The notes under the pieces were generated by a model that searched no databases, was not told where the DNA came from, and saw only the letters and a list, made by a program, of their open reading frames with translations. From Flavobacterium sp. (GTDB lineage: Bacteria; Bacteroidota; Bacteroidia; Flavobacteriales; Flavobacteriaceae): a stretch of 64,000 nucleotides of DNA. Numbering within the stretch: the stretch's first letter is position 1; every line of letters begins with the position of its first letter. The translations under genes and the position numbers were made by a program. Positions 1-64,000 of the stretch are shown piece after piece. Location of the stretch: assembly GCF_028689845.1 (NCBI RefSeq), contig NZ_JAQVCH010000013.1, forward strand, positions 1 to 64,000, given 5' to 3'.

Positions 1-360
1 GAGCTCATTACCGAAGCCTTGCGAATGGAAGTAAAAGCATTTGGAATAGAAATAACAAATGTAGCTCCAGGCGACTTTGCCACGAACATTGCTTCTGGAC
101 GTTACCACGCTCCGCTAAATCCCGATTCACCTTATCAAATTCCATACGGGAACACCTTAAAGATGATGGATGAACACGTTGACTCCGGCAGCAACCCAAA
201 TGAAATGGCTTTTGCTATTCATAAAATCATCGAAACAATTAAACCAAACGGTCATTATAAAGTTGGCAGTTTTCTGCAGCGTTTTTCGGTAGTTTTAAAA
301 CGAATCCTTCCCGACAAAATGTACGAAAAAATGTTGATGAAGCATTATGGCTTAAAGTGA
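1..360 (+). CDS. SDR family oxidoreductase, C-terminal fragment
   Basis: Partial gene cut by the left edge of the window. The frame is open from base 1, so the methionine at base 19 is an internal residue and not the start. The visible 119 residues match the C-terminal part of a short-chain dehydrogenase: 'EALRMEVKAFGIEITNVAPGDFATNI' is the helix and the P-G segment that follow the catalytic YxxxK motif, which lies outside the window. The substrate cannot be read. The stop at 358-360 is followed 58 bases later by the next gene, which has its own -7-like element. Confidence 0.8.
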   Translation, partial: ELITEALRMEVKAFGIEITNVAPGDFATNIASGRYHAPLNPDSPYQIPYGNTLKMMDEHVDSGSNPNEMAFAIHKIIETIKPNGHYKVGSFLQRFSVVLKRILPDKMYEKMLMKHYGLK

Positions 361-382
361 TTCGTGTTTGAAATTGATTTCG

Positions 383-390
383 TAATTTTG
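383..390 (+). promoter_or_regulatory. TAATTTTG -7-like element upstream of the transaldolase gene
   Basis: TAATTTTG fits the Bacteroidota -7 consensus TAnnTTTG and lies 28 bases before the ATG at 419. I do not see a well placed -33 TTG, so this is a weak call. Confidence 0.4.
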
Positions 391-418
391 CAACAGAATA
401 TAAACACAACAAACAGAT

Positions 419-1075
419 ATGAAATTTTTTATTGACACAGCCAATTTAGAGCAAATCAAAGAAGCACAAGCTTTAGGGGTTTTAGATGGAGTTACAACCA
501 ATCCTTCTTTAATGGCCAAAGAAGGCATTAGCGGAAAAAATAATGTATTAAAACATTATGTCGACATTTGTAAAGTAGTCGATGGCGATGTAAGTGCAGA
601 AGTTATCGCGACCGATTATGACGGCATGATTAGAGAAGGCGAAGAATTAGTAGAGTTACACGAGCAAATCGTTGTAAAATTACCAATGACCAAAGAAGGA
701 ATTAAAGCTTGTAAATATTTTTCAGACCGAGGTGTTCGCACGAATATGACTTTAGTTTTTTCGGCTGGACAAGCACTTTTAGCGGCTAAAGCGGGAGCTA
801 CTTATGTTTCTCCTTTTATTGGTCGTTTAGACGATGTTTCTACTGATGGTTTAGTATTGATTGAAGAAATCCGTGAGATTTATGATAATTATGGTTACGA
901 AACGCAAATCTTAGCCGCTTCTGTACGACATACGATGCATATTGTGAACTGTGCAAAAATTGGAGCCGATGTAATGACAGGACCATTATCGGCTATTTTA
1001 GGTTTGCTAAAACATCCCTTAACCGACATTGGTCTAGCTCAGTTTTTGGCCGATCACGCAAAAGCGAATCAATAG
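419..1075 (+). CDS. fsa: Fructose-6-phosphate aldolase / TalC-type transaldolase
   Basis: A 218-residue TIM-barrel class I aldolase of the small transaldolase family, the usual length for this group and much shorter than TalB. The N-terminus '[13 protein letters not shown]' and '[13 protein letters not shown]' are family hallmarks. The Schiff-base lysine sits in '[10 protein letters not shown]', and 'SPFIGRLDD' is the conserved phosphate-binding region. In the cell it either transfers dihydroxyacetone units in the non-oxidative pentose phosphate pathway or cleaves fructose 6-phosphate; sequence reading cannot separate the two. It appears to be monocistronic, with its own -7 element and a strong terminator directly after it. 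Confidence 0.9.
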
Positions 1076-1095
1076 TCATAAGACGACAGGATACA

Positions 1096-1134
1096 AAAAA
1101 TCCCTTTTTGGTTTTGTTCCAAAAAGGGATTTTT
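1096..1134 (+). terminator. Rho-independent terminator after the transaldolase gene
   Basis: Inverted repeat AAAAATCCCTTTTTGG / CCAAAAAGGGATTTTT with a 7-base loop, ending in a T run. It lies between converging genes and can serve both strands. Confidence 0.85.
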
Positions 1135-1152
1135 ATATTTCAATTAAGAAAT

Positions 1153-2559
1153 TTACTTCAAATTGTCAGCAAAATTGACTTCAAATAGATTCACAAAACC
1201 ATTTATGATTTTTCTGTCTTTATCAATAATCATCGTGCGATTAAGTTTGGTAATAACCCATTTTTCTTTTAATTCCTGAAAGTTTTTTGCTTGGTATTCT
1301 TTCACTAATCCAAAATTATGTTTAGCTAAAACGCTTTTCCATTTTGCATGATCTTCATCAATATTTATAGCAATAAATTCATAATCAGGATAGTTTTTAT
1401 GAAATTCGATTGCTTTTTTATGTACTGAAACTAAATGAGAATCGGCATTTTCTGTCCAAAAGAAAACAACGGCTTTCTTAGTAAAGAGACTATCGCTAGT
1501 CACTGTATTGCCCTCTGCATCTAGCAATGAAACAGGTGGCAATTCATTTCCTATTTTTAATGCTTGAATAGAGCGACCGATGGAATTGATTTCATTAATT
1601 TTAGATTTATCGGTAGACAATTCATTATAACGTTTCAAGAATGTTTTGTTGTTTTCTATATCTTGGTCTTCTAATAGATACGAAAAAGCAATATTATCAA
1701 TAATATCATTTTTAATTGAAGGATTAGCAAACAAGGTATCAGCAATATTTAATTTTTGAATATACATTGGTAAAATATCGCGATCGGTATAATCAGGAGA
1801 TATTTTAGTAAACGCCACGTTATTTAACATGTGTGTTAAGTACTTTACAAAAGGCGAATAATTCGTTAAGGCTTTGTTGTTAAAATCAATTTTTCGACGA
1901 TGAAGATAATAATTAGCGGGTAATTTATCATTCACATTTTCACCAGTTCGCATTTTATGAGCAATCGGATAGATTTCTTTTTTGGTATAATAATGAAAAT
2001 CTAACATTGCTTTTGCATACAAATCAAAATCATCATTCCATTTTAATTCCTCTTTTTTAGCTCTATAAAAGGCTGTTTTAGACTGATAGGAAGAATCACT
2101 ATTTTGAATAAAATGCTCCACATCATAATCATAAACGCCAAAGAGTTTGCTTTTATCGTTTTCGTTTTTAAGATACAACTCCATTAAGAAATTGTTTTTT
2201 TCATCACCACGACCACAAAACACAACTGATTCATCAAATTCTACCGAGTTAATTCGAACCATCAAACTGTCATTTTTGTCAAAATAAACATATTGGTATT
2301 CGGGTTCGTGTTTAAAGGTATAAAGACCAGGAGCAAGCGAATCAAACTTCATGAAAAACTGATTCTTGTCATTTAAATAAAGCGTATCCAACACCACATC
2401 GTCTTTTAAGAACAAGACAAAATTACTTTTGGCATTCATCACTTCGCCACCAAAATAAGCTGTAAAATTATCATCTTTAAATTGTCTTTGACAACCGATA
2501 ACTACAAATAAGGTGAGAAATAAAGAGGAGAATTGTAATTTTTTTGAATAGGCAATCAT
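1153..2559 (-). CDS. Lipoprotein with C-terminal thioredoxin-like domain lacking CXXC
   Basis: A 468-residue protein with an N-terminal signal and lipobox ('FVVIGCQRQ', Cys about 23), so probably anchored in the outer or inner membrane facing the periplasm. A beta-rich N-terminal part ('YFGGEVMNAKSNFVLFLKD') resembles the DUF4369-type domain often found before TlpA-like domains in Bacteroidota; a helical middle follows. From about residue 335 a thioredoxin fold of AhpC/TlpA type is recognisable ('AVVFFWTENADSHLVSVHKKAIEFH', then 'YEFIAINIDEDHAKWKSVL'). At the place of the catalytic WCxxC there is W-T-E-N-A, so disulfide exchange activity is unlikely. Monocistronic, facing the transaldolase gene. 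Confidence 0.75.
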   Translation of the reverse strand: MIAYSKKLQFSSLFLTLFVVIGCQRQFKDDNFTAYFGGEVMNAKSNFVLFLKDDVVLDTLYLNDKNQFFMKFDSLAPGLYTFKHEPEYQYVYFDKNDSLMVRINSVEFDESVVFCGRGDEKNNFLMELYLKNENDKSKLFGVYDYDVEHFIQNSDSSYQSKTAFYRAKKEELKWNDDFDLYAKAMLDFHYYTKKEIYPIAHKMRTGENVNDKLPANYYLHRRKIDFNNKALTNYSPFVKYLTHMLNNVAFTKISPDYTDRDILPMYIQKLNIADTLFANPSIKNDIIDNIAFSYLLEDQDIENNKTFLKRYNELSTDKSKINEINSIGRSIQALKIGNELPPVSLLDAEGNTVTSDSLFTKKAVVFFWTENADSHLVSVHKKAIEFHKNYPDYEFIAINIDEDHAKWKSVLAKHNFGLVKEYQAKNFQELKEKWVITKLNRTMIIDKDRKIINGFVNLFEVNFADNLK

Positions 2560-2656
2560 TTGGTGGTATTAATTGTAAATAACAAATATATTTTTTATAA
2601 GCCTTATTCCTTGTTAATAGACAGTTAAATTAAACCTATAATTATTATAAATTGAC

Positions 2657-4333
<1,677 letters not shown>

Positions 4334-4342
4334 CCGCAAATT

Positions 4343-4376
4343 AAAAAAGGATGATGAATAATTGTCCTTTTTTTTT
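4343..4376 (+). terminator. Probable terminator after the ABC-F gene
   Basis: AAAAAAGGA / TCCTTTTTT inverted repeat followed by more T residues. The stem is AT-rich, so the call is moderate. Confidence 0.55.
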
Positions 4377-4422
4377 ATTCCTAACGTATAAATTTTAAAT
4401 TTGTAGTTAAATAAAAATCCTC

Positions 4423-4980
4423 ATGAGTCAAAAAGTATTGCTCACTTCCAAAGAAGTCAATATCATTCTTCATCGTTTGGCTTGTCAATTGATTGAAAAG
4501 CACTTGGATTTTTCCGATACCATTCTCATTGGTTTGCAACCACGCGGAGCTTTTTTAGCGAATCGGTTGGTGAAATTATTAAAAGAGGAATACCAGATTG
4601 CTACTATTCAATATGGCTTGTTAGATATCACCTTTTTCCGAGATGATTTTAGAAGAGGCGAAAAACCGTTAGAAGCCAATAAAACCGAAATTGATTTTCT
4701 AGTAGAAGATAAAAAAATTATTTTTATTGATGATGTTTTATATACCGGTAGAAGTATTCGTTCTGCTTTAACCGCCATTCAGTCGTTTGGACGACCAAGT
4801 GAAATTGAACTCTTGGTTTTAATCGATCGTCGTTTTAGTCGACATTTACCCATCCAACCCGATTATCGAGGGCGACAAGTGGATGCCATCAATAATGAAA
4901 AAGTAAAAGTATGTTGGGTTGAAAATGAAGGAGAAGATGCCGTTTATTTAATTCCAACCCTAGCAACAAACCCTAAATAA
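4423..4980 (+). CDS. pyrR: PyrR, uracil phosphoribosyltransferase / pyrimidine regulator
   Basis: A 185-residue type I phosphoribosyltransferase. The PRPP-binding loop is clear in 'KIIFIDDVLYTGRSIRSAL' and the flexible-loop region in 'GLLDITFFRDDFRRGEKP', a PyrR pattern. The family converts uracil and PRPP to UMP and, in Firmicutes, binds the pyr mRNA leader; whether it attenuates transcription here cannot be told, since I see no anti-terminator structure in the 89-base leader. It lies 8 bases upstream of pyrB and is certainly cotranscribed with it, tying salvage to de novo UMP synthesis. Confidence 0.93.
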   Translation: MSQKVLLTSKEVNIILHRLACQLIEKHLDFSDTILIGLQPRGAFLANRLVKLLKEEYQIATIQYGLLDITFFRDDFRRGEKPLEANKTEIDFLVEDKKIIFIDDVLYTGRSIRSALTAIQSFGRPSEIELLVLIDRRFSRHLPIQPDYRGRQVDAINNEKVKVCWVENEGEDAVYLIPTLATNPK

Positions 4981-4988
4981 TCACGCAA

Positions 4989-5915
4989 ATGGCTGAATTA
5001 ACCGTAAATCATTTATTAGGAATCAAATACTTGCAACCCCAAGATATCGATTTGATTTTTGAAACGGCAGATCATTTTAAAGAAGTCATCAATCGGCCAA
5101 TTAAAAAAGTGCCTTCCTTACGGGATATAACGATTGCCAATATTTTTTTTGAAAACAGTACACGAACTAAATTATCATTTGAATTAGCTCAGAAAAGGCT
5201 GTCGGCCGATGTAATTAGTTTTTCGGCAGCACAATCCTCTGTTAAAAAAGGAGAAACGTTAATTGATACCGTTAGTAATATTTTAGCCATGAAAGTCGAC
5301 ATGGTCGTCATGCGTCATGCTAATCCGGGAGCAGCTTATTTTTTATCACAAAATGTAAAAGCAAGTATTATCAATGCGGGTGACGGAGCTCATGAACATC
5401 CTACACAAGCTTTATTAGACAGTTATTCAATCCGCGAACGACTAGGAGAAGTTAACGGAAAAAAAGTGGTCATTGTGGGCGATATTTTGCATTCTAGAGT
5501 AGCCTTGTCTAATATTTTTGCCCTTCAAATGCAAGGAGCAGAAGTAAAAGTGTGCGGACCAAAAACCTTGATTCCGAAACATATTGAAAGCTTAGGCGTA
5601 ACCGTTGAATCTAATTTACGAAAAGCCTTAGAATGGTGTGATGTGGCTAATATGTTGCGAGTTCAAAATGAACGCATGGATATTAATTATTTTCCTTCTA
5701 CACGAGAATATGCACAACAATACGGCGTAGATAAAGCTTTACTAGATTCGCTTTCTAAAGAAATCGTCATCATGCATCCAGGACCAATCAACCGTGGCGT
5801 GGAAATTACCAGCGATGTGGCCGATTCTAAACAATCTGTTATTTTAGAACAAGTAGAAAATGGCGTAGCGATTCGAATGGCGGTGATTTATTTGTTGGCA
5901 TCTAAGATAAAATAG
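4989..5915 (+). CDS. pyrB: Aspartate carbamoyltransferase catalytic subunit
   Basis: A 308-residue enzyme catalysing carbamoyl phosphate plus L-aspartate to N-carbamoyl-aspartate, the committed step of pyrimidine synthesis. Carbamoyl-phosphate binding residues are in 'FFENSTRTKLSFELA' (STRT motif), followed by 'HPTQALLDSYSI' and the aspartate-site 'MHPGPINRGVEI'. Length is typical of the catalytic chain. No pyrI regulatory chain follows, consistent with an unregulated trimeric ATCase. It is second in the pyrR-pyrB operon. Confidence 0.97.
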   Translation: MAELTVNHLLGIKYLQPQDIDLIFETADHFKEVINRPIKKVPSLRDITIANIFFENSTRTKLSFELAQKRLSADVISFSAAQSSVKKGETLIDTVSNILAMKVDMVVMRHANPGAAYFLSQNVKASIINAGDGAHEHPTQALLDSYSIRERLGEVNGKKVVIVGDILHSRVALSNIFALQMQGAEVKVCGPKTLIPKHIESLGVTVESNLRKALEWCDVANMLRVQNERMDINYFPSTREYAQQYGVDKALLDSLSKEIVIMHPGPINRGVEITSDVADSKQSVILEQVENGVAIRMAVIYLLASKIK

Positions 5916-5916
5916 A

Positions 5917-5998
5917 AACTAAGTAACTGATCAGCTAAGTAACTAAGTAGCTCAGGCTCTCAGGCTCTCAGACTCTCAGCAACTCAGAGCCTCATCAA
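5917..5998. repeat. Degenerate octamer tandem repeat, block 1
   Basis: After the pyrB stop the sequence falls into 8-base units such as AACTAAGT, AGCTAAGT, GCTCTCAG (twice), ACTCTCAG, CAACTCAG. It is a minisatellite, non-coding on both strands. Confidence 0.7.
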
Positions 5999-6082
5999 CA
6001 CATGCATTGGATAGTTTAGCTATTTATTATTTTAATTCTCCAAATAAAAATTGTAATTTAGTCTTTCAACATTTATCATCAA

Positions 6083-6124
6083 GGAACTCAGAGTCTCCGC
6101 AACTCAGAGCCTAAGCAACTCAAA
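6083..6124. repeat. Degenerate octamer tandem repeat, block 2
   Basis: GGAACTCA GAGTCTCC GCAACTCA GAGCCTAA GCAACTCA shows the same 8-base period (16-base super-period) as block 1, ending directly before the start codon at 6129. Unit sequences CAACTCAG/AGCCT are shared between the blocks. Confidence 0.65.
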
Positions 6125-6128
6125 AAAC

Positions 6129-6461
6129 ATGAAAGTAGAAAAAAAAGGACATACCACGACACTCCGGAATACGCAAGGCGATTGTCAGGCGTTTTTAGAA
6201 AAGATTACAAACCAATATCCTACTTTTCAAAAGCAGAATCTTATTTTGGATTTATCTCAGGATAAAGCGATTTCGTTAGCAGAAATCAAATTGTTTAGTC
6301 CACTTTCTAAAGAACATAAAAAAAATAAAAAATCGTTGGTTTTGGTGATAGACAATGCCGATATTGATAAAATTCCGCACGTCATGACGGTGGTTCCAAC
6401 ACTTCTAGAAGCTCATGACATCATTGAAATTGAAGAAATTGAACGAGATTTGGGGTTTTAA
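6129..6461 (+). CDS. Small STAS-like protein upstream of RNase Z
   Basis: A 110-residue cytosolic protein with no signal or membrane segment. The alternation of beta strands and helices ('NLILDLSQDKAIS', 'SLVLVIDNADIDKI', C-terminal 'IIEIEEIERDLGF') suggests an anti-sigma-antagonist/STAS-like fold, but the phosphorylatable serine motif of SpoIIAA is not evident. It lies 130 bases upstream of rnz on the same strand. A link with RNase Z is suggested only by position. The octamer repeat ends at its translation start, so it occupies the ribosome-binding region. Confidence 0.6.
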   Translation: MKVEKKGHTTTLRNTQGDCQAFLEKITNQYPTFQKQNLILDLSQDKAISLAEIKLFSPLSKEHKKNKKSLVLVIDNADIDKIPHVMTVVPTLLEAHDIIEIEEIERDLGF

Positions 6462-6591
6462 TTGGAGATGAAATTAGAGGTAAGAGGAAGCAGGAAAGAA
6501 ACAGCAGGGCTTACTTTTCTATCCAATTGAAAATTGAAAAAAATTAAATCAAAGCAATAAAATTCGCTTAATCCTTGATAATCTATTAAAC

Positions 6592-7497
6592 TTGAAACTA
6601 ACAATACTTGGCTGTTATGCTGCCACACCGCGAACCATTACAAATCCGACTTCTCAAGTTTTAGAGATTAAAAATCATCTTTTCTTGATTGATTGTGGCG
6701 AAGGAACGCAAGTACAGTTGCGTAAGAGTAAGGTTAAGTTTTCTAAAATCAACCATATCTTCATTTCACATTTACATGGAGATCATTTTTTCGGATTAGT
6801 GGGTTTAATTTCAACGTTTATGTTGCTCAATCGTATTAATGATTTGCATGTATATGGTCCAAAAGGAATTAAGGAAATTATATTGATTCAACTTCGAGCG
6901 GGGAATTCCTTCACCGGATATAATTTGTATTTTCATGAATTGGAATCAAAGGAAAGTGAAATTGTGTTTGAAGATGAAAAAGTTATCGTTAAAACCATTC
7001 CGTTAAACCACCGAATTTATACGAACGGCTTTCTCTTTCAAGAAAAAAACAAGGAACGAAAATTAAACATTGAAAAAATTGAAGAGTTTGGAATTGATGT
7101 TGTTTATTATCAAAAAATAAAATACGGAAGTGGGATTACTTTAGAGAACGGTACTTTCGTTCCAAACGAATTACTCACGTTTGATTCCGAGCCAGAAAAA
7201 AGTTATGCTTTTTGTTCTGATACGATGTATGACGAGCAATTAATTCCGCATTTAGCAGGAGTTGATGTTTTATATCATGAAAGCACTTTTTTAGAAAACG
7301 ATTTGAACTTAGCAGAACGAACTAAACATGCAACAGCCATTCAGGCCGCTACGATTGCTAAGAAATCGGGAGTCAAGCATTTAATCCTCGGGCATTACTC
7401 TACTCGCTATGAATCGATAGATGTGTTTAAAACCGAAGCGGAAACCGTTTTCTCACCTGTTTTATTAGCGGATGACGGAAAAGCGTTTGAGTTTTAA
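6592..7497 (+). CDS. rnz: Ribonuclease Z (tRNA 3' endonuclease)
   Basis: A 301-residue metallo-beta-lactamase-fold nuclease that trims the 3' trailer of tRNA precursors. The zinc motif HxHxDH is present in 'FISHLHGDHFFGLVGL' (about 61-74), with further ligands in 'YAFCSDTMYD', 'LYHESTFL' and 'LILGHYSTRY'. The length is that of the short bacterial form. The start is a TTG at 6592: the protein begins directly with the conserved beta strand 'KLTILGCYAATPR' and I see no ATG in frame just upstream. Confidence 0.95.
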   Translation: MKLTILGCYAATPRTITNPTSQVLEIKNHLFLIDCGEGTQVQLRKSKVKFSKINHIFISHLHGDHFFGLVGLISTFMLLNRINDLHVYGPKGIKEIILIQLRAGNSFTGYNLYFHELESKESEIVFEDEKVIVKTIPLNHRIYTNGFLFQEKNKERKLNIEKIEEFGIDVVYYQKIKYGSGITLENGTFVPNELLTFDSEPEKSYAFCSDTMYDEQLIPHLAGVDVLYHESTFLENDLNLAERTKHATAIQAATIAKKSGVKHLILGHYSTRYESIDVFKTEAETVFSPVLLADDGKAFEF

Positions 7498-7592
7498 AAA
7501 AGTGTTTGTTTTTTAAATTAATTTTAAGGTTAAACGCTATCAAATTTCGTAAATTTACGTAAGCGATTTAAGCTATTAAATTTACTTTGGTT

Positions 7593-8498
7593 ATGGAATT
7601 TATAGATTATTACAAAATACTTGGCCTTTCAAAAGAAGCAACTGCGGATGATATTAAAAAAGCGTATCGAAAGTTGGCACGAAAATTACATCCCGATATT
7701 AATCCTAATGACAAAGCAGCACACGTAAAGTTTCAGCAATTGAATGAAGCCAATGAAGTATTGAGCAATCCTGAAAAGAGAAAAAAATACGACAAATACG
7801 GGAAAGATTGGGAACGGGGTGAAGAATATGAAAAGTATCAGCAACAGCAGCAACAATATGGAAGTGCGGGTCAACAGCAAGCCTATTCGGGAGGAAATTA
7901 TGAAGGCGAAGATTTTTCGGAATTTTTCTCTTCTATGTTTGGTAATCAAGGTGGCGGAAACCGAAGAAGTCAAGTAAAATACCGTGGTCAAGATATTCAA
8001 GGCCAAGTTCAAATTGATATAAAAGAAGCCGCTTCAACCCATAAAAAAGAGTTTTCGGTGAACGGAAAAAATATTCGAATTACGGTTCCAGCCGGGATTG
8101 AAGATCAACAAACCATTAAAATCAGTGGTTTTGGCGGTCCTGGGGTTAATAATGGGCCAAATGGTGATTTGTTTATTACCTTTTCTATACATAATAATAC
8201 GCCTTTTAAACGGGTGGGCAATGATTTGTATTTTACGCAAGATTTAGATTTATATACGGCTGTTTTAGGAGGAGAGATTATGGTTTCCGATTTTAATCAA
8301 GCAAAACTGAAGTTGAAAGTCGTCCCTGGAACTCAAAATGGTACTAAGGTTCGTTTAAAAGGAAAAGGTTTTCCCGTTTATAAAAAAGAGGGTGAATTTG
8401 GCGATTTATATGTGACATATGCTATTGCCATTCCGACTCAATTATCCGATCAAGAAAAAACATTGTTTACTGAATTAGCAAAAGCTGCCAAAAAATAG
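7593..8498 (+). CDS. cbpA: J-domain co-chaperone, CbpA type
   Basis: A 301-residue type II J-protein. The J domain (1-70) has the HPD triad at 33-35 in 'YRKLARKLHPDINPN'. A Gln/Gly-rich linker (about 80-130) follows, then the two beta-sandwich substrate-binding domains ending in 'GDLYVTYAI'. There is no cysteine-rich zinc domain, which separates it from DnaJ. It stimulates DnaK. I prefer the ATG at 7593 over the TTG at 7587 used by the ORF track because it begins at 'MEFIDYYKILGL'. It is followed after 5 bases by its modulator cbpM. Confidence 0.92.
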   Translation: MEFIDYYKILGLSKEATADDIKKAYRKLARKLHPDINPNDKAAHVKFQQLNEANEVLSNPEKRKKYDKYGKDWERGEEYEKYQQQQQQYGSAGQQQAYSGGNYEGEDFSEFFSSMFGNQGGGNRRSQVKYRGQDIQGQVQIDIKEAASTHKKEFSVNGKNIRITVPAGIEDQQTIKISGFGGPGVNNGPNGDLFITFSIHNNTPFKRVGNDLYFTQDLDLYTAVLGGEIMVSDFNQAKLKLKVVPGTQNGTKVRLKGKGFPVYKKEGEFGDLYVTYAIAIPTQLSDQEKTLFTELAKAAKK

Positions 8499-8503
8499 AA
8501 AAT

Positions 8504-8794
8504 ATGGAAACGCAAGAATTAATCATAGTCGATGTATTTTGTCAACAATACCAAATTGAAATCAACTTAATTCAGGATTTAGAAGAGTTTGGATTAATTG
8601 AAGTGATTGTCTATCAAGAACAAAAATATTTGAACAAAAATCAATTAGCTACCCTTGAAAAAATTATTCGGCTGCACAATGATTTGCATATCAACAAAGA
8701 AGGAATTGATATCATTTTAAACTTACAAGAAAAAGAAAATCAATTATTATCCGAAATTAATTACCTAAAAAAACGTTTGGGATTGTATGAATAG
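8504..8794 (+). CDS. cbpM: Chaperone modulator CbpM
   Basis: A 96-residue protein with a MerR-like helix-turn-helix part ('LIQDLEEFGLIEVIVYQEQKYLNKNQLATLEKI') and a C-terminal coiled coil ('LQEKENQLLSEINYLKKRLGL'). This is the CbpM pattern: it binds the J domain of CbpA and blocks its interaction with DnaK. Its place 5 bases behind cbpA supports the call strongly. It is unlikely to act as a DNA-binding regulator. Confidence 0.85.
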   Translation: METQELIIVDVFCQQYQIEINLIQDLEEFGLIEVIVYQEQKYLNKNQLATLEKIIRLHNDLHINKEGIDIILNLQEKENQLLSEINYLKKRLGLYE

Positions 8795-8811
8795 GAGTGA
8801 AGCGGATAGTT

Positions 8812-9045
8812 CTAACAATTCTCATCAGTATTAGGTTTCTTTTCTACATGCGTTAGCATATATTTATTGGCTAGTTCCTTTAGTGAATTATAGTATTCCT
8901 CTAGATTTTTCAAGTTTACGGCTTCTTTGTCTGAATTATTGTCTCGCATTTCAAGAATGAAAGTAGAGAGTTCCGGAAACTCTTGTTGAATCATAGTTGT
9001 CAACGTTATGATTTGCTGTTCAAGTTCTTCTATCTTTGTTTTCAT
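8812..9045 (-). CDS. Small coiled-coil hypothetical protein
   Basis: A 77-residue soluble, Glu/Leu-rich helical protein ('MKTKIEELEQQIITLTTMIQQEFPELSTFILEM'). The ORF track starts at 9099, but the ATG at 9045 begins a clean amphipathic helix, while the extra 18 residues look untranslated. I do not recognise a family. It converges on cbpM with a gap of 17 bases. Confidence 0.55.
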   Translation of the reverse strand: MKTKIEELEQQIITLTTMIQQEFPELSTFILEMRDNNSDKEAVNLKNLEEYYNSLKELANKYMLTHVEKKPNTDENC

Positions 9046-9534
9046 GTTTATAGTTTTTAAAAAAGGATTTCGGATTCTCAAATGAAAAATTAAGGTCATA
9101 TTGCCTTGTACGACTACTTATTTTCTGTATTTATAGAAAGACAAATACAATACCTCGGATCTATAAGCCAATTAAAAGTTTGTTTTATGATTTTTGTATT
9201 GAGATTTTTTTATTTTTAAATCATTGAAAAACTGCTTATTGCTTCAGCCAAGTTAGTGAAAAAATTGCTAAAAGAAAAGTGGAAATGATTTTAAATTTTA
9301 TACGATTTAAAGTGTATTTTGTTTTTGAGTTATTACATAGTACAAGACTACGACTTTAATTTTAATCCAAATTAGTAAATTAGAGTATAAAAAAAAGTTA
9401 GTTTTAAAGATAATAACAATTGTTGTTTTTATCTTTGTAAATTACAAGGAAACTCTATTTTTCTGTTATTTTGATGGATTTATTTGTAAAAACTCTTTTT
9501 CGGAATTAAAAACTACTCCTAATTTTTCTATATT
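9046..9534. other. Gene-free interval, promoter region of the ClC gene
   Basis: About 490 bases, very AT-rich, without an ORF, tRNA or clear hairpin. The only signal I see is TATCTTTG at 9430-9437, a possible -7 element about 100 bases before the ClC start, without a convincing -33 box. Confidence 0.4.
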
Positions 9535-10821
9535 TTGGAACGAAAAAAAATAATAAACCAACATTATTTAAAACTTTTAATTGCTTCACTTTTCATTGGT
9601 TTATTTAGTAGCCTTTTGGCTTTTTCGTTAAAACATCTCACTGAATTTTTTGAACATAAAATTTTCTCATCGGTATCTAATTTTCAGTCATTATTTTTAA
9701 TTTTAATGCCTACGGTAGGAATTACAGCTATTTATTTTTTACGAAAATATGCATTTCAAAATCGAAAAAATAAAGGAATAACAGAGATTTATAAAACGTT
9801 AGACCAAAGAAAAGATCATTTACCCTTGTACAAAATAACGTCTCATTATCTAAATGGATTTTTGACTGTAATTTTTGGTGGTTCTACCGGGATAGAGGTT
9901 TCTACTGTTGTGGCTACAGCAGCGGTTGGTAATGCAGCCTACGAAAAAGAATTCTCAGCCAAAATGTATAAGCGAGAGCTCATTTGTGCTGGAGTTACGG
10001 CCGGAGTAGCCATTCTCTTTACGAGTCCCTTAGCCGGTTGGCTTTTTGCAATGGAAGTAATTGCCCGAAAATTTTCTAAAGCACTTTTTATTAGTTGTTC
10101 TGCGGCAGCTTTAGTTGCTTGGTTATTTATTTACTTCTTTAATGAGCAACCTTTGTTGCCCTTTGAAGTAACGACTTGGAGCACGCATGCCATTCCGTTT
10201 TTTATTTTATTGAGTCTTTTAGGAGGTTTACTTTCGGTCTATTTTACACTTTTAGTGACTAGATTGAAAGTGCTTTTTTCAAAAATAACTAATAATTTTT
10301 TGCGTGTCAATATTGGAGCAATATTAGTTGGTTTAATGCTATTCTATTTTCCAAGTCTTTACGGAGATAGCTATCATGGTCTTAAAGAAATACTAGAAGA
10401 AGCAGTGAGTTTTCAAAATATTTCCATTTTATTATTAGTCGCTCTTTTATTCTTAAAACCTTTAGCGGCTTCGCTAACATTAGGAGCTGGAGGCGATGGC
10501 GGTGTTTTTGCCCCAAGTATTGTGGCGGGAGCTTTTTTAGGATTATTCTTTGCAACTGTTTGTAATACATATTTTGACACAAAATTAATTCTGCTCAATT
10601 TTGCTTTGGTGGGTGCTGCGGCAACTTTGTCAGCTTCGCTTTATGCTCCTTTTACGTCTTTAATATTAATTTGTGGTCTTTTGCCGAATGGGACTGCATT
10701 ATTCTTTCCGATAATAATGAGCTGTTTTATCGCTCAGTTTTTCTCTAAAAAAATACTGCCTTATAATGTGTATACCTATGATTTTTATCTGAGTTCAAAA
10801 GCCGTAAAACAAAAAGCGTAG
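9535..10821 (+). CDS. ClC-family chloride channel/transporter lacking the gating glutamate
   Basis: A 428-residue integral membrane protein with the hydrophobic profile of a ClC subunit, no C-terminal CBS domains. The anion-filter regions are recognisable: 'FGGSTGIEVSTV' (about 114-125, at the place of the GREGP motif) and 'GAGGDGGVFAPSIVAG' (about 317, the GxFxP motif). In GREGP the third residue is the external gate glutamate of H+/Cl- exchangers; here the aligned residue is Thr. The start is a TTG (9535); no usable in-frame ATG lies upstream before a stop, so the start is less certain than the identity. Confidence 0.88.
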   Translation: MERKKIINQHYLKLLIASLFIGLFSSLLAFSLKHLTEFFEHKIFSSVSNFQSLFLILMPTVGITAIYFLRKYAFQNRKNKGITEIYKTLDQRKDHLPLYKITSHYLNGFLTVIFGGSTGIEVSTVVATAAVGNAAYEKEFSAKMYKRELICAGVTAGVAILFTSPLAGWLFAMEVIARKFSKALFISCSAAALVAWLFIYFFNEQPLLPFEVTTWSTHAIPFFILLSLLGGLLSVYFTLLVTRLKVLFSKITNNFLRVNIGAILVGLMLFYFPSLYGDSYHGLKEILEEAVSFQNISILLLVALLFLKPLAASLTLGAGGDGGVFAPSIVAGAFLGLFFATVCNTYFDTKLILLNFALVGAAATLSASLYAPFTSLILICGLLPNGTALFFPIIMSCFIAQFFSKKILPYNVYTYDFYLSSKAVKQKA

Positions 10822-10850
10822 CAAGATTTAAAGTTTTTTTATAGAGTAAA

Positions 10851-11633
10851 TTATTTCCGATTAATATAATTTGCTTTTTCATTTGTTAGACTTTTTGCTA
10901 TTTTATTCATTTTATTTTTTCTTCTTTTTTTTAAAAGTTGGTATCTAAAGTCGTCAAAAAATAAGCTGAGGAGTAATATTAAAGCTCCAAAAATTAAAGT
11001 GTTTAGTTTCCAGTCAAGAGTTGAGTATAAAAATCCACCGACAATTCCGCCAATAAAAAAGAAAGCAATAATAAAAATCCGAAGTTTGATGTTTGCTTTT
11101 AAAATATCTCTGTGTGGATGTAACTTAGGAAACATCAGATGAGAAACATCAATTCCTAAATCGGTAAAAAGTCCCGTTAAATGAGTTGTTCGCACCACAG
11201 CATTTGAAATTTTTGTCACAAATGAGTTTTGTAGACCCATCGCAAAAAGTAGTAAACAAATGATTAGATCAGGTGATTTGATTACTATAAAATTACTAAA
11301 TAGCCCAATGGTTATTAATATCAAACATTCGATGATGGTGGGAAGTACAAAAACGTTGAGTTTTTTATTTTCTCTATATTTTTCAATCAGAAAACTAGAT
11401 GAAAAAGAACCAAAGAAATAGGAGAAAATATATAGAAAATAAATTGTGCCTTTCCAAAATTCAAAATTTGCAACATCATTAATGAATAAGGCAAAATGAC
11501 CGGTCACATTGGTCGTTAATTGTTTAAAAGATAAAAATCCGGTAACATTGACAATTCCAGCTACAAAAGATAGAATCGTTGCAATACGCAAATTGTGTTG
11601 TAACGTTCTGCTTTTACCTTGATGTCTAAACAT
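10851..11633 (-). CDS. YoaK/DUF1275 family membrane protein
   Basis: A 260-residue protein with about six membrane segments. The DUF1275 hallmark is near the N-terminus ('SFVAGIVNVTGFLSFKQLTTNVTGHFALF'), and 'FAMGLQNSFVTKISNAVVRTTHLTGLFTDLGID' is the second conserved block. No transport or enzymatic role is established for the family. The C-terminus is strongly basic and probably cytoplasmic. It converges on the ClC gene with a gap of 29 bases and no clear terminator. Confidence 0.85.
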   Translation of the reverse strand: MFRHQGKSRTLQHNLRIATILSFVAGIVNVTGFLSFKQLTTNVTGHFALFINDVANFEFWKGTIYFLYIFSYFFGSFSSSFLIEKYRENKKLNVFVLPTIIECLILITIGLFSNFIVIKSPDLIICLLLFAMGLQNSFVTKISNAVVRTTHLTGLFTDLGIDVSHLMFPKLHPHRDILKANIKLRIFIIAFFFIGGIVGGFLYSTLDWKLNTLIFGALILLLSLFFDDFRYQLLKKRRKNKMNKIAKSLTNEKANYINRK

Positions 11634-11791
11634 GCTTTTTCATTTTAGTGGCTTTGAGTTGTTCTAAAATAGGTTGTGTTTTATTAGAAAATTAAAGTCT
11701 CAAATTTACTAAATAGAAATTGGAATAGGTGTCCATAAGCTATTATAGTTGCAGTTCATGATGGGTTTTAGTTTATAAACGTACTATTTTC

Positions 11792-12001
11792 TTAAATTTT
11801 TGTAAGAGCAGTCCCTTTATGAGCCGCTATATGATTGGTTTTATTGCTTTTTATTTCATACTGGGGTTCATCTTCTGTGGCATGATGCGTGTAACCTTTA
11901 TAATCGAAATTCTTTGTGTGAATTTTAATAATAGTTCCTGAAACAATTCCCGCTTCAGAATTCCAACTTACGTTGTCGCCAACTTTAAATTTTGTTTTCA
12001 T
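11792..12001 (-). CDS. DUF2945 (HVA1-type TUDOR) small protein
   Basis: A 69-residue protein with the DUF2945 pattern: 'FKVGDNVSWNSEAGIVSGTIIKI' at the start and 'EPQYEIKSNKTNHIAAHKGTALTKI' at the end. The fold is a small SH3/TUDOR-like barrel with no known bacterial function. It lies 13 bases behind the DUF488 gene, as the last member of a three-gene operon headed by a DNA glycosylase-like protein. Confidence 0.8.
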   Translation of the reverse strand: MKTKFKVGDNVSWNSEAGIVSGTIIKIHTKNFDYKGYTHHATEDEPQYEIKSNKTNHIAAHKGTALTKI

Positions 12002-12014
12002 TTGTCTGTTTTTT

Positions 12015-12551
12015 TTATTCTAATTCAGTATATGTTACTTCACCATTCACTATTCTGGCTGGCGAGGTATAAGGATGCTCCTGAACTTTTTCAATGGCCA
12101 TAATATGTAAAACGGTCCATCCTTTTGCTTTGAGATAATCCGAAACCATCGACCGATGACAACGCCACCATACCGCTTCAGAACACATAAAAGCTGTTGT
12201 TTGCTCTAACGCAAGTTGTTCTAATTCGACAATTCCTTTTTGAAAGGATTCTGTTTCCATATAATCGGCATAACCTCGAAAGGAATCATTATTCCAACGG
12301 GTGTTTTTGGAGTCTTTTTTTACTTTCCTTCTTCCGCCTAAATCGGGTAAATGAAAATATTGAATTCCAATTTCTTCCAAAGATATTTTTAAAGCTTCTT
12401 TGTTGAATTGTGGAAACTTTCGCGAACTAGGAAAACTGCGAATATCAGCTAAAGTTTTAATGTCAAAAGAATTCAGCATTTGCACAAATTCCTCCAAACT
12501 ATGGGTCGAATGCCCGATGGTGTAAATGAGGTTTGTGGCAGCGTTTTTCAT
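12015..12551 (-). CDS. DUF488 domain protein
   Basis: A 178-residue soluble protein with the DUF488 signature 'IYTIGHSTHSLEEFVQML' and 'IRSFPSSRKFPQFNKEAL', plus the conserved 'MCSEAVWWRCHRSMVSDYL' carrying Cys and His residues in the family's putative active site. The biochemical role is unknown. Its ATG overlaps the stop of the SMUG2-like gene (ATGA), so the two are translationally coupled. Confidence 0.85.
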   Translation of the reverse strand: MKNAATNLIYTIGHSTHSLEEFVQMLNSFDIKTLADIRSFPSSRKFPQFNKEALKISLEEIGIQYFHLPDLGGRRKVKKDSKNTRWNNDSFRGYADYMETESFQKGIVELEQLALEQTTAFMCSEAVWWRCHRSMVSDYLKAKGWTVLHIMAIEKVQEHPYTSPARIVNGEVTYTELE

Positions 12552-13243
12552 TTTAAGGAATTCAAGGTTAGTATATATTTATCGATAAAGAACTGGTTTT
12601 CTTTTGATTTATATTGCTGAATATACCTGGGATGTTCAAGTACAGTTAGCCGATCAAATAGTTGAGCTTCTTTATTTAATTTATTAATAAAGGTCGCGTT
12701 TTTCTTTCCTAATATAAAAACCTCCGAAGTGTCTAATCCCAAATTAATAGTTTGTTTTAAGCAAGTCATCATAAAATCTTTGACTATTTCAAATAGAAAA
12801 GGGTCATCATAATAATTTGCATTTATCCAATTTCGTTCTTTAGTCTGACGGATAATCGCCAAGGGAAAAGGGGAATTAATATAAAATTTATTATAAAAAT
12901 TTGTAACGCCACCAAATTCAGTAATCATATCATACATAAACACAGAAGAAACTTCATGTGTGTGTGCGGATTTCATTTTGATGCCACAGTTGCTTTCTAG
13001 TCGTTTAGTGTCTGTAAAAGGAACACCTGTAACACCAGCACCGTGGCGACTTGGGTTGATGCCAATAATAAACTTTCGAGTGTTTGAATCGGCATAAAAT
13101 TGGTTGTAAAATTGTTTCATGACGACCATTGTTTCCGGATTATCCAGATACGGATTGAGCACTTGAAAACCTTCCGGAAGTTGTCCCGAGTAGCTTAAAT
13201 GACGATTGAAATCAATCACTTTTTCTCCAAAGGTTGTTGACAT
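12548..13243 (-). CDS. SMUG2-type uracil-DNA glycosylase family protein
   Basis: A 231-residue protein with a uracil-DNA glycosylase superfamily fold. Motif A is visible as 'FIIGINPSRHGAGVTGVPFTD' (about 79-98) and motif B as 'VLEHPRYIQQY' near the C-terminus, matching the SMUG2/DUF4918 group. The expected role is removal of uracil or another damaged base from DNA, starting base excision repair. It heads an operon with DUF488 and DUF2945 genes. Confidence 0.8.
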   Translation of the reverse strand: MSTTFGEKVIDFNRHLSYSGQLPEGFQVLNPYLDNPETMVVMKQFYNQFYADSNTRKFIIGINPSRHGAGVTGVPFTDTKRLESNCGIKMKSAHTHEVSSVFMYDMITEFGGVTNFYNKFYINSPFPLAIIRQTKERNWINANYYDDPFLFEIVKDFMMTCLKQTINLGLDTSEVFILGKKNATFINKLNKEAQLFDRLTVLEHPRYIQQYKSKENQFFIDKYILTLNSLK

Positions 13244-13480
13244 CAGAATTTTATTTATTTTCCAGATTTTGCTTTCAGCTTTTTGTTTTCAAGGAAAAGA
13301 GCAAGTTGTCTTTTCAAACCTGTTTTTTACTGACAATCATTCTTGCTTCGCTATTTTGGAAGGAAATCCTAAAAAATAAAAAACAGTAAAATATGTAATT
13401 AATTCAAAGTTAAGGATTTTAGAAAACAATCTATAGATTCAACTTAAATTAGTTCGCTTTCGCGGAGCATTTATTACTTT

Positions 13481-13936
13481 TTAGGATAACCAAAAAGGGT
13501 CTGTTAGATTATCTACAAATTTTTCTTCGGTATGAATTTTTTTGATTTGTTGAAGTTGAGCTTCTGTTGCTATCAATTGAATTTCATTAAAAACGATTCG
13601 TTCTTCAAATCGGATATGGCTTTCCAATTCTTCTTCTATTAACGTTAGATTTTTGATGATTTCTGTTTCAGATTCAAATAAACGTTTCAATCTTCGATGT
13701 TCAGACAACGCTTTTTTAATAAGTTCGTGGTCATTGCCTAAAAGAGTGAAAATGTGTATTTCTTCTAGCTCAAAATGAGGTAATAGTTGGCTTGTATAAA
13801 ACCAATCTGTATATTTTTTAATTCGTTCAGGCTCAACCTGTTTTTTGATTCCTGTTCTGATTTTCCAACAGAGCAGTAAGCCGTGATGGTGTTCACGACT
13901 TATAGCTTTGAGGGATTCATTTCTTTTAATTGGCAT
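13481..13936 (-). CDS. Hemerythrin-like domain protein
   Basis: A 151-residue four-helix protein. Conserved His and Glu ligands for a di-iron centre are visible: 'REHHHGLLLCWKI' (about 14), 'LPHFELEEIHIFTLL', 'LSEHRRLKRLFE' and 'LESHIRFEERIVFNEI'. It overlaps the RIC gene by one base and belongs to the same operon. By context it probably binds or handles oxygen, NO or iron in the nitrosative-stress response. Confidence 0.8.
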   Translation of the reverse strand: MPIKRNESLKAISREHHHGLLLCWKIRTGIKKQVEPERIKKYTDWFYTSQLLPHFELEEIHIFTLLGNDHELIKKALSEHRRLKRLFESETEIIKNLTLIEEELESHIRFEERIVFNEIQLIATEAQLQQIKKIHTEEKFVDNLTDPFWLS

Positions 13937-14658
13937 TAGCTAAATTGTTTTTCTAATTCAATGGCTCTTGGGAACAAGATATTGTTTTCTAAATGAATAT
14001 GCAAATGTAAATCTTGTTCAAACTCTTTTAATAAAGCAAAAGTAACGCGGTAAGTATTACAAGCATCTTCTGGCGGAGTGTAGTTATTGCTTAATTCTTC
14101 AATTTTTCTAAACCGTTCTCCTTCTGTGGTATGCTCATCCATCATGGCTTGAATTGGATATTGAATCGATTCAAAATTTGGCATTTGCAAGGTGCCTCCT
14201 TCTTGTTTTGCTTTAGCCATTTTTCTGATAAACGGAAAAACCATCAGCTCTTCTTTTTTCATGTGCATGGCTAATTCACCCGCAGTAGCATTAAAATGGG
14301 TGTTAATTTCATGTAATTCAGGATGATGTTCTCCGTGAACACGACAAATTTTATCCAAATAGGGTTTAATTTCTAAGGTTTTTTCTTCAACGTAGCGATG
14401 GTGTTTTTTTTCAATATAATCGGCTAACAAATCAATAGGCCAGTTTTGAAAGTCGATTGAACCATCTGATTTTGATTGTAAAAGTGCATTCAAATCTGAA
14501 ACCACTAGATTTTCATCAATTTTTTTTGCTTCACATGCATCATTGATAGTTCTGTTTCCTTGACAGCAAAAGTCAATTCCATATTTTTTAAATACGGAAG
14601 CCGTACGGTAGTCTTTTGCTACCAATTCTCCGATAATTTGGTCTTCTAAAATAGTCAT
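13936..14658 (-). CDS. ric: RIC/ScdA iron-sulfur cluster repair di-iron protein
   Basis: A 240-residue protein with an N-terminal ScdA domain ('DYRTASVFKKYGIDFCCQGNRTINDAC', double Cys) and a hemerythrin-like di-iron domain ('KHHRYVEEK', 'HGEHHPELHEI', 'LAMHMKKEELMVFPFI', 'MDEHTTEGERF', 'LHIHLENNILFPRAI'). RIC proteins supply iron for repair of Fe-S clusters damaged by NO or peroxide. I choose the ATG at 14658 ('MTILEDQIIGEL') rather than 14697, which would run into the upstream gene. It sits directly upstream of the hemerythrin gene. Confidence 0.93.
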   Translation of the reverse strand: MTILEDQIIGELVAKDYRTASVFKKYGIDFCCQGNRTINDACEAKKIDENLVVSDLNALLQSKSDGSIDFQNWPIDLLADYIEKKHHRYVEEKTLEIKPYLDKICRVHGEHHPELHEINTHFNATAGELAMHMKKEELMVFPFIRKMAKAKQEGGTLQMPNFESIQYPIQAMMDEHTTEGERFRKIEELSNNYTPPEDACNTYRVTFALLKEFEQDLHLHIHLENNILFPRAIELEKQFS

Positions 14659-14665
14659 TTGATTT

Positions 14666-15106
14666 TTATTTATAGTTGTTAAATAATTTAATTCCAAAAA
14701 TAGTTAAGCAAGCAATTTTTATAATTTCCATCCCAACATAATAAAAATGAAGGTTGGATGGAGAAACCGTTTGCTGTTGAATGTATAAGGTTGCTCTAGT
14801 ATCTAAAGCGGGTAATGCCCATATTGTTTGAAGTAAAAGCATTAAAATGGGGATGAAAAAAAGTGTATTTTTAAAAGTGACTACTGGTGTTTTTGAAAAA
14901 ACAAGGTTTCCCATAATCATAATTACTAAAAACCATTCTACTTTGTTAAGGGCAAAAAAAACCAATCGTCCAATTCCTAAACCAATTGGAATGGTCACTC
15001 CTGGAGCCTGAAACTTTAACCAAGCTTCCATAAAGCTGATAGCACTTACAAATCCTATCCAAAGGAAAGTGCTACTAATTGCGATTTGGTATTTTGTTGT
15101 GCTCAT
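14666..15106 (-). CDS. Small four-helix membrane protein in the NO-stress operon
   Basis: A 146-residue integral membrane protein with about four hydrophobic segments ('ISSTFLWIGFVSAISFM', 'GIGRLVFFALNKVEWFLVIMIMG', 'TLFFIPILMLLLQTIWALPAL', 'YVGMEIIKIACLTIFGIKLF'). I do not recognise the family. Its start overlaps the stop of the truncated haemoglobin gene (ATGA) and its stop is 7 bases before ric, so it is translated as part of the stress operon. Confidence 0.7.
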   Translation of the reverse strand: MSTTKYQIAISSTFLWIGFVSAISFMEAWLKFQAPGVTIPIGLGIGRLVFFALNKVEWFLVIMIMGNLVFSKTPVVTFKNTLFFIPILMLLLQTIWALPALDTRATLYIQQQTVSPSNLHFYYVGMEIIKIACLTIFGIKLFNNYK

Positions 15107-15492
15107 ATCAATGGCGTAGCAGCATTATTTTTATAATATTCTATTTTTGAATGAAACATTTCTGCCATTCGTTGTCCTTGCCACTTGGCTCGTTCGGCTT
15201 TTTCACCTTCAAATAAATCATCGACAGTTTTATTGAATAACGTTAACCATCTTTCAAAATGTTCTAAATTAACCGGTAATTTAGCATGAGGAAGAAACGG
15301 ACTTCCGTGGTAGGTATGTTCTTCTAATAAAACTGTTTGCCAAAAACGATACATTTTTTCAAGATGTTCTGGCCAACGATCTCCGATTTTATTGTTGAAT
15401 AGGTCGGCCAATAATTCGTCTTCTCGTACTTTGTTGTAAAAAGTATCTACTAAAAGTTTAATGTCTATGATGTTGATAATTTCGTTTCTCAT
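15103..15492 (-). CDS. Group III truncated haemoglobin
   Basis: A 129-residue 2-on-2 globin. 'LLVDTFYNKVREDELLADLFN' is helix A-B, 'MYRFWQTVLLEEHTYHGSPF' the distal heme side with the Phe-Trp and Tyr/His region, and 'HAKLPVNLEHFERWLTLFNKTVDDLF' contains the proximal histidine (group III pattern). Such proteins bind O2 and NO; within this operon, NO binding or detoxification is the best inference. It overlaps the next membrane-protein gene by 4 bases. Confidence 0.9.
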   Translation of the reverse strand: MRNEIINIIDIKLLVDTFYNKVREDELLADLFNNKIGDRWPEHLEKMYRFWQTVLLEEHTYHGSPFLPHAKLPVNLEHFERWLTLFNKTVDDLFEGEKAERAKWQGQRMAEMFHSKIEYYKNNAATPLI

Positions 15493-15504
15493 TAAGGCTA
15501 TTTT

Positions 15505-15795
15505 TTATATACTAAAATTGGTAACAATGTAAAACGCGGCCCAACTAAAAAAGACGATGAGTATAATCCATAACCAACTAGGTACACTTTGTGGTGTGTC
15601 GCTTTCATCTAAGATGAATTTTATTTTTTGAATACCTTCTTTGACTGTTGACGTATTGTTTTCCAAATTGAAAGTGTGCTCTCTATCTTTCAGTTCTTGG
15701 CAATCCAAATCTAATTGCATAGAAACAGTGAACTCTTCGTTTGGCTGTAATTCCTCATCGATAAATAGTGATAGGTTGCTTTTATCCGCTTTCAT
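15505..15795 (-). CDS. Small C-tail-anchored membrane protein
   Basis: A 96-residue protein with a soluble acidic N-terminal part ('LFIDEELQPNEEFTVSMQLDLDC') and one hydrophobic helix at the C-terminus ('VPSWLWIILIVFFSWAAFYIV', about 71-91). No family recognised. It lies 12 bases upstream of the globin gene, in the same operon. Confidence 0.65.
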   Translation of the reverse strand: MKADKSNLSLFIDEELQPNEEFTVSMQLDLDCQELKDREHTFNLENNTSTVKEGIQKIKFILDESDTPQSVPSWLWIILIVFFSWAAFYIVTNFSI

Positions 15796-15838
15796 CGTAT
15801 TTAATTCTTTAAGTTGGCTTGTTTAGGATTGGTACTTT

Positions 15839-16081
15839 TTATTTTGAATCTCTCCAATAATTATTTGCTTTTGCAATAGTCTGAAACTCGATAGCGACAA
15901 CTTGTGCCGAACTTATTAATTGAGCGGTATCATTTGCATAATCAGGACGCATTTGTTTGCGTTTCTCTGGATCAGTTTGAATTGCTCCAATGGTTTTTCG
16001 AGACATCAAAATTGCTAATGCTCTTCCTTCTTGTGGAGTTTTAGTAATTAGGCTTTCGAGCCATAGTTCTGAATTTGCCAT
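15839..16081 (-). CDS. Small soluble hypothetical protein in the NO-stress operon
   Basis: An 80-residue protein without signal or membrane segment ('MANSELWLESLITKTPQEGRALAILMSRKTIGAIQTDPEKRKQMRPDY'). No family recognised. It lies 42 bases downstream of the Rrf2 regulator gene on the same strand and probably shares its transcript. Confidence 0.6.
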   Translation of the reverse strand: MANSELWLESLITKTPQEGRALAILMSRKTIGAIQTDPEKRKQMRPDYANDTAQLISSAQVVAIEFQTIAKANNYWRDSK

Positions 16082-16123
16082 ACTTTTATTTTTTATAGGT
16101 TTATCAATGAAATCTTTTGTTTT

Positions 16124-16558
16124 TTATCGTCTCAAAAAGGTTAATCCTTTTTCAACGTCTTCGGCTAATGATTTAATAGTGGTTGTTTCAAGCATTTTTT
16201 TAAGCTCTGCTCTAATCAGTTTAAATTGATTGTGAACAGGGCAGGGTTCTTTTTCATTGCATTTACTTAATCCTAAACCACAACCCACATAAATATCATC
16301 TCCGTCTATTGCTTGTACAATGGTGCTTAAATTTAATTTGTCCAATTCATAATTATCCATCGAAAAGCCACCCGTTGGCCCTTTACCAGAAAGGATGATT
16401 TTATGGCGAGAAAGCAATTGAAGAATTTTTGAAGTATAGGCCGCAGGTGATTCAATAGCATCTGCCACTTCTTTAAGGCTAACTTTTCTGTCTAATTGCG
16501 ATTGTTCTGCAATATAAATGGATGCTCTAATTCCGTATTCACAAGCTTTTGAAAACAT
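16124..16558 (-). CDS. Rrf2-family Fe-S regulator (NsrR/RsrR-like)
   Basis: A 144-residue winged-helix repressor. 'MFSKACEYGIRASIYIAEQS' and 'VSLKEVADAIESPAAYTSKILQLLSRHKII' are the DNA-binding part, 'GKGPTGGFSMD' the wing. A cysteine cluster 'CGLGLSKCNEKEPC' (C-x6-C-x5-C) corresponds to the cluster-binding loop of IscR/NsrR proteins. First gene of a probable operon containing truncated haemoglobin, RIC and hemerythrin, so it is most likely an NO or redox sensor controlling them. Its own promoter carries a palindrome over the -33 box, which suggests autoregulation. Confidence 0.88.
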   Translation of the reverse strand: MFSKACEYGIRASIYIAEQSQLDRKVSLKEVADAIESPAAYTSKILQLLSRHKIILSGKGPTGGFSMDNYELDKLNLSTIVQAIDGDDIYVGCGLGLSKCNEKEPCPVHNQFKLIRAELKKMLETTTIKSLAEDVEKGLTFLRR

Positions 16559-16577
16559 ATTCGGTTTTTATCTGTCA

Positions 16578-16608
16578 CAAAGTTACGTGTTTTTATAGTA
16601 ATGGACAA
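16578..16608 (-). promoter_or_regulatory. Bacteroidota promoter TTG-N20-TAACTTTG for the Rrf2 operon
   Basis: On the minus strand TTG is followed after exactly 20 bases by TAACTTTG, agreeing in sequence and spacing with the Bacteroidota consensus (TTG, 17-23 bases, TAnnTTTG). The -7 element ends 19 bases before the ATG at 16558. This is the best promoter I can read in the window. Confidence 0.75.
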
Positions 16609-16622
16609 TAGTGTCCACTATT
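16602..16622. promoter_or_regulatory. Overlapping palindromes, candidate Rrf2 operator
   Basis: TGGACA-ATAG-TGTCCA (16602-16617) and AATAGTG-TC-CACTATT (16607-16622) overlap each other and cover the -33 TTG of the Rrf2 promoter. A dimeric repressor bound here would block RNA polymerase. Assignment to the Rrf2 protein is inferred from position. Confidence 0.6.
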
Positions 16623-16673
16623 ATTTTTTTAAAAGTTTTACTAATGTTTTAACCAACAGAAAAGGATAGGTAC

Positions 16674-16704
16674 AAAAAAAACGCTCTTCAACAGAGCGTT
16701 TTTG
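16674..16704 (-). terminator. Terminator after the T9SS propeller gene
   Basis: ACGCTCT-TCAAC-AGAGCGT flanked by A and T runs, able to act in both directions. It separates the propeller gene from the Rrf2 promoter. Confidence 0.85.
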
Positions 16705-16732
16705 GCAAATCAGATTGATAAATAATTATAAA

Positions 16733-18328
16733 TCAACTTTTTATTAAAATTTTAAACGTAGCAGATTTCCCTTCGTTGTTGGTCACCGTGGCGAGAAATA
16801 TTCCTGGAACTGCAACTATATTGATTTCTAAAATTTGTTTATTCTCAAAGTTCGCCACCGTAATTTCCTGACCAAGAAGATTGGTGAGGGTAACTTTTGA
16901 TTTTGAATATGATTCTCCTAAATTAATAGAGAAATTTCCCTTTGTAGGATTTGGATATAAGCTAACATTTAAGGCAAAAGTATTTTTTGTCACACCCAAA
17001 ATAGCGGGTGTTGTTTTAAAAACCCAAAAATCATCAAGGCCTTTATTGTTTTCAGATTTATCTCCTGAAATATTGCTATCGGACGAACAAAACAAGGTGA
17101 AATTACCATCTGCATTTTCGATTACATAAGTGCCGCTTTCATCTGCAGAACCACCAATTGAATTTTGTGAAATGATATTTCCGTTTGTATCAAGTTTTAC
17201 GAGCCAAAAATCATAACCACCTTGACTAATGACTGTTTTGTCACCAGAAATATTGCTGTTACTCCAACCAGCAATCATAAAGTTTCCATCGGCTAGTTGT
17301 TTTACATCACGTGGATAATCAACGCCACTGCCACCAATTGTTTTTTGCCATACTATGTTTCCTGTCGAGTTAAGTTTTAGTATCCAATAATCAAAATCAC
17401 CTCGAGAGTTTTCGGTTTTATCTCCAGATACATTTGAGGTTGAATAGCCACCCAATAAAAAGCCACCATCAGTCGTTTGAACAACATCACGAAGAATGTC
17501 GGCACCACTACCACCAATGGTTTTATCCCATAGAACCGTACCATTAGCTCCCAATTTTACTATCCAATAATCATTTCCACCACGCGAATTTTCAGTTTTA
17601 TCTCCTCCGCTATTGGAGGTTGATTGGCCACACATTAGAAAACCACCGTCTGCCGTTTGAAAAGAGACAGCCGCCGCTCTGTCTACCAATGCTCCTCCAA
17701 TACTATTTTGCCAAACGATGTTGCCGGTAGTGTCTAATTTTAAGGCCCAAAAATCCCGTTGTCCATTTGACGGATCGGTTTTATCGCCTGAAATGTTACT
17801 ATCACTATAGCCACCAGCAAAATAGCCGCCATCAGTAGTTTGAACAACAAAAACTTCAAAGTCGGGTTGATTACCGCCATAGGTTTTTTGCCAAGTAATG
17901 CTACCGGTACTATTTAATTTAATTATCCAATAATCAAGTCCACCACGAGAATTTTCAGTTTTATCTCCCGAAATGTTTGAGTCAGAACTCGCTCCTAAAA
18001 TATATCCACCCTCAGTGGTTTGTTTGATTGAAAGCAAAAAATCTTCTCCGCTTCCGCCAATGGTATTTTGCCATTGAATGTTACCGGTGGCGTTAATTTT
18101 TACAATCCAAATATCTGTACCGCCATTACTGTTTTCAGTTTTATCTCCTGAAGTATTAGACGAGGAATAACCGCCCATAATGTAGCCGCCATCTGAAGTT
18201 GGTTCAAATGCAACCGAATAATCACCGGCGTTGCCACCAATGGTTTTTTGCCAAAGAATTGCTGGGTTTTGGGCAAAAGTTGCCGTCAAACTGATTAGAA
18301 ATGCACAATGAAAGAGTAATTTTTTCAT
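16733..18328 (-). CDS. Secreted seven-repeat (propeller-like) protein with T9SS sorting domain
   Basis: A 531-residue secreted protein. Signal peptide 'MKKLLFHCAFLISLTATFAQ' fixes the start at 18328 rather than 18361. Seven repeats of about 60 residues follow, each with the pattern W-Q-(K/N)-(T/S)-IGG ... DGG(Y/F) ... GGYS.SN.SGDKTENS.GG.D(Y/F)W..KL...GNI; the last one is divergent. Seven units suggest one seven-bladed beta-propeller. From about 458, 'NVSLYPNPTKGNFSINLGE...' to 'ATVTNNEGKSATFKILIKS' is a type A T9SS sorting domain, so the protein is exported across the outer membrane and probably attached to the surface. No catalytic residues recognised; adhesion or binding is the likely role. 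Confidence 0.85.
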   Translation of the reverse strand: MKKLLFHCAFLISLTATFAQNPAILWQKTIGGNAGDYSVAFEPTSDGGYIMGGYSSSNTSGDKTENSNGGTDIWIVKINATGNIQWQNTIGGSGEDFLLSIKQTTEGGYILGASSDSNISGDKTENSRGGLDYWIIKLNSTGSITWQKTYGGNQPDFEVFVVQTTDGGYFAGGYSDSNISGDKTDPSNGQRDFWALKLDTTGNIVWQNSIGGALVDRAAAVSFQTADGGFLMCGQSTSNSGGDKTENSRGGNDYWIVKLGANGTVLWDKTIGGSGADILRDVVQTTDGGFLLGGYSTSNVSGDKTENSRGDFDYWILKLNSTGNIVWQKTIGGSGVDYPRDVKQLADGNFMIAGWSNSNISGDKTVISQGGYDFWLVKLDTNGNIISQNSIGGSADESGTYVIENADGNFTLFCSSDSNISGDKSENNKGLDDFWVFKTTPAILGVTKNTFALNVSLYPNPTKGNFSINLGESYSKSKVTLTNLLGQEITVANFENKQILEINIVAVPGIFLATVTNNEGKSATFKILIKS

Positions 18329-18482
18329 AATAACGAGTTGTTTTAAGGTTCTTATAAACACATCGAAATTGGTATGAAAATGTCATCATAAATTTTTCTC
18401 ACTCGTTTTGAAAGTTAAAAATAAGATTTTTTCTTAACTTTAATTAGGATTAAAATTAGTATATTCAATCGTTGATTTAAGA

Positions 18483-19091
18483 TTAGTTATTCGCTTTTTT
18501 GCACTTTATTAGATAAAATGGATAGACATCATTCACCTCTATAATTTCAAATAGTCCTGCTTCGCCAAATTCTTCTAGTATGGATTGCCTTTCATAAAAG
18601 AACATTTTTAAGCCACCAACTAGTTGATATCTATCTTTGTCAATGCAAGAGCCTTGACCATAAATCGGTGCTTTTTTTGTAACAGTTGTAAAAACCATAA
18701 ATCCGTTTTCTGTGAGTTGATTATAACAGTCTCGGATTAGTTTTTCTCTTTCTTTTTTGTCTAATAAATGAATTAAAGCGTAACAATATATTCCGTCATA
18801 CAATATATTGTCAAAGGGCATTTCGGTAACTGAACCGTGATAAATTAGTAACTCGCTTCCAAATCTTTTTTGGGCTAAATCAATGGCGGTTTTGGAAATT
18901 TCAATTCCGGTAACGGTCATGCCATTATCTAGAAATGGTTGGGCATTTCGTCCGTAACCTAAACCAGGAATAAGTACATTTTTTACATTTTGTTCAGCAA
19001 AGAAATCATTTGCCAATAGTGTAGACTTTGCGGGTTCAAACCCCCACATTTCCTGCTTGACTTTAAATGCTTCTTCCCAAAATTCTGTCAT
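18483..19091 (-). CDS. Class I SAM-dependent methyltransferase
   Basis: A 202-residue Rossmann-fold methyltransferase. The SAM-binding motif I is 'NVLIPGLGYGRNAQPFLDNG', motif II 'TVTGIEISKTAIDLAQKRF', and the motif IV region 'MPFDNILYDGIYCYALIHLL'. The N-terminal 'MTEFWEEAFKVKQEMWGFEPAKS' places it near the thiopurine methyltransferase/TehB-like group. The acceptor is unknown. It stands alone between a T9SS gene and a VOC gene. Confidence 0.8.
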   Translation of the reverse strand: MTEFWEEAFKVKQEMWGFEPAKSTLLANDFFAEQNVKNVLIPGLGYGRNAQPFLDNGMTVTGIEISKTAIDLAQKRFGSELLIYHGSVTEMPFDNILYDGIYCYALIHLLDKKEREKLIRDCYNQLTENGFMVFTTVTKKAPIYGQGSCIDKDRYQLVGGLKMFFYERQSILEEFGEAGLFEIIEVNDVYPFYLIKCKKANN

Positions 19092-19268
19092 TGTAGTTGA
19101 TTTTAAATGGTTGAGGTCTGCTTTAAAATAATTCTTACGTAAATTTGATTAGGGTAACGTACGAAAGTTAGCAAATTTAAAACGAATAGAACTCCCATTA
19201 CTTTCGGAAATGAAGATTTTAGTAAATTTAGGATATAATCAGGTTTTATTGAGGAGAGGTTTTGTTTT

Positions 19269-19655
19269 TTATTTTTCACTTTCCGCAAAAGCAATGATAT
19301 GTCCGTCCAAATCAGAAATATACCCCACTTTATCTCCCCAATCCCGATTTTTTAATTCGCTGATTTCTTTCCCACCTAAAAGAACTCCTCTTTTTAGATA
19401 TTCCGCAGCATTTTTGATTTTTAAATATAATTCACATCTCGGTATTCCATTACCAAGTTTAGGGTGTGGAGCTTTGTCTGTCACTATTTTTGCGATACCA
19501 TCTTCAGGCATTAAACCTAACTTTACACCATCAGTCAATTCAAATTCAGTCATTCCTGGAACATTTAAACTGGGAATAATTTCAAGAAGCTGTTGGTAAT
19601 AATAGGAACTTTTTTCTTGATTGGCAACATAGAGTATAAACTCAATTTCTTTCAT
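19269..19655 (-). CDS. VOC (glyoxalase/bleomycin resistance) family protein
   Basis: A 128-residue protein with the paired beta-alpha-beta-beta-beta modules of the vicinal oxygen chelate superfamily: 'IEFILYVANQEKSSYYYQQLLEIIPSL', 'FELTDGVKLGLMPEDG', and 'RDWGDKVGYISDLDGHIIAFAE', where the last block ends in the usual D-x-D-G-H-xx-x-F metal-site segment. Substrate unknown. Followed by a 177-base gap without signals before the methyltransferase gene. Confidence 0.8.
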   Translation of the reverse strand: MKEIEFILYVANQEKSSYYYQQLLEIIPSLNVPGMTEFELTDGVKLGLMPEDGIAKIVTDKAPHPKLGNGIPRCELYLKIKNAAEYLKRGVLLGGKEISELKNRDWGDKVGYISDLDGHIIAFAESEK

Positions 19656-19796
19656 GTTTTAGGTATTGAATTTATTTTAAAGAAAAATTTATGATAATGA
19701 AGCATATTATCAGTCTTAAAAAAAACCTTCTTTTATTTATGTATATAAGCGTTGGAATTTTTCGGCTAGAACCTCAGTAAATAAAATCTGGTTTGG

Positions 19797-19821
19797 AGCC
19801 GTCTCACAACTAGAGACGGCT
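19797..19821. terminator. Strong hairpin downstream of the GlcG/HbpS-like gene
   Basis: AGCCGTCTC-ACAACTA-GAGACGGCT is a perfect 9-bp stem with a 7-base loop lying between the ends of genes. The T tract on the minus strand is poor, so it may be a terminator or an mRNA 3'-end stabiliser. Confidence 0.6.
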
Positions 19822-19842
19822 TCTTTAATTAGTTATACGCAA

Positions 19843-20241
19843 TTAGATTGCTAATGCTCCAGCTTCCGCAACTGCGTGGTCATTTTCAACCGAACTTCCA
19901 CTTACTCCAATAGCTCCAATGATTTCTCCTTGAGTATTCTTAATAGGAATTCCACCTGGAAAAGTGATAAGTCCATTATTTGAATGTTCAATATTAAATA
20001 AAGATTGTCCAGGTTGAGATAATTCACCTATAATTCCAGTATTCATATCAAAAAAACGAGCTGTTTTTGCTTTTTTAATAGAGATGTCAAGCGAACCTAA
20101 CCATGCTCCATCCATACGACCAAATGCAACTAAATTTGCACCTGCATCTACCACTGCAATGTTCATTTTTGTATCAATTGAAGTCGCTTTTTGTTTTGCT
20201 GTTGCGATTGCTTTTTCAGCTTGTGCTAATGTAATATTCAT
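19843..20241 (-). CDS. GlcG/HbpS (DUF336) family protein
   Basis: A 132-residue protein of the GlcG/HbpS/PduO C-terminal family: '[61 protein letters not shown]', then '[35 protein letters not shown]'. Members bind heme or act beside glycolate and propanediol pathways; none of those genes are near. No signal peptide, so cytosolic. It stands alone, followed by a strong hairpin. Confidence 0.85.
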
Positions 20242-20367
20242 AATTTTATCTTTTAGAGATTATTTAATAATACAAATATACGATGGGAGTTTACGAATTT
20301 AGTTACTAAAACAGTTCAATGACTTATGAAAAAAGGTCAAATTTAAAAATGAAATTGCACTAAGTTA

Positions 20368-21207
20368 TTAAGATGATATTTCGCTTGGATTTATCCCGAA
20401 TTTATTTTTAAAAGCGATACTAAAATTTGAGAGATTGTTATATCCAAAGTCTAAATAGATAGCTGAGGCTCTTAAATTATCTTGTTCTAAAGTTTCCTTT
20501 GCTTTTTGTAATCGTTTATCTTGAAGCCATTTTCCGGGTGTTACGTTGTATTCTTTAATAAAATGCCGTTTAAAAGTAGACAAACTCATGTTGCATAGAA
20601 ATGCTATTTCCTCTAGTTTTAAATTTGAATGTATTTTGCTTTCAACAATTTTTTTAAAGGGTGAAGTTTCTTTAACTATTAAAGAATGGAGATAGATTTC
20701 AAATTTTCTTTCATATTTCTGAAGAAGATATAACATCAATTCTTCAAATTTCACAGAAAGTAAATTATTCATAAAAACCGTTGGTGCTTCACTAATTGTT
20801 GATAATGAATTCAAATAGGAGGTAATGTATGAATCATTTTGAATAATGAAATAGGGTATTTCATCTTTAACGATTTGTTTGTTGTTCGTGTGTTTGTCTA
20901 AAAATTCTTTGAGTTTTGTTTCAGAAAAGAAGAAGAGTTTACAGTAATAAATAGCTTCTGTATCTAATAATTCGGTCCAAAGCCAGTTTCCTTTTTTTAG
21001 TAGTAACGATTGGTCTTTATTTACGGCAACTGATGTTCCAGCAAAGTGAACTTGCTTTTTCCCAACCTGTAAGAAGCTAAACATATTCATGCCTAAATTG
21101 ACTTTGCTTTTTACTACATCATTGGTCATTTTGAAATCATAGACGAATAATTCCGGACTCTTATTTTTGTCATGAATGTAGATTTCAGGTATGTTTTCTA
21201 TTGCCAT
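20368..21207 (-). CDS. AraC-family transcriptional regulator
   Basis: A 279-residue regulator with a C-terminal AraC/XylS DNA-binding domain of two helix-turn-helix motifs ('LKLEEIAFLCNMSLSTFKRHFIKEYNVTPGKWLQDKRLQKAKETL' and 'LRASAIYLDFGYNNLSNFSIAFKNKFGINPSE'). The N-terminal part (1-170) is a cupin-like sensor. Neither ligand nor target is evident; the GlcG/HbpS-like gene 126 bases downstream on the same strand is one candidate. Confidence 0.88.
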   Translation of the reverse strand: MAIENIPEIYIHDKNKSPELFVYDFKMTNDVVKSKVNLGMNMFSFLQVGKKQVHFAGTSVAVNKDQSLLLKKGNWLWTELLDTEAIYYCKLFFFSETKLKEFLDKHTNNKQIVKDEIPYFIIQNDSYITSYLNSLSTISEAPTVFMNNLLSVKFEELMLYLLQKYERKFEIYLHSLIVKETSPFKKIVESKIHSNLKLEEIAFLCNMSLSTFKRHFIKEYNVTPGKWLQDKRLQKAKETLEQDNLRASAIYLDFGYNNLSNFSIAFKNKFGINPSEISS

Positions 21208-21660
21208 TTAGTTGTTTTATTGCTCGTTAGCTACGTTTCGTGTATTCTGGGTTGCACGATACAGCCCGAAAGTTAACTAATAAAAATCAAATAGAAAATC
21301 GGCTAGTACTTTTGTTAGTAGTCTAGAACTAAACAATTAATTATTTATGCTTTCGTTTATGTTTTTTATTTTGTGGTTTTTTTAAAGATGACTAATGAGT
21401 CTATGAAAAAACTTTTTATTTCAATAAAAAAAAAATAATTGAATTTAAAATGAACTTGAATTTTTTAAACAAGGAATATATCATTGAAAACCATATAAGG
21501 TAGAACTCATTTTCTATCTAAAATCAAATTATTTTGCCTTTTTTTACTATTTCTTTTAAAAATAAGGTGCGTAGTGAAGCCTATAAATTCTTCAATTACA
21601 TCTATATTATTTGTAAATTAGCACCACTTATCAACTCGCATAAAAAATTAAATATTTATC
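21208..21660. other. Gene-free interval between the AraC and pdxH genes
   Basis: About 450 bases holding the divergent promoters. An imperfect hairpin GGGTTG/CAGCCC lies near 21250-21270. The rest is AT-rich and I see no ORF, tRNA or repeat in it. Confidence 0.35.
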
Positions 21661-22305
21661 ATGGAAGACTTGAGTGATTACAGAAAATCGTATGAAAAAA
21701 GTGAACTTCTTGAAACGACCATTCCAGAAGACCCAATTAATTTATTTCACCGCTGGTTTTATGAAACAGAAGCCCAAAATAATGTAGAAGAAGTAAATGC
21801 AATGACCGTTTCTACTTTAGGATTGGATGGCTTTCCTAAAGCTCGTGTGGTTTTGCTGAAAAAATTTAACGAAGAAGGTTTTATTTTTTATACCAATTAT
21901 GAATCAGAAAAGGGTAGGGCTATAGCGGCTCATCCACAAGTTTGTCTTTCTTTTTTTTGGCATTCTATGGAACGTCAAGTAATCATCAAAGGAATTGCCG
22001 AAAAAACAACAGCAAGTATTTCTGATGGCTATTTTGATTCCAGACCTACCGGAAGCAAATTAGGAGCTATCGTATCCAACCAAAGTTCAATTATTGCGTC
22101 ACGTTTGGTTTTAGAAGAAAAATTGACGTCGCTAGAACACAGTTTTGAAGGAAAAGAAATTCCTCGTCCCGATTTTTGGGGTGGTTATTTAGTACGTCCT
22201 GTTGCCGTAGAATTTTGGCAAGGACGCCCAAACCGATTGCATGATCGTATTCGATATGTACTGCAAGAAGATTATTTCTGGAAAATTGAAAGATTATCTC
22301 CTTAA
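21661..22305 (+). CDS. pdxH: Pyridoxamine 5'-phosphate oxidase
   Basis: A 214-residue FMN enzyme that oxidises pyridoxamine or pyridoxine phosphate to PLP, the last step of vitamin B6 synthesis and salvage. The FMN-binding strand is 'NAMTVSTLGLDGFPKARVVLLKKFNEEGFIFYTNYESEKGRAIAAHPQVCLSFFW', followed by 'RQVIIKGIAEK'. The C-terminal signature is 'VEFWQGRPNRLHDRIRY'. Full length, no close neighbour on the same strand. Confidence 0.97.
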   Translation: MEDLSDYRKSYEKSELLETTIPEDPINLFHRWFYETEAQNNVEEVNAMTVSTLGLDGFPKARVVLLKKFNEEGFIFYTNYESEKGRAIAAHPQVCLSFFWHSMERQVIIKGIAEKTTASISDGYFDSRPTGSKLGAIVSNQSSIIASRLVLEEKLTSLEHSFEGKEIPRPDFWGGYLVRPVAVEFWQGRPNRLHDRIRYVLQEDYFWKIERLSP

Positions 22306-22434
22306 AATGTAGGAATATACATTCTTATTTAAAAATTTTATGCATTTCATCGATTTTATTTTGCACTTCACCGACATAGTAGTAATATTGACCAAGAAAT
22401 AAAAACAACGTTCTTAAGTCAAAGCACCAAGATA

Positions 22435-22454
22435 TTTGCCCCACATCTACCTTA
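22435..22454 (+). repeat. Direct repeat copy 1 (TTGCCCCACATCTAC)
   Basis: TTTGCCCCACATCTACCTTA. Its 15-base core is repeated exactly 51 bases further on, and a 17/20 match lies behind the CAP gene. Confidence 0.6.
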
Positions 22455-22486
22455 TCGCTTAAAAAATTAGAATAACCTAAAAGGAG

Positions 22487-22501
22487 TTGCCCCACATCTA
22501 C
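22487..22501 (+). repeat. Direct repeat copy 2 (TTGCCCCACATCTAC)
   Basis: Exact 15-base copy of the core at 22436-22450, ending 23 bases before the ATG of the CAP-domain gene, so it lies in the leader or promoter region. Confidence 0.6.
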
Positions 22502-22524
22502 TTTTAAAACTTAACCCTACTACT

Positions 22525-23016
22525 ATGAAAGCAAAAATGTTAAGAGCATTGTTGCCAATCGCAATTGTGTTCACTATGGTATCCTGTTCTACTTCTGAAA
22601 CTGATGAAGCACCAGCACCTATCGTTCAAAATTTTTCATACTCTACTGTAGAATTAGATTTGATGGATCAAATCAATACCTACCGAGTGAGTGTTGGGTT
22701 AAATGCTTTACAATCAATCAACCACATTTCTTATAAATCGGCTGAGCACAACGACTACATGATTGATAATGATGTAGTAGGTCATCAGCAATTTGAGCAA
22801 CGAGCAAATAACATCAAACAAGTTTTGGGAGCTGTGAAAGTAAGCGAAAATGTAGCTTATAACTTTCAATCTAACGAAGGTGTTTTAAACGCTTGGTTGT
22901 TGAGTGATGGTCATAAAGAAAATTTAGAAGGCGATTATACGCATTTCGGAATATCAATTAAAACAAATCCTGTAAATGGAAAAAAATACTACACCAACAT
23001 TTTTATGAAAAGGTAA
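22525..23016 (+). CDS. CAP/SCP domain lipoprotein
   Basis: A 163-residue lipoprotein: signal 'MKAKMLRALLPIAIVFTMVSC' with lipobox Cys at 21, a short Glu/Pro linker, then a compact CAP domain ('LDLMDQINTYRVSVGLNALQSINHISYKSAEHNDYMID' to 'VSENVAYNFQSNEGVLNAWLLSDGHKENLEGDYTHFGISI'). The His in 'AEHNDYM' and 'DGHKENLEGDYTHFG' are the CAP cavity residues. The family's role in bacteria is poorly known. The gene is bracketed by three copies of a short repeat. Confidence 0.88.
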   Translation: MKAKMLRALLPIAIVFTMVSCSTSETDEAPAPIVQNFSYSTVELDLMDQINTYRVSVGLNALQSINHISYKSAEHNDYMIDNDVVGHQQFEQRANNIKQVLGAVKVSENVAYNFQSNEGVLNAWLLSDGHKENLEGDYTHFGISIKTNPVNGKKYYTNIFMKR

Positions 23017-23017
23017 T

Positions 23018-23037
23018 TTTGCCCCGAATTTACCTTA
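23018..23037 (+). repeat. Related repeat copy 3 behind the CAP gene
   Basis: TTTGCCCCGAATTTACCTTA differs from copy 1 at 3 of 20 positions and lies just after the CAP stop codon. Confidence 0.45.
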
Positions 23038-23045
23038 ACCTAAAG

Positions 23046-23072
23046 AAACCGCTCCTTATCGAGTGGTTTTTT
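23046..23072 (+). terminator. Terminator of the CAP gene, overlapping the converging CDS
   Basis: AAACCGCTC-CTTATC-GAGTGGTTT followed by T residues. The stem includes the last codons of the minus-strand gene that ends at 23056. Confidence 0.8.
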
Positions 23073-23892
23073 TTATGGTTAATAAATAGAGGTCAGCCAA
23101 TTGATTTTCTGAGTCTTGGTCTTCACAAAGTAAAAAACGAAGAGCTGTATTAGACTCATCAAAAAGTGTAATTCCTTCAAATTTTTGCGTTGCAGAAATT
23201 GGGTGCGTAAACAAAATTTTAAAATCAGCAAGCCGCATCACTCCAACTAAACTTCCCATCACTTCGCCATCAGCAAACGTCGAATTCGAATCTTCGGCCG
23301 CCGCCAAAAAATAGATGGTTTCATTTACTAAAACAGCATCCGTAAAAGTGGTTGAAATATGATTTAACGGTGGTAATGGAATAGGAATATAGTCAATTTT
23401 AGAAGGATTTTCTAAATTTCCCGTCAAGCGGATGATGCCGTTTTGAGCAGCAATTCCGTTTCCGCGTTGAAAAAATAGCCATTCTTTTTCTAAAGGAATT
23501 ACGCCTTCAATATTCATATTTTCTATATCGATTCCAGTTTGAGAACTGATTTTTTCAAACAAAAGAGTCAAATCTAATAACTTGGTTTCTTGTGATTCAA
23601 GATGATACGTAAAAGCTGTTTTGCGTTTTGCGGTGGAACCCGAACCAAAAGCATAAAGTGTTTGGTCTACTTTACAAATGGCTTCTAAATCGTGTTTTAT
23701 CTTTTTTGGAATGTTTTCGGCACTTTGGTCTTGTAATTTAATTTTTGTCAGTTCTTTTTCTGTCAAAGAATAGTGATAGAGATAATTACTGCTATCGGAA
23801 ATTAGATAAAGTTGGTCTTGATGAAAGAGCAAACCAGACGAAGCTCCAAGGCCAACTAATTGAAAAAGTAATTCTAATTGAATTTGTTGCAT
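23056..23892 (-). CDS. Predicted beta-propeller protein (DUF6929-like)
   Basis: A 278-residue protein without a signal peptide, made of repeated beta strands: 'GASSGLLFHQDQLYLISDSSNYLYHYSL', 'HDLEAICKVDQTLYAFGSGS', 'MNIEGVIPLEKEWLFFQRGNG', 'FTDAVLVNETIYFLAAAED', 'KFEGITLFDES...RFLLCEDQD'. The spacing of E-(A/G)-(I/V) and D-S motifs resembles calcium-binding propellers such as SdiA-regulated/phytase-like proteins, and I believe it belongs to the flavobacterial DUF6929 group. Function unknown. Divergent from the PPK2 gene with 46 bases between starts. Confidence 0.6.
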   Translation of the reverse strand: MQQIQLELLFQLVGLGASSGLLFHQDQLYLISDSSNYLYHYSLTEKELTKIKLQDQSAENIPKKIKHDLEAICKVDQTLYAFGSGSTAKRKTAFTYHLESQETKLLDLTLLFEKISSQTGIDIENMNIEGVIPLEKEWLFFQRGNGIAAQNGIIRLTGNLENPSKIDYIPIPLPPLNHISTTFTDAVLVNETIYFLAAAEDSNSTFADGEVMGSLVGVMRLADFKILFTHPISATQKFEGITLFDESNTALRFLLCEDQDSENQLADLYLLTIKKTTR

Positions 23893-23938
23893 ACTTTTTT
23901 GTAATTTGTGTAAAATTAATCAAACAATCGCAATTCAA

Positions 23939-24820
23939 ATGAAAAATATCGAAACGACTCAATTTCGCGTTCAGCAACCGATTGAACTTTCTAATTGTCC
24001 CACTTTCGTGAAAGTAGATACTTCTGAAAAAAAGAAAGAGAAAATTTTACAGAAAGTCCGTGAAAACTTAAGCAAAATACAAGACAAAATGTATGCCCAC
24101 AATCGTTATGGTGTTTTAATTTGCTTGCAAGGAATGGATACGGCCGGAAAAGACAGTTTAATTCGCGAAGTTTTTAAAGAATTCAATGCTAGAGGCGTTG
24201 TGGTTCACAGTTTTAAAACGCCCAATTCAACCGAATTAGAACACGATTATTTATGGCGACACTATATCGCTTTGCCCGAAAAAGGAAAATTTGCCGTTTT
24301 TAATCGTACACATTATGAAAATGTGCTGGTCACTCGCGTGCATCCCGAATATATTATGAATGAAAATATTCCCGGAATTGAAAAAGTAGAAGATATTACC
24401 CCAACTTTTTGGGAAAATCGCTTTGAAAGTATCAATGCTTTTGAAAAACATGTGGCGTCAAATGGCGTTATTATCTTAAAGTTTTTTCTTCATTTAAGCA
24501 AAGAAGAACAACGGGAACGCTTATTACGCCGTTTAGAAACCGAAAAACACAATTGGAAATTTTCACCAGGTGATTTAAAAGAGAGATTGCTTTGGGATAA
24601 GTACACCCAATATTATGAAGAAGCTATCAACCGAACTTCTCACCCGCATGCACCTTGGTATATTGTGCCTGCAGACAATAAAGAAACCGCTCGCTATATT
24701 GTAGCCAAATCCATTTTAGACGTGTTAGAAAAGTATACCGATATTCAAGAACCAATTCTGGATGAGGCAGTTAAGCAGAATATTGCTTTTTATCAAGAGC
24801 AATTACGGGCAGAAAAATAA
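23939..24820 (+). CDS. ppk2: Polyphosphate kinase 2 family phosphotransferase
   Basis: A 293-residue P-loop kinase that moves phosphate between polyphosphate and nucleotides. The Walker A region is 'LICLQGMDTAGKDSLIREVFKEFNARGVVVHSFKTP' and the lid/Walker B block 'DYLWRHYIALPEKGKFAVFNRTHYENVLVTRVHPE'. 'KFFLHLSKEEQRERLLRRLETEKHNWKFSPGDLKERLLWDKY' and 'APWYIVPADNKETARY' are further family blocks. The start is taken at ATG 23939; the ORF track start at 23906 would leave almost no space for the divergent promoter. Whether AMP, ADP or GDP is preferred cannot be read. Confidence 0.9.
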   Translation: MKNIETTQFRVQQPIELSNCPTFVKVDTSEKKKEKILQKVRENLSKIQDKMYAHNRYGVLICLQGMDTAGKDSLIREVFKEFNARGVVVHSFKTPNSTELEHDYLWRHYIALPEKGKFAVFNRTHYENVLVTRVHPEYIMNENIPGIEKVEDITPTFWENRFESINAFEKHVASNGVIILKFFLHLSKEEQRERLLRRLETEKHNWKFSPGDLKERLLWDKYTQYYEEAINRTSHPHAPWYIVPADNKETARYIVAKSILDVLEKYTDIQEPILDEAVKQNIAFYQEQLRAEK

Positions 24821-24865
24821 GTGTAATCCTCTTGTTTTATAAACAAAAAATCCGATTAAATTTCT

Positions 24866-24873
24866 TATTTTTG
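24866..24873 (+). promoter_or_regulatory. TATTTTTG -7-like element for the MATE gene
   Basis: TATTTTTG followed by CC, 17 bases before the ATG at 24891. No good -33 TTG at consensus distance. Confidence 0.4.
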
Positions 24874-24890
24874 CCGCTTTAAAAAAATCA

Positions 24891-26267
24891 ATGACGCTCA
24901 AAACCTATACACAAGAATTTGGTTATAATTTTCGGTTAGCTTATCCAATTATTATTGGAATGCTTGGGCATACGTTGGTTGGAATTGTAGATAACGCCAT
25001 GGTTGGACAACTCGGTCCGATTGAGTTAGCCGCGGTTTCATTAGGAAACAGTTTTGTGTTCATTGCCATGTCATTAGGCATCGGATTTTCTACTGCCATT
25101 ACTCCAATTGTGGCAGAAGCTGATGGCGAAAACTCGATTGAAAAAGGGCGTAATGCTTTTCATAACGGCTTGTTTTTATGTACGTTATTGGGTGTAATTT
25201 TATTTTTGTTAATCTTTTTTGCAAAGCCTTTAATCACTTTAATGGGTCAGCCAGAAGAGGTGGTTAATTTAGCAAAACCGTATTTAGATATCGTTGCTTT
25301 TTCGTTGATTCCACTCATTATGTTTCAAGCCTATAAGCAGTTTGCCGATGGTAAAAGTGAAACTAAATATTCGATGTGGGCAACCATTTTAGGAAATATC
25401 ATTAACATTATCATTAATTATTTTTTAATTTTCGGAATTGGTATTTTTCCAAAAATGGGCATCGTTGGAGCCGCAATTGGTACGATTGTTTCAAGAATTG
25501 TAATGTTGGCTTTTATGCATTATATGATGGTTAAAAAGCCAAAGTTCCATCCGTATTTTAAAAAATTCAGTTGGGCAGAAATACAAAAAAGTACCATTCA
25601 GAAAATCGTGAATTTAGGAACTCCTTCTGCTTTACAAATGTTTTTTGAAGTCGGTCTTTTTACGGGTGCCGTTTGGCTCAGTGGTATGATCGGAACAACC
25701 AGTCAAGCCGCCAATCAAATTGCGTTGAGTTTGGCTTCCTTAACCTTTATGTTTGCAATGGGTTTGAGTGTTGCTGCCATGATTCGGGTGGGCAACCAAA
25801 AAGGATTACGCGATTATAAAAAACTGCGAATTGTAGCTTTTTCTATCTTTTTATTGGCTATTCTTTTAGAGGTCGTTTTTGCTTCTATTTTTATACTATT
25901 TCATCAAATTTTACCGCTTCCCTTCTTAAATCTAGAGCAGTCGGTTCATTTACAAGAAAATTTAGAAGTGGTGGCTATTGCCTCTCAATTGTTGTTGGTA
26001 GCTTCTTTGTTTCAAATTTCTGATGGATTGCAAGTCGTTGTTTTAGGAGCGTTAAGAGGAATTCAAGACGTGAAAATCCCAATGTATATCACGTTTGTAG
26101 CCTATTGGATTATTGGTTTTCCCATCTCTATTTTTTTAGGACTATATACGCCATTAAAAGCGATGGGCGTTTGGATTGGACTCTTAGCTGGATTGACGGC
26201 AGCTGCTGTTTTTCTATTTTACCGATTCAATAAAATCACAAAGAAATTAATTATAGACAATCAATAA
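24891..26267 (+). CDS. MATE family efflux transporter (NorM-like)
   Basis: A 458-residue integral membrane protein with twelve hydrophobic segments in two homologous halves. 'YPIIIGMLGHTLVGIVDNAMVGQLGPIELAAVSLGNS' at the start is the characteristic MATE block of TM1-TM2, and 'LGTPSALQMFFEVGLFTGAVWLSGMIGTTSQAANQIALSL' is its counterpart in the second half. It exports cationic compounds in exchange for Na+ or H+; the substrate is unknown. A small soluble gene follows after 2 bases and is cotranscribed. Confidence 0.92.
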   Translation: MTLKTYTQEFGYNFRLAYPIIIGMLGHTLVGIVDNAMVGQLGPIELAAVSLGNSFVFIAMSLGIGFSTAITPIVAEADGENSIEKGRNAFHNGLFLCTLLGVILFLLIFFAKPLITLMGQPEEVVNLAKPYLDIVAFSLIPLIMFQAYKQFADGKSETKYSMWATILGNIINIIINYFLIFGIGIFPKMGIVGAAIGTIVSRIVMLAFMHYMMVKKPKFHPYFKKFSWAEIQKSTIQKIVNLGTPSALQMFFEVGLFTGAVWLSGMIGTTSQAANQIALSLASLTFMFAMGLSVAAMIRVGNQKGLRDYKKLRIVAFSIFLLAILLEVVFASIFILFHQILPLPFLNLEQSVHLQENLEVVAIASQLLLVASLFQISDGLQVVVLGALRGIQDVKIPMYITFVAYWIIGFPISIFLGLYTPLKAMGVWIGLLAGLTAAAVFLFYRFNKITKKLIIDNQ

Positions 26268-26269
26268 AT

Positions 26270-26707
26270 ATGGAAATTAAACCACAATTCGGACTAGATA
26301 AATTGCTTTTCGGAATGAAGCAAAAGCACATTGAAGCAATGTATGGGAAAGCGGATACTGAATTTAAAGATGAAGACGAGAATCAAATTTTAGTTTACAA
26401 TCAGTTAAAAGCTCGTTTGACTTTATATGCCGAAGAGGATTTTAGATTAGGTTATATCGTGCTTTCAAATCCAGAAGCAGAAATAAAAGGTCAAAAAATT
26501 ATAGGAAAAAATAGCACAGAAGCTAAAAAACTTGTTCAGAAAATGGGTCTGCAAACTTTTGAAGAAGAATCTTTTGACACCCTTACCAATTATTTTAATG
26601 AAGATTATTGGACAATTCTTCAAGCCGAATATGGCGAAATCGTAAAAATAGAAATCGGAGCCATTATCAAAAACCAAGATGAATTCGATTGGAAATTTCA
26701 AGCATAA
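26270..26707 (+). CDS. Hypothetical protein coupled to the MATE gene
   Basis: A 145-residue acidic soluble protein ('MEIKPQFGLDKLLFGMKQKHIEAMYGKADTEFKDEDENQILVYNQLKARLTLY'). 'FGLDKLLFGMKQKHIEAMYGKAD' looks like the opening motif of small BLIP/SmpA-like repeats in which a protein scores its own start with 'G.s...v...lG.P'. No function can be assigned. The start is 2 bases behind the MATE stop. Confidence 0.6.
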   Translation: MEIKPQFGLDKLLFGMKQKHIEAMYGKADTEFKDEDENQILVYNQLKARLTLYAEEDFRLGYIVLSNPEAEIKGQKIIGKNSTEAKKLVQKMGLQTFEEESFDTLTNYFNEDYWTILQAEYGEIVKIEIGAIIKNQDEFDWKFQA

Positions 26708-26745
26708 AAAAAGCACCAAGTGAACAAATTCGCTTGGTGCTTTTT
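26706..26745. terminator. Bidirectional terminator
   Basis: AAAAAAAGCACCAAG / CTTGGTGCTTTTT with a 12-base loop, between converging genes. Confidence 0.9.
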
Positions 26746-26761
26746 CTATTATGAACGCCGA

Positions 26762-27868
26762 TTACTCTGGCATTTTTTCTAACATTTCCACTTCAAATAT
26801 CAAATGTGCATTTGGCGGAATAACACCACCAGCCCCTGCTTCACCATATCCCAATGAAGGCGGAATAAACAATATAGCTTTATCGCCAAAGTTTAATTTA
26901 TCTAATCCTTCAATAAATCCAGGAATCATTCCACCTTTATTTCCATATTGAAATGGAATCGGCGTATAGGCTTTTGCATCTGCTCGCTGTTGATTGAATT
27001 TTCCAAACGCTTTAGAAACCTCTTCATAACTGCTGTCAAACAATTCTCCAGAATCAAAATATCCTGCATAATGAATGAACACTTGCGTGCCTTCTGTTGG
27101 TTTTACACCAGTTCCTTTGGTTGTGATTTTATAAGCTAAACCAGAAGGTAAAACGGTTGCATCTTTTTTGTTTTTAGCAAAATAAGCTGTTTTTTCGTCC
27201 ATTGCTTTTTTGTAAGGAGCTAAGGCTACTTTTTTCTTTTCTGCTTCTTCTGCCGCTCTTTTCTTTTGGTTTTCTTGTTCAACCGCTATTCGATCTTTAA
27301 AAACTTTTGGAGCGTCAAATTTCTTTGCCGCATCACCAATTCTAATAATCGTTACCTTATCCATCACATCATTTTGCACAATAGCATTCACTACGTCTTG
27401 TCCTTCTACTACTTTACCAAAAACAGTATGTTTTCCGTCTAAATGTGGCGTTGGCACGTGCGTGATAAAAAACTGTGAGCCATTTGTTCCAGCACCAGCA
27501 TTGGCCATGGATAAAATGCCAGGAGCATTGTGTTTTAAATCGGTAATTTCATCAGCAAACTTATACCCTGGGCCACCACTTCCGTTGCCAGAAGGATCTC
27601 CGCCTTGAATCATGAAATTTGCAATAACCCGATGAAATTTTAAACCGTCATAAAAGGGTTTTCCTTTTAAGGCTGCATCGGTAACTTCAGTATTGGTTCC
27701 TTCTGCTAAGGAAACGAAATTGGCTACTGTAATCGGTGTTTTTTCGTATTCTAATTTTAAAAGAATGTCGCCTTTGATGGTTTGAATTTTGGCATAAATT
27801 CCGTTTTCTGTTTGTGCAGTTGCCGACAAACTAACTAAGGCTAAAAAAAGATAAGTTATTTTTTTCAT
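26762..27868 (-). CDS. Periplasmic cyclophilin-FKBP fusion peptidyl-prolyl isomerase
   Basis: A 368-residue exported protein. Signal peptide '[19 protein letters not shown]' without a lipobox. Residues about 25-180 are a cyclophilin ('[35 protein letters not shown]', '[20 protein letters not shown]', '[11 protein letters not shown]'). A Lys/Glu-rich helical linker follows (about 190-240), then an FKBP domain ('[24 protein letters not shown]', '[50 protein letters not shown]'). The FKBP domain has an insertion of roughly 18 residues before 'IPGF'. Two isomerase folds in one chain suggest a periplasmic folding factor. Last of four genes behind nrnA. Confidence 0.92.
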
Positions 27869-27878
27869 CTTGAAATTA

Positions 27879-29006
27879 TTAAGGTTGAGGTAATTTTTCT
27901 AGTAATTCTAATTCAAATATTAAATTGGCATTTGGTGGAATGACGGCTCCCGCACCCGCTTCGCCATAACCTAAAGAAGCAGGAATGAATAAAATGGCTT
28001 TATCGCCTAGATTCATTTTTTCTAAGCCTTCTAAAAATCCGGGAATCAAACCGGTTTTATTGCCATATTCAAATGGAAATGGGGTATAGGCTTTGGCATC
28101 AGCTCTGTTTTGGTCAAATTTTCCGAATGCTTTAGCCACTTCTTCATAACTGGTGTCAAAAAGTTCTCCGCCTTCAAAATAGCCCGCATAATGCACATAA
28201 ACCGTAGAGCCGACAGCTGGTTTTTTGCCGTTACCTTTTTCAAAAATGGTATATTCTAATCCTGTAGAAGATTTTTTTGCCACTTTCTTTTGTTCTTGAA
28301 AGAAGGATAATTTTTGAGTAATAACTTCTTTAAATTCAGTTAAAAAAGCTTCTTTTTTAAGGGCTTCTTCTGCTTCTGTTTTCTTTCTATTTTCCGCTTC
28401 AGTAATCAAACGGTCATTAAATACTTTAACTGCATTAAATTTCTTCGCTTTTTCGCCAATTCGTACAATTTTAACGTGCTCAATCACATCGTCTTTCACA
28501 ATGGCATTGACCACTTCTTGTCCTTCTTTTACTTTTCCAAAAACGGTGTGACGACCGTCTAAAAAGGGAGTTTCAACATGCGTAATAAAAAACTGTGAAC
28601 CATTTGTTCCAGGACCTGCATTGGCCATCGATAAAATACCAGGGCCATCATGTGATAAATCGGTAATTTCGTCCATGAAATTATAGCCAGGACCACCCGT
28701 TCCGTCGCCATTTGGATCACCACCCTGAATCATGAAATTGGCTTCCACACGATGAAATTTTAAACCATCATAAAAAGGAACTCCTTTTTTTGGTTCTAAA
28801 GTTACGTGTTGGTTTTTTCCTTCGGCTAATAAAATAAAATTAGCGACTGTAATTGGTGTTTTTTCATATTCTAGCGAAACGATTATTTCTCCTTTATTGG
28901 TTTTGATGATTCCGAAAATGCCATCGCCTAAGCGGTCATAATTTTCACCACAAGAAACAAAAAGTAAGCTAAAGAGACTCACAACGAGTAAGACAGATTT
29001 TTTCAT
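27879..29006 (-). CDS. Lipoprotein cyclophilin-FKBP fusion peptidyl-prolyl isomerase
   Basis: A 375-residue paralogue of the next gene downstream, with the same cyclophilin-linker-FKBP order and the same insertion in the FKBP domain ('[37 protein letters not shown]'). It differs in its export signal: '[21 protein letters not shown]' has a lipobox with Cys 20, so this copy is membrane-anchored. The start is at 29006; the ORF track start at 29048 would overlap gldI. A recent tandem duplication with change of location is the simplest reading. Confidence 0.9.
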
Positions 29007-29010
29007 TTTT

Positions 29011-29592
29011 TTAATTTTCAGTAATTTTAATTGGTTTTTGTAATTCATTTTCTTTTATAAAATCGGTTAAAGTAACAGTGCACCGAATAGGAATATTTGG
29101 GCCGATTCTATTCTTATCACCCAAATAGCCATAGGCAATGTGTGAGGGAAATAAAAAGGTTACTTTTTCATTTTTTCGCATTAGTTTGATTCCGTCTTGA
29201 ATGCCAAGCATGATTTCTTGTTTGTCAACTAAATAATCTTGCGGTCGCAATTCTAAAGCTGTATAAATAACATTTCCTTTTAAATCGTAAATTTCATAGT
29301 CAAAATAAGCCATATCTCCTCGTTTTGGCGTTAGGGTATCTTTTTCATTCCGAATATCGTAGGTGTACCAATAGCCTTTTTCAGAGCTATAAAACTTGTT
29401 TTGTGGCTGGCTTTTGATAATGGAATCAATTATTTTTTCTTCTTCAGAAATTAGTTTTTTATTTCGATTCACAGATTCTTTCATAAAACTCCCCGATGAC
29501 TTTTGAATAGGTCGTCGAGCTTCTGGTTCTTGACAACCAAAAACAAAAAGCAGGCCAAAGCATAAAAGGATTAAAAATAACTTCGCTTTCAT
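29011..29592 (-). CDS. gldI: Gliding motility lipoprotein GldI (FKBP-type isomerase)
   Basis: A 193-residue lipoprotein (lipobox 'FVFGCQEPE', Cys 20) with an FKBP-type domain at the C-terminus ('GDMAYFDYEIYDLKGNVIYT', 'IMLGIQDGIKLMRKNEKVTFLFPSHIAYGYLGDKNRIGPNIPIRCTVTL'). This is the pattern of GldI, needed for gliding in Flavobacterium johnsoniae and presumed to fold components of the motility/T9SS machinery. The gene abuts nrnA with no gap and is followed after 4 bases by two more isomerase genes. Confidence 0.88.
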   Translation of the reverse strand: MKAKLFLILLCFGLLFVFGCQEPEARRPIQKSSGSFMKESVNRNKKLISEEEKIIDSIIKSQPQNKFYSSEKGYWYTYDIRNEKDTLTPKRGDMAYFDYEIYDLKGNVIYTALELRPQDYLVDKQEIMLGIQDGIKLMRKNEKVTFLFPSHIAYGYLGDKNRIGPNIPIRCTVTLTDFIKENELQKPIKITEN

Positions 29593-30606
29593 TTAGAATT
29601 TTAAATTTGGATTATGTTGTACAACTTCTTCAAAAAACTGAATGGTTTCTTTCATTGATAAATAAGACTTTCCGCCGGCAGCATTTTTATGACCACCACC
29701 ATGAAAATAGGTTCTTGCCAATTGATTCACATCAAAATCGCCAATTGAACGAAGCGAAATCTTGATAATTCCTTCTTCCTTATTTTCAATAAAAATCGCG
29801 GTAAAGATAATACCTTTAATAGATAATCCATAGTTCACAATGCCTTCTGTATCGCCTTTTTTAAAGTGAAAACGGTCTAGTTCCGCTTGTGATAACGTAA
29901 TATAAGAGGTTTTATGATTTTTTAAAACCTTCATATTTTGTAAAGCACGACCTAGTAATTGTAGACTTTCGTAGGAACTATTGTTGAATAATGAGTTGTG
30001 AATTTGGCTATTCTCAACGCCTAAATCAATTAATTGTGCGACAATTCGATGTGTTTTTCCGGTTGTTTTCGGAAATTTAAAAGAGCCAGAATCGGTTACA
30101 ATGCCCGTATATAAACAAGTAGCAATGGTTTTGTCTACAAATGAACTATCGCCTAACGCTTCGATAAAATCAAAAATCATCTCGCAAGTAGAACCATATT
30201 GCGTATCCGAAAAAGTTACTGCGGCATAATTGGCTGGAGCTTCATGGTGATCGATTAAGATAAATGGCGTTTGAAGCGTGATGAGCTCTTGTTCCATTTC
30301 GCCTGTTCGATGAAACGCATTAAAATCTAAGGTGAAAATTAAATCGGCTTCTTCCAAAATCGCTTTTGAAGCAATTTTATCTCGTTCATACAATTTTACC
30401 GTATCGGCACCTGGCAACCAAGCCAAAAAATCTGGAAATTCATTTGGTGATAAAACCGTAGCGGCAATTCCTTTGTTTTTTAGATAATGATATAAACCTA
30501 AAGTAGAACCCATTGCGTCTCCATCGGGATTTCGGTGTGGAATAATTACTACTTTTTTGGCGATAGAAAGTAACTTTTTGGTCGTGCTAATTTGTGCTGC
30601 TGTCAT
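29593..30606 (-). CDS. nrnA: DHH-DHHA1 phosphoesterase (NrnA-like oligoribonuclease / pAp phosphatase)
   Basis: A 337-residue manganese phosphoesterase. DHH motifs: 'IPHRNPDGDAMGSTLGLY' (I), 'DLIFTLDFNAFHRTGEME' (II), 'FILIDHHEAPANY' (III) and 'TGIVTDSGSFKF' (IV); the C-terminal DHHA1 domain has 'RTYFHGGGHKNAAGGKSY'. It degrades nano-RNA to mononucleotides and dephosphorylates pAp. Directly upstream of gldI, so an RNA-turnover enzyme and the isomerases share a transcript. Confidence 0.92.
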   Translation of the reverse strand: MTAAQISTTKKLLSIAKKVVIIPHRNPDGDAMGSTLGLYHYLKNKGIAATVLSPNEFPDFLAWLPGADTVKLYERDKIASKAILEEADLIFTLDFNAFHRTGEMEQELITLQTPFILIDHHEAPANYAAVTFSDTQYGSTCEMIFDFIEALGDSSFVDKTIATCLYTGIVTDSGSFKFPKTTGKTHRIVAQLIDLGVENSQIHNSLFNNSSYESLQLLGRALQNMKVLKNHKTSYITLSQAELDRFHFKKGDTEGIVNYGLSIKGIIFTAIFIENKEEGIIKISLRSIGDFDVNQLARTYFHGGGHKNAAGGKSYLSMKETIQFFEEVVQHNPNLKF

Positions 30607-30641
30607 AGTTTGCGAAGTTACATTTTTTTAGTGAAAAGTTT

Positions 30642-31013
30642 TTATTTCGCTAAGAAAAGTCCGAACCAAACCGCTAAAAGTCCAATCAGAACACTCAAAC
30701 CAATATAAGTAAAAGCCAAGCCGAGCTGGTTGTTTTGAATAAGTTGGATGTTTTCAAATCCAAAAGTAGAGAAAGTTGTATAGCCACCACAAAATCCAGT
30801 GATGAATAAAAAGCGTAAATCGGTATTGGTCGCAAATAATTTATTAGAAAAACCAACCAATAAACCTATTAAAAAACAGCCAATTACATTCACAAAAAAA
30901 GTAGCAAGTGGAAACGAATTGGTATAAAATTTTTGAGTCAATAACGAAGTTCCATAACGAAAAACGCTACCTAATCCGCCACCTAAAAAAATAAAAAGAA
31001 ATGTTTTTAACAT
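30642..31013 (-). CDS. crcB: Fluoride exporter CrcB/Fluc
   Basis: A 123-residue protein with four membrane helices that forms dual-topology dimers exporting fluoride. Motifs: 'GGGLGSVFRYGTSLL' at the start, 'TFFVNVIGCFLIGLLVG' (TM2, with the conserved Asn) and 'FITGFCGGYTTFSTFGFE' (the Thr/Ser-Phe rail of TM3). The start is moved from 31088 to ATG 31013, which gives the normal family length. No fluoride riboswitch is recognisable, but a long hairpin lies directly upstream. Confidence 0.93.
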   Translation of the reverse strand: MLKTFLFIFLGGGLGSVFRYGTSLLTQKFYTNSFPLATFFVNVIGCFLIGLLVGFSNKLFATNTDLRFLFITGFCGGYTTFSTFGFENIQLIQNNQLGLAFTYIGLSVLIGLLAVWFGLFLAK

Positions 31014-31023
31014 GACCATCGAT

Positions 31024-31070
31024 TTAACGCACGTTCCAAAAGTAATAAATTTATTAGGAACAGGCGTTAA
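31024..31070. promoter_or_regulatory. Long inverted repeat in the crcB leader
   Basis: TTAACGCACGTTCC (31024-31037) and GGAACAGGCGTTAA (31057-31070) pair with 12 of 14 bases, and between them lies the perfect palindrome TAATAAATTTATTA (31043-31056). On the minus strand the inner part includes TACTTTTG, a possible -7 element. It begins 11 bases upstream of the crcB ATG and could be an operator or an RNA hairpin. Confidence 0.5.
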
Positions 31071-31306
31071 TGCAGTTACAATAATCAAAATTGTGAAGTA
31101 AAGCGAAATGCTAATTTAGAATAAGATTTTTGGTAACTGTTGTCGCAGAAATCGTTTTGATTGATTGCATGATACCTCAGAGCTACCAATTGATTTTTTA
31201 AACGCTGCTTTATTTCAATACCTTTTTAAGACTATTTTTTTTGTACGGTCCGCACGAAAGGATTTGTGTGAGAGCGGTGAAAAGGCAAAAACTTACTAAT
31301 AATTGA

Positions 31307-32101
31307 TTACTTTGCTGCATTCAAATAGTTGTCAAGCGGAACCAAGAGGTTATTGGATTTACTCATTTCGTCTGAAAGGGCTTGAGCTTCGGTAACCATA
31401 GCTGTAGTTAAACCACTAGTTGTAGAAATATTATTTTTTGCTAGATTTTCAGGAGAAGAATCCATTGTAGTCGACATCAGTAGAAGAGCGATTCCCGCCA
31501 CCTTGTTAACTTTTACACCTTGACCACGTATAAACAACATTCCTAGATTGCCAACGGCCATTCCGTCACCTTGAACAGAAGCCTTACGAAACCACTCATT
31601 CGCCTTTTTGAAATCAACTGTAGTGCCAATTCCATTTTCATAACATACGCCAAGATTAAATTGTGCAGCCGAATTTCCTTGTTTGGCAGATTCATTATAC
31701 CAATAAACTGCTTCCTTTGCGTTTTTATTAATCCCAAGACCTTGCTCATACATTAATCCAACATTGTACTGAGCGTAAATATGACCTTCTTTTGCCCCCG
31801 CCAAAAAATCTTTAAATGCCAATGGCATATTATTAACATCAGCAGCCTTAAGTCCAGACTCAAAATAGGCTATCCCTTTAGCGGAATTAGCGGCTACTTC
31901 TGGAGTAGAATTAACGACTTCTTCTTTAACCGGACTAGCAGTTTCTTCTACAACCGGACTAGTGGTTTCTTCTGGAAATGAATTAGAGACTTCTTCTTGA
32001 ACTGGACTAGCGGTTTCACTTTTACAGGATATTATTACGTGAAGACATGCACTTAGCAAAAGGATTCGAAATGTGAATAGTACTATTTTCAATGGTTTCA
32101 T
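31307..32101 (-). CDS. Sel1-repeat lipoprotein
   Basis: A 264-residue lipoprotein with lipobox 'HVIISCKSE' (Cys 26). A Pro/Glu/Val-rich spacer with repeats of 'ETTSPVVEETASPVKEEV' type (about 28-75) leads to three or more Sel1-like helical repeats ('AQYNVGLMYEQGLGINKNAKEAVYWYNESAKQGN', 'AQFNLGVCYENGIGTTVDFKKANEWFRKASVQGD', 'AVGNLGMLFIRGQGVKVNKVAGIALL'). Such repeats form protein-binding surfaces. The spacer is repetitive at the DNA level as well, so its length may vary between strains. No functional partner is evident nearby. Confidence 0.8.
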   Translation of the reverse strand: MKPLKIVLFTFRILLLSACLHVIISCKSETASPVQEEVSNSFPEETTSPVVEETASPVKEEVVNSTPEVAANSAKGIAYFESGLKAADVNNMPLAFKDFLAGAKEGHIYAQYNVGLMYEQGLGINKNAKEAVYWYNESAKQGNSAAQFNLGVCYENGIGTTVDFKKANEWFRKASVQGDGMAVGNLGMLFIRGQGVKVNKVAGIALLLMSTTMDSSPENLAKNNISTTSGLTTAMVTEAQALSDEMSKSNNLLVPLDNYLNAAK

Positions 32102-32329
32102 TTTTTATTTATTTTTAAAAGAGATTCTAATGATTAGTGAGAAACGAGCTTTGTGCTATTTTTTTGATTAGGGATAAGGCGTCTTTTTATTTGAAAATCA
32201 AAAATAGTATTTCTAAAACAAAATGAAGTTATAAGTGGTTTATTATTTTAAAATTCAGTGCTGAAAATAATGTCCTCAAACGAACATTGTCGTTAAGATA
32301 AGTATATTAAGTTACCGTTTTGTAATTCC

Positions 32330-32420
32330 GAAGAAGGACGAACCGAGCGATAGCGAACTGGCGAAATAATCTCCCTAATTTGCTGCTTTTTGAGGAGATT
32401 CCTATTCGTTGGGATGACAA
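32330..32420. repeat. Imperfect inverted-repeat element, REP/MITE-like
   Basis: The left arm TTGTAATTCCGAAGAAGGA ... AATCTCC matches the reverse complement of the right arm GGAGATTCCTATTCGTTGGGATGACAA (TTGTCATCCCAACGAATAGGAATCTCC). The phrase resembles the short 'TCATTCCGA..AAGGAATCTC' elements scattered between Bacteroidota genes. No coding capacity. Confidence 0.5.
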
Positions 32421-32670
32421 CAAAATCATACAAAACCACCTCAATCTGGTTTAAAAGTATGATAAACGGTATGCTTTATTCATTATCAATTATATAAATC
32501 CTTCCCTAAATTTAAACAAACCTCCCCAAACTATTTTATGGTTTTCCGTAAAACCAAAAACCAATTATCATTTCCCTAATTTCTCTCTTTTTAAGGTTAG
32601 AGCAAACCAATCCGCATAAATCCTCATAATCCGTGTTCCATCCAAAACCAATAATCAGCTAACAACTTTC

Positions 32671-32709
32671 AACTCATAACTCATAACTCATAATTCATAA
32701 CTCATAATT
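32671..32709. repeat. Heptamer tandem repeat (AACTCAT)n
   Basis: AACTCAT AACTCAT AACTCAT AATTCAT AACTCAT AATT: five consecutive 7-base units with a single variant base, followed by a partial unit. Confidence 0.8.
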
Positions 32710-32760
32710 AAAAAACCCCCCGGATTTATATGACAAAAACAAATTCGGTTTTCAATAAAT

Positions 32761-32793
32761 AAAAATAGCAACCCTAAACAAGTTGCTATTTTT
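32761..32793 (-). terminator. Terminator after the endonuclease gene
   Basis: AAAAATAGCAAC-CCTAAACAA-GTTGCTATTTTT, 12-bp perfect stem, 23 bases beyond the stop of the minus-strand nuclease gene. Confidence 0.85.
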
Positions 32794-32815
32794 AATTTCA
32801 GGTACTACCTAAAAC

Positions 32816-33916
32816 CTAATTTACAATTAGCTTTTTGGTAACCGATTGGTTATCAGCGGTTAGTTTAACAAAATAAAAACCACTTGCTAAATTATCTAAT
32901 ACATACGTTTGGTTTTGTGCTGTTGGTTTTTGAATCAATTGCATGACTTGTCCGTTCACGTTAATTAATTGAATTTCGTCAATTTCTATTTCAGAATTGA
33001 TATTGATTCTTCCTATATTTGACGGATTTGGATAAACGGAAACATTTGCAAAAATCTCAAAATTAGGAGCAGAAAGTACTTGTCCCCAAACCAATTGAAC
33101 ATATTCTGGATGGTCAATATATGGATTGCGATTTCCTTGGTATAAATAGGCTTTATCATTTCGATTAATTTCAAAATCACTCACCGGATCAAGATTATGC
33201 CATTGCCATAACATTTCTAAAAAAGCCAATTTAAACACTTGATTTTCGGTGCCATTATACATCGGAAAATCATAACCGTCCACTTGGGTTTCATAACGTG
33301 TGGCAAAATAAAACATGATTCGAGCAATGTCGCCTTTAAATTCGTTAATTGGTTCAAATGCATTTCCGCTATAGCCAGAAATAGATATTGAGCCTAATTT
33401 AGAGCCGTTCGTAGATGTCCAACTTGGATTGGGAACATTGGCAAAAGGAAAATTGCTACGGCGATTGTTTACGTAACCATCTGTAGGCGTAAGCTGATGA
33501 ATATCTCCAACCATAGGCATTTGCGAATTATAAGTGCTTTGTGGAACCATGTGTTCTCCATTAAAACAATCTGATTCTCCTTGGTAATTTCCGCATTTAT
33601 CGTTAGCATAATAGCTGTAATTATAAGCATCTGTAGCCGTTGGTTTTTCAGAATACATGTCTAAAACCGAACCATCATTTTCATAGTAATTATCTACATC
33701 GGTTGCTTTAAATCCTTTAACATCTGTAAAAAGAGTGTTATATGATTTTCCAACATGACCGTTGGTGATGATCGTCTTTAATTTTGTTTTTAACGTATAA
33801 CCAGTAAATCCAATGGCATTGTTGTAATAACCAGGAGGAATGGATTCAATAGTATTTTGATTTTGAGCAAAAAGCATGGTGGAGCAAAAAAGCAACACCC
33901 AGTAAAATTTAAGCAT
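32816..33916 (-). CDS. Secreted endonuclease I family nuclease with T9SS domain (copy 1)
   Basis: A 366-residue secreted nuclease. Signal peptide 'MLKFYWVLLFCSTMLFAQ'. The endonuclease I fold is shown by 'CFNGEHMVPQSTYNSQMPMVGDIHQLTPTDGYVNNRRSNFPF' (His metal/general-base region) and 'FKGDIARIMFYFATRYE', plus 'YQGNRNPYIDHPEYV'. The C-terminal 75 residues ('VSVYPNPSNIGRININSEIEIDEIQLINVNGQVMQ' ... 'SVTKKLIVN') are a type A T9SS sorting domain. It probably digests extracellular DNA or RNA for nutrient recovery. The next gene upstream is a paralogue 31 bases away. Confidence 0.9.
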   Translation of the reverse strand: MLKFYWVLLFCSTMLFAQNQNTIESIPPGYYNNAIGFTGYTLKTKLKTIITNGHVGKSYNTLFTDVKGFKATDVDNYYENDGSVLDMYSEKPTATDAYNYSYYANDKCGNYQGESDCFNGEHMVPQSTYNSQMPMVGDIHQLTPTDGYVNNRRSNFPFANVPNPSWTSTNGSKLGSISISGYSGNAFEPINEFKGDIARIMFYFATRYETQVDGYDFPMYNGTENQVFKLAFLEMLWQWHNLDPVSDFEINRNDKAYLYQGNRNPYIDHPEYVQLVWGQVLSAPNFEIFANVSVYPNPSNIGRININSEIEIDEIQLINVNGQVMQLIQKPTAQNQTYVLDNLASGFYFVKLTADNQSVTKKLIVN

Positions 33917-33947
33917 AATATGAATTTATAATTTTAAATAGATCGTT

Positions 33948-35000
33948 CTAATTGATAATTACTTTTTTAGTAATCGATTGATTTTCAGCCGTAATCTTTA
34001 CGAAAAAGAAGCCAGAAGGCAAATTCTCAATCGTATAGGTCTTGTTTTGACGTGTCGGTTTTTGAATGTATTGCATTACCTGTCCGTTTACGTTGATTAA
34101 CTGGATTTCTTCAATTTCCGTTTCAGAATCAATGTTGATCCGTCTGTCATTAGATGGATTTGGATAAATACTAAAGGTTGAAGCATAAATTGGCATAGTA
34201 GATAACGTTCCCCAAATATCTTGAGCGGCAACGCCTCCCCAAATTTTTGTAGCTAAATAAGGATTATCTATAAACGGATTACGATTGCCTTGGCCATAGG
34301 TATTATTGACATTTGATAAATAGGTATTGCGATTCACTTCGTATTGGGTAACAGGATCTTCTGCATTCCAATTTAAAAATAAATCAATCATTCCGTCGCC
34401 TGTTCCAGAAGTAGAACCGACTCCAATATTAGAAGGCAAACATTGATCGCCATAATGCACATACATATACATAATAATACGAGCCACATCGCCTTTCCAT
34501 TCGTCTCCTGGATACCAATTTGCTCCAACTGTTCCAGAATTACCAGAACCTGATGCAAATTTTCGATTACCTCGTGTTCCATTTCGTTGCACATCACAAG
34601 CTCTTAACATGTGAGCATCGGCTCCAGGGCCTGTTTGTCCTAAATCAGGATTGGCAACAGATTGAGCATAAACATGTTCTCTATTCCATTCGCCGTTACT
34701 ACCGCCGTTATTGTTTTTTGGTCGACTTCTATCATTTGTAACATCACTATCTGAACCATTTTCCCAACCATAAACCAACAACACATTCGCAGTGTTAGAA
34801 GGGTCTAAGTCAACAATTTTTAAGGCATTCCAAACTTGTGAGTACGTAAGATCTCTGTCGTGTGTCGTGGAAATAAGTTGACCTAATTGCATTTTTAAAG
34901 CTTGACCTTCTAGGGTTAAGTTGATATTATTATAATATGCTTGTTGTGCAAAACCCCAAGAAGCAACTAATACTAAAAGTAAAGAGTAGAATTTTTTCAT
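33948..35000 (-). CDS. Secreted endonuclease I family nuclease with T9SS domain (copy 2)
   Basis: A 350-residue paralogue of the gene behind it. Signal peptide 'MKKFYSLLLVLVASWGFAQ'. Catalytic block 'WNREHVYAQSVANPDLGQTGPGADAHMLRACDVQRNGTRGNRKF', then 'EWKGDVARIIMYMYVHYGDQC' and 'GQGNRNPFIDNPYLATKIWG'. The T9SS tail is almost the same as in copy 1, whereas the catalytic halves differ more, so substrate preference may have diverged. It starts 4 bases behind an RsmB-like gene and is probably read through from it. Confidence 0.9.
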   Translation of the reverse strand: MKKFYSLLLVLVASWGFAQQAYYNNINLTLEGQALKMQLGQLISTTHDRDLTYSQVWNALKIVDLDPSNTANVLLVYGWENGSDSDVTNDRSRPKNNNGGSNGEWNREHVYAQSVANPDLGQTGPGADAHMLRACDVQRNGTRGNRKFASGSGNSGTVGANWYPGDEWKGDVARIIMYMYVHYGDQCLPSNIGVGSTSGTGDGMIDLFLNWNAEDPVTQYEVNRNTYLSNVNNTYGQGNRNPFIDNPYLATKIWGGVAAQDIWGTLSTMPIYASTFSIYPNPSNDRRINIDSETEIEEIQLINVNGQVMQYIQKPTRQNKTYTIENLPSGFFFVKITAENQSITKKVIIN

Positions 35001-35004
35001 GTGT

Positions 35005-36222
35005 TTAACTATTTTTTCGTTCTAACATGGCCATATAAAACCCGTCAAAACCAGATTCTGAAGCTAATATTTTTTTATCTTCTACAAAAATGAAGTTTTT
35101 ACCGTTTTCTGTGGCTAAGAATTTTTGTATTTGTTCTTGATTTTCTGAAGGTAAAATAGAGCAAGTAGCATAAACCAACTTTCCGCCTGGTTTTACTATT
35201 TTAGAATAATTTTCTAAAACTTCTTGTTGTACTTTTCGGATGTTGTCAATGAATTCAGGTTGTAATTTCCATTTGCTATCCGGATTTCGTTTTAAAACGC
35301 CCAAACCACTACACGGAGCATCAATTAAAACACGGTCGGCTTTTTCATATAGTTTTTTGATGACTTTCGTCGAATCGATAATGCGGTATTCAATATTGAA
35401 AGCTCCATTGCGTTTGGCACGTAATTTCAATTGTTTTAGTTTGCTTTCATACAAATCCATTGCAATGAGTAAGCCTTTATTTTCCATCAAAGAAGCCATG
35501 TGTAAGGTTTTTCCACCGGCACCAGCACAAGTGTCAACGACTTTCATTCCAGGTTTAACGTCTAGAAAAGCAGCAACTAATTGTGAATTAGCATCTTGAA
35601 CTTCAAAAAATCCATCTTTAAAAGCATCGGTCATAAACACATTGGCTCTTTCTTTAAGCACTAACGCATCGGGTTGGTCTTTTAAAAATTCGGTTTCGAT
35701 GTTTAAATCCATCAAAATTGCCCGTAATTTTTGCTTTGTTGTTTTTAAGGTGTTGACTCTTAGGATAACTTGTGCTTGCTGATTTTGGGCAGCAATTTCT
35801 TTAGTCCAAAGTTCTTCGCCCAATTCTTTTACGCCCAATTCATCCATCCAATCCGGAATCGATTCACGGTATTTTCTGGTTTTAGATAATTCGTCAAAAC
35901 GGCCTTTGATTTTGCGTTGTGGCGTTCCTTCTAATTGTCGCCAATCCGGAATCGGATAACCACGAAGAACGGCCCAAACAGCAAACATTCGCCATAAATC
36001 ATCACGGTCAAATGGTTCTTTTACTTCTGCAATTTCTGCATAAAGACGTTTCCATCGAACGATTTCATAAATGGTTTCGGCTACAAATTTTCTGTCGGCA
36101 CTTCCCCAACGTTTGTCCTTTTTCAAGGCTCTAGCAACGACTTTATCGGCATATTCTCCTTCATTGAATATGGCATTCAACGAATCAATCGTGGTGTAAA
36201 CTAAATTTCGGTGTAATCTCAT
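35005..36222 (-). CDS. RsmB/NOP2-family RNA (cytosine-C5) methyltransferase
   Basis: A 405-residue rRNA m5C methyltransferase. SAM site 'VVDTCAGAGGKTLHMASLM'; the two catalytic cysteines are in 'VLIDAPCSGLGVLKRNPDSKWKL' and 'LVYATCSILPSENQEQI'. The N-terminal 150 residues are helical and lack a clear NusB-like domain, so the target may be C967 of 16S rRNA (RsmB) or another site. It is the first gene ahead of two secreted nuclease genes, an unrelated pairing. Confidence 0.88.
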   Translation of the reverse strand: MRLHRNLVYTTIDSLNAIFNEGEYADKVVARALKKDKRWGSADRKFVAETIYEIVRWKRLYAEIAEVKEPFDRDDLWRMFAVWAVLRGYPIPDWRQLEGTPQRKIKGRFDELSKTRKYRESIPDWMDELGVKELGEELWTKEIAAQNQQAQVILRVNTLKTTKQKLRAILMDLNIETEFLKDQPDALVLKERANVFMTDAFKDGFFEVQDANSQLVAAFLDVKPGMKVVDTCAGAGGKTLHMASLMENKGLLIAMDLYESKLKQLKLRAKRNGAFNIEYRIIDSTKVIKKLYEKADRVLIDAPCSGLGVLKRNPDSKWKLQPEFIDNIRKVQQEVLENYSKIVKPGGKLVYATCSILPSENQEQIQKFLATENGKNFIFVEDKKILASESGFDGFYMAMLERKNS

Positions 36223-36298
36223 TGGAATATAATAGCTTGCAAAGTTACTATTAATTTATGATTTGTAAATTATTTTACCAATATTAACGTAAAATCAA

Positions 36299-36326
36299 AA
36301 CCCAATAGTAAGGTGACTATTGGGTT
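36299..36326 (-). terminator. Terminator of pckA
   Basis: AACCCAATAGT-AAGGTG-ACTATTGGGTT, a perfect 11-bp stem. On the minus strand it is followed by TTGATTTT. Confidence 0.85.
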
Positions 36327-36358
36327 AAGACAAAATCAAATAAACTAAAAAACAGTGG

Positions 36359-37978
36359 TTATGCTAATACATTCTCTAATGTTGGTCCAGCATAAATCAG
36401 TTTTTTTCCTTCTTCGGTATTCGTATATTGCTCAAAATTCTTGATGTATCGAGCGGCTAAATCTTTCGCTTTTACTTCCCATTCCTCTTCGCTAGCATAA
36501 GTATCTCTTGGGTCTAAAATACCTTCGCTTACTTTTGGCAACGTTGTGGGTATAGTTAAATTCAAAAACGGAATATGTTTCGTTTTCATTTGATCAATTT
36601 CGCCATTAATAATCGCATCAATGATGGCTCTGGTATTTTTTAAAGAAATACGTTTTCCGGTTCCATTCCAACCCGTGTTAACTAAATAAGCTTTTGCTCC
36701 GTGTTCTTTCATTTTTCCGATTAAAGTTTTAGAATACATGGTTGGATGCAAGGTTAAAAACGCTTCCCCAAATGCTGGAGAAAAAGACGGTTGTGGTTCG
36801 GTTATGCCACGTTCTGTTCCCGCTAATTTAGAGGTGTATCCACACAAAAAGTGGTATTGAGCTTGGTCTTCATTTAAGATAGAAACAGGAGGCAACACCC
36901 CAAATGCATCTGCAGAAAGATAAATAATTTTTTTTGCATGACCAGCTTTTGATGGAAGTACAATTTTGTTAATATGATAAATTGGATAAGAAACGCGAGA
37001 GTTTTCTGTAATGGAATGATCGTTATAATCTATTTCGCCATATTCATTTACCACCACGTTTTCTAATAAGGCATCACGTTTGATGGCTCTCCAAATATCG
37101 GGTTCATTGTCTTCACTCAAATCGATTACTTTGGCATAACATCCCCCTTCATAATTAAATACGCCATTGTTATCCCATCCATGTTCATCATCTCCAATTA
37201 AATAACGTTTTGGGTCGGCAGATAAAGTTGTTTTTCCAGTTCCAGATAATCCAAAGAATACCGCCACATCGCCTTCTTCACCAACATTTGCAGAACAGTG
37301 CATCGAAGCCATTCCTTTTAACGGAAGGTAATAGTTCATCATGGCAAACATTCCTTTTTTCATTTCACCACCATACCAAGTTCCTCCAATAATTTGTATT
37401 TTTTCTGTTAAATTGAATACCACAAAGTTCTCCGAGTTTAAGCCATGTGCTTTCCAATTCGGATTGGTAATTTTTGAGCCGTTCATCACGATAAAATCAG
37501 GTTCTCCAAAGTTTTCCAATTCATAAATAGAAGGTCGAATGAACATATTGGTCACAAAATGGGCTTGCCAAGCTACTTCCATTACAAAGCGTACTTTTAA
37601 TCGGGTGTCGGCATTGGTTCCGCAAAAAGCATCTACTACATATATTTTTTTTGAAGAAGAAAGTTGTTTTAAAACCAACGATTTCAATTCACTATAAATA
37701 ACTTGAGTGGTAGGAAAGTTTACTTTATCGTCCCAGTAAATCGTATCTTTAGTCACATCATCTTTAACAATATAGCGGTCTTTTGGAGAGCGACCCGTGA
37801 AAACGCCCGTTTTTACAGCCACGGCACCGGTTTCGGTTAATGCTCCTTTTTCATAGCCAACTCGCATCGGCGAAACTTCTGCTTTAAATAATTCCTCATA
37901 AGAAGGATTATAAACCACTTCATGATAGCCCGTAATGCCTAAATCATGTAATTCTTGAATGACTTTAATGTTTTTCAT
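36359..37978 (-). CDS. pckA: Phosphoenolpyruvate carboxykinase (ATP)
   Basis: A 539-residue enzyme converting oxaloacetate and ATP to PEP and CO2, the entry to gluconeogenesis. '[19 protein letters not shown]' is the kinase-1a/P-loop, '[11 protein letters not shown]' the kinase-2 metal site, and '[14 protein letters not shown]' the substrate-binding Arg region near the N-terminus. '[19 protein letters not shown]' and '[33 protein letters not shown]'-type blocks are also present. Full length, own terminator, divergent from lpdA. Confidence 0.98.
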
Positions 37979-38169
37979 AGTATTGATTTTAAAGATTGGA
38001 TTTTTATTTTAGCTGTATCAAATTTCCGATTTATCAATTGAAATAAACCTGATAAATATCACCTATTTAATAAATCTACGAAAACGTTTTCATTGTTAAT
38101 TACTGAAATTCAAATAGTTGTAAGTTGCTAGAGGTCAACTCGCCTACTTCCCTAAATATTAATATGGGA

Positions 38170-38204
38170 TTGCTTTAAAGTCGCCAAAAACTTTCGTAAT
38201 TTTG
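38170..38204 (+). promoter_or_regulatory. Probable lpdA promoter (TTG ... TAATTTTG)
   Basis: TAATTTTG at 38197-38204 is a good -7 element; a TTG lies 24 bases upstream, slightly beyond the usual 17-23 spacing. The ATG is at 38242. Confidence 0.5.
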
Positions 38205-38241
38205 TACTCGTTTAACTGATTTTCAACTAAAAAAATATATT

Positions 38242-39645
38242 ATGAGTCAATTTGATGTGGCTATTATCGGATCAGGTCCAGGCGGATATGTTGCCGCTAT
38301 TCGTTGTGCCCAATTAGGTTTTAAAACAGCCATAATCGAAAAATACTCCGTCTTAGGCGGAACGTGTTTAAATGTTGGATGTATTCCTTCTAAGGCATTG
38401 CTTTCTTCTTCGCATCATTACCACGATGCAGTTGCTCATTTTGAAGAGCATGGAATTGAAGTGGGTAAAGTAAAAGTGAATTTAGAAAAAATGATCGGTC
38501 GAAAACAAGCTGTAGTTGACCAAACTACGGGTGGAATTAAGTTTTTGATGGACAAAAATAAAATCACCGTTTTTGAAGGATTAGGTTCTTTTGAAGATGC
38601 AACACATGTTAAAATTGCTAAAAACGATGGCTCATCTGAAACCATTGAAGCTAAATATACCATTATTGCAACGGGTTCAAAACCGTCTAATTTGCCATTT
38701 ATTACGTTAGATAAAGAAAGAGTAATCACGTCAACAGAAGCGTTGAAATTAAAAGAAATTCCAAAACACCTGGTCATTATTGGTGGTGGTGTAATCGGAA
38801 TTGAATTAGGTCAAGTGTATCTTCGTTTAGGAGCACAAGTTTCTGTGGTTGAATTTATGGATAGAATTATTCCAGGAATGGATGCTTCGTTGTCAAAAGA
38901 ATTAACCAAAGTGTTGAAAAAACAAGGAATGAAATTCTATACTTCACACAAAGTGAAATCGGTAAACCGTAAAGGAAAAGCCGTTACTGTGGAAGCGGAA
39001 ACGCCAAAAGGAGAAATTTTATCCTTAGAAGGCGATTATTGTTTGGTTTCTGTGGGAAGACGTCCGTATACAGATGGACTGAATGCCGATAAAGCAGGGG
39101 TGAAGGTGACCGAAAGAGGTCAGATTGAAGTGAATGATCATTTGCAAACCACTGCTTCTAACATTTATGCCATTGGCGATGTAGTTCGCGGAGCCATGTT
39201 AGCTCACAAAGCCGAAGAAGAAGGAGTGGTGGTTGCTGAAATCTTAGCGGGACAAAAGCCGCACATTGATTATAACTTAATTCCGGGAGTGGTTTATACC
39301 TGGCCAGAAGTTTCTGCCGTTGGAAAAACAGAAGAGCAATTAAAAGAAGAAGGTGTTGCTTTTAAATCAGGAAGTTTCCCATTCAAAGCATTAGGAAGAG
39401 CAAGAGCGAGTGGCGATACTGACGGATTTGTAAAAATCTTAGCCGATGCCAAAACCGATGAGGTTTTAGGCGTTCACATGATTGGTCCTCGTTGTGCCGA
39501 CTTAATTGCCGAAGCAGTCACTGCGATGGAATTTAGAGCCAGTGCCGAAGATATTTCACGAATGAGTCATGCGCATCCAACCTTTGCAGAAGCCGTAAAA
39601 GAAGCGGCTTTGGCAGCAACAGAAAACAGAGCGTTGCATGTGTAG
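38242..39645 (+). CDS. lpdA: Dihydrolipoyl dehydrogenase (E3)
   Basis: A 467-residue FAD disulfide oxidoreductase that reoxidises dihydrolipoamide of 2-oxoacid dehydrogenase and glycine cleavage complexes. FAD motif 'VAIIGSGPGGYVAAIRCAQLG', redox-active disulfide 'GGTCLNVGCIPSKALL', NAD motif 'LVIIGGGVIGIELGQVYLRLG', 'IYAIGDV', and the C-terminal His-Glu pair in 'SHAHPTFAEAVKEAAL'. No E1 or E2 genes lie beside it, so it probably serves several complexes. It ends with a strong terminator. Confidence 0.97.
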   Translation: MSQFDVAIIGSGPGGYVAAIRCAQLGFKTAIIEKYSVLGGTCLNVGCIPSKALLSSSHHYHDAVAHFEEHGIEVGKVKVNLEKMIGRKQAVVDQTTGGIKFLMDKNKITVFEGLGSFEDATHVKIAKNDGSSETIEAKYTIIATGSKPSNLPFITLDKERVITSTEALKLKEIPKHLVIIGGGVIGIELGQVYLRLGAQVSVVEFMDRIIPGMDASLSKELTKVLKKQGMKFYTSHKVKSVNRKGKAVTVEAETPKGEILSLEGDYCLVSVGRRPYTDGLNADKAGVKVTERGQIEVNDHLQTTASNIYAIGDVVRGAMLAHKAEEEGVVVAEILAGQKPHIDYNLIPGVVYTWPEVSAVGKTEEQLKEEGVAFKSGSFPFKALGRARASGDTDGFVKILADAKTDEVLGVHMIGPRCADLIAEAVTAMEFRASAEDISRMSHAHPTFAEAVKEAALAATENRALHV

Positions 39646-39664
39646 CTATTTATAAAAACAAGAG

Positions 39665-39692
39665 AAACCGCTATTTTATTAGCGGTTTTTTT
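39665..39692 (+). terminator. Terminator of lpdA
   Basis: AAACCGCTA-TTTTAT-TAGCGGTTT followed by TTTT. Confidence 0.9.
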
Positions 39693-39800
39693 GTTTTACC
39701 CTATCATGCTTTCAAAACCTTATCTGTTTTTTAGAAATAACTTTTGATAACGTCACGTTTTGTCGTGTTGACAATCTAAATTTGAAGAAAATTACAAATT

Positions 39801-40457
39801 ATGTCGTTAGGGAATATTAAAAGTCAAGTTGAAAAGCTGCATCATCAAATTTTAGAATGTGCTCAAAATTCGAGTGAAATTAATTCATTATATAAAGGAT
39901 GTCAAATTTGGTATAGTCCAATTCTACTAAAACCAAAAGTTTTGCTCATTGGTTTTAATCCAGGTGCGGGTTATTATAATTGGGAAGGGAAAATAGTAGA
40001 ACAATTTGAGCCTTTAAACGCCTTAGAATATTATTTGACCGATCATTCATTAGCCAAACAAACTATAAAGCTTTTTCAAATCATGGAAAAAGAAGATGTA
40101 TTAAAATATCAAACGGTTAAAACTAATTTTTACTTTTTTGCAACGTCAAATGTGAGTGATTTTAATAAATTGACCAAGCTTTTACCTAAAGAATTGTCTA
40201 CACAATTATTTCATTTTGCTAGAGTTTGGATAAAGCAGCTAATAGAAACCTTAGAACCCGAATTAATTTTGTGTGAAGGAACAGTTTCCTTTGCTGAAGT
40301 TGCTGTTTTGTTTGACGATAAATTTGCTCAAGAAAGCAGTACTTACCATCAGCAATTCAAAACAGCTAAAACCATTGTTTTTAGTTATAAACGCAACCAA
40401 AGCAGTATTATTGATAAGGAGCAGGTCGCATTAATTCTTAGAAATCTTGTAAAATGA
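39801..40457 (+). CDS. Uracil-DNA glycosylase-fold protein of unknown function
   Basis: A 218-residue soluble protein. 'KPKVLLIGFNPGAGYYNWEGK' (about 49-69) resembles motif A of the UDG superfamily (G-x-N-P-G), and 'LEPELILCEGTVSFAEVAVLF' matches the strand that precedes the final active-site block. At the expected motif B position the protein reads 'TIVFSYKRNQSSI' without the His-Pro-Ser of active glycosylases, so catalysis may be lost or altered. Its stop codon overlaps the ATG of a 40-codon ORF, and a membrane-protein gene follows 9 bases after that. The call rests on a short motif and is tentative. Confidence 0.5.
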   Translation: MSLGNIKSQVEKLHHQILECAQNSSEINSLYKGCQIWYSPILLKPKVLLIGFNPGAGYYNWEGKIVEQFEPLNALEYYLTDHSLAKQTIKLFQIMEKEDVLKYQTVKTNFYFFATSNVSDFNKLTKLLPKELSTQLFHFARVWIKQLIETLEPELILCEGTVSFAEVAVLFDDKFAQESSTYHQQFKTAKTIVFSYKRNQSSIIDKEQVALILRNLVK

Positions 40458-40576
40458 AAAACATAATTTTAAACTTTTTAGAAAAATATTATCAAAAAAA
40501 CACAAAATCACGTTTGTGGTTGAATGTTTTTGTAAAGGTTTTACTATTTTTGATTATTATTATATATTTTTTTTAG
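40454..40576 (+). CDS. 40-residue single-helix membrane miniprotein
   Basis: Too short for the ORF track. The ATG overlaps the stop of the UDG-like gene (ATGA) and the TAG is 9 bases before the next start, so it fills the space between two genes exactly. The product begins 'MKNIILNFLEKYYQKNTKS' (basic, amphipathic) and ends with a hydrophobic helix 'LWLNVFVKVLLFLIIIIYFF' reaching the last residue. Translational coupling and the transmembrane composition argue for a real gene, perhaps a small membrane partner or toxin-like peptide of the downstream protein. Confidence 0.6.
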   Translation: MKNIILNFLEKYYQKNTKSRLWLNVFVKVLLFLIIIIYFF

Positions 40577-40585
40577 CAATTATTT

Positions 40586-41641
40586 ATGGAACAAAATCTA
40601 CCACAAGGCATAGAAACTATGCAACAAGCTTATGATGTTGTTGATACTTTAAGTAAAGAAACATCTGGTGTAATTCAAAAGGCATTAAGAGCACAACTTG
40701 CCGTTATTCAATTGATTCAAAAACCAATTTTAGTAAGAACATGTATAGATACGGTTTTTGAAAACTTACATCAAGGTATTGAAGAGGCAACTAATGATTC
40801 GGAGATTAAATTGATGCGGCAACAGTCAGCTCTTTTAGTTCAAAGTACATTGTTTTTTTTTCAGGCGACAATTTTAAAAAATAAAAAAGAAAATAAAGAA
40901 GAAGGCAAAGAGTTGTTTAGAATTGCAACTCAGAACGTAGCTAGTTTTTCTGTTCAAATTTCTGAAACTGTTGCGAAAGGTATGTTAATAGGTGGTACAG
41001 CATCCGCTGCGTCCTTGGCTTTAGAAGTTGGAATTCCCTTAATTAAGAATTATTTTGAGAATAAAAAAGAAATAGAAAAAAATTTACCTGAGGAAAAAAA
41101 AGAAATGTTTCATAAACGATTTGTAAATTTCGTTTATGGATATTTTGAAAACAGCAAAGAGGAAGAGGAATATTTAAAACTTTTAGATAGTGTTTTTGAT
41201 AAATTTGAACGCAACAAAATGCTTTTGGGGAAATCAATTTTACTTTCTGAATTAATTATGAATAATTATCAGGATATTATAAACTTTAAATTAAAAACAG
41301 ATATTGATTTCTTGATAAAAAAGCAAAAGGAAATAGAAAGTATTAAAAATAATATATTTCGTGGATGGTATTTATTAATATACCCGTTTATTTTATTAGC
41401 ACTTTTAATTACATACATTATTGATTATTTTGCAAAGACAACTATCATAGAATCCTATTATATTGGTTACTGGTTGCTTTTCCCTATTCCAATTTACATT
41501 TATAAATATTTCAAAAATAGCATGAAAAAGAAGAAGCTATTAAATGAAGTAAATGGGATGGAAATTGCTCTCAATGAGAAAAAAGCTTCCTTAATTCATA
41601 AATACGAAAGTATTTCGAAAACTTTGAATCCGTATTCTTAA
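40586..41641 (+). CDS. Membrane protein of unknown function, third gene of the UDG-like unit
   Basis: A 351-residue protein. The N-terminal 130 residues are helical and soluble ('GIETMQQAYDVVDTLSKETSGVIQKALRAQLAVIQLIQ'). A small-residue-rich hydrophobic stretch 'AKGMLIGGTASAASLALEVGIPLI' (about 131-154) could enter a membrane. After a charged helical segment, two clear membrane helices follow ('WYLLIYPFILLALLITYIIDYF' and 'IIESYYIGYWLLFPIPIYIYKYF', about 263-310), then a basic cytoplasmic tail. I do not recognise the family. Codon use is more AT-rich than in the flanking metabolic genes, and the unit is inserted between lpdA and an FMN reductase gene. Confidence 0.6.
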   Translation: MEQNLPQGIETMQQAYDVVDTLSKETSGVIQKALRAQLAVIQLIQKPILVRTCIDTVFENLHQGIEEATNDSEIKLMRQQSALLVQSTLFFFQATILKNKKENKEEGKELFRIATQNVASFSVQISETVAKGMLIGGTASAASLALEVGIPLIKNYFENKKEIEKNLPEEKKEMFHKRFVNFVYGYFENSKEEEEYLKLLDSVFDKFERNKMLLGKSILLSELIMNNYQDIINFKLKTDIDFLIKKQKEIESIKNNIFRGWYLLIYPFILLALLITYIIDYFAKTTIIESYYIGYWLLFPIPIYIYKYFKNSMKKKKLLNEVNGMEIALNEKKASLIHKYESISKTLNPYS

Positions 41642-41692
41642 AATTCAAATTTTATAAAAATTAAAAATCACTTACCTTTACAAAAAAAATAG

Positions 41693-42232
41693 ATGCCAAC
41701 TCTTTTAGCTTTTGCAGGAAGCAATTCTTCTACTTCAATCAATCACCAACTCGTTACTTATTTAACGACACAAGTAAAAGAAACCTCGTTTGAATTATTC
41801 AACTTATCCGACATGGATTTGATTATTTACAGCGAAGACGAAGAACGCGAAAATGGTTTTCCCTCGTCAATCAAACAAATATATAAACACATTCAAGCGT
41901 CTAAAGGACTTTTAATTTCGGTTAATGAGCACAACAGTAATCCGTCTGCATTTTTTAAAAATGTCTTAGATTGGTTATCGCGTTTGGATAGAAAATTTTT
42001 AGAAGGAAAGAAAATATTTTTGCTTAGTGCTTCAACAGGAGCTCGAGGGGCAATAGGTTCGCAAGAAGTGGTGCATCAACTTATCCTTCGATTTGCTGGG
42101 GAAGTGGTAGATACGTATGCTTTTCCGAGTTTTAAAGATAACTTTTCTGTAGAAAATCAGCAGATTAGCAATGCAGAAATCAATCAGGATATTTTATCCA
42201 AATTGGCTCAGTTTGAAAACCAATTGAAATAA
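41693..42232 (+). CDS. NADPH-dependent FMN reductase family protein
   Basis: A 179-residue flavodoxin-like reductase. 'LLAFAGSNSSTSINHQLVTYL' is the FMN phosphate loop, 'ASKGLLISVNEHNSNPSAFFKNVLDWLSR' the second FMN-contact block (usual form TPEYN.S.PG.LKNA.DW), and 'KKIFLLSASTGARGAIGSQEVV' the third. It reduces FMN or quinones with NAD(P)H. The Pro-Glu-Tyr-Asn of the family reads N-E-H-N here. It lies 6 bases ahead of pabB. Confidence 0.87.
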   Translation: MPTLLAFAGSNSSTSINHQLVTYLTTQVKETSFELFNLSDMDLIIYSEDEERENGFPSSIKQIYKHIQASKGLLISVNEHNSNPSAFFKNVLDWLSRLDRKFLEGKKIFLLSASTGARGAIGSQEVVHQLILRFAGEVVDTYAFPSFKDNFSVENQQISNAEINQDILSKLAQFENQLK

Positions 42233-42238
42233 CGTTTG

Positions 42239-43555
42239 ATGCTTAGAACTGTAAAAAGCTTTACGCTGGATAATCCTATTTTCTTTCAAGCCAATTTGTT
42301 AGAATGGGCCAATCAATTCCGTGAAGTGGTGTTTTTAGATTCCAATCAGTATCCACAAACCTATGGCAGTTATGATGCAATACTCGCTGTTGATTCGTTT
42401 ACCTCGTTACAAACGGATTATTTCCATGCTTTCGATGATTTGCAACAATACCAAAGTCAGACCAAAGACTGGTTATTTGGCTATTTGTCGTATGATTTAA
42501 AAAACGATACAGAAGCGTTGACTTCCAAAAATTTTGATGGTTTAGCTTTTCCTGATTTATATTTTTTTCAGCCCAAAAAGTTGTTTTTGATAAAAGACAA
42601 TAAAATTGAATTACATTATCTGCGACTTTGCGATGAGGAACTAGATTCTGATTTTGAAGCGATTACTTCAGCCCACAACCTACAACCCACAACCCACAAC
42701 CTACAACCCACAACCCACAACCCACAACCTTTCTCAATCCAACAACGCATTTCGAAAGAATCGTATATTGAAAAAGTATCTAAAATGCTAGAACACATTC
42801 ATCGTGGTGATATTTATGAAGCCAATTTTTGTATGGAATTTTATGCTGAAAAAGCAATTGTTAATCCAATAGAAACCTATAAAAAACTTAATCTAATTTC
42901 AGAACCTCCTTTTGCGGTTTATTTTAAAAATAACCAGCATTATTTGCTCTCGGCATCACCCGAACGCTATTTGAAAAAAGAGGGAACGAAAGTTATTTCT
43001 CAACCGATAAAAGGGACTTCAAAACGAAATGAAAATGCTGAATTAGATGCACAGTCTAAATTTGATTTAGAAAATAATTCCAAAGAAAGAGCTGAGAACG
43101 TGATGATTGTCGATTTAGTTCGCAATGATTTATCACGTACGGCTACCAAAGGTTCGGTTGCAGTAGAAGAATTATGTCAGAGTTACACCTTTAAACAAGT
43201 GCATCAATTAATTTCGACGGTCGTTTCTGAAGTAGAAAATTCTACTTCTCCGCTAGAAATTATTAAAACTACTTTTCCGATGGGAAGTATGACGGGAGCT
43301 CCAAAAATTTCGGCCATGAAAATCATCGAAGCGTTAGAAGAAACCAAACGCGGATTATACAGCGGAGCCGTTGGCTACTTTTCTCCTGAAGGCGATTTTG
43401 ATTTTAATGTGGTGATTCGTAGTATTTTATATAATGCTAAAAATCAATATCTTTCTTTTTCTGTCGGTAGTGCCATTACTTCAGAAGCTTCCCCAGAAAG
43501 TGAATACGAAGAATGCCTGTTAAAAGCAAAAGCAATGTTTGAAGTGCTTCAATAA
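42239..43555 (+). CDS. pabB: Aminodeoxychorismate synthase component I with an internal heptamer repeat
   Basis: A 438-residue chorismate-utilising enzyme that, with a PabA amidotransferase not present here, makes 4-amino-4-deoxychorismate for folate. Conserved blocks: 'EKVSKMLEHIHRGDIYEANFCMEF', 'ASPERYLKKEGTKVISQPIKGTSKR', 'VMIVDLVRNDLSRTA', 'TFPMGSMTGAPKISAMKIIEALE', 'RGLYSGAVGYFSPEGDFDFNVVIRSI', 'SVGSAITSEASPESEYEECLLKAKAM'. The 'PIKGT' block separates PabB from TrpE only partly, but the absence of trp genes favours PabB. Between the N-terminal and chorismate domains is an added segment 'HNLQPTTHNLQPTTHNPQP' encoded by a 7-base tandem repeat. The ATG at 42239 is preferred over TTG 42236. 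Confidence 0.88.
   Translation: MLRTVKSFTLDNPIFFQANLLEWANQFREVVFLDSNQYPQTYGSYDAILAVDSFTSLQTDYFHAFDDLQQYQSQTKDWLFGYLSYDLKNDTEALTSKNFDGLAFPDLYFFQPKKLFLIKDNKIELHYLRLCDEELDSDFEAITSAHNLQPTTHNLQPTTHNPQPFSIQQRISKESYIEKVSKMLEHIHRGDIYEANFCMEFYAEKAIVNPIETYKKLNLISEPPFAVYFKNNQHYLLSASPERYLKKEGTKVISQPIKGTSKRNENAELDAQSKFDLENNSKERAENVMIVDLVRNDLSRTATKGSVAVEELCQSYTFKQVHQLISTVVSEVENSTSPLEIIKTTFPMGSMTGAPKISAMKIIEALEETKRGLYSGAVGYFSPEGDFDFNVVIRSILYNAKNQYLSFSVGSAITSEASPESEYEECLLKAKAMFEVLQ
42672..42727 (+). repeat. Heptamer tandem repeat (CCCACAA)8 inside pabB
   Basis: Eight consecutive 7-base units, CCCACAA or CCTACAA, in the order C-T-C-C-T-C-C-C at the third position. Three units equal 21 bases (seven codons), giving the protein repeat HNLQPTT. 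One unit more or less shifts the reading frame. Confidence 0.9.
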
Positions 43556-43608
43556 CTTTATAATTTCAAAATGAAATTGATTTATAATTAAAATAAGTAC
43601 TTTTGAAA

Positions 43609-44916
43609 ATGCTTACTAAATTTCAAAATCATTTATCAATCCATTTTCCTTTGCTGCAAAAGGCAAAAATTTTAATTGCACTCAGTGGCGGAATGGATAG
43701 CATGGTTTTGGTCACGTTGGTTTCAAAATTGAATATAAATTTTGCCGTGGCACATTGCAATTTTCAACTTCGGGATTTAGAAAGTGAGGGTGATGAAGAT
43801 TTTTTAAAATCCTATTGTAAGGAAAAGGAAATTCAAGGTTTTTTTCAAAAATTTGACACCAAACAATTTGCCGAAGATGAAAAATTATCTATTCAAATGG
43901 CTGCTCGGAATTTGCGTTACCATTGGTTTTATGAATTAGCTGAAAATGAAAATTTTGATTTTATTGCCACAGCTCACCATTTAGATGATCAAGTAGAAAC
44001 TTTTTTGATTAATTTTTCACGTGGCACAGGTTTAGAAGGTTTAACTGGAATTCCGTCCAAAAAAGATAAAATTATCCGACCTCTTTTAGTATTCTCGCGG
44101 GAAGAAATAGAAACATTTGCTCATGAAAATGCTATTCCTTGGCGGGAAGATAGTAGCAATGCATTGGATAAATACGGTCGAAATAAAATTCGACACCAAC
44201 TTGTCCCTGTTTTAAAAGAATTGAATCCAAGCTTTTTAAACTCGTTTGAAAAAACAATTCAGAACCTTCAACAAGCCCAATCTTTAGTAGAAGATGCTTC
44301 TCGCATTGTGTACCGAAAAGTCGTGCAAGATATTGAAAATCAGAAAATAATTAATCTTGCCGAATTGCTTCAGCTTTCTAATTATCAAGCATATTTATAC
44401 CAGTGGCTTTCGCCTTTTGGTTTTTCGGCATGGAAGGATGTCTATGAGTTGGTTCAAGCAACTTCAGGCAAGCAACTATTTTCAGAACATTTCAGGCTTT
44501 TGAAAGATAGAAAAACATTGATTCTTGAACCAAAAAACGAGGACCATCAGCACGAATATTGGATAGCTGAAACAGATAAAAAACTTAGTTTTCCCTTAAA
44601 CTTATCTTTTGAAGAAGTGAAAACAATTGCTCAAACTGATTCAAATGCGATTTTTGTGGATATTAATACGTTAAAATTTCCTTTATTGCTTCGCAAATGG
44701 CAGAAAGGTGATTATTTTTACCCTTTTGGAATGAATGGAAGGAAAAAACTAAGTAAATTTTTTAAAGACGAAAAATTTTCCTTGATTCAAAAAGAAAAAA
44801 CTTGGCTTTTGTGTTCTGATAATCAGATAGTTTGGCTTGTTGGTAAACGCATGGATGACCGATTTAAAGTAACACAGAATACACAAACAACACTAAAAAT
44901 AGAATTACTCGCATGA
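43609..44916 (+). CDS. tilS: tRNA(Ile)-lysidine synthase
   Basis: A 435-residue enzyme that converts C34 of the tRNA(Ile) CAU anticodon to lysidine. The ATP-pyrophosphatase loop is 'ILIALSGGMDSMVLVTLVSKL' (SGGxDS), followed by 'AHHLDDQVETFLINFSRGTGLEGLTGI' and 'PWREDSSNALDKYGRNKIRHQLVPVL'. The C-terminal TilS domain ends with 'WQKGDYFYPFGMNGRKKLSKFFKDEKFSLIQKEKTWLLC'. Start at ATG 43609 (the track uses a TTG two codons earlier). Its stop overlaps the dsbD start by 4 bases. Confidence 0.96.
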   Translation: MLTKFQNHLSIHFPLLQKAKILIALSGGMDSMVLVTLVSKLNINFAVAHCNFQLRDLESEGDEDFLKSYCKEKEIQGFFQKFDTKQFAEDEKLSIQMAARNLRYHWFYELAENENFDFIATAHHLDDQVETFLINFSRGTGLEGLTGIPSKKDKIIRPLLVFSREEIETFAHENAIPWREDSSNALDKYGRNKIRHQLVPVLKELNPSFLNSFEKTIQNLQQAQSLVEDASRIVYRKVVQDIENQKIINLAELLQLSNYQAYLYQWLSPFGFSAWKDVYELVQATSGKQLFSEHFRLLKDRKTLILEPKNEDHQHEYWIAETDKKLSFPLNLSFEEVKTIAQTDSNAIFVDINTLKFPLLLRKWQKGDYFYPFGMNGRKKLSKFFKDEKFSLIQKEKTWLLCSDNQIVWLVGKRMDDRFKVTQNTQTTLKIELLA

Positions 44917-46925
44917 AAAAATTATTATTTACGCTGCTTTCCCTATTTGTATTTACGCTTTCGCAGTCACAAATTTTAGATCCTGTAAAGTGGAAAACAG
45001 CAATCGAGAAAAAATCAGAAACCGAATTTTTATTAAAATTTGAAGCTACAATTCAAAAAGATTGGCATTTTTTCTCTCAATTCACACCCGATGGAGGTTC
45101 GTTACCTTCTGTTTTTAATTACGAAAACACCAAAGGAAATTATCAATTAGTAGGCAAAACAACCGAAAGCAAATACAAAAAAGTATATAGCGAAATTTTT
45201 GAAGTCGACGAATACATGTTTGAAGGTTCGGCTCAATTTTCTCAGCTTGTAAAAATTACGAATCCAGCATTAAAATCCATTAAAGTTGAGGTAGAATACC
45301 AAGCGTGTTTGGAACAATGTATTCAACAGTTTAAAAATTTTGAATTCAAATTGCCAGGCCGTCAAGAAGTTGCCAATGAAGTAATTGCATCAACTCCAAT
45401 AGATACCGCTAAAATTGATGCGACGGCAGTTGATACGGAAAGCACCATAGCTGTTGCTAAAACGGATAATAATTCTTTAAAAACTGAAAAGAAAGAAAAG
45501 CAAAAAGGACTTTGGACTATTTTTATTATTGCTTTTTTCTCTGGTTTTGCGGCCTTATTGACACCTTGTGTTTTTCCGATGATTCCAATGACGGTAAGTT
45601 TCTTTACGAAACAAAGTAAAGATCGAGCAAAAGGAATTAAGAATGCTATTATTTACGGATTTTCAATTATTATAATTTATGTTGTTTTAGGAATTTTTAT
45701 AACTTATGCTTTTGGTGCCGATTCGTTGAATGAATTATCAACGAGTGTTACTTTTAACGTAGTTTTCTTTGCTTTATTATTGTTTTTTGCCGCTTCATTT
45801 TTAGGAGCATTCGAGATTGTTTTACCTAATTCGTGGGCTAATAAAGTAGACCGTCAAGCGGATAGAGGAGGAATCATCGGTATCTTTTTTATGGCTTTAG
45901 CTTTGGCGATTGTCTCTTTCTCCTGTACAGGTCCAATTGTTGGGACATTAATCGTTGAAGCAGCTTCAAAAGGCGGAATTGCACCCATTGTTGGAATGCT
46001 AGGGTTTTCATCGGCCATAGCCTTACCATTTATGCTTTTTGCTTTATTTCCGGGTTGGATGAATTCCTTGCCAAAATCAGGCGGATGGTTAAATACCGTG
46101 AAAGTTTCGTTAGGATTTTTAGAATTGGCTTTTGCATTTAAATTTTTATCCAATGCCGATTTAGTATTACAATTACATTTGTTTGAACGCGAAACATTTT
46201 TAGCGATATGGATTGCCGTTTTTGGAATTTGGGCTTTATATTTATTCGGAAAACTCTCTTTGCCACACGATAGCCCAATGCAACATATTTCTGTTGGAAG
46301 ATTATTTATGGGATTATTTGTGTTGAGTTTTACCATTTATCTCGTTCCCGGACTTTGGGGAGCACCTTTAAAAATTATTTCTGGTTTTCCACCACCGTTG
46401 CATTATAGCGAAAGTCCAACTGGATTTGGCGGAAGCGGAGGCGGAGTTGCCGATACAAAAGCACTGCCCAAAGGAGGTCACATAGGGCCACATGGAATTA
46501 TTGCTTTTCATGTTTACGAAGATGGAATCGCTTATGCAAAAGAAGTAAACAAACCTGTTTTATTAGATTTTACGGGTTATGCATGTGTCAATTGTCGTAA
46601 AATGGAAGATTATGTTTGGTCTGATAAACGAATTCTTTCCATTTTAAAAAATGAAGTGGTGCTAATTTCTTTGTATGTAGATGATAAAAAAGAATTGCCT
46701 GAATCTGAAAAATATGTTTCACCTGAAACGGGTAAAAAAATCAAAACGATTGGAAATAAATGGAGTGATTTTCAAATTACAAAATACAAAGCCAATGCGC
46801 AACCTTATTATTTAATTTTGGATGTAGAAGGAAATACCCTTTCTGATGCTCCGGCGAGTTATAATCCGGATATTGATTTCTATGAAAAATGGTTACATGA
46901 CGGAATAGGTAAGTTTATAAAGTAA
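44913..46925 (+). CDS. dsbD: Protein-disulfide reductase DsbD
   Basis: A 670-residue three-part thiol transporter. Signal peptide 'MKKLLFTLLSLFVFTLSQSQ'; a periplasmic DsbD-alpha-like domain with a cysteine pair in 'YQACLEQCIQQF' (about 128); eight membrane segments with the reactive cysteines in 'ALLTPCVFPMIPMTVSFF' and 'IVSFSCTGPIVGTLIVEA'; and a C-terminal thioredoxin domain with CxxC in 'FTGYACVNCRKMEDYVW' (about 555). It passes electrons from cytosolic thioredoxin to the periplasm. Translation is coupled to tilS by an ATGA overlap. Confidence 0.93.
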   Translation: MKKLLFTLLSLFVFTLSQSQILDPVKWKTAIEKKSETEFLLKFEATIQKDWHFFSQFTPDGGSLPSVFNYENTKGNYQLVGKTTESKYKKVYSEIFEVDEYMFEGSAQFSQLVKITNPALKSIKVEVEYQACLEQCIQQFKNFEFKLPGRQEVANEVIASTPIDTAKIDATAVDTESTIAVAKTDNNSLKTEKKEKQKGLWTIFIIAFFSGFAALLTPCVFPMIPMTVSFFTKQSKDRAKGIKNAIIYGFSIIIIYVVLGIFITYAFGADSLNELSTSVTFNVVFFALLLFFAASFLGAFEIVLPNSWANKVDRQADRGGIIGIFFMALALAIVSFSCTGPIVGTLIVEAASKGGIAPIVGMLGFSSAIALPFMLFALFPGWMNSLPKSGGWLNTVKVSLGFLELAFAFKFLSNADLVLQLHLFERETFLAIWIAVFGIWALYLFGKLSLPHDSPMQHISVGRLFMGLFVLSFTIYLVPGLWGAPLKIISGFPPPLHYSESPTGFGGSGGGVADTKALPKGGHIGPHGIIAFHVYEDGIAYAKEVNKPVLLDFTGYACVNCRKMEDYVWSDKRILSILKNEVVLISLYVDDKKELPESEKYVSPETGKKIKTIGNKWSDFQITKYKANAQPYYLILDVEGNTLSDAPASYNPDIDFYEKWLHDGIGKFIK

Positions 46926-46928
46926 ATT

Positions 46929-46957
46929 AAAGAGGAGCTAGAACGCTCCTTTTTTAT
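46929..46957 (+). terminator. Terminator of dsbD
   Basis: AGGAGC-TAGAAC-GCTCCT followed by TTTTT, directly before the stop of the converging racemase gene. Confidence 0.8.
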
Positions 46958-48031
46958 TTAAACCACATGTTTTTCAATATAATTGGAATTTAAAAGATAA
47001 AGAGCTCCCATGTATTTCAAATTAAACGAAATGACATTACCTACTTTATAATTCGTTTTGGAATGGGTAATATCCACCACTAACATATCCGAACTCGCAT
47101 CGATAATTTGAATATTTTTATCTTCAACTTCAAGGTATTGCGGTTGCATATCCAATAAACCAATATCTAAAATAGCCCGTAGCGAAGTGCCGCTTAAATC
47201 GTCTACATTTTCCATAGAAAAGAAGTTTCCTGCTACATTTTCACCTAATTCACCATCGGGAATATTCGGTTTTTCGGTAATCTCGATAATTTCGGCATAC
47301 ATTTTAAACACATCGTGATGCATTCCTTTGATGGTTTTACCGGTGAATAAATCTTTTCCAAAAAAGAGGGCTTCACCTATCCGAAAATGATTCACAGCAA
47401 TAGGTCTTGCATTTTTTAAAATTAACGGAACAGCTACCGACGTCCCGCCTGAAACCCAAGGAATTGTTATGTTAAACTTTGCTTCAATGAGTTGTTTGTA
47501 TAAACTAAGTTGGATTAATTTATCTTGTGTAGGCATCACGCCGCTCAAACAGTTGAGGTTGGTTCCGATGCCACGTATTTCAATATTTGGAAGATGGAGT
47601 ACTTCTTCATAAAAAGCGATTAAATCTTCGCCCATGACGCCTTCCCGCAAGTCGCCCATTTCAATCATAATGATGATTTTGTGGGTTTTGTTTTGCTTTT
47701 TTGCTTCTTCAGAAAGGAGTTTTATGGTATAAATTTCGGTGTTAAAACTCACATCGGCAAACTTCACTATTTTTTCAATGCTTCTTTTAGCTGGAGGTTT
47801 AATATAAACCGTTTGAACAGTTGGATCAAGCGATTTTATTTTTTTTAAATTACTAATGCGAGAGTCATGCATTTCAGTTACACCCAAATTCAAAATTTCT
47901 TTAATAAATAGGGTGTTGCCACACAAAATTTTAGAAACGACACCCCATTCAATTCCACGCGATTGAAAAAGCTCTTGTAAAAAAGCATAATTTTCGTGTA
48001 GTTTTTTTCTGTTTAAGGTCAGATAAGCCAT
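46958..48031 (-). CDS. Alanine/ornithine racemase family PLP enzyme
   Basis: A 357-residue fold-type III PLP protein. 'WGVVSKILCGNTLFIKEI' contains the Schiff-base lysine at the place of the VxKxNAYG motif of alanine racemase. 'KIIIMIEMGDLREGVM' and 'IEIRGIGTNLNCLSG' are characteristic of the ornithine-racemase-like group, as is 'VSGGTSVAVPLILKNARPIAVNHFRIGEALFFG'. It overlaps the alanine racemase gene by one base. Substrate is uncertain; ornithine, lysine or another basic amino acid is suggested by the family. Confidence 0.8.
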   Translation of the reverse strand: MAYLTLNRKKLHENYAFLQELFQSRGIEWGVVSKILCGNTLFIKEILNLGVTEMHDSRISNLKKIKSLDPTVQTVYIKPPAKRSIEKIVKFADVSFNTEIYTIKLLSEEAKKQNKTHKIIIMIEMGDLREGVMGEDLIAFYEEVLHLPNIEIRGIGTNLNCLSGVMPTQDKLIQLSLYKQLIEAKFNITIPWVSGGTSVAVPLILKNARPIAVNHFRIGEALFFGKDLFTGKTIKGMHHDVFKMYAEIIEITEKPNIPDGELGENVAGNFFSMENVDDLSGTSLRAILDIGLLDMQPQYLEVEDKNIQIIDASSDMLVVDITHSKTNYKVGNVISFNLKYMGALYLLNSNYIEKHVV

Positions 48032-49182
48032 TAGATTTTAATTTTTCTGGGTATTGATTTTGAAATTCGAGTTAACAATTCATAGTTTAACTGGTTGCTA
48101 TTCTCGCTAAAGGAAGCAACAGTGACATCCAAATTTTCTTGCCGCCCGATAAGGATAACTTCTTCGCCAATTCGAACATTCGGAATCTCGGATACGTCTA
48201 CCACAATCATATTCATATTTACTGTTCCAACCACCATGCAGCGATGTTGGCTAATTAAAACACGTCCTTTATTGCTTAACATTCTGCTGTATCCATGCGA
48301 ATAGCCAATGGGAATGATGGCAATTTTCATGTTTTCTTTTGCCATATAGCTGGTTCCGTAGCCAATAAATTCAAAAGCTTTTACCTTTTTTAAACTCATC
48401 ACTTGGCTTTTCCAAGAAATGACACGTTTTAAAGGGTCAATTTTCTTTTTTTGAGTGGTTATAAAACTCGCAAAAACTTCTGGACTTGGCCATAAACCGT
48501 ATTGCATAATTCCGATGCGAACCATGTCCATTTGGGTTTCAGGAAACATCATCGAAGCAGCTGAACAAGCCGAATGTCTTATTTTTGGTTTAAAATTTTT
48601 AATACAAAAATAGGCGTAAATCTTTTCAAAACGTTCAATTTGACTTTTCACTCGAAAGAAATTTTCCATACTTTCTGCTCCAGCATAATGGGTGCACAAT
48701 CCTTTAAACTCAATATGATTTTCTTCTTTTTTAAGCAAATCAATTAACGGATTTAATTCTTTTTGTTCAAATCCAGTTCGGTTCATTCCTGTTTCTACTT
48801 CAAGATGAATTATGGCTTTTTTCTTTAGTTTTTTACTGAGCTTAATAGCAGTTTCTAAACGCTTTTTCTCAAAAACATAAAATTCAATATCATTCAGAAT
48901 TACCCATTCTAAAGCTTTATTCGACACAAATCCCATGATCATAATGGTCACTTGACGGGGAAAAAGTTGTTGAATCAGTTGAGCTTCGGCAACATCAAAA
49001 ACAGAAAAATGCGTCACTCCACATTTGTAGGCCATGGAGACAAATTCTTCAATTCCGTGACCATATGCATTTCCTTTAACGACAGAAGAAAGAATTGTTT
49101 TTTTATTAAAACTCTTTTTTAAAAACGCTAAATTGTGGAGGTATGCCTCTTGATTGAGTTCTATAATGGAGTTATCATGCAT
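48031..49182 (-). CDS. alr: Alanine racemase
   Basis: A 383-residue PLP enzyme converting L- to D-alanine for peptidoglycan. Schiff-base lysine in 'ILSSVVKGNAYGHGIEEFV', 'CTHYAGAESMENFF', 'RHSACSAASMMFPETQMDMVRIGIMQYGLWPS', and the C-terminal-domain catalytic tyrosine in 'IIPIGYSHGYSRMLSNKGRVLI'. It overlaps the upstream amidohydrolase by 8 bases and the downstream racemase by 1, so three genes are translationally linked. Two adjacent ATG codons near the start (ATGCATGAT) are not both in frame; the first is used. Confidence 0.93.
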   Translation of the reverse strand: MHDNSIIELNQEAYLHNLAFLKKSFNKKTILSSVVKGNAYGHGIEEFVSMAYKCGVTHFSVFDVAEAQLIQQLFPRQVTIMIMGFVSNKALEWVILNDIEFYVFEKKRLETAIKLSKKLKKKAIIHLEVETGMNRTGFEQKELNPLIDLLKKEENHIEFKGLCTHYAGAESMENFFRVKSQIERFEKIYAYFCIKNFKPKIRHSACSAASMMFPETQMDMVRIGIMQYGLWPSPEVFASFITTQKKKIDPLKRVISWKSQVMSLKKVKAFEFIGYGTSYMAKENMKIAIIPIGYSHGYSRMLSNKGRVLISQHRCMVVGTVNMNMIVVDVSEIPNVRIGEEVILIGRQENLDVTVASFSENSNQLNYELLTRISKSIPRKIKI

Positions 49183-50326
49183 CGTTTAAATCTTTACAAA
49201 TTTGATAAAAAACTTTTATGCCCGTTGCTATAATTTCATCCGGAAAATCATAATCCGGGTTATGTAAATCGGGTGTTTCTAAACCAGCTCCAAGACCAAA
49301 TAATGCTCCAGCATAATGAGCTGTAAAAAGGCCGAAGTCTTCGCCCCAGCGAAAAGGTGTTTCCTTTTTTAGTAAATTATAACCAAGCTTTTTGGTGGCA
49401 TCAGCAATGAGTTGAACTGCTGCTGGATTGTTTTCATTGGCATAAAATGGTTCAATCCACTTGACAGAATATTTTAATTGATGTAATTTACTAACGGCAT
49501 TTACTTTTTCTACCAATATTTTTTGAAGCTCTTTAATTCCAGCATTGTTTTTACATCGAATAGTAAAATGAACTTCGGCATTCCCAGCAGAAACACCATA
49601 GGCTTTTTTTCCCATTGATGAAAAAATAGGAGTGACTAATGTAAAATCGTTTTGTTGTAAGTTTGGTTGGTTTAAAGTATGGAATTGTTGAGTAATTTCA
49701 GCCATTGCTACTGCTGGATTGATTCCATTTTCAGGTTCGCCTGCATGTGCCGTTTTTCCTTGAAGCATAATTTTTAGGCTAACTACGGCACAAGTAAAGG
49801 CATTTTCTTTAACAACGATTTGATTTTTTGGAAAATTGGGAAGGTTATGCAGAGCAAACACAAAATCAGGCTGTAAGGTTTTAAAAAATTCATTTTTCAT
49901 CACTTTTGCTGCTCCTTTTCCGTTTTCTTCAGAAGGTTGAAACAACAAAATTACTTTTCCTCGTGCTAACTTCTTTTGTGCTAAGACAGTCGCTAATCCA
50001 CATAAAATTGCCATGTGTCCGTCGTGTCCACAAGAATGTGCCACACCCTTATGCACAGATTGATGCTCAAAATTATTTAGTTCTTTAATAGGTAAAGCAT
50101 CTAATTCACAGCGAAAGAGTAGCGTTTTACCTTCTTCTTCACCGTGATAAATGGCGATGATTCCTGTTTTTCCAATTTGCGTGTGGCATTCGTCAGGCTT
50201 GTGTTTTTCTAAAAATGCTAAAATACGTTCGCTAGTTTGTTGTTCTTTTCCTGATAATTCTGGATTTTTGTGCAATTCTTTTCGCAAACGAATTAACGAT
50301 TCCATTCGATTATTTAAATTTTCCAT
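49175..50326 (-). CDS. M20D-family amidohydrolase (N-acyl amino acid / IAA-amide hydrolase type)
   Basis: A 383-residue zinc/manganese aminoacylase of the M20D group. The catalytic metal motif is 'GVAHSCGHDGHMAILCGLA', followed by 'GKVILLFQPSEENGKGAAKVM' (catalytic Glu) and 'FALHNLPNFPKNQIVVKENAFTCAV'; the lid domain contains 'GKTAHAGEPENGINPAVAMAEI'. It removes acyl groups from amino acids or peptides. The neighbours are two racemases and a GNAT acetyltransferase, so a substrate among N-acylated or D-amino acids is plausible. Confidence 0.88.
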   Translation of the reverse strand: MENLNNRMESLIRLRKELHKNPELSGKEQQTSERILAFLEKHKPDECHTQIGKTGIIAIYHGEEEGKTLLFRCELDALPIKELNNFEHQSVHKGVAHSCGHDGHMAILCGLATVLAQKKLARGKVILLFQPSEENGKGAAKVMKNEFFKTLQPDFVFALHNLPNFPKNQIVVKENAFTCAVVSLKIMLQGKTAHAGEPENGINPAVAMAEITQQFHTLNQPNLQQNDFTLVTPIFSSMGKKAYGVSAGNAEVHFTIRCKNNAGIKELQKILVEKVNAVSKLHQLKYSVKWIEPFYANENNPAAVQLIADATKKLGYNLLKKETPFRWGEDFGLFTAHYAGALFGLGAGLETPDLHNPDYDFPDEIIATGIKVFYQICKDLNDA

Positions 50327-50330
50327 TTGC

Positions 50331-50765
50331 TTATTTAGTAAGTCTCATTTCTAAATATTTATTTGTAAAACCCAATTTTGTGTATAAGTGAAAAGCTGGA
50401 TTATCAGGCTCTACATGCAGAGCAATATTTCCTTCGACACTCTCAATCGCCTTTTGCATTAATTTTTTTCCATATCCTTTACCGCGTTGCGAATTGTCAA
50501 CCGCTATATAAACCAAAATGTTTTCTGGGATATAATCTTTCATTCCGGTGTTGTTCATAATCACAATTCCTACTATTTCTTGCTCGTCAATTCCTATGAT
50601 AATGGTTCCTCCTTTTTGCGGATTCATTGCATAATCGATGCATTTGAGAATATCCTCGGTCTTATCGCCATATTGCTCTAAATGGTTGAATAAAAAACTA
50701 GCAATTACTTGTGGTGTATAAGTAGAATGTAAACCTGTTTGTGGAGTAATAATTTGAAATTTCAT
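50331..50765 (-). CDS. GNAT family N-acetyltransferase
   Basis: A 144-residue acetyltransferase. The acetyl-CoA loop (motif A) is 'VAVDNSQRGKGYGKKLMQKAIESV', with the strand 'GGTIIIGIDEQEIVGIVIMNN' before it and 'ALHVEPDNPAFHLYTKLGFTNKYLEMRL' after. The start at ATG 50765 ('MKFQIITPQTG') is favoured over 50804. It is 4 bases upstream of the amidohydrolase and heads the racemase operon. Acceptor unknown. Confidence 0.88.
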   Translation of the reverse strand: MKFQIITPQTGLHSTYTPQVIASFLFNHLEQYGDKTEDILKCIDYAMNPQKGGTIIIGIDEQEIVGIVIMNNTGMKDYIPENILVYIAVDNSQRGKGYGKKLMQKAIESVEGNIALHVEPDNPAFHLYTKLGFTNKYLEMRLTK

Positions 50766-51152
50766 ACTGTAATCAAAGGAATGTTTGTGCAATTTAACTT
50801 GCAAATTTATTCTTCATTTTTAATAATTAAATGCTTGAAAAGGGTTTTTCCCTAAGCTAGAGTGTGGCATGACACTCGATTAAATTGACCTAGATTTCTG
50901 ATGGTGGAGAAATCAAATAAATGGATGAAAAAGAATTTCTATATTCTTTTAAGGTTATCCGAATCAATTTGTGATATTAATGCAAAGGTACGTAAATATT
51001 TTTAAGTGAGTTTTTATTCTGATAATCAATGTTTTATGTTGGCTTTTGATTGCTGTTTATAAAGGTAGAGTTCGTTTTTTTAAAATAATTTACTTTTTTG
51101 GTGCTTTCTATCAATCTATTTTTGATATTTGTAATAGATAAATTTACACGCC
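50766..51152. other. Gene-free divergent promoter interval
   Basis: 387 AT-rich bases between the GNAT operon and yifB. It holds an inverted repeat GAGTGT-GGCATG-ACACTC (50860-50877) and, on the minus strand, TACCTTTG (50983-50990), a possible -7 element for the GNAT operon with a leader of about 200 bases. Nothing else recognised. Confidence 0.4.
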
Positions 51153-52688
51153 ATGTTAGTTAAAGTATTTGGAAGTGCCGTTTTCGGTGTGGAAGCAACC
51201 ACGATTACCGTAGAAGTAAATATTGATAAAGGAATTGGGTACCACTTGGTTGGCCTTCCCGACAATGCTATCAAAGAGAGTAGTTACCGCATTGCAGCGG
51301 CTCTTAAAAACAACAATTATTCCTTACCTGGAAAAAAAATCACCATCAACATGGCTCCGGCCGATTTGCGAAAAGAAGGATCAGCTTATGATTTAACGCT
51401 GGCCATTGGCATTTTAGTAGCTTCAGGCCAAATTCAAGCCGATGAATTGCAACACTATGTCATTATGGGCGAATTGTCATTAGATGGCGGTTTACAACCT
51501 ATCAAAGGAGCGTTGTCTATTGCGATTAAGGCGAAAGAAGAGGGGTTTAAAGGCTTTATTCTGCCTAAGCAAAACGTAAAAGAAGCCGCCATTGTTGAAG
51601 GTTTGAATGTATATGGTGTTGACAATGTAATGGAAGTAATTGATTTTTTTGAAGGAAGAGGCACCTTAGAACCGACAATTATTGATACAAAAGAAGAGTT
51701 TTCAAAAACCTTAGATTTTCCAGAATTTGATTTTTCAGATGTAAAAGGACAAGAAAGTATCAAGCGTTGTATGGAAATTGCGGCAGCTGGCGGACACAAT
51801 ATTATTTTGATTGGACCGCCTGGTTCCGGAAAAACAATGCTTGCCAAACGTTTGCCTAGTATTTTACCGCCGATGACAATGAAAGAAGCGTTGGAAACAA
51901 CCAAAATACATTCGGTAGCTGGAAAAACAAAAGAAGCAGGATTGATGAGTCAACGACCGTTTAGGAGCCCACATCACACCGCATCATCCGTTTCTTTAGT
52001 CGGTGGAGGAAGTTATCCACAACCAGGAGAAATCTCATTAGCTCACAATGGCGTATTGTTTTTAGATGAATTACCTGAGTTTAAACGAGAAGTCTTGGAA
52101 GTTATGCGACAACCGTTAGAAGATAGAGAAGTAACCATCTCAAGAGCCAAATTTACGATTACCTATCCCTCGTCGTTTATGTTAGTGGCCAGTATGAATC
52201 CGAGTCCGAGTGGCTATTTTAATGACCCGGATGCACCGCTGAGTTCTTCGCCAGCGGAAATGCAACGTTATTTGAGTAAAATTTCAGGTCCTTTATTAGA
52301 TCGAATTGATATTCATATTGAAGTCACACCCGTTCCTTTTGAAAAATTGACTGAAACTCGAAAAGCAGAAAGCAGTATAGAAATTAGAAAGCGGGTAACG
52401 CAAGCTCGAATGATTCAAACAAACCGATTTGAAAGCATGCCTTCTATTCATTACAATGCACAAATGAGTAGTAAACTGATTCGAGAATTTTGTGTGTTAG
52501 ACGACACTTCTTTACAATTATTAAAAACAGCAATGGAACGTTTGAATTTATCGGCAAGAGCTTATGATCGCATTTTGAAAGTAGCCCGAACGATTGCTGA
52601 TTTAGAAAATAGCGAATTGCTTAAACCGACTCATATTGCTGAAGCGATTCAGTATAGAAGTTTAGATAGAGAAGGATGGTTGGGATAA
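51153..52688 (+). CDS. comM: YifB/ComM-family Mg-chelatase-like AAA+ ATPase
   Basis: A 511-residue AAA+ protein with an N-terminal Lon-protease-like domain ('[43 protein letters not shown]') and a Mg-chelatase ATPase domain: Walker A '[23 protein letters not shown]', Walker B '[28 protein letters not shown]'. '[19 protein letters not shown]' is a YifB/ComM block. In naturally competent bacteria ComM is a branch-migration helicase that helps integrate transformed DNA; here the same role is possible but unproven. Monocistronic. Confidence 0.93.
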
Positions 52689-52699
52689 ATCCGAACGGT

Positions 52700-53554
52700 T
52701 TAATTTAGTTCTGCAAACGTATCGCCTAAACGAATATCACCCGATTTAAAACCTTTTCCAAACCATTTTACGCGTTGTTCCGAAGTACCATGTGTGAATG
52801 AATCAGGAACGACGTGGCCTTGCATTTTTTTCTGGATGGCATCATCACCAACGGCTTGAGCAGCACTAAGAGCTTCTTCAATATCGCCTTCATCCAAATA
52901 TTTTTGGTTGTAATGTGTCCATAATCCGGCATAAAAATCGGCTTGTAATTCTAAGGAAACCGATAGTTTATTTCCTTCTTTCTGACTTGTTTTTTGTTGT
53001 AATTCACGCACTTTTCCAGATGTTCCTAATAAGGTTTGCACATGATGACCTACTTCATGAGCGATAACGTAGGCAATTGCAAAATCGCCTCCTTTTGCTC
53101 CAAAACGGGTGCGTAATTCATCAAAAAAATCTAAATCCATATATACTTTTTGATCACCTGGACAGTAAAATGGGCCCGAAGCGGAAGATGCTCCTCCACA
53201 AGCTGTTTGCACCGACCCGCGGAATAAAACCATTTTGGGTTCGACATACGTCATTCCATTTTCTTGAAAAATTTTATGCCAAACATCTTCAGTATCTGCC
53301 AAAACGGTGGCTACAAATTCGCCCATTTTTTGGTCTTCTTCACTTAAAGGTTGAGCAGGACCAGCAGCTGGTTGTTGCTGCTCCATTTGATTTTGTAGTT
53401 CTTGCATGAGTTGAGCGTTATCGCCTCCCATAAATAGTTGGATAACTAGAAAAACGATTCCAATTATTCCACCACCTGCTACTAGTTTACCGCCAGTTCC
53501 CATTCCTCTTCGGTCTTCCATGTTGGAACTTTGTCTTCTACCTTCCCATTTCAT
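52700..53554 (-). CDS. YpfJ-type neutral zinc metallopeptidase
   Basis: A 284-residue membrane-anchored protein. One N-terminal helix ('LVAGGGIIGIVFLVIQLFMGG', about 22-42) is followed by a Gln/Pro-rich linker and the metalloprotease domain with HExxH in 'AYVIAHEVGHHVQTLLG', 'ACGGASSASGPFYCPGDQKVYMDLDFF' before it and 'LELQADFYAGLWTHY' after (third ligand region). Peptidase activity of the family is weakly documented. It follows the large kinase gene by 43 bases on the same strand. Confidence 0.9.
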   Translation of the reverse strand: MKWEGRRQSSNMEDRRGMGTGGKLVAGGGIIGIVFLVIQLFMGGDNAQLMQELQNQMEQQQPAAGPAQPLSEEDQKMGEFVATVLADTEDVWHKIFQENGMTYVEPKMVLFRGSVQTACGGASSASGPFYCPGDQKVYMDLDFFDELRTRFGAKGGDFAIAYVIAHEVGHHVQTLLGTSGKVRELQQKTSQKEGNKLSVSLELQADFYAGLWTHYNQKYLDEGDIEEALSAAQAVGDDAIQKKMQGHVVPDSFTHGTSEQRVKWFGKGFKSGDIRLGDTFAELN

Positions 53555-53597
53555 AATTGCGTGTTTTTGATTGATATAAAATTAAAAAAAGTATTTC

Positions 53598-56500
53598 TTA
53601 TTTAACCCATTTTGCAATAATTTCTTCTAAACTTCCTTTAATTATTGGTTTAGAAACATAATCATTCATGCCGATATTTAAACATTTTTCTTTTTCACCT
53701 ACAACAGTTCCGGCTGTTAGAGCGATAATGGGAACCGTTTTGCCATTGCTTAATTTTCTAATTTCTTCGGTCGCTTCATAACCATTCATCACTGGCATTT
53801 GAATATCCATAAAAATAATATCAAATGGGCTTTCTTGAAATTTTTCCAAAGCTTCTAAACCGTTTGAAACACCACTTATTTTAGCATTCGGCATGATTTT
53901 CTTTAATAAGGTTTTGGCCAATAAAGCATTGATGTTATTATCTTCTACGATTAAAATATTTTTAAGTAATAGATTTTGATAAACATATTCTTCATCAACT
54001 TGTATCGATTTAGGAAAGTTTTCGCCTTCTTTACTGGAGGATTGAATGTCAATATCAAAATAAAATGTACTTCCTTTATTGGGTTCGCTATCTAACTGCA
54101 ACTTACTATTCATGAGCGAAAGCAATTTATTAGAAATACTCAATCCGAGCCCTGTTCCGCCATACTGTCTGGTGGTAGAATTATCTTCTTGTGAAAACGC
54201 ATCAAAAATCTTCATTTGATTTTCTCTTCTAATTCCAATTCCGGTATCGATTACAGAAAAACGCAATCGGGTTTGATGTGTGGTGATTTTTTCTAAAACG
54301 CTCACGGTTAATTTTATTTTTCCTTTTGAAGTGAATTTAACCGCGTTTCCGAGTAAATTAATTAAAATCTGTTTGAGTCGAATAGGGTCAATCCATATCG
54401 TAACTGGAACTTCATTATTGAGGTGTAAATCGACATCAATTTTCTTTTGTATGGCATCAAATTTAATGGTATCAATTACTTCGCGAGCTAAATCACCGAT
54501 ATTCGTTTCTTCAATTACTAATTCTAAATTACCTGATTCAATTTTTGAAAAATCTAAAATATCATTAATTACACTCATCAAAGATTTGGCCGACTGACTG
54601 ACGGTTTTCATGTATTTAGCTTGTGATTTTTCTAAATTTGAGTTCATCAATAAATCGGTAAAGCCAATAATACCATTTAAAGGGGTTCGGATTTCATGAC
54701 TCATATTAGCCAAAAATTCGGATTTTGCTTTATTCGCAGCGATAGCCATTTCTTTTTCTTTTATGGCTGCTTCTTGTAGTTTCCTTTCGGTAATATCGAT
54801 AAAAATACCTTCTATAAACTCAATTTTATTGTCTTTACTAATAACATCACCAAATTCCTCTACCCAAACAATTCGGTCGTCTTTATGGATAATTCGGTAG
54901 ATAAAGTGAATTTTCTGACCGCTACTTAATGCATAGTTTTGGTCGTTTATAACCCGATCACGATCTTCAGGATGAATGATATCTAAATAAGAAATTACAT
55001 TATTTAAGAAATCTTCTTTTGGATACCCCGTTAAATTTAAAATTTCATTATTTAGATAAATTTTGGTGAATTTAGAATCATATTTGGAAAGGTAAATCGT
55101 TCCTGGAATGTTATCTGCTAACAGTTTGAAACGCGTTTCACTATCGTTAATAATGCTTTCGTTGATGTTTCGTTCTAGGGCAGACGAGATGTTGTTGACT
55201 AAGGTTTGAAGCATGTTTATTTCATCTTCTGTCCAAATTCTTTCTGTACTACAATCATCAAAACCGATAAAACCGTAAAGGGAATCTTTAACAAAAATTG
55301 GAAATATAAGGATGGATAAAACATCTTGAGCTATTAACATTTCTTTCAGTTTGCTCTCAAAAATATTTCGTACAATTTTGTTATAAGGTTTGTTCTTTTT
55401 TAGGGGAATAATCATGTCTAAAACTACTTCAAAAGGTAAATCTTGAAGTTCTTGATTTTCAAGTTCAACACTTATTTCGTCATTTGTCCATTCAAATTGT
55501 TGGGAAACAATTCTTTTGGATTCGTTCACATTAAAATAATAAACACGATCTACATTGGTTACTTTGCCAACCGTTTCTAAAATTTTATCAAAAACATCAA
55601 AAAGGTTTTTATTGGATAGAATTTTTTCGGAGATTTTAGTAATCGCCGTTAAAACATTACTCTTTTTTTGAAGTGTATCTTCAATTGTTTTTCTTTTTAA
55701 AGTTTCAATTCCTAATGAAATAATTTCAGAGACAGAACGGGTAAAATTAATATCTTCATTATCCCAAAACCGCATGGTATCGGTCGCTTCAAAACAAATA
55801 ATCCCGAATAATTTTCCATTAATAAAAACAGGATAATCTAACAAAGAAATTATATTGTGATCTTTGAAATAAAAACTTAATAATTCAGAAGTTTCTCTTT
55901 GTCGGCTCACATCGGATGCAATAATCATTTGTTCCTTTTCTATGGATTCAAAATAAATTGGTAAATCTTTTTTGTGTAAAACAAGATGATTAGAATGGGT
56001 ATTTGTTTTGAGATCATATAAATCTTGGCATTCAATTCGGTCAGGATAATAATTCCAAAAACTTATGCGTTGGATGCCTGAAGCATTTGCAATATTTTCG
56101 AAAATCACTTTTAAGATTGGAGTAATACTGTCAAATATGGCAAAACTTGTTGTAGAAAGTTTTGCCAAGGCATTGTTGTATTTTTTTATTTTTTCTTGTC
56201 TATCGGCTCGTTCAACTTCTAAATTTCTAAATAAGGTAATATCACGGCTAATACCCATGTAGCCCATAATTTCATTTTGAATGTTTTGTTTGATGGTTAC
56301 TTTTTGAGAAACCCAGACTTCTTCTCCCGTTTTCTTTAAAATTGGGAATTCCATCACCGTATAATTATCGATTTCACCAATATTTAAAATGTAATAATTC
56401 ACTACTTTTTCACGATAATCCTCACGGATTAATTCGCCAAAATGCATATTCATTAGTTCCTCAAGTTCATATTCTAATAAGGTACACGCAAAAGAGTTAA

Positions 56501-57644
56501 TATATGAAAATTGTCCGTATTGATTCGTTTCAAAGATAATATCTGTGGCACTTTCTACTAGATTTTCATAACGGTGTTCAATTTCAATTTGTTCGGAAAC
56601 GTCATTTCCAATACCAACAAAAAGGTTTTCGCCAAATTGTTTATCAACCCATTGAATGAATTTAAATTTACCGTCTTTAGCCATTAACCTTCTGGTATAC
56701 ATTCTGTTTTGTTGGTAAGTATCGTGGTATGCTTCACCAATAAACTCCTCGTCGTTGGTAAGCTCCCAAAAGCCCATTCCTAAAACTTCCTCTTGATTAT
56801 ATCCTAAAATATCCTTTACACTTTCACTACAAAAAGTAAGTTCTCCTTTTATGTTAGTTGCTATGACTAGCGATTTTCCTTTGTTTACAATTTCATTTGC
56901 AAATAGAAATTTTTCATGATTATTTTGAAAAGCAACGTGTTTAGTTTGGTTTATGATGATAATGAGCAAACAGTAAATGGCCATTAACATTCCAATATTT
57001 AAAGAAATAAAGCCCAGAAAGATAAATGTAATGATGAGAGTTGTAATCGAAATAATATAGGCTAAATAATGTTTGTAATTATTAAAGACATTATAAGAAA
57101 ACAATACAATAATCAATATGCCAGAGAATGTTACTAATTCAAAAGGTCTTAAAACTAAATTGACAAGTACATTGGTTGAAAAAAGCACATAACTTAATGA
57201 AAATAAGATTGATATGTTTTTTTCAATGTATTTTACTTTGTAGCTAAGAAGATAAATTAGAATAAATAAAATCCCAAAACTATAACTTTGAATAATAATG
57301 GAATAGGTTCTAATTTTAAAAACTACATACAGTGTTTCTACCAATGGAATAAGAACACCAAAATAGAGAAAATATAAGCGATAGAGGTAAATGTCGTTTT
57401 TTATATCGGTGTATTCAGAAACAAAATCCTTGGAAAAAGTAGTATGTCTTTTATTCAAAAATAAAAACATGGCTATCACTAAAAGTATCAGAATGATGAA
57501 TAACCAATAATGTTGATTAAAGTTTTCTAGCGTAGTAAGTTGAGTTTCTGCGTTACTAAAATAAATTTCTTTGGGTTGAGTTGCACCATTGGAGAAATTT
57601 AAAATATCAACAAAAAATAAGTTAAAAAAAAATGATAGGGGCAT
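53598..57644 (-). CDS. Large hybrid sensor histidine kinase (7TM-PAS-PAS-GAF-GAF-PAS-HK-REC)
   Basis: A 1348-residue multi-domain sensor. A periplasmic N-terminus and about seven membrane helices (to about 230) lead to two PAS domains (about 255-475; '[29 protein letters not shown]', '[27 protein letters not shown]'), two GAF-like domains (about 498-650 and 660-828), a third PAS (about 840-960), the HisKA box '[23 protein letters not shown]' (about 981), a HATPase domain ('[12 protein letters not shown]', '[45 protein letters not shown]') and a receiver domain with phosphoacceptor Asp in '[16 protein letters not shown]' (about 1277). There is no output domain and no partner regulator nearby, so the phosphorelay target is unknown. 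Confidence 0.92.
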
Positions 57645-57696
57645 TTCTTTGTTCAGTTAAAATGGTTTTGTTTTTGAAGACCAATATATAAAAAAA

Positions 57697-57721
57697 AGAG
57701 TTGCCCCATGAGGACAACTCT
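57697..57721 (-). terminator. Terminator of the 57.7-kb membrane-protein gene
   Basis: AGAGTTG-CCCCATGAGGA-CAACTCT; on the minus strand the stem is followed by TTTTTTT. Confidence 0.85.
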
Positions 57722-57746
57722 ACTTTTTATTAATTTTTTGCTAATA

Positions 57747-58535
57747 TTATTCAAACGTAGTGCCAATTTCTTCAATTTCACTCGATTCTTTCATCGGAAT
57801 GAGATGCGTATAAATAGTATAAGTTAAAGAGTACCAAAAAGGCATGGTGAAAATTATTCCGATACAAAGACCAAAAAGCCCGATTAAAATTCCAATAAAT
57901 CCAACTATTAAAAGGCCAAAAATGATAAAAGGTTGTTTAACTACTAATTGTGCACTTTTTGTAATTGCATTAAGTGCTGTTTGATTACCAAATACAATCA
58001 GCGGAACTGTTAAAACGGTGAAGAAACCGATTATATAACTGATGACTGTTCCTATAATAGTAATTCCAAAATATTCTAAACCAGTGGTAAGTGTCAAATT
58101 AACAATGGTTAATAGTGAAGCAGCAATAAATAATTCTTTAAAATGATGGGTTTTATAATATTCAAAAACAGTTCCTATCGAAAACGGTTTATCCTGCTTG
58201 GCTAAATGAGCCATTTTTAAAAAACCCGCACCAATAGGAGCAAAAAGCCCTGTAATGACAACGACTACTGCTACATAAATGAAAATGCCCACAGCGGTTA
58301 AATCTAATGGATTAAAATCGGTTAACGTTTCGGTTAAATTAGAAGCAGCTCCTACAAAAGCGGCTACAAATACCATTACAACCCCAAATAAAATTAAAAA
58401 CAAGAGCAAGATGGTAATTCCACCGAGTAATGCTATTTTTTTAAAATTTTCAAATGATTTTTCAATAACTAAACCAAAATCTAAAGGATGACTTTGTAGA
58501 ATTGCATCATCTACCATCGTGTTTTTATTTTCCAT
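57747..58535 (-). CDS. Integral membrane protein of unknown function
   Basis: A 262-residue protein with about six hydrophobic segments, among them 'IALLGGITILLLFLILFGVVMVFVAAFVG', 'LTAVGIFIYVAVVVVITGLFAPIGAGFL', 'ELFIAASLLTIVNLTLTTGLEYF', 'IIGTVISYIIGFFTVLTVPLIVF' and 'IIFGLLIVGFIGILIGLFGLCIGIIFTMPFWYSLTYTIY'. The paired-helix pattern with 'FEYYKTHHFKELF' between resembles the DUF975/YciC-like group. No function is known. It lies 11 bases behind the ALDH gene on the same strand. Confidence 0.7.
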   Translation of the reverse strand: MENKNTMVDDAILQSHPLDFGLVIEKSFENFKKIALLGGITILLLFLILFGVVMVFVAAFVGAASNLTETLTDFNPLDLTAVGIFIYVAVVVVITGLFAPIGAGFLKMAHLAKQDKPFSIGTVFEYYKTHHFKELFIAASLLTIVNLTLTTGLEYFGITIIGTVISYIIGFFTVLTVPLIVFGNQTALNAITKSAQLVVKQPFIIFGLLIVGFIGILIGLFGLCIGIIFTMPFWYSLTYTIYTHLIPMKESSEIEEIGTTFE

Positions 58536-58546
58536 ATAAAATTATT

Positions 58547-59875
58547 TTAGAGCCAAGATAGAACTTTTTTTATAAATTCCGTTTTTTTAGTATAAGGAGC
58601 ATACCGCAATGGAATATCGCCCCAAGTGGGTTTTTTAACAATTCCTTTTCGATGAGAAAAGGTATCAAAACTCCATTTTCCGTGATAGGAGCCAATTCCG
58701 CTGTGGCCAACGCCGCCAAAAGGAAGCCGCTTATTTGAAAAATGCATAATGCAATCATTCACACAACCTCCACCAAAAGAATAACGAGTAATCATTTTTT
58801 CTGCCATTTTTTTATCTTCAGAAAAAATATATAATGCGAGTGGTTTTTCATAATTTTTAATAATGTTATCGATATCTTTTTCATCGTGATATGAAATAAT
58901 CGGCAGTATTGGGCCAAAGATTTCCTCTTTCATTACTTCGCTTTCTAAAGGCGGTTCATCGAGTAGTGTCGGACTAATATACAACTCCTTTTCGTTAGAT
59001 TGACCACCAAAGAGAACTCGACTAGGGTCTATCATTTTTGTTAATCGATTCCAGTTTTTAGAATTAATTATTCGTGCAAAATCAGCCGTTTCTTCTGGAT
59101 TTTCACCATATGCCCGTTTAATTTCTTTTTGAAGACAGTTTATAAAATTATATTTTTCTTTTCCTTGTACCAAAATATAATCGGGAGCAATACAGGTTTG
59201 TCCCGCATTAAAAAATTTACTCCAAACGATACGTTTGGCTGCTATTTCTAAATTTGCACTTTCATCAATAATACAAGGGTTTTTACCTCCTAATTCTAAG
59301 GTTACTGGTGTAAGGTTTTTAGCGGCAGCAGCGGCAACAATTTTTCCTACAGTTACACTGCCGGTAAAGAAGATGTAATCCCATCTTTTTTCGAGTAACG
59401 ATTGGGTGAATTCAGCTCCACCATGTACAACAACGGCTTGCTTTACATCAAATACGTCTTCTACTATTTTTGTTAAAACTTGTGCCGTATGAAAAGTAAG
59501 TTCAGAAGGTTTTAAAACAACAGTGTTTCCAGCTGCTATAGCTGCAATTAGCGGACTCATAGCAAGTTGAAAAGGATAATTCCAAGGAGCAATGATTAAA
59601 ACACGGCCGTAGGGTTCTGAATAAATATATTCTGTCGAAGGGAAATTAAGTAGGGAAGGCCAAACCCACTTTGGTTTTGCCCATTTTTCTAGATGCGAAA
59701 GGGTATGTTTTATGTCTGAAAGCACATAATGAATCTCAGAAATATAGGTTTCAAAAGAAGGTTTTTTAAAATCTTTTTGTAAAGCTTCAATAATTGCAAC
59801 TTCATTTTTTTGAATGGAATGTAGCAATTTTTTGAGCAATGCTTTTCGTTTATCAATGGTTATAATCGAACTCAT
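58547..59875 (-). CDS. Aldehyde dehydrogenase family protein (class 3-like)
   Basis: A 442-residue NAD(P)-dependent dehydrogenase. 'VLIIAPWNYPFQLAMSPLIAAIAAGNTVVLKPSELT' is the cofactor region, 'VTLELGGKNPCIID' contains the general-base Glu, and 'FFNAGQTCIAPDYILVQ' the catalytic Cys. The short length and the hydrophobic C-terminus 'APYTKKTEFIKKVLSWL' fit the class 3 group that oxidises fatty aldehydes. The ATG at 59875 ('MSSIITIDKRK') is preferred over the TTG at 59902. Cotranscribed with the membrane protein behind it. Confidence 0.92.
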   Translation of the reverse strand: MSSIITIDKRKALLKKLLHSIQKNEVAIIEALQKDFKKPSFETYISEIHYVLSDIKHTLSHLEKWAKPKWVWPSLLNFPSTEYIYSEPYGRVLIIAPWNYPFQLAMSPLIAAIAAGNTVVLKPSELTFHTAQVLTKIVEDVFDVKQAVVVHGGAEFTQSLLEKRWDYIFFTGSVTVGKIVAAAAAKNLTPVTLELGGKNPCIIDESANLEIAAKRIVWSKFFNAGQTCIAPDYILVQGKEKYNFINCLQKEIKRAYGENPEETADFARIINSKNWNRLTKMIDPSRVLFGGQSNEKELYISPTLLDEPPLESEVMKEEIFGPILPIISYHDEKDIDNIIKNYEKPLALYIFSEDKKMAEKMITRYSFGGGCVNDCIMHFSNKRLPFGGVGHSGIGSYHGKWSFDTFSHRKGIVKKPTWGDIPLRYAPYTKKTEFIKKVLSWL

Positions 59876-59940
59876 TTCAATTTTATTTGGGAATGAATTC
59901 AAATATAAACAGAAAAATTAACTTTTGGCAATTTTAGGTT

Positions 59941-60642
59941 TTATTCTGAAATAGTACAATTTTTCCAAATTACATCTTCTGGAACAGGAGCAATGATTTG
60001 GATAAGTTCTTTAGAAACGGGATGCGTAAAAACTAGTTTTCTAGCATGTAAATGAATTCCACCGTCTGGATTACTTCGGTCAAAACCATATTTTAAATCG
60101 CCTTTTATCGGACTGCCAATTGCTTGTAATTGTGCCCGAATTTGATGATGTCTGCCTGTGTGTAATTCGATTTCTAGAACATAGTAATTGTCTAATTTAG
60201 CAATCAAATGGTAGGCTAAGCTTGCTTTTTTACTTTCTGGAACTTCTTTACTATGTGCTTTTGAAGTGTTGTTTTTTTGATTTCTTTTAATGAAATGTAC
60301 CAAAACATCTTCTTCTTTTTCTGGTTTGTTTTTCACAACAGCCCAATACGTTTTTTGTGTTTCTCTAGAACTAAATAAATCATTCATTCTCGTGAGAGCC
60401 TTACTTGTTTTGGCAAACAGAATTAATCCAGAAGTTGGTCGGTCAAGGCGGTGGACAACACCTAAAAAGACTTCGCCGGGCTTATTGTATTTCTCTTTAA
60501 GGTATTCTTTGACGACTTCGGGTAAGGGCTTGTCACCTGAATTGTCGCCTTGGGCAATATCACCCACACGTTTATTGACAACGATTAAGTGATTATCTTC
60601 GTAAAGAATTTGAAGGTTTTCTTTGGTGCTGATTACTTTCAT
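59941..60642 (-). CDS. RluA-family pseudouridine synthase
   Basis: A 233-residue pseudouridine synthase. Catalytic Asp in 'FLGVVHRLDRPTSGLILFAKTSKALTRM', start block 'LQILYEDNHLIVVNKRVGDIAQGD', and 'ELHTGRHHQIRAQLQAIGSPIKGDLKYG'. There is no N-terminal S4 domain, so it belongs to the short RluA/RluC/TruC-like group; the RNA target cannot be read. Start at ATG 60642, three codons inside the track ORF. It is 36 bases behind panB on the same strand. Confidence 0.93.
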   Translation of the reverse strand: MKVISTKENLQILYEDNHLIVVNKRVGDIAQGDNSGDKPLPEVVKEYLKEKYNKPGEVFLGVVHRLDRPTSGLILFAKTSKALTRMNDLFSSRETQKTYWAVVKNKPEKEEDVLVHFIKRNQKNNTSKAHSKEVPESKKASLAYHLIAKLDNYYVLEIELHTGRHHQIRAQLQAIGSPIKGDLKYGFDRSNPDGGIHLHARKLVFTHPVSKELIQIIAPVPEDVIWKNCTISE

Positions 60643-60678
60643 TTTCAAACTTTCAAATTAAAAAACTTTCAAATTTGA

Positions 60679-61497
60679 TTAATACTGCTCATTCTCATTA
60701 GGAAAATCAACACTTTTGACATCAGAAACATAATTTCCAATGGCTTTGGTCATGTCTTCATACAAATTCATATATCGTCTAAGAAAACGCGGACTAAATT
60801 CATGAGTCATTCCAATCATATCATGAAGGACCAAAACTTGACCGTCTACACCATTTCCTGCTCCAATTCCAATCACAGGAATGGAAATGCTTTCAGCTAC
60901 TTTTTGAGCTAATTTGGCTGGAATTTTTTCTAAAACCAAAGCAAAACAACCAATTCGTTCTAATAATTTAGCATCTTCAATTAATTTTTCCGCTTCCGCT
61001 TCTTCTTTAGCTCGAACTGTATAGGTTCCGAATTTATAAATGGATTGTGGAGTTAAACCCAAGTGTCCCATTACGGGAATCCCAGCATTTAGTATTTTTT
61101 TGATTGAATCTTTAATTTCACTTCCTCCTTCTAGTTTCACGGCATGACCACCGCTTTCTTTCATGATACGTATAGAAGAACGCAAGGCTTCTTTAGGGTC
61201 TGATTGATAAGTTCCGAAAGGTAAATCTACAACCACTAACGCTCGTTCACAAGCCCGTACCACTCCACTGGCATGATAAATCATTTGATCAAGTGTGATT
61301 GGTAAAGTGGTTTCATGTCCCGCCATCACATTGCTCGCTGAGTCACCTACTAATATAACATCTACACCAGCAGCATCTACAATTTTAGCCATTGTATAAT
61401 CATAAGCAGTGAGCATTGAAATTTTTTCACCATTAACTTTCATGTCAATAAGCGATTTGGTGGTAATGCGTTTGTAGTCTTTTTTTGCGATGGACAT
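60679..61497 (-). CDS. panB: 3-Methyl-2-oxobutanoate hydroxymethyltransferase
   Basis: A 272-residue TIM-barrel enzyme making ketopantoate from ketoisovalerate and methylene-tetrahydrofolate, the first step of pantothenate/CoA synthesis. '[51 protein letters not shown]' is the hallmark block (metal-binding Asp), '[38 protein letters not shown]' and '[19 protein letters not shown]' are further ones, with the base Glu in '[10 protein letters not shown]'. Start moved to ATG 61497. Other pan genes are not in the window. Confidence 0.97.
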
Positions 61498-61625
61498 AGT
61501 TTGAGTTTTTAGTAATCGTACTACAAATGTAAGCATTGTAAATTATCCCATAAAATAATTTACAGAAAGATATAACAAAGCCAATTTTATTTCTACATTC
61601 GCTCCGGATTTTTAAATCATTTACA

Positions 61626-62912
61626 ATGATTCCGATTTTACTAACCATTGCTTTTTTAGGTTATTTTTCTATAATCTTTGAGTCCTCTATTCGTATCAAT
61701 AAAACCATTACATCCATTCTGACAGGTTCTTTATGTTGGGTGGTTTATGCCGTTTTTTATGAAGGTTCGCAAGCCGAAATTTCTGAACAATTGTTGGTGC
61801 ATTTTGGAGAAATTGCTGGTCTTTTGATTTTTTTATTAGGAGCCATGACCATCGTTGAACTTATCGATTTGCACAAAGGTTTTTCCGTGATTACTAACCG
61901 AATTCGAACAAAGTCAGTCTTAAAATTACTTTGGATTGTGGGTTTAATTACGTTTGTTATTTCTGCCTTACTAGACAATTTAGCCACTGCTATTATTATG
62001 ATTACGCTTTTGCGAAAATTAATGCCTAAAAGTGAGACTAGAATGGTTTTAGCAGGAATAGTTGTCATTGCTGCCAATGCAGGAGGAGCTTTTAGTCCAA
62101 TTGGTGATATTACCACAACCTTGCTTTGGATTGGTGGTCAAGTGAGTGCTTTAGGTATAGGAAAAGCATTGTTTTTGCCTTCTTTAATGTGTTTGCTCGT
62201 TCCTTTGCTGATAGCGAGTAGTCGGATGAAAGGTTTTACTATTTTGCGTGTTCAATTATCGATGGCAGAAGTAATTAAAGAAGAAAAAATGCGTGGCAGT
62301 TTGAGTGTTTTTTTGGCAGGTGTTTTTGGTCTAGTAATGGTTCCTGTGATAAAATCAGTAACGGGTTTACCTCCTTTTATCGGTGTTTTGATTGCGTTAG
62401 CTTTCGTTTCATTAGTATCCATTATTTATCATCGAAAAAAAACGCAAGAAATTAAAGATAAATTTTCTGTTGCATATGCTTTAACGAAAGTCGATGTAAG
62501 TTCTATTCTTTATTTTATGGGAATTTTACTATTGGTTTATGTCCTACAAGATGTTCAAATTTTAAGTCAGTTATCCCAATTTTTACAACAAAATTTACCA
62601 AATAATCAAGTCATGATTATCGCTATTGGCGTGTTGTCTTCTATTGTTGATAATGGTAGTTTAGTTGCGGCTACACAAGGAATGTTTCCGATTTCCGAAT
62701 TTCCTATAGATAATTCGTTATGGGAATTTATAGCACTTTGTGCAGGAACAGGTGGCAGTATGTTGATTATTGGCTCGGCTGCTGGAATTGCAGTGATGGA
62801 AAAAGAAAAAATGACCTTTTTGTGGTATCTAAAGAAAATTACACCTTTGGCTATTTCAGGTTATGTGGCTGGAATTCTTACTTATTTGTTGATTTCATAT
62901 TTAGGAGGATAG
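61626..62912 (+). CDS. nhaD: NhaD-family Na+/H+ antiporter
   Basis: A 428-residue transporter with about 12 membrane helices. Conserved stretches: 'SALLDNLATAIIMITLLRKL', 'IVVIAANAGGAFSPIGDITTTLLWIGGQVSALGI' and 'GVLSSIVDNGSLVAATQGMFP', each carrying the acidic and small polar residues of the NhaD ion path. It expels Na+ or Li+ in exchange for protons. Divergent from panB with 128 bases between starts. Confidence 0.92.
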   Translation: MIPILLTIAFLGYFSIIFESSIRINKTITSILTGSLCWVVYAVFYEGSQAEISEQLLVHFGEIAGLLIFLLGAMTIVELIDLHKGFSVITNRIRTKSVLKLLWIVGLITFVISALLDNLATAIIMITLLRKLMPKSETRMVLAGIVVIAANAGGAFSPIGDITTTLLWIGGQVSALGIGKALFLPSLMCLLVPLLIASSRMKGFTILRVQLSMAEVIKEEKMRGSLSVFLAGVFGLVMVPVIKSVTGLPPFIGVLIALAFVSLVSIIYHRKKTQEIKDKFSVAYALTKVDVSSILYFMGILLLVYVLQDVQILSQLSQFLQQNLPNNQVMIIAIGVLSSIVDNGSLVAATQGMFPISEFPIDNSLWEFIALCAGTGGSMLIIGSAAGIAVMEKEKMTFLWYLKKITPLAISGYVAGILTYLLISYLGG

Positions 62913-62961
62913 CTTAGCTAAAATCAATTTCATTTTTTGTGTTGGATGATAAAAAAAGCGT

Positions 62962-64000
62962 TTAACAATCGGCTAAATTCACCGCGACTGCTAAACCGCC
63001 TTCGCTTGTTTCTTTATATTTAGAGTTCATGTCTTTGGCTGTTTCCCACATGGTATGAATAACTTTATCTAACGGAACTTTTGCGTTTAAGGCGTCGGTT
63101 TCTAAGGCTAGTTCTGCGGCATTAATCGCTTTAATCGCTCCCATCGTATTGCGTTCAATACAAGGAATTTGTACTAATCCTCCAATAGGGTCGCATGTTA
63201 ATCCTAAATGATGTTCCATAGCAATTTCTGCTGCCATGGCAACTTGAGCTGGAGTTCCACCCATTAATTCGCATAAAGCAGCGGCGGCCATTGCACTAGA
63301 AACGCCAATTTCTGCTTGGCATCCGCCCATAGCGGCAGAAATCGTGGCTCCTTGTTTAAAGATGCTTCCAATTTCACCCGCAACTAGCAAAAATTGTTTA
63401 ATTTCTTTTTCACCAGCTTGATGGTTTTCAATTACTAAATAATACATTAAAACGGCAGGAATAACACCGGCACTACCGTTAGTAGGAGCGGTAACCACAC
63501 GACCTAAAGCGGCATTTACTTCGTTTACAGCAAGTGCAAAACAGCTCACCCATTTTAAAATTTGTCTGAATTTAACTTCTGTTTTGCGAATAGTTTCTAA
63601 CCATTCTTGCGGATTGCTATATATTGCTTGGCCAATTAAACCTTTATGCATATCAAAAGCTCTTCGACGAACGTTTAATCCGCCTGGTAAAATGCCTTCC
63701 GAATGACAACCAATGTACATACATTCGAGCATTGTATCCCAAATTCGCATTAATTCATGGTCAATTTCTGATTCTGTTCGCATGGCTTTCTCATTTTCAT
63801 ACACCAATTCAGAAATGGAAATAGATAACGAGTGGCAATAAGCTAATAATTCATCTGCTTTTCCCACAGGATAAGGAAAAGCACATTTAATAGTTTCATT
63901 CTTTATGGCGTTAGGACGTTCTTCTATGACTACAAATCCGCCACCAATTGAATAATAGGTTTCTTTAACTTCTTGATCTTTTGTAAATAACGTAAACGTT
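62962..64000 (-). CDS. sdaA: L-serine ammonia-lyase, 5' part cut by the window edge
   Basis: Partial. The reading frame continues past the ORF-track start at 63867 (a GTG, in fact an internal valine) to base 64000: '...[26 protein letters not shown]'. It is an iron-sulfur serine dehydratase converting L-serine to pyruvate and ammonia. Cluster-ligand cysteines lie in '[21 protein letters not shown]' and '[18 protein letters not shown]', and the substrate block is '[22 protein letters not shown]'. The last residue is Cys ('VNLADC'), as in single-chain enzymes in which the C-terminal cysteine reaches into the active site. About the first 125 residues are missing. Confidence 0.95.

Follow-up and report, generated by a model that had tools for sequence, protein, structure and literature searches.

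A UDG-fold protein of a rare flavobacterial family, encoded at a variable genomic site, is a candidate antiphage DNA glycosylase

Organization of the three-gene stretch

The window, a 64,000-nucleotide stretch of a Flavobacterium sp. contig (NZ_JAQVCH010000013.1), contains a gene (positions 39801..40457, + strand) encoding a 218-residue protein of the UDG superfamily. In the interpretation that we favour, at about even confidence, this gene encodes a horizontally acquired glycosylase of a divergent UDG clade, which would block an invader through base excision in the manner of the Brig proteins, and the genes downstream of it are passengers or helpers. The stop of the gene forms an ATGA overlap with a mini-ORF of 40 codons (40454..40576, + strand), which is followed after a 9-nt gap by the gene for a 351-residue protein (40586..41641, + strand). 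All three ORFs thus lie where the preliminary description of this DNA, which had pointed to the ATGA overlap and the 9-base gap, had placed them. Its remark on AT-rich codon use in the unit also holds, as the G+C contents of the 218-residue protein gene (0.31), the mini-ORF (0.17) and the 351-residue protein gene (0.28) are low compared with those of the neighbouring genes (0.33–0.40). Codon-usage scores trained on the window genes support that the first and third genes are coding, with in-frame values of +0.24 (218-residue protein) and +0.27 (351-residue protein) bits per codon and negative values in the other frames. None of the families in the PADLOC 2.0 HMM set matched any of the three products.

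Fold and conserved motifs of the 218-residue protein

The profile PF03167 was matched by 7 of 7 aligned family members (best 5.7e-5); the window protein alone scored 16 bits, under the 24.3-bit cut-off. An AlphaFold2 model calculated from seven sequences (pLDDT 88.5, pTM 0.87) was compared with the PDB using Foldseek, and all 47 matches at E≤1e-3 were SMUG1, TDG/MUG, UNG-type or family-4 UDGs, with UdgX just below this limit. The TM-scores of the model to UDGs were approximately 0.4–0.57. According to the model, the protein carries the UDG alpha/beta fold, as the preliminary description had proposed, and these matches exclude an unrelated fold.

Motif 1, an Asn in motif 3 and a motif 2 that in many cases starts with HP define the UDG families (PMC10776899); the functional residues of SMUG1 at the corresponding places are N85, N163 and H239...R243 (PMC13230825). 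In the 218-residue protein, motif 1 is GFNPGAG, and its G51-N53-P54-G55 (GxNPG) are invariant across the seven sequences. Motif 3 is K107-x-N109, in which the invariant N109 ends the second main strand (E105-109). The motif-2 position reads F-S-Y196-K-R198-N-x-x-S202 and, according to the alignment and the AlphaFold2 model, Y196-x-R198 is placed between the last strand and the last helix. The second motif had been described as missing; the usual HP is indeed absent, but a Y-x-R conserved across the family stands in its place. Further invariant columns of the alignment include P153, C158-E159-G160, Y196 and R198, and the six other members are only 29–36% identical to the window protein.

Because its motif 2 is Y-x-R rather than HP (N, M or S in families 2 and 6), the 218-residue protein fits none of the numbered UDG families and belongs to the superfamily by fold only. 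SMUG1 and SMUG2 (family 3) resemble it in their motif 1 (GxNPG or GINPS), the motif-3 Asn and an Arg just past the motif-2 position, and SMUG1 is the best Foldseek match of the model. By contrast, the 218-residue protein lacks the motif-2 His (H239), shares approximately 13% identity with SMUG1/SMUG2 and has a patchy rather than a core distribution; motif 1 is the only similarity detectable between the profiles of SMUG2 and the family. TDG/MUG (family 2) share the NPG of motif 1, and both TDG/MUG and HDG (family 6) have a motif 2 without His. Their motif 2, however, is NPS/MPSS or PSTSPAN (NPSG in MUG-type and PSTSPAN in HDG-type sequences of flavobacterial relatives), and hhalign gave no full-length match of the 218-residue family to TDG/MUG or HDG. 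MUG, TDG and HDG are active glycosylases despite a motif 2 without His, and the missing His is therefore no proof of inactivity.

Distribution and gene neighbourhoods of the family

The UDG-fold family is rare and patchy. Of 299 other genomes from the genus, 4 contain it, G433 in two copies; in the family sample, 1 of 300 others does. Homologues were absent from the plasmids, phages and viral contigs searched. Defence genes lie near 4 of the 6 other copies, a count that was made post hoc on six loci only. One copy of G433 (contig 51, L037) is accompanied by an integrase, hsdM/hsdS and a GmrSD-type endonuclease, with a SoFic-like gene 94 bp downstream; the other (contig 119, L039) has cas1 186 bp away, and cas2. 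In G499 (L038), an AbiEi-Fic gene 110 bp away is followed by hsdR, hsdS and hsdM, and in G055 (L005), a DUF4062 gene 248 bp upstream matches PADLOC PDC-S60, a defence candidate. The copies in G524 and G591 (L006 and L008) have Zn-ribbon proteins upstream and no clear defence neighbours, with a PIN-domain protein near the G591 copy. The window copy is surrounded by housekeeping genes, and no recognised defence gene adjoins it.

Since each of the six genomes has just 1–6 places with N6-methylases, chance is an unlikely explanation for the closeness of N6-methylases at two loci and of cas1-cas2 at a third. Binomial values for this closeness are illustrative, as the per-locus chances (4–10%) were of our choosing and the count was post hoc. 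With the same limit on the count, the defence flavour noted in the preliminary description is supported by these neighbourhoods.

A 127-residue protein that lacks a Pfam match adjoins the UDG-fold gene at two loci (L038:8131-8514 and L039:2754-3137). The other neighbours differ between the two genomes (type I restriction genes versus cas1-cas2), and the 127-residue protein is possibly a functional partner of the UDG-fold protein. Similar tandem zinc-ribbon segments lie upstream of the UDG copies in L006:2897-3580 and L008:2168-2419 (- strand), ending in KHQPAL and HHSPAL, respectively. A divergent, possibly frameshifted UDG copy in G451 (L040:9428-10159) is located between hemE and hemF and is another insertion into a housekeeping cluster. 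Four loci (L041-L044) were rejected as family members because their alignment was limited to the C-terminal half; two of them encode distant UDG-like proteins (family f18; L042:7234-7857 and L043:7841-8596) near type I restriction genes identified by eye, the former directly downstream of a predicted hsdR. Weak profile matches in G343 and G372 were also rejected, as inspection by eye showed unrelated ORFs of approximately 305 residues beside a polysaccharide-exporter-like gene.

The mini-ORF and the 351-residue protein

The mini-ORF encodes a basic peptide with a single C-terminal hydrophobic helix, which ranks second in hydrophobicity among the 82 window ORFs of 35–60 residues. In a simulation, the chance of an ORF of at least 38 codons in this gap was approximately 0.02, and that of a strongly hydrophobic one was 1.5e-4; the latter value comes from a first-order model, which takes no account of long T-runs, a source of hydrophobic codons. 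The codon score of its own frame was not separable from that of frame 3, and no convincing relative was found in six genomes, including that of the host. The ORF of the membrane miniprotein proposed earlier is only moderately beyond chance and is unconserved in these six genomes; it may be a real gene.

The 351-residue product had been described as a multi-helix membrane protein. It is instead mostly polar and helical, with one clear transmembrane stretch (approximately residues 257–288), a weaker one directly after it (approximately 287–305) and a weak hydrophobic stretch at residues 132–153, which is not typical of a multi-pass protein. Searches of 301 genomes from the family, 300 from the genus and 178 from the order, and of GTDB contigs, IMG/VR, plasmids, phages and the PDB, returned no relatives, and by these searches the protein is an ORFan. 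An AlphaFold model built from the single sequence was of low quality (pLDDT 49) and did not enter the fold search.

Proposed function and alternative explanations

Brig1 and Brig3 are antiphage DNA glycosylases, and the abasic sites that they leave block the replication of the invader (PMC11078745, PMC13160076). The 218-residue protein is like them in being a single small protein with a UDG-like glycosylase fold (as reported for Brig), in its motif 1, which resembles the active-site Asn-Pro of Brig3 (N50-P51 of N50-P51-S52; PMC13160076), in having relatives near defence genes, just as homologues of Brig1/Brig3 accompany further defence genes within defence islands, and in being extra to the repair UDGs of the host. 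This likeness rests on fold, Asn-Pro and context, not on a sequence relationship. The motif-2 region differs from that of classical UDGs, there is no BapA-like partner, unlike in Brig, and the family was found in flavobacteria, while Actinobacteria are the reported source of most Brig1 homologues. By analogy, the predicted glycosylase would flip a non-canonical base, at best guess a modified base in invading phage DNA, out of the DNA; the motif-1 Asn53 would hydrolyse the glycosidic bond of the flipped base; and the resulting abasic sites would block replication of the invader. The mini-ORF and the 351-residue protein would be co-transcribed passengers or lineage-specific helpers that the family mechanism does not require. 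Several observations weigh against this interpretation: the window copy has no recognised defence gene beside it, two of the six other copies lack clear defence neighbours, PADLOC has no model matching the protein, and the HP usual in motif 2 is absent, so that activity is extrapolated from MUG, TDG and HDG.

One alternative, which we consider rather unlikely, is that the protein is an accessory base-excision repair glycosylase carried on mobile DNA that has no antiviral role. True repair UDGs have the same fold and motif 1, and the UDG superfamily is mainly a repair superfamily; the rarity and patchy distribution of the family, however, and the defence-gene neighbours of most of its members argue against this explanation. 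Moreover, a third UDG for general repair is unlikely to be needed, because UNG (G000:C20) and a SMUG2-type enzyme are already present in the host. The gene for the latter lies in the window (12548-13243, - strand; motifs GINPSRHG and HPRY; 7.6e-63 to PDB 5h0j) and encodes an ordinary enzyme native to the host; next to it is a gene identified by eye as DUF488-like. It is also improbable that the protein is non-catalytic and uses the UDG fold to bind a base or nucleotide, for example as a sensor or regulator. The altered motif 2 and the moderate TM-scores to true UDGs are compatible with such a protein, but the catalytic-type Asn53 and the base-reading Asn109 remain invariant in the seven sequences despite the low identity of the other six to the window protein. 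With both residues invariant, an active glycosylase is more probable than a base sensor that has lost catalysis.

The preliminary description had drawn an analogy to abortive infection, in which the UDG-fold protein would sense a base or nucleotide signal, and the miniprotein and the 351-residue protein would damage the membrane. The ATGA overlap, the 9-nt gap and the low G+C common to all three genes are consistent with such a module, as is the presence of same-strand membrane proteins beside the UDG copies in L007 (182 residues, overlapping ORFs) and L036 (246 residues). These neighbours, however, are unrelated to the 351-residue protein, and the four other copies lack any. The three genes are neighbours in no other genome searched, so that the unit is unique to this genome, and the partners differ at the other loci. 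Since the 351-residue protein and the mini-ORF had no relatives in the collections searched for each and the membrane neighbours elsewhere are unrelated, the three genes do not make up a conserved system. A sensor-plus-membrane-effector module in this one genome is possible, has no comparative support and, in our estimate, is unlikely. A variant of the favoured antiphage interpretation, in which a new UDG clade with a Y-x-R motif 2 excises a base of Bacteroidota phages and has here recruited the membrane miniprotein and the helical, membrane-anchored protein as a tethered or abortive second arm, is a long shot.

Base excision was established as an immune strategy only recently, with Brig1 and Brig3, and in the literature considered we found no description of it from the phylum of the flavobacteria. 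If the antiphage interpretation is correct, a separate UDG clade, linked to defence islands and carrying a substituted motif 2, would extend base-excision immunity to this phylum and would point to a base modification in its phages. If the three genes formed one system, for which support is weak, base recognition would be joined to membrane action.

Insertion site between lpdA and pabB

The three-gene stretch lies between lpdA and pabB. In 15 relatives from which both flanking genes were recovered, this interval ranges from 167 bp without a gene (L033) up to 3.5 kb, is filled with DoxX-like, lipocalin-like, DUF4349-like and other genes (named by eye, not by HMM), and contains none of the three window genes. 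The varying length and gene content indicate that lpdA-pabB is a tolerant insertion site. An NADPH-dependent FMN reductase-like gene flanks the stretch in the window (41693..42232, + strand; PF03358, E=3.2e-25) and is itself variable, being beside pabB in one relative (L045) and missing there in most. Thus, the earlier view of an island between lpdA and the FMN reductase gene is retained as to island-like, horizontal acquisition, which the comparison supports, while the variable site is redefined as lpdA to pabB. No convincing flanking repeats or att sites were found around the unit.

A terminator-like hairpin of 9 pairs follows lpdA at 39665..39688, with a T-run after it on the + strand; the scan lists it on the - strand, and the + strand reads AAACCGCTA..TAGCGGTTTTTTTG. 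It hints that the unit may be separated from lpdA transcription, in which case transcription probably starts from a promoter belonging to the unit; shuffling of the region yielded 1.5 such sites on average, and the hairpin count is not beyond chance. A short tandem repeat (CAACCCACAACC-like) at 42616-42798 of the window lies within the pabB-type gene (42236-43555) and codes for THNLQPTTHNLQPTTHNPQP.
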